Source: Candidatus Fermentibacterales bacterium (GTDB lineage: Bacteria > Fermentibacterota > Fermentibacteria > Fermentibacterales > JAFGKQ01). Taken from it: a DNA stretch of 9,884 bases. A model generated the notes under the pieces. That model saw only the letters and a list, made by a program, of their open reading frames with translations. It searched no databases and was not told the origin of the DNA. The DNA lies in the NCBI GenBank assembly GCA_016928495.1, contig JAFGKQ010000154.1, positions 1 through 9,884 of the forward strand. Direction: 5' to 3'. Shown here one piece after another: positions 1 to 9,884 of this stretch (position 1 is the stretch's first letter; the number at the start of each line of letters is the position of its first letter). A program made the position numbers and the translations under genes.

Positions 1-302
1 ACGTAAGGCACCTGCGGCCTTCCCACCTCGCCGCCCGTTGCCGCCCCTTCCATATATGCCCCGGTGAACACTCCCCCGGGCGTGAAAGCGGGTGACAGTT
101 GCAACTCCTTGATGGAAACGGTGAACCCGTAGGATGCGCTTCCCCAGAACCGGCCTTCGATGGCGTATCCGCCCATGTCCCTGACAGCCGCCTCATCGAT
201 GATCGTTCCCCTCGAGGACTCACCCGGGGTCAGGGGTATCAGAACGGATAACAGAAGAATGCTCACTATCAGTGCGATCAACGCCGTGGAAAACCTTCCC
301 AA
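1..302 (-). CDS. Exported protein, N-terminal part (possible C25/gingipain-like propeptide)
   Basis: Only the first 100 codons lie in the window; the gene runs off the left edge. Reading starts at TTG (302-300), seven bases after a perfect AGGAGG. No ATG, GTG or other TTG lies between it and an upstream in-frame TAA, so the rare start is well supported. The product opens with a basic residue, then a hydrophobic run of about 20 residues (LIALIVSILLLSVLIPL), a Sec signal peptide, so it is exported. The mature part ends in a GEVGRPQVPYV segment. Such G-x-P-x-(L/V)-P segments are typical of the propeptide region of secreted C25 (gingipain-like) proteases of FCB bacteria. That assignment is inference from a short stretch; no catalytic domain is visible. 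It is divergent from the secreted C1 protease gene, with 182 bp between the starts. It could instead be any large secreted repeat protein. Confidence 0.72.
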   Translation of the reverse strand, partial: MGRFSTALIALIVSILLLSVLIPLTPGESSRGTIIDEAAVRDMGGYAIEGRFWGSASYGFTVSIKELQLSPAFTPGGVFTGAYMEGAATGGEVGRPQVPY

Positions 303-484
303 GCAGGAGCCTCCTGAGAAAATGAAGGATTCCGGTATATGTTATAGTTTTCGGAAAAAACCTGCAATTTACTCCGTGATCATGCAAATTTATCTAACAA
401 TATTAAGAACAAGCTATGGATATCAAGCAAGAAACATTTAATATCAAACCCGCTTTATTACCTTAAACGGGAGGTGGATCCCAT
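303..484. promoter_or_regulatory. AT-rich divergent promoter region
   Basis: This 182-bp gap separates two divergent genes for exported proteins. It is strikingly AT-rich (about 320-465) compared with the GC-rich surroundings, as expected for a bidirectional promoter. On the minus strand a weak pair is visible, TTGCAG (362-367) and TATAAC (341-346), but the 15-nt spacer is short. On the plus strand I see no convincing -35/-10 pair; TAATAT at 439-444 is the only -10-like box and lacks a partner. The plus-strand gene has GGAGGTG at 470-476, 8 nt before its ATG. Shared control of the two secreted products is inferred. Confidence 0.55.
310..315 (-). promoter_or_regulatory. Perfect Shine-Dalgarno AGGAGG that fixes a TTG start
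   Basis: On the minus strand AGGAGG is followed by 7 nt and then TTG at 302-300. It is the best ribosome-binding match seen in the window and decides the start of the left-edge exported protein. Confidence 0.8.
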
Positions 485-3046
485 ATGTCGTCCTCACGGA
501 AGTTGCCGGTCCTGTGCGTGTTCCTGTCGCTTGTTTGCCTGGGCGTCCTGCCGATGCTTGCGCTTGCAGAACCCACATTGTCGCCCGCGGCGGTTCCAAA
601 TAGGGCAAACGCCCCGTCCTTCCAGCCCGTCCTTCCCCTTACTTTCCCGAGTTCGTTCGACCTGCGGGACGTGGGCGGCAAGGACTACGTGACATCCGTG
701 AAAAGCCAGTCCGGCGGCACCTGCTGGACGCACGGGGCTATGGCGGCCATGGAGGGCAATCTCCTCATGACCGGCAACTGGAGCCTGGCCGGGGAGACCG
801 GGGAGCCCAACCTGGCCGAGTACCACCTTGACTGGTGGAACGGGTTCAACAACTTCTACAACGGCGACCTCGAGCCTCCCTACGGCGGCCTCACGCCTCA
901 CGAGGGCGGCGACTACATGGTCGCTTCCGCCTACTTCACGCGGGGCGAAGGGGCGGTAAGGGACATCGACGGCCAGTCCTACTCCACCCCGCCGGAGCAA
1001 TACCTCGATTCCTATCACATCTACTTCCCGCGCGAGATCGAGTGGTTCGTGGCGGAGCCCGACCTGTCGAATATCGATACCATCAAGTACATCATCATGG
1101 AGCACGGCGTGATGGGCACGTGCATGTGCTACAGCAGCTCCTACATCCAGAACTACATACACTACCAGCCCCCCAGCAGCCCCGACCTGCCGAACCATGC
1201 GATCGCCATAGTCGGCTGGAACGACACCCTCACCACTCAGGCGCCCCTGCCCGGCGCATGGCTCTGCAAGAACAGCTGGGGCTCCGGCTGGGGCTACGGC
1301 GGCTTCTTCTGGATCTCCTACTACGACAAGTACTCCTGCCAGGAGCCCTGGATGGGCGCCGTCTCGCATCAGGACGTCGTTCTCAGGGACTATGACTTCA
1401 TCTACCACCACGACTACCACGGCTGGCGCGACACGAAGACCGACTGCTCCGAGGCCTTCAACGCATTCACTGCCGAGGAGGACTTCCTGCTGAGGTCAGT
1501 GAGCTTCTTCACCGCGGCGGACAACGTGGGCTGCAGCATCGCCGTCTACGACGACTTCTCGTCGGGTCAGCTCCAGAACTGCCTCTGGAGCGGCGGAGGC
1601 CCGCGCGACTTCCGCGGCTTCGTGACGGTGGACCTCAACACACCGCTCGAGATAGAGGAGGGCGACGACTTCTACGTCTACCTGCAGCTGTCGGACGGCG
1701 GCCAGCCCTACGACAGGACATCGGACGTGCCGGTGCTCCTGGGCGCGAGCTACAGGGTCATAGTGGAGTCTTCCGCCTCTCCCGGAGAGAGCTACTACCG
1801 GGACGGCTCCACCTGGCTGGACCTCTACGACTGGCAGGGCAATCCCTATCCCGGCACCGGCAATTTCTGCATCAAGGCGCTCGGAGACCAGGCAGGGCTA
1901 CGCGTCACCCCCGGCACGCCCTTCCAGTCTTCGGGACCGCAGGGAGGCCCCTTCACCCCTTCCAGCCAGGTCTACAGCCTCCAGAACAAGGGCGCGGCCT
2001 CGATAGACTACGAGGTGACGATGGACCCGCAGGTGTCGTGGCTCGACCTCTCGGGGAACCTGGCCGGATCCCTGGCCCCCTATGGGGACCCCGAGGAGAT
2101 AATGGCGCAGATCAACTCCGCCGCGACGTCCCTTCCCGAGGGCGTGTACACGACCACGATCGAGTTCACGAACCTGACGACCCACACGGGCGACACGACG
2201 AGGGACGTGGCGCTGGTCATCGGTAGCCCGACCCTTCAGTACTACTGGCCGCTGGACGACGACCCCGGCTGGACCACCGAGGACCAGTGGGCCTGGGGCC
2301 AGCCCCAGGGCGGCGGAGGAGCTCACGGCTACCCCGATCCCACATCGGGCCACACCAACAGCTACGTCTACGGCTACAACCTGGCCGGGGACTACCCCAA
2401 CAACCTGCCGGAGAGGCACCTCACCAGCGAGGTGATCAACTGCTGCGGCCTCTACAACGTGCAGCTCAGGTTCTGGAGATGGCTGGGAGTGGAGCAGCCC
2501 TCCTACGACCATGCCTACGTCCGGGTCAGCAACGACGGCCAGACCTGGACGACCGTCTGGGCGAACGAGTCGGAGATTGCCGACAACGGGTGGGTCCAGT
2601 GCACCTGCGACATCTCTGACGTGGCGGACAACCAGTACGAGGTGCAACTCCGCTGGACCATGGGCACCACGGACGGCGGCTGGACTTACTGCGGCTGGAA
2701 CATCGACGACATCGAGATCTGGGGCACGGGCGAGACGGGAATCGGAGAAGGCGGGACGACTCCGGAAGCGCTGATCGTCTCCCCGGCGGTCCCGAACCCG
2801 TTCAACGGCAGCACCAGCATTCGCTTCGCCACCCCATCGGCTGGCTGGGTCAGGGTTGCCGTCTACGATCTCTCGGGCCGACTGGTGAGGACTCTGCAGG
2901 AGGGCTTCCAGCCCGCCGGTCAGCACTCCCTGCTCTGGAACGGAAGGGATGACTCGTCCCGGTCCGTACCGGCAGGTGTATACTTCGCGGTCGTGGAGTC
3001 CGGGGCGGGCGCCACGGGCACCCAGAAGCTGGTGCTGGTGAGGTAG
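485..3046 (+). CDS. Secreted papain-family (C1) cysteine protease with lectin-like, Ig-like, jelly-roll and sorting domains
   Basis: An exported protease of 853 residues. The signal peptide spans residues 1-28, with predicted cleavage after ALA. The catalytic domain follows after a very short pro-region and begins at the FDLRD motif near residue 58. Papain-type residues are visible: Gln75, Cys80 (SGGTCW), His238 (NHAIAIVGW) and Asn263 (KNSWGSGWGYGG). Residues about 315-470 look like the lectin-like domain that often follows this C1 subfamily. Residues about 471-582 form a BACON-like Ig domain with a GPQGGPFTPSS motif. Residues about 583-750 resemble a MAM-like jelly roll (WNIDDIEIWG at its end). 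Residues about 760-853 are a FlgD-Ig/type IX-like sorting domain (PNPFNGSTSIRF, VYDLSGRLVRTL, VPAGVYF, ending KLVLVR). The protein is probably a surface or released protease acting on polypeptide nutrients. The start has GGAGGTG 8 nt upstream. The catalytic loop is one residue shorter than papain's and lacks its disulfide Cys. Substrate is unknown. Confidence 0.9.
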   Translation: MSSSRKLPVLCVFLSLVCLGVLPMLALAEPTLSPAAVPNRANAPSFQPVLPLTFPSSFDLRDVGGKDYVTSVKSQSGGTCWTHGAMAAMEGNLLMTGNWSLAGETGEPNLAEYHLDWWNGFNNFYNGDLEPPYGGLTPHEGGDYMVASAYFTRGEGAVRDIDGQSYSTPPEQYLDSYHIYFPREIEWFVAEPDLSNIDTIKYIIMEHGVMGTCMCYSSSYIQNYIHYQPPSSPDLPNHAIAIVGWNDTLTTQAPLPGAWLCKNSWGSGWGYGGFFWISYYDKYSCQEPWMGAVSHQDVVLRDYDFIYHHDYHGWRDTKTDCSEAFNAFTAEEDFLLRSVSFFTAADNVGCSIAVYDDFSSGQLQNCLWSGGGPRDFRGFVTVDLNTPLEIEEGDDFYVYLQLSDGGQPYDRTSDVPVLLGASYRVIVESSASPGESYYRDGSTWLDLYDWQGNPYPGTGNFCIKALGDQAGLRVTPGTPFQSSGPQGGPFTPSSQVYSLQNKGAASIDYEVTMDPQVSWLDLSGNLAGSLAPYGDPEEIMAQINSAATSLPEGVYTTTIEFTNLTTHTGDTTRDVALVIGSPTLQYYWPLDDDPGWTTEDQWAWGQPQGGGGAHGYPDPTSGHTNSYVYGYNLAGDYPNNLPERHLTSEVINCCGLYNVQLRFWRWLGVEQPSYDHAYVRVSNDGQTWTTVWANESEIADNGWVQCTCDISDVADNQYEVQLRWTMGTTDGGWTYCGWNIDDIEIWGTGETGIGEGGTTPEALIVSPAVPNPFNGSTSIRFATPSAGWVRVAVYDLSGRLVRTLQEGFQPAGQHSLLWNGRDDSSRSVPAGVYFAVVESGAGATGTQKLVLVR

Positions 3047-3059
3047 GGAGCCGGCCGGG

Positions 3060-4397
3060 TCAGCGGGCGACGGACCCCATCGGGTCCCACGGCGGCAGCA
3101 CGACGGGCTCCGTGTCGAGGGCCTTCAGGAGCTCCGGTGAGAGGTACTGCCTCTGCACCGTGATCTCGTAGACGTACTCCCCGAACCACTCGTCCGTCAT
3201 CATCATGAAGCCCTTGTCGCCTATCTCGTCGCCCCAGCTGTTCTCCACGCGCCAGCGGGTGGGCGAGCCGTCAGGGTCTACGTCGACGGCCGTCAGGACC
3301 ATGGCGTGGTTCATCCTGCTCTGGCAGTACTGGAGCCTGTCGCCCTTGCCCAGGCCAAGCCCGACACCCAGAACCGCCTCTAAGTCATAGAGCCCCATGT
3401 CCATGACCCCGAGCTTCCTGTGGAACATCTTGCCCACATCGCACGCGAACCAGACGGGCTGACCGTCCCTGATGGTCTCCATCGCCGCCGACCTCAGGTC
3501 CTGGATGGGCGCGTTCAGATAGATCACGGGGCTACCGCCCAACACGTTTCCCAGGTACTGCACCGTGTAGAGCTTCCCGAAGGGCTTGTCCCCGGTCGGG
3601 GCGTTGATAAGGCAGACGTAGTCGTCCAGGCTGAGCCCCACGTACTCGTCGAAGAACCGGAGTGGCGCCAGGACCCCTGCCCTGTGGAACTCGTCGTCGC
3701 TGTCCCTCCACTGCCAGCAGAACTCGTCGGGCGGCTGCCCCATGCATATGGAGAGGATCCTGTAGACCTCGTCGAGCATCCCGGCCTTGCGCTGCCTCAG
3801 CTCCTCGGCAGGAGCGCCCGAAGACACGCCCTTCCTAAGCGTCATGGCATGCTCCCGCAGCCTGGCGACCAGCACGGCGTTCATGCTCCTGGACTCGCTG
3901 CTGCTGGAGGACTCGGGCATGACGGTCTTGGGAACAACCCCATACTTGCGCACCAGGTTGGCGAACATGTCCCACTGGCCGCCGTCGCCCAGCGGATCAC
4001 CGAGCAGCCACATCACGACCCTGCTGTCCAGCGGCTCTTCCGCTGTCTCCAGCATGTTCTCCAGGAAGAAGTTGGCCTTTTCCAGCTTGTCCCAGAACAT
4101 CTGGTATGCCTGGGACAGCTCGAACTCCTTGAGTCCCATCTTCTGCATCGCCGCGGTTCTCAGCGTGTTCAGACCGGCAAACAGCCAGCATCTTCCGGTC
4201 TTCTGCTGGTTGGTGGCCTTGCCGGCCGGCACCTGGTGGGAGTAGACGTGATCGACGGACATGACGGAGCGCCGGCTCAGCGCGGCTTCCATCAGCCCGC
4301 TGTTGGTGACAGCGTTCATCGCCAGCCTGTGTGCCGGGTTGGCCTCGAAGGAGGTCCTGAAGGCCCTTACATCCTGGCTCGAGAGCTCCTCGCGCAT
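3060..4397 (-). CDS. pepC: Aminopeptidase C / bleomycin hydrolase (peptidase C1B)
   Basis: A cytoplasmic thiol aminopeptidase of 445 residues, the usual length for PepC/bleomycin hydrolase. The family forms a hexameric barrel and trims N-terminal residues from imported or recycled peptides. Visible signature residues are Gln64 and Cys70 in NQQKTGRCWLF, His364 in MNHAMVL and Asn386 in RVENSWGDEIGDKGF. Further family landmarks are LSQAYQMFWDKLEKANFFLE and WFACDVGK. There is no signal peptide, which separates it from the convergent secreted C1 protease. It lies 55 nt downstream of the exported DUF4424-like gene on the same strand and may be cotranscribed with it. Its stop is 13 nt from the stop of the convergent gene. 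The Shine-Dalgarno sequence is weak (GAAAGCGGG just upstream). Confidence 0.93.
   Translation of the reverse strand: MREELSSQDVRAFRTSFEANPAHRLAMNAVTNSGLMEAALSRRSVMSVDHVYSHQVPAGKATNQQKTGRCWLFAGLNTLRTAAMQKMGLKEFELSQAYQMFWDKLEKANFFLENMLETAEEPLDSRVVMWLLGDPLGDGGQWDMFANLVRKYGVVPKTVMPESSSSSESRSMNAVLVARLREHAMTLRKGVSSGAPAEELRQRKAGMLDEVYRILSICMGQPPDEFCWQWRDSDDEFHRAGVLAPLRFFDEYVGLSLDDYVCLINAPTGDKPFGKLYTVQYLGNVLGGSPVIYLNAPIQDLRSAAMETIRDGQPVWFACDVGKMFHRKLGVMDMGLYDLEAVLGVGLGLGKGDRLQYCQSRMNHAMVLTAVDVDPDGSPTRWRVENSWGDEIGDKGFMMMTDEWFGEYVYEITVQRQYLSPELLKALDTEPVVLPPWDPMGSVAR
3072..3087. terminator. Small hairpin at the convergent gene ends (weak terminator candidate)
   Basis: GGACCC and GGGTCC pair perfectly around a CATC loop, inside the last codons of pepC and 25 nt past the stop of the C1 protease. 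There is no T-run on either side, so a standard intrinsic terminator is not shown. It is the only hairpin I noticed near the convergent stops. Confidence 0.2.
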
Positions 4398-4452
4398 GAT
4401 GACCCGCTTTCTTCGGTGGAGTCAGTGGATTGGTGCCGCTGGCCGAAACCTC

Positions 4453-5916
4453 CTAATAGCCCGGCTCCGCCCGTCTGGCGGCAACGAGATCGCGCCCCAA
4501 CGGCTCGATGTAGATCGCGAGCTCGGTCTGTCCCAGCCCGGTGTACCATCCTGTCAGGAGGTAGAAGGCCCGGATCGCTTCGTTCTCGATGGCCCTTCCC
4601 TCGACTGCATCCTCCAGGCAGGCCAGGAGCTCGAGGTAGAGCCGTTCCCGTGCCGGGTAGCCGTCATACCGCATCAGGTCCTGCTCGTCCCATCGAACCT
4701 TCTCGGTGAAGAGCGGCAGGAACTCCATGTAGCCAGCGTCTTCGGCAAGCCGCCGCGCTTCCTCGAATCTGCCCAGCCAGGCCTCGAGCATACGTATGCG
4801 CCCGGCACCGGGCTCCGGCAGGGCGGAGGCGGGAGTCGCGTCCTCGGCGCGGCGAAGCAGCCCGTCGGTCCATGGATAGGGGATCTCGAGCCCGAGGTCC
4901 GAGTAGATGGCGTTGCAGCAGCACATCAGGACCTGGTCCGGACGTATGGGATCCCAGATGTCCTCCGCGAGCAGACCCATGATGGAGGCGTAGACCGAGC
5001 CTTCCTCCCAGGTCAGGTTCGACAGTCCGGACGCCAGGTCCATCATGTCCGTCAGGTAGTAGATCCCCTCTGTCCAGTAGCGGTAGCGGGCGCTGATCTC
5101 CACGTCGCTTGTCGGCTCCAGAGCGGTGAAAGCCCACTCCAGCGTATCGCCTCTGCTGCTAGCCCCGCTGCTCACGTCCCAGTAGCAGATCAGGCTGTCG
5201 CTGTACTGCTGGCGTGGGATGCCCTCCGGGACGATCACCCGCACCAGGCCCCTCCCGATGGGGCCCGCCCAGCCGGCGCCCGAGGTCATCACGTACCTGA
5301 GGCTGGAGGATGCCTGGTCGAGACCCGCGAAGAAGTCCCAGCCGGTGACGTACGAGTTCTCGAGCCTCCTCACCTGACCAGGCTCGAAGCTCATGGACCA
5401 GGTGGCCATGACGGGGTACCAGAGAAAGCCCTCCCCTGCTCTCCTGTCGAGCTTCCTGAAGGAGACGGGAACAGGTTCGCCATCGACGGCCGCCCGGAAG
5501 GAGAGCACGTCCGGGATGAGAGCCGAGCCGTCGGAGCCGGCCACCCAGGGGTCATCGGACTCCTCCGCGGACTGCTCCAGTGTGGCTATCAGCCACTTGT
5601 CGTCCATGGCTGTGTAAGCGCTGCCGAACTTGGCGTCGAAGGGGAAGCCCACAGAGATGGTCCGGGGCTCGCCCGAAGTGTTCTCGAGCAGGAAGAGACA
5701 CTCCACCCTCATCAGTGGATTCCACTCGTCCGTCTGCCCGGCAGGCACGATGAGAACGGTCTCGGCGATCATTGCGATGTCCTCCGACTGGACGGGAGCT
5801 ACGGTCCGTCCATCGGGGTACTCGTAGATCTCGACCGAGTCTGTCGCGGCAGGCGCAGCGTGGAGCACCGCGCAGAGCATCGCACACGGAACCGCAAGGG
5901 AACGAGCGTTTCTCAT
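4453..5916 (-). CDS. Exported protein with DUF4424-like beta domain and helical C-terminus
   Basis: A protein of 487 residues with a signal peptide (about residues 1-25, LAVPCAMLCAVLHAAPAA). The mature N-terminal half, to about residue 280, is rich in beta strands. It carries a pattern typical of DUF4424-like secreted domains: an ISVGFPFDAKFG segment, an AAVDGEPVPV segment, then WSMSFEPGQVRRLENSYVTGW and a GAGWAGPIGRG segment. The C-terminal part (about 285-487) looks helical, holds a CCC triplet at residues 332-334 and has no recognised family. I prefer ATG at 5916: GGAGAG (5922-5927) lies just upstream of it, while an in-frame GTG at 5922 would overlap that ribosome-binding site. The biochemical role is unknown. 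It is the upstream member of a minus-strand pair with pepC, 55 nt apart. No catalytic motif was seen. Confidence 0.8.
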   Translation of the reverse strand: MRNARSLAVPCAMLCAVLHAAPAATDSVEIYEYPDGRTVAPVQSEDIAMIAETVLIVPAGQTDEWNPLMRVECLFLLENTSGEPRTISVGFPFDAKFGSAYTAMDDKWLIATLEQSAEESDDPWVAGSDGSALIPDVLSFRAAVDGEPVPVSFRKLDRRAGEGFLWYPVMATWSMSFEPGQVRRLENSYVTGWDFFAGLDQASSSLRYVMTSGAGWAGPIGRGLVRVIVPEGIPRQQYSDSLICYWDVSSGASSRGDTLEWAFTALEPTSDVEISARYRYWTEGIYYLTDMMDLASGLSNLTWEEGSVYASIMGLLAEDIWDPIRPDQVLMCCCNAIYSDLGLEIPYPWTDGLLRRAEDATPASALPEPGAGRIRMLEAWLGRFEEARRLAEDAGYMEFLPLFTEKVRWDEQDLMRYDGYPARERLYLELLACLEDAVEGRAIENEAIRAFYLLTGWYTGLGQTELAIYIEPLGRDLVAARRAEPGY

Positions 5917-5921
5917 CGCCA

Positions 5922-5927
5922 CTCTCC
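5922..5927 (-). promoter_or_regulatory. Ribosome-binding site deciding ATG over GTG start
   Basis: GGAGAG sits 5 nt before the ATG at 5916-5914 (7 nt if counted from GGAG). It overlaps the alternative in-frame GTG at 5922-5920, which therefore cannot use it. This favours the product two residues shorter. Confidence 0.6.
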
Positions 5928-6223
5928 GATCAACTCAAGGTCGGACCGCTCACCGCTCCAGAGCGACGATAGCCACAACCCGGGCGGAGGGGTAGATGCC
6001 TTGCCCATGCGAGTATCGACCCTCAAGCGAAAGGCTGACCGAACAACACGGAACCTGCAAGCGAGAGCAACGCATGAAAGGGCGAGACGGGATCTCACCT
6101 GGAGCTCCTCATCCGGCCCCCGCTTTCTGCTGTAAGCGGCCTAGTCACTTACATCAACCACACGAATGGCAAACCGACAGATAGGGGAGCGACTGCTTCA
6201 TGTTGTCGGTCCACTGAGGCGAA

Positions 6224-6448
6224 TCACCTGATAGCAGCAGGGTGAATCAGGCAGAGTCGCCTGACCCGTCTGCAATCAGGATGCCGATCTCCTGAACGAA
6301 TGTGAGGACCCGGGTCCGAAAGGGCAGTCTGGTGCGGCAGCCCGAGCTTGCCCAGCACGTTGCTGCAGCCGTTGAAGGACAGGGTATGCTTCCCGAGCAA
6401 CCCATGAAAGCGGGTGCTGTCAATCACCCCCAGCCGCTTCTCGTGCAT
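6224..6448 (-). pseudogene. Possible relic of a minus-strand coding sequence
   Basis: A 74-codon frame begins at ATG 6448-6446, directly after a GC hairpin. Its first 45 or so codons are strongly G/C-ending, like the real genes here, up to a KLGLPHQT segment; beyond that this frame loses the bias. The frame one base further on then shows the bias and a natural-looking sequence (TRVLTFVQEIGILIADGSG) ending at a TGA at 6249-6247. This could be one coding stretch broken by a frameshift. I do not recognise the protein and there is no Shine-Dalgarno sequence. Chance open frames are common in GC-rich DNA, so this is tentative. Confidence 0.2.
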
Positions 6449-6450
6449 TA

Positions 6451-6470
6451 CCGCCGGTAGACACCGGCGG
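6451..6470. repeat. Perfect 8-bp GC inverted repeat with 4-nt loop
   Basis: CCGCCGGT, loop AGAC, ACCGGCGG: a very stable hairpin on either strand. There is no T-run after it in either direction, so it is not a classical intrinsic terminator. It lies about 80 bp before the amidohydrolase operon and could be a leader hairpin, an operator or a remnant terminator. Confidence 0.6.
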
Positions 6471-6541
6471 ATCGCGGCCGTAGGGTAGGACGAGAGGATC
6501 ACCTGCCGGAACGGACGACCGCATCGCATTCCGCATTGCAA

Positions 6542-6548
6542 GGGAGGG
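6542..6548 (+). promoter_or_regulatory. Strong Shine-Dalgarno before a CTG codon
   Basis: GGGAGGG ends 3 nt before CTG at 6552 (4 nt if aligned as GGGAGG). No ATG, GTG or TTG lies in frame between the TAG at 6486 and the ATG at 6597. The position of this site is the main sequence argument for translation starting at or next to 6552. Confidence 0.45.
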
Positions 6549-6551
6549 CCC

Positions 6552-7712
6552 CTGACGGACGAGAGGCTGCAGGATCTCAGACGAGAGCTCCACGGGATGG
6601 CGGAGCCGTCCAACCAGGAGGAAGCCACGGCATCCTTTCTCGAGGCCTTCCTTCGAGACACGCATCCCGACAGCCTCGTGACTGGACTCGGAGGTTACGG
6701 ACTTGCCGCGGTGTACGACTCCGGCAGGGCGGGGGTCTCCACGCTGCTCAGATGCGAGCTCGACGCCCTGCCCATGCCCGAGACCCTGGCTGGCCCTGAA
6801 GGACCGGTGACGAGAGGCTGCTCCCACCGCTGCGGCCACGACGGCCACATGGCCATGATGTGCGGAGCCGCCCTGGACCTCTCCACGAGTCGGCCACCCT
6901 CCGGACGGGTAACGCTCCTGTTCCAGCCGGCCGAGGAGACCGGGGAGGGAGCAGCCAGGGTCCTGGCGGAAGCCTTCTTCAGAGACTCCTGTTTCGACTA
7001 CGCGATCGCCCTCCACAACCTGCCGGGCTTCACCATGGGCAGCGTGATCCTGGGTGAGGGCCGTTTTGCCGCGGCATCCGAGGGCCTGATAGCCAGACTC
7101 AGCGGCGACTCCTCCCATGCGGCAGAGCCAGAGAAGGGGCGCAGCCCGGGGAAGGTCTTCCCGTACATCATCTCGGCGCTCTCGGAGGTCCCGCAGCACT
7201 CCGCAGGCCTGCAGGACTCCGCGAAGGTGACGGTGATCCATGCCAGGCTCGGTGAGGTCGCCTTCGGCACCTCGCCCGGCAAGGCGGTGATAATGGCCAC
7301 CCTCAGAGCCTTCGACGAGAAGGTCATGAACGCACTTCGGACCGAGTGCGAGAGCGTGTGCCGGCGGCTGTCCTCAGCCTTCGGGATCGATTGCGAGATC
7401 TCGCGCACCCAGAGCTTCCCGGCCACGGCCAACGATCCGGCGGCGGTGGAAGTCGTGCGGCGAGCGGCTCTGAGCCTGGGCCTGGGAATCCACGAGGTTC
7501 GAAGACCCTTCCCGTGGTCGGAGGACTTCGGGCACTTCACGAGCGTGTTCCGGGGTGCGCTGGTAGGCCTGGGGAGCGGGCTCGAGCAGCCGCCTCTCCA
7601 TCATCCCGAATACGTGTTCCCGGACGAGCTGCTCGAAACCGGAAGGACGCTGATCACCAGCATTGCAGGCGCCCTGGCCGATGCCGGGGAGTCCGGAGAG
7701 GACCTCTCCTGA
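6552..7712 (+). CDS. M20D-family metallo-amidohydrolase (N-acyl amino acid / dipeptide hydrolase)
   Basis: A zinc amidohydrolase of the M20D (hippurate hydrolase/AbgB/N-acetyl-diaminopimelate deacetylase) type, without a signal peptide, so cytoplasmic. Numbering from 6552, I see the metal and catalytic residues Cys94, His96 and His99 (HRCGHDGHMAMM), Glu128-Glu129 (FQPAEETGEGA), His155 (LHNLPGFTMG) and His350 (LHHPEYVF), plus the EDFGHF motif. The dimerisation-lid segment GDSSHAAEPEKG is also present. The usual first Asp of the family's D-x-D-A-L-P motif is Glu here (CELDALP). The family N-terminus L-x-x-L-R-R-x-L-H is encoded upstream of the first ATG (6597). I therefore place the start at CTG 6552, giving 386 residues, the normal family length. 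The conservative alternative is ATG 6597 (371 residues). It overlaps the racemase gene by 1 nt (TGATG). The exact substrate is unknown; deacylation of an N-acyl amino acid or cleavage of a cell-wall-derived peptide fits the operon. Confidence 0.87.
   Translation: MTDERLQDLRRELHGMAEPSNQEEATASFLEAFLRDTHPDSLVTGLGGYGLAAVYDSGRAGVSTLLRCELDALPMPETLAGPEGPVTRGCSHRCGHDGHMAMMCGAALDLSTSRPPSGRVTLLFQPAEETGEGAARVLAEAFFRDSCFDYAIALHNLPGFTMGSVILGEGRFAAASEGLIARLSGDSSHAAEPEKGRSPGKVFPYIISALSEVPQHSAGLQDSAKVTVIHARLGEVAFGTSPGKAVIMATLRAFDEKVMNALRTECESVCRRLSSAFGIDCEISRTQSFPATANDPAAVEVVRRAALSLGLGIHEVRRPFPWSEDFGHFTSVFRGALVGLGSGLEQPPLHHPEYVFPDELLETGRTLITSIAGALADAGESGEDLS
7695..7709 (+). promoter_or_regulatory. Racemase ribosome-binding site inside a small palindrome
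   Basis: GGAGAGG, A, CCTCTCC is an odd-length palindrome that contains the only Shine-Dalgarno sequence of the racemase gene, 10 nt before its ATG. A five-pair stem (GGAGA with TCTCC) could hide it. Ribosomes ending at the overlapping TGA at 7710-7712 would open it, which fits translational coupling. The structure is predicted by eye only. Confidence 0.4.
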
Positions 7713-8875
7713 TGCAGGGACCCGCGAGGATCGAGCTCAGCAGGAAGGCCTTGAAGAGCAACCTCAGGTTCCTGAGGAAGGAGATAGGCCCCTCACCACG
7801 CATCTCCCTCGTGGTCAAGGGGAATGCCTACGGGCACGGCATAGAGTCCTTCGTTCCGCTGGCACAGGAATGCGGTGCGGACCACTTCTCGGTCTTCAGC
7901 TCCGAGGAGGCCGGAAGGGTGACGAAGGCCTCTGCCAGGCCCTGCGACCTGATGGTCATGGGGTACGTCGATCCGGAAGCCCTGGACTGGATGCTGGCCA
8001 CCGGGATTTCCTTCTACGTCTTCGAGCTGGACCGCCTTCGAGCGGCGCTCTGCTCCGCAAGGAGAACGGGCAGGCCGGCCCGTGTTCATCTCCAGCTCGA
8101 GACCGGCATGAACAGGCTGGGCCTGGACGCGGATCAGCTCAGGGCTGCGGTGGAGCTGATCGGCCGGAACAGGGAGCACCTCTCCGTAGAGGGGGTCTGC
8201 ACCCACTTCGCGGGCGCCGAAAGCGTCAGCAACTACCTCAGGATCCGGAACCAGATCTCGGTTTTCGAGGAGAGATGCAGGTGGCTCGACGAGGCAGGCG
8301 TGGACTACGGGATGAGGCACACCGCCTGCTCCGCCGCCGCCCTTGCCTATCCCGAGACCATCATGGACATGGTGCGCTTCGGGATAGTCGCCTACGGGTT
8401 CTGGCCCACAAGGGAGACCAGGATACGCTACCTCCTGGAGAAGGAGCGGGGGGGCAGGCCCCACAAGGACCCTCTGCGGCGGGTGATGACCCTGAAGAGC
8501 AGCATCATGAGCATCAAGAACGTCGTTCCCGGCGACTTCGTCGGATACGGAATCTCCTACCAGGCGGCGGGCGAGAGGAGGATAGCTTCCATTCCGGTCG
8601 GCTACTCCCTGGGCCTGGCCAGGAGCCTGAGCAATCTCGGGCACGTCCTCGTGCATGGATGCCGGGCCCCCATAGCGGGACTGGTCAACATGTCCATGGC
8701 CCTCGTGGACGTTACCCACCTGAAGGACGTGAACATCGGAGATGAGGTCGTCATCATCGGCAGGCAGGGAAGGTCGAGCATCTCCGTCTCTTCCTTCTCG
8801 GACATGACCGGCAGGCTGAACTACGAGGTCCTTGTCCGGCTTCCGGAGCGCATTCCCAGAGCAGTGGTCGAGTGA
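7712..8875 (+). CDS. alr: Alanine racemase-fold PLP enzyme
   Basis: A 387-residue fold-type III PLP racemase; the family interconverts L- and D-alanine for cell-wall synthesis or D-Ala catabolism. The PLP lysine is Lys36 (VVKGNAYGHG), the partner tyrosine is Tyr279 (FVGYGISY), and Arg135 lies in ETGMNRLG. Met327 matches the substrate-side Met. Three positions differ from the textbook enzyme: the carbamylated Lys of the K-x-D-T-G-M motif is Gln128, the G-Y-x-D-G motif reads GYSLG, and C-M-D reads NMS. These point to a divergent subfamily, possibly with another or broader substrate. The start overlaps the stop of the amidohydrolase gene (TGATG), and the 3' end overlaps the dipeptidase gene by 4 nt, so the three are almost certainly one operon. 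An internal ORF extension upstream was rejected because homology begins at this ATG. Confidence 0.9.
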   Translation: MQGPARIELSRKALKSNLRFLRKEIGPSPRISLVVKGNAYGHGIESFVPLAQECGADHFSVFSSEEAGRVTKASARPCDLMVMGYVDPEALDWMLATGISFYVFELDRLRAALCSARRTGRPARVHLQLETGMNRLGLDADQLRAAVELIGRNREHLSVEGVCTHFAGAESVSNYLRIRNQISVFEERCRWLDEAGVDYGMRHTACSAAALAYPETIMDMVRFGIVAYGFWPTRETRIRYLLEKERGGRPHKDPLRRVMTLKSSIMSIKNVVPGDFVGYGISYQAAGERRIASIPVGYSLGLARSLSNLGHVLVHGCRAPIAGLVNMSMALVDVTHLKDVNIGDEVVIIGRQGRSSISVSSFSDMTGRLNYEVLVRLPERIPRAVVE

Positions 8876-9609
8876 GGGAGGATTCCGGGGCCAGGCGCTA
8901 CTGGGGAAGCGTAATGGAGGAGGCCTTCCGGTTCCGCCAGCGGGCACTGGAGCATCCGGTCGAGGAATGCGGGGAGCCCCTGGTCGACCTGCCCACCGCC
9001 TGCGAGGAAGCGGGGGTGCATGTCAGTTTCTCCGATGCTCCGTTCCCCGGGGGGCACTTCAGGATCTTCGCGCTGCGTCAGGGTCTCGTGGAGGCGTTTC
9101 TGTCGATAGCCCGGGACCTCAACAGCATGGACCTGGTCCTCAGGCTCGAGGACTGCTTCAGGACCCCGGCAATGCAGAAAGCGCTGGCTTCCGCGCCGGG
9201 GATTCCGGAGCGGGTTGCCGAGCTTGTGCGATGGGAGACCGGGCTTGATGCACCCCCGGACGACGTTCTGGAGAAGAGACTCAGCGTATTGGTCGCCACT
9301 CACGTCAGGACCGCCGGGCACATGTCGGGTTCGGCCCTGGACGTCACGGTCCTGAGAATGCCGGACGGCAAGGAGGTCGACAGAGGCGGCAGCTATCTGG
9401 ACCTGTCCGTGATCACGCCCATGGACTCGCCATTCATCGGGCCGGATGCCGTCCGCAACAGGCGGGTCATCTCAGGTGTGCTCGCCAGTCGGGGCTTCCC
9501 GGCCTACCCCTGGGAGTTCTGGCACTACAGCTCCGGGGACGTGGTTGCAGAACTTGCCTCCGGATCGGGACAGCCTGCCCGCTACGGGCCTATCGCCCGC
9601 GACTCCTAG
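8872..9609 (+). CDS. D-alanyl-D-alanine dipeptidase-like protein (VanX/DdpX, peptidase M15D)
   Basis: A 245-residue zinc peptidase with no signal peptide, so cytoplasmic. Family members split D-Ala-D-Ala into two D-Ala. The zinc ligands are visible as His150 and Asp157 (GHMSGSALD, the H-x(2)-G-x-A-x-D motif) and His218. Catalytic Glu215 lies three residues before His218 in EFWHYSSGD (E-W-W-H in VanX). Arg97 (FRTPAMQ) matches the transition-state Arg of the R-P-x-x-Q region. The motif is less strict than VanX (AGH in place of SxH, F in place of the first W). The gene is longer than VanX (about 200 residues), with extra N-terminal sequence and an insert before His150. The GTG start overlaps the racemase stop (GTGA), with no good ribosome-binding site, which suggests coupled re-initiation. 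ATG at 8914 (residue 15) is the alternative. No vanH or vanA neighbour is present, so I favour D-Ala salvage over glycopeptide resistance. Confidence 0.87.
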   Translation: MREDSGARRYWGSVMEEAFRFRQRALEHPVEECGEPLVDLPTACEEAGVHVSFSDAPFPGGHFRIFALRQGLVEAFLSIARDLNSMDLVLRLEDCFRTPAMQKALASAPGIPERVAELVRWETGLDAPPDDVLEKRLSVLVATHVRTAGHMSGSALDVTVLRMPDGKEVDRGGSYLDLSVITPMDSPFIGPDAVRNRRVISGVLASRGFPAYPWEFWHYSSGDVVAELASGSGQPARYGPIARDS

Positions 9610-9827
9610 CGCATCACCACGAAGGCCCTGGTCTGGGAGATATCCCCCGCCACCAGCCTGCACAGGTACACGCCGCTGCACATGCTCGAGACGTCTACCG
9701 CGAGATCTCCGGCACCGTTCCAGAGACAGTCGGTCATGTCCATGAGCAGCCTCCCGTCGAGACCGTAGATGGAGAGGCTGGGGACCAACTGCCCGGGTGA
9801 CCTGCCCCCGGTTTTTCGGTCCAGGTT
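9606..9827 (-). pseudogene. C-terminal fragment of a secreted protein (type IX/FlgD-like sorting domain)
   Basis: The last 60 or so residues of this frame follow the sorting-domain pattern: PSLSIYGLDGRLLMDM, then an Asp-rich turn, CSGVYLCRLVAGD, and an ending TRAFVVMR. Compare the FlgD-like end of the large C1 protease in this window. The frame is closed upstream by an in-frame TAG at 9830-9828. The only start is a TTG at 9788 with no ribosome-binding site. No PNPF-type opening or export signal precedes it. The piece is therefore probably the tail of a larger exported protein broken by a frameshift, nonsense change or deletion. A sequencing error in the C-run at 9805-9809 is an alternative. 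It overlaps the end of the dipeptidase gene by 4 nt at a shared CTAG. Confidence 0.55.
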
Positions 9828-9849
9828 CTATGTTAGTAGTCGGACCGAA
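9815..9849. repeat. Perfect 8-bp inverted repeat with 19-nt spacer
   Basis: TTCGGTCC (9815-9822) and GGACCGAA (9842-9849) form an exact dyad. The T-run at 9812-9816 lies on the 5' side for the plus strand, so it cannot serve as a plus-strand terminator tail; on the minus strand the hairpin is followed by A residues. The spacing and the more AT-rich centre would fit an operator over a promoter. It lies just before a possible plus-strand start at 9867. Confidence 0.45.
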
Positions 9850-9884
9850 GGAAGAAGGGCAGGGAGATGTCGCGGAAGCGCTAC

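Follow-up and report, generated by a model that had tools for sequence, protein, structure and literature searches.

Described systems and comparison with the locus

The N-succinylamino acid racemase pathway of Geobacillus carries out a D-to-L conversion, in which the racemase works together with a GNAT and an M20 desuccinylase. VanXY and VanT occur together in some van clusters. In E. coli, the ddpXABCDF operon for D-Ala-D-Ala utilisation encodes the DdpX dipeptidase and a transporter (PMC8743547). No description of an operon combining M20D, Alr and VanX genes was found in the literature searched.

The window (the whole stretch of 9,884 nucleotides analysed) corresponds to contig C247 of a 2.3 Mb MAG that is 81% complete, and was compared with 41 other genomes of the same order (42 in total). 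It shares with the E. coli operon a VanX-type zinc dipeptidase encoded in an operon and a presumed use of D-Ala peptides; however, it has no linked dipeptide ABC transporter of the ddp type, and shows a racemase and an M20D enzyme instead. The likeness to the Geobacillus pathway lies in a racemase accompanied by an M20 hydrolase, with a GNAT in some relatives, but the N-succinylamino acid racemase belongs to the enolase superfamily and acts on N-acyl substrates, whereas the window racemase, named here Alr2, is of PLP type and requires a free amine.

Organization of the gene cluster

Three open reading frames run on the forward strand at 6552-7712, 7712-8875 and 8872-9609, and their stop and start codons bear out the two overlaps reported in the initial annotation: the TGA of the M20D gene (7710-7712) shares 1 nt with the ATG of alr2 at 7712, and the TGA of alr2 (8873-8875) overlaps by 4 nt the GTG of the M15D gene at 8872. 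The features are:

6540..6548, + strand: AAGGGAGGG, Shine-Dalgarno-like, directly 5' of the CTG start (read from the sequence)
6552..7712, + strand: M20D amidohydrolase/aminoacylase-carboxypeptidase, CTG start (Pfam and TIGR profiles, conserved ligand residues)
7712..8875, + strand: Alr2, second diverged alanine-racemase paralogue (profiles, residue alignment)
8872..9609, + strand: member of a VanX-type M15D dipeptidase subfamily, short C terminus (profiles, alignment, predicted fold)

The CTG at 6552 is the best start of the M20D gene, since the Shine-Dalgarno-like sequence precedes it and the first in-frame ATG, at 6597, would drop the Leu-His motif L13-H14, which is conserved across 31 aligned sequences of the order. 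GC content by codon position is coding-like in the three genes. The family assignments proposed earlier (M20D, Alr and VanX-like) agree with the curated cut-offs, and the active sites are intact, with all the catalytic and metal residues checked present in the three enzymes. The genes likely form one transcription unit, as had been proposed; no match to a sigma-70 promoter pattern and no Rfam match to an RNA element were found.

The best explanation of the locus, to which we give a probability of about 55%, is a co-transcribed trio of enzymes, soluble and probably located in the cytoplasm, for the salvage of N-acyl amino acids and/or of peptides containing D-amino acids. The M15D zinc amino-dipeptidase, of VanX type, would cut short dipeptides of the D,D- or X-D kind (D-Ala-D-Ala, for example), and the M20D metal amidohydrolase would strip an acyl group or a C-terminal residue off other N-blocked substrates. 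The freed small D-amino acid would then be converted to its L form for catabolism by the PLP racemase Alr2. In its best reading, M20D and Alr2 are the core of the module and the dipeptidase is accessory; the substrates, the direction of flux and the peptide source are inferred. The gene overlaps count for this salvage module. If it is true, the locus would offer three things: from an uncultured lineage, a module for recycling D-amino acids that can be tested; a natural alanine racemase whose specificity may have shifted and whose residue changes are defined; and a VanX-like subfamily found across phyla. Every enzyme could be assayed singly in soluble form.

In agreement with the initial annotation, the window shows no recognisable gene for a ligase, VanH, a regulator or a transporter; the genome encodes one good Ddl elsewhere, on contig C242. 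A van-like antibiotic-resistance cassette, which would remove D-Ala-D-Ala to alter cell-wall precursors, is thus highly improbable: a VanX-type enzyme and a racemase do share one operon, but ligase, dehydrogenase and two-component system are absent from the window, and the racemase, devoid of a membrane domain, scores below what is required of VanT (235 bits, cut-off 460).

The M20D amidohydrolase

The M20D protein (P0001) matches the M20 Pfam family with an E value of 4.8e-24 and scores 190.8 bits with TIGR01891 (cut-off 153.75), which places it in M20D. The ligand residues of the CGHDxH/EE/H/H pattern are C94, H96, E128/E129, H155 and H350, and these positions are conserved in at least 30 of the 31 aligned sequences of the order. 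The metal-ligand pattern is shared with the M20D enzymes YxeP (1ysj) and ILL2 (1xmb), with similarity over most of the length; the window enzyme differs from them in having an Alr paralogue as partner.

Orthologues were found in 31 of the 42 genomes, one in each except for a split copy in G041, and M20D is therefore an old, order-wide gene. Its neighbours, assigned by reading the sequences, are often GlnRS and a DegP-like protease, or a methyltransferase. In 26 genomes it is present without a detected Alr2, therefore M20D has a function independent of Alr2, and this counts against the salvage module.

The diverged alanine racemase Alr2

Alr2 (P0002) contains the Ala_racemase_N and Ala_racemase_C Pfam domains and exceeds the equivalog cut-off of TIGR00492 (269.3 against 168 bits). 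It has the family, both domains, the catalytic Lys and Tyr and the gate tyrosines in common with biosynthetic Alr (TIGR00492) and catabolic DadX, but differs from them by replacements at K129, D286, R309 and C311 and by its linkage to M20D, and no dadA was recognised beside it. The window protein keeps the catalytic K36 (Lys39, PLP) and Y279 (Tyr265), as well as R135 (Arg136), R222 (Arg219) and Y371 (Tyr354), and shows Q128 for Lys129, L300 for Asp286, L324 for Arg309 and N326 for Cys311, the reference residues following Geobacillus numbering.

Relatives of Alr2, with 49-57% identity, are present in five of the 42 genomes (G000, which contains the window, G005, G012, G013 and G041), and only the N-terminal part of the fragmented G041 protein could be read in the residue comparison. 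They keep Lys39, Tyr265, the PLP residues Arg136, His166 and Arg219, and the gate residues Tyr284, Arg290 and Met312; the gate Tyr354 is also kept, except for Trp in G005. Across these proteins Lys129 is replaced by Gln or Glu, Asp286 by Leu or His, Arg309 by Leu or Val and Cys311 by Asn. Lys129, Asp286 and Arg309 are retained in almost every housekeeping or other-phylum Alr compared. In a tree with other-phylum Alrs added, Alr2 forms one clade with a long stem, sister to the housekeeping Alrs of the order (99/96 support). The racemase, named as Alr in the initial annotation, is not an ordinary Alr but a divergent paralogue in which residues of the PLP support and of the entryway are changed. 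The genome also encodes a housekeeping Alr on contig C245, which scores 304 bits where the window copy scores 268, so that, together with the Ddl, Alr2 is not needed for the supply of cell-wall D-Ala; this counts for the salvage module.

Lys129 supports the PLP arginine, Tyr354 and Tyr265 confine Alr to small substrates, and Arg309 is a conserved entryway residue of the middle layer (PMC3485190, PMC3245724). Lys129 and the middle-layer Arg309, which are conserved but not strictly defining for Alr, are both missing in the window protein. Because Lys129, often carbamylated, is absent from some true Alrs (PMC3245724), its loss alone neither proves a new specificity nor excludes alanine racemase activity; however, with the four residues replaced, alanine specificity cannot be assumed. 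Alr2 may not use alanine, given the missing Lys129 and Arg309, and this counts against the salvage module. As both gate tyrosines are kept, the most likely substrate would be D-Ala or D-Ser.

Two other assignments of Alr2 were rejected. With VanT serine racemase profiles it scores 234.9 bits (cut-off 460) and 157 bits (cut-off 900), and its 387 aa hold the two racemase domains only. The broad-specificity Lyr/Bar racemases (PMC3485190) are also without the carbamylated Lys129, but they need Asn after the PLP arginine and a residue other than Tyr at 354; the window protein has L136 and Y371 at these positions and is therefore not a Lyr/Bar enzyme.

The VanX-like M15D dipeptidase

The M15D protein (P0003) matches Peptidase_M15 with 43.5 bits (gathering threshold 27). 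Its curated NCBIfam scores are far under the equivalog cut-offs of VanX (38.4 against 320 bits) and DdpX (35.7 against 176 bits), therefore it was rejected as an equivalog of either and is called VanX-like, not VanX. H150, D157 and H218 align with the zinc ligands His116, Asp123 and His184 of VanX, E215 aligns with the base Glu181, and R97 was assigned as the equivalent of Arg71 from the ED-x-x-R motif; the five residues are invariant in 25 sequences. In the AlphaFold model (pLDDT 91) the nearest fold is VanX (PDB 1r44; Z 15.6, 180 residues, 3.2 A, 21% identity), followed by VanY (Z 9.5). The protein thus shares with VanX the five catalytic residues (Arg, His, Asp, Glu, His) and, by prediction, the fold, which counts for the salvage module, but it differs from VanX in belonging to a distinct subfamily with its own signature and in having no van cluster.

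Relatives with 40-50% identity were found at 23 loci outside the order, patchily distributed across several phyla; the record labels are Clostridia, Armatimonadetes, Chloroflexi, Phycisphaerae, Verrucomicrobia-type, Lentisphaerae and Proteobacteria, and several are uncultured MAGs. None of the 23 loci has Alr or M20D beside M15D, which counts against the salvage module, and the genomes carrying the subfamily outside the order show only an ordinary Alr (30-39% identity) and no Alr2. A TRAP DctM gene lies close to M15D in three of the 16 loci with readable neighbours, a hint of a link to uptake; no other neighbour recurs, and an S11 D-Ala carboxypeptidase and an M81 peptidase appear once each. 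The members of this cross-phylum subfamily (L010-L032) have about 245-290 aa and the signature YPWEFWHY, TPMxSPF, and fall outside the VanX and DdpX models. The subfamily is a candidate for a family model of its own, and to our knowledge it has no experimental member.

Within the order, M15D is present in two of the 42 genomes, the only close relative being that of G028 (54% identity), with a distant match in G005. The window protein ends about 35 residues earlier than most relatives, with a complete catalytic core, and this early end coincides with the 3' end of a convergent sorting-domain ORF.

A narrower version of the pathway, in which the VanX/DdpX-like enzyme cuts D-Ala-D-Ala from wall turnover or prey and the D-Ala is racemised to L-Ala, can be held tentatively; D-amino-acid salvage has two versions of similar likelihood, and this is one of them. 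The VanX catalytic residues and predicted fold, the score of Alr2 above the Alr equivalog cut-off, and the precedent of E. coli ddpXABCDF, with dipeptidase and transporter in one operon (PMC8743547), speak for it, and a route from D-Ala-D-Ala to L-Ala appears plausible from the sequences; however, the dipeptidase is far from the VanX and DdpX equivalogs, the locus is without a transporter partner, with no SBP_bac_5 found in the genome, and Alr2 has a changed active site.

Conservation of the gene order

Conserved adjacency in relatives, the absence of which the initial annotation had named as grounds against its pathway, was found for the pair and not for the triple. M20D-Alr2-M15D is present in no other of the 42 genomes searched, nor at the 23 M15D loci elsewhere, which counts against the salvage module. 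Alr2 adjoins M20D on the same strand in four of the five Alr2 genomes (G000, G005, G012 and G041), an arrangement whose chance probability is about 1e-13 by a rough estimate that ignores shared ancestry. The settings of the pair differ: in G012 it follows GlnRS, in G005 it comes after the gene of a C25-like secreted protein, in G041 it precedes a methyltransferase, and the window shows a further arrangement. That the pair persists in such varied surroundings argues for its maintenance by selection, and it is a conserved unit. In G013, Alr2 lies away from M20D and is divergent from a GNAT-Orr-like gene pair. In G041 (L095, L155) the M20D, Alr2 and Orr-like genes are all split by frameshifts, probably sequencing errors.

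The Alr2 and M20D trees both put the window near G005 and separate G012 from the lineage of G013 and G041, with several forks weakly supported; their agreement fits co-inheritance of the pair. Pair conservation and tree agreement count for the salvage module. In G028, genes for a GNAT and for an Orr-like racemase follow M15D; an amino-acid permease gene also lies within 9 kb, as does M20D, which is about 6 kb from M15D. The salvage pathway first proposed is thus partly supported, by the M20D-Alr2 conservation and by the M15D gene near M20D and an amino-acid racemase in G028, and not by the triple.

The M15D gene is a late, patchy addition to M20D-Alr2; it is plausible that it is a functional addition and not a conserved member of the unit. 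It is also possible, with a lower likelihood than the module of three enzymes, that the functional unit is M20D-Alr2 alone, acting on an N-acyl or peptide-bound non-alanine amino acid with a specificity-shifted Alr2, the VanX-like gene having been inserted recently and sharing only the transcript. The pair without adjacent M15D in G005, G012 and G041, the long stem of the Alr2 clade with its consistent changes at K129, D286, R309 and C311, and the patchiness of M15D over phyla and within the order are in its favour; but G028 also has M15D near M20D, M15D overlaps Alr2 translationally in the window, and the window Alr2 keeps the equivalents of Tyr265 and Tyr354, which limit Alr to small substrates. 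A further tentative proposal is that M20D-Alr2 is a so far undescribed module of two enzymes, in which the deacylase/carboxypeptidase frees a non-alanine D- or L-amino acid and a neofunctionalised Alr, without Lys129 and Arg309, inverts it, the uncharacterised cross-phylum M15D feeding it in some genomes.

Orr-like racemase and peptide import

An Orr-like racemase, which scores 293 bits with NF040742 and is under its cut-off of 480, was found in nine of the 42 genomes, including all five with Alr2 (hypergeometric p 1.5e-4, uncorrected for kinship); the count leaves out two weak matches (G024, G040) that fall inside ordinary Alr genes. The patchy distribution common to Alr2 and the Orr-like racemase supports a D-amino-acid role and does not point to a particular amino acid. 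The G028 cluster and the presence of this racemase in all the Alr2 genomes count for the salvage module. No ornithine-fermentation genes were recognised beside the Orr-like racemase in the gene calls inspected. The GNAT and Orr-like genes (L096, L097, L150-L154) overlap or lie side by side in the majority of these nine genomes, in several settings; no GNAT was called beside the Orr-like racemase in G000 or G041.

A search of the 81%-complete genome for two types of peptide importer, Opp/Dpp (SBP_bac_5) and OPT, gave no homologue of either. This counts against the salvage module and weakens a feeding scenario, leaving own turnover or an unknown carrier; the "peptide-feeding" and "prey or necromass" readings of the initial annotation are speculation.

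Neighbouring open reading frames

At 9606-9830 (- strand) lies a short convergent ORF with an in-frame stop ahead of it; it resembles the C terminus of a protein with a T9SS/FlgD-like sorting domain. As this ORF overlaps the truncated M15D gene, 3' end against 3' end, both may have been cut by an old recombination. The predicted secreted protein encoded at 4453-5922 (- strand), previously described as DUF4424-like, matches DUF4424 over just 21 residues and below the cut-off (E 0.0015). The ORF at 485-3046 (+ strand) encodes a secreted protease of the C1A papain family that also carries lectin-like and MAM-like domains and a sorting domain at its C terminus; C1A relatives are also found near M20D in G021 and G041 and near the Orr-like gene in G000 (contig C102) and G003.
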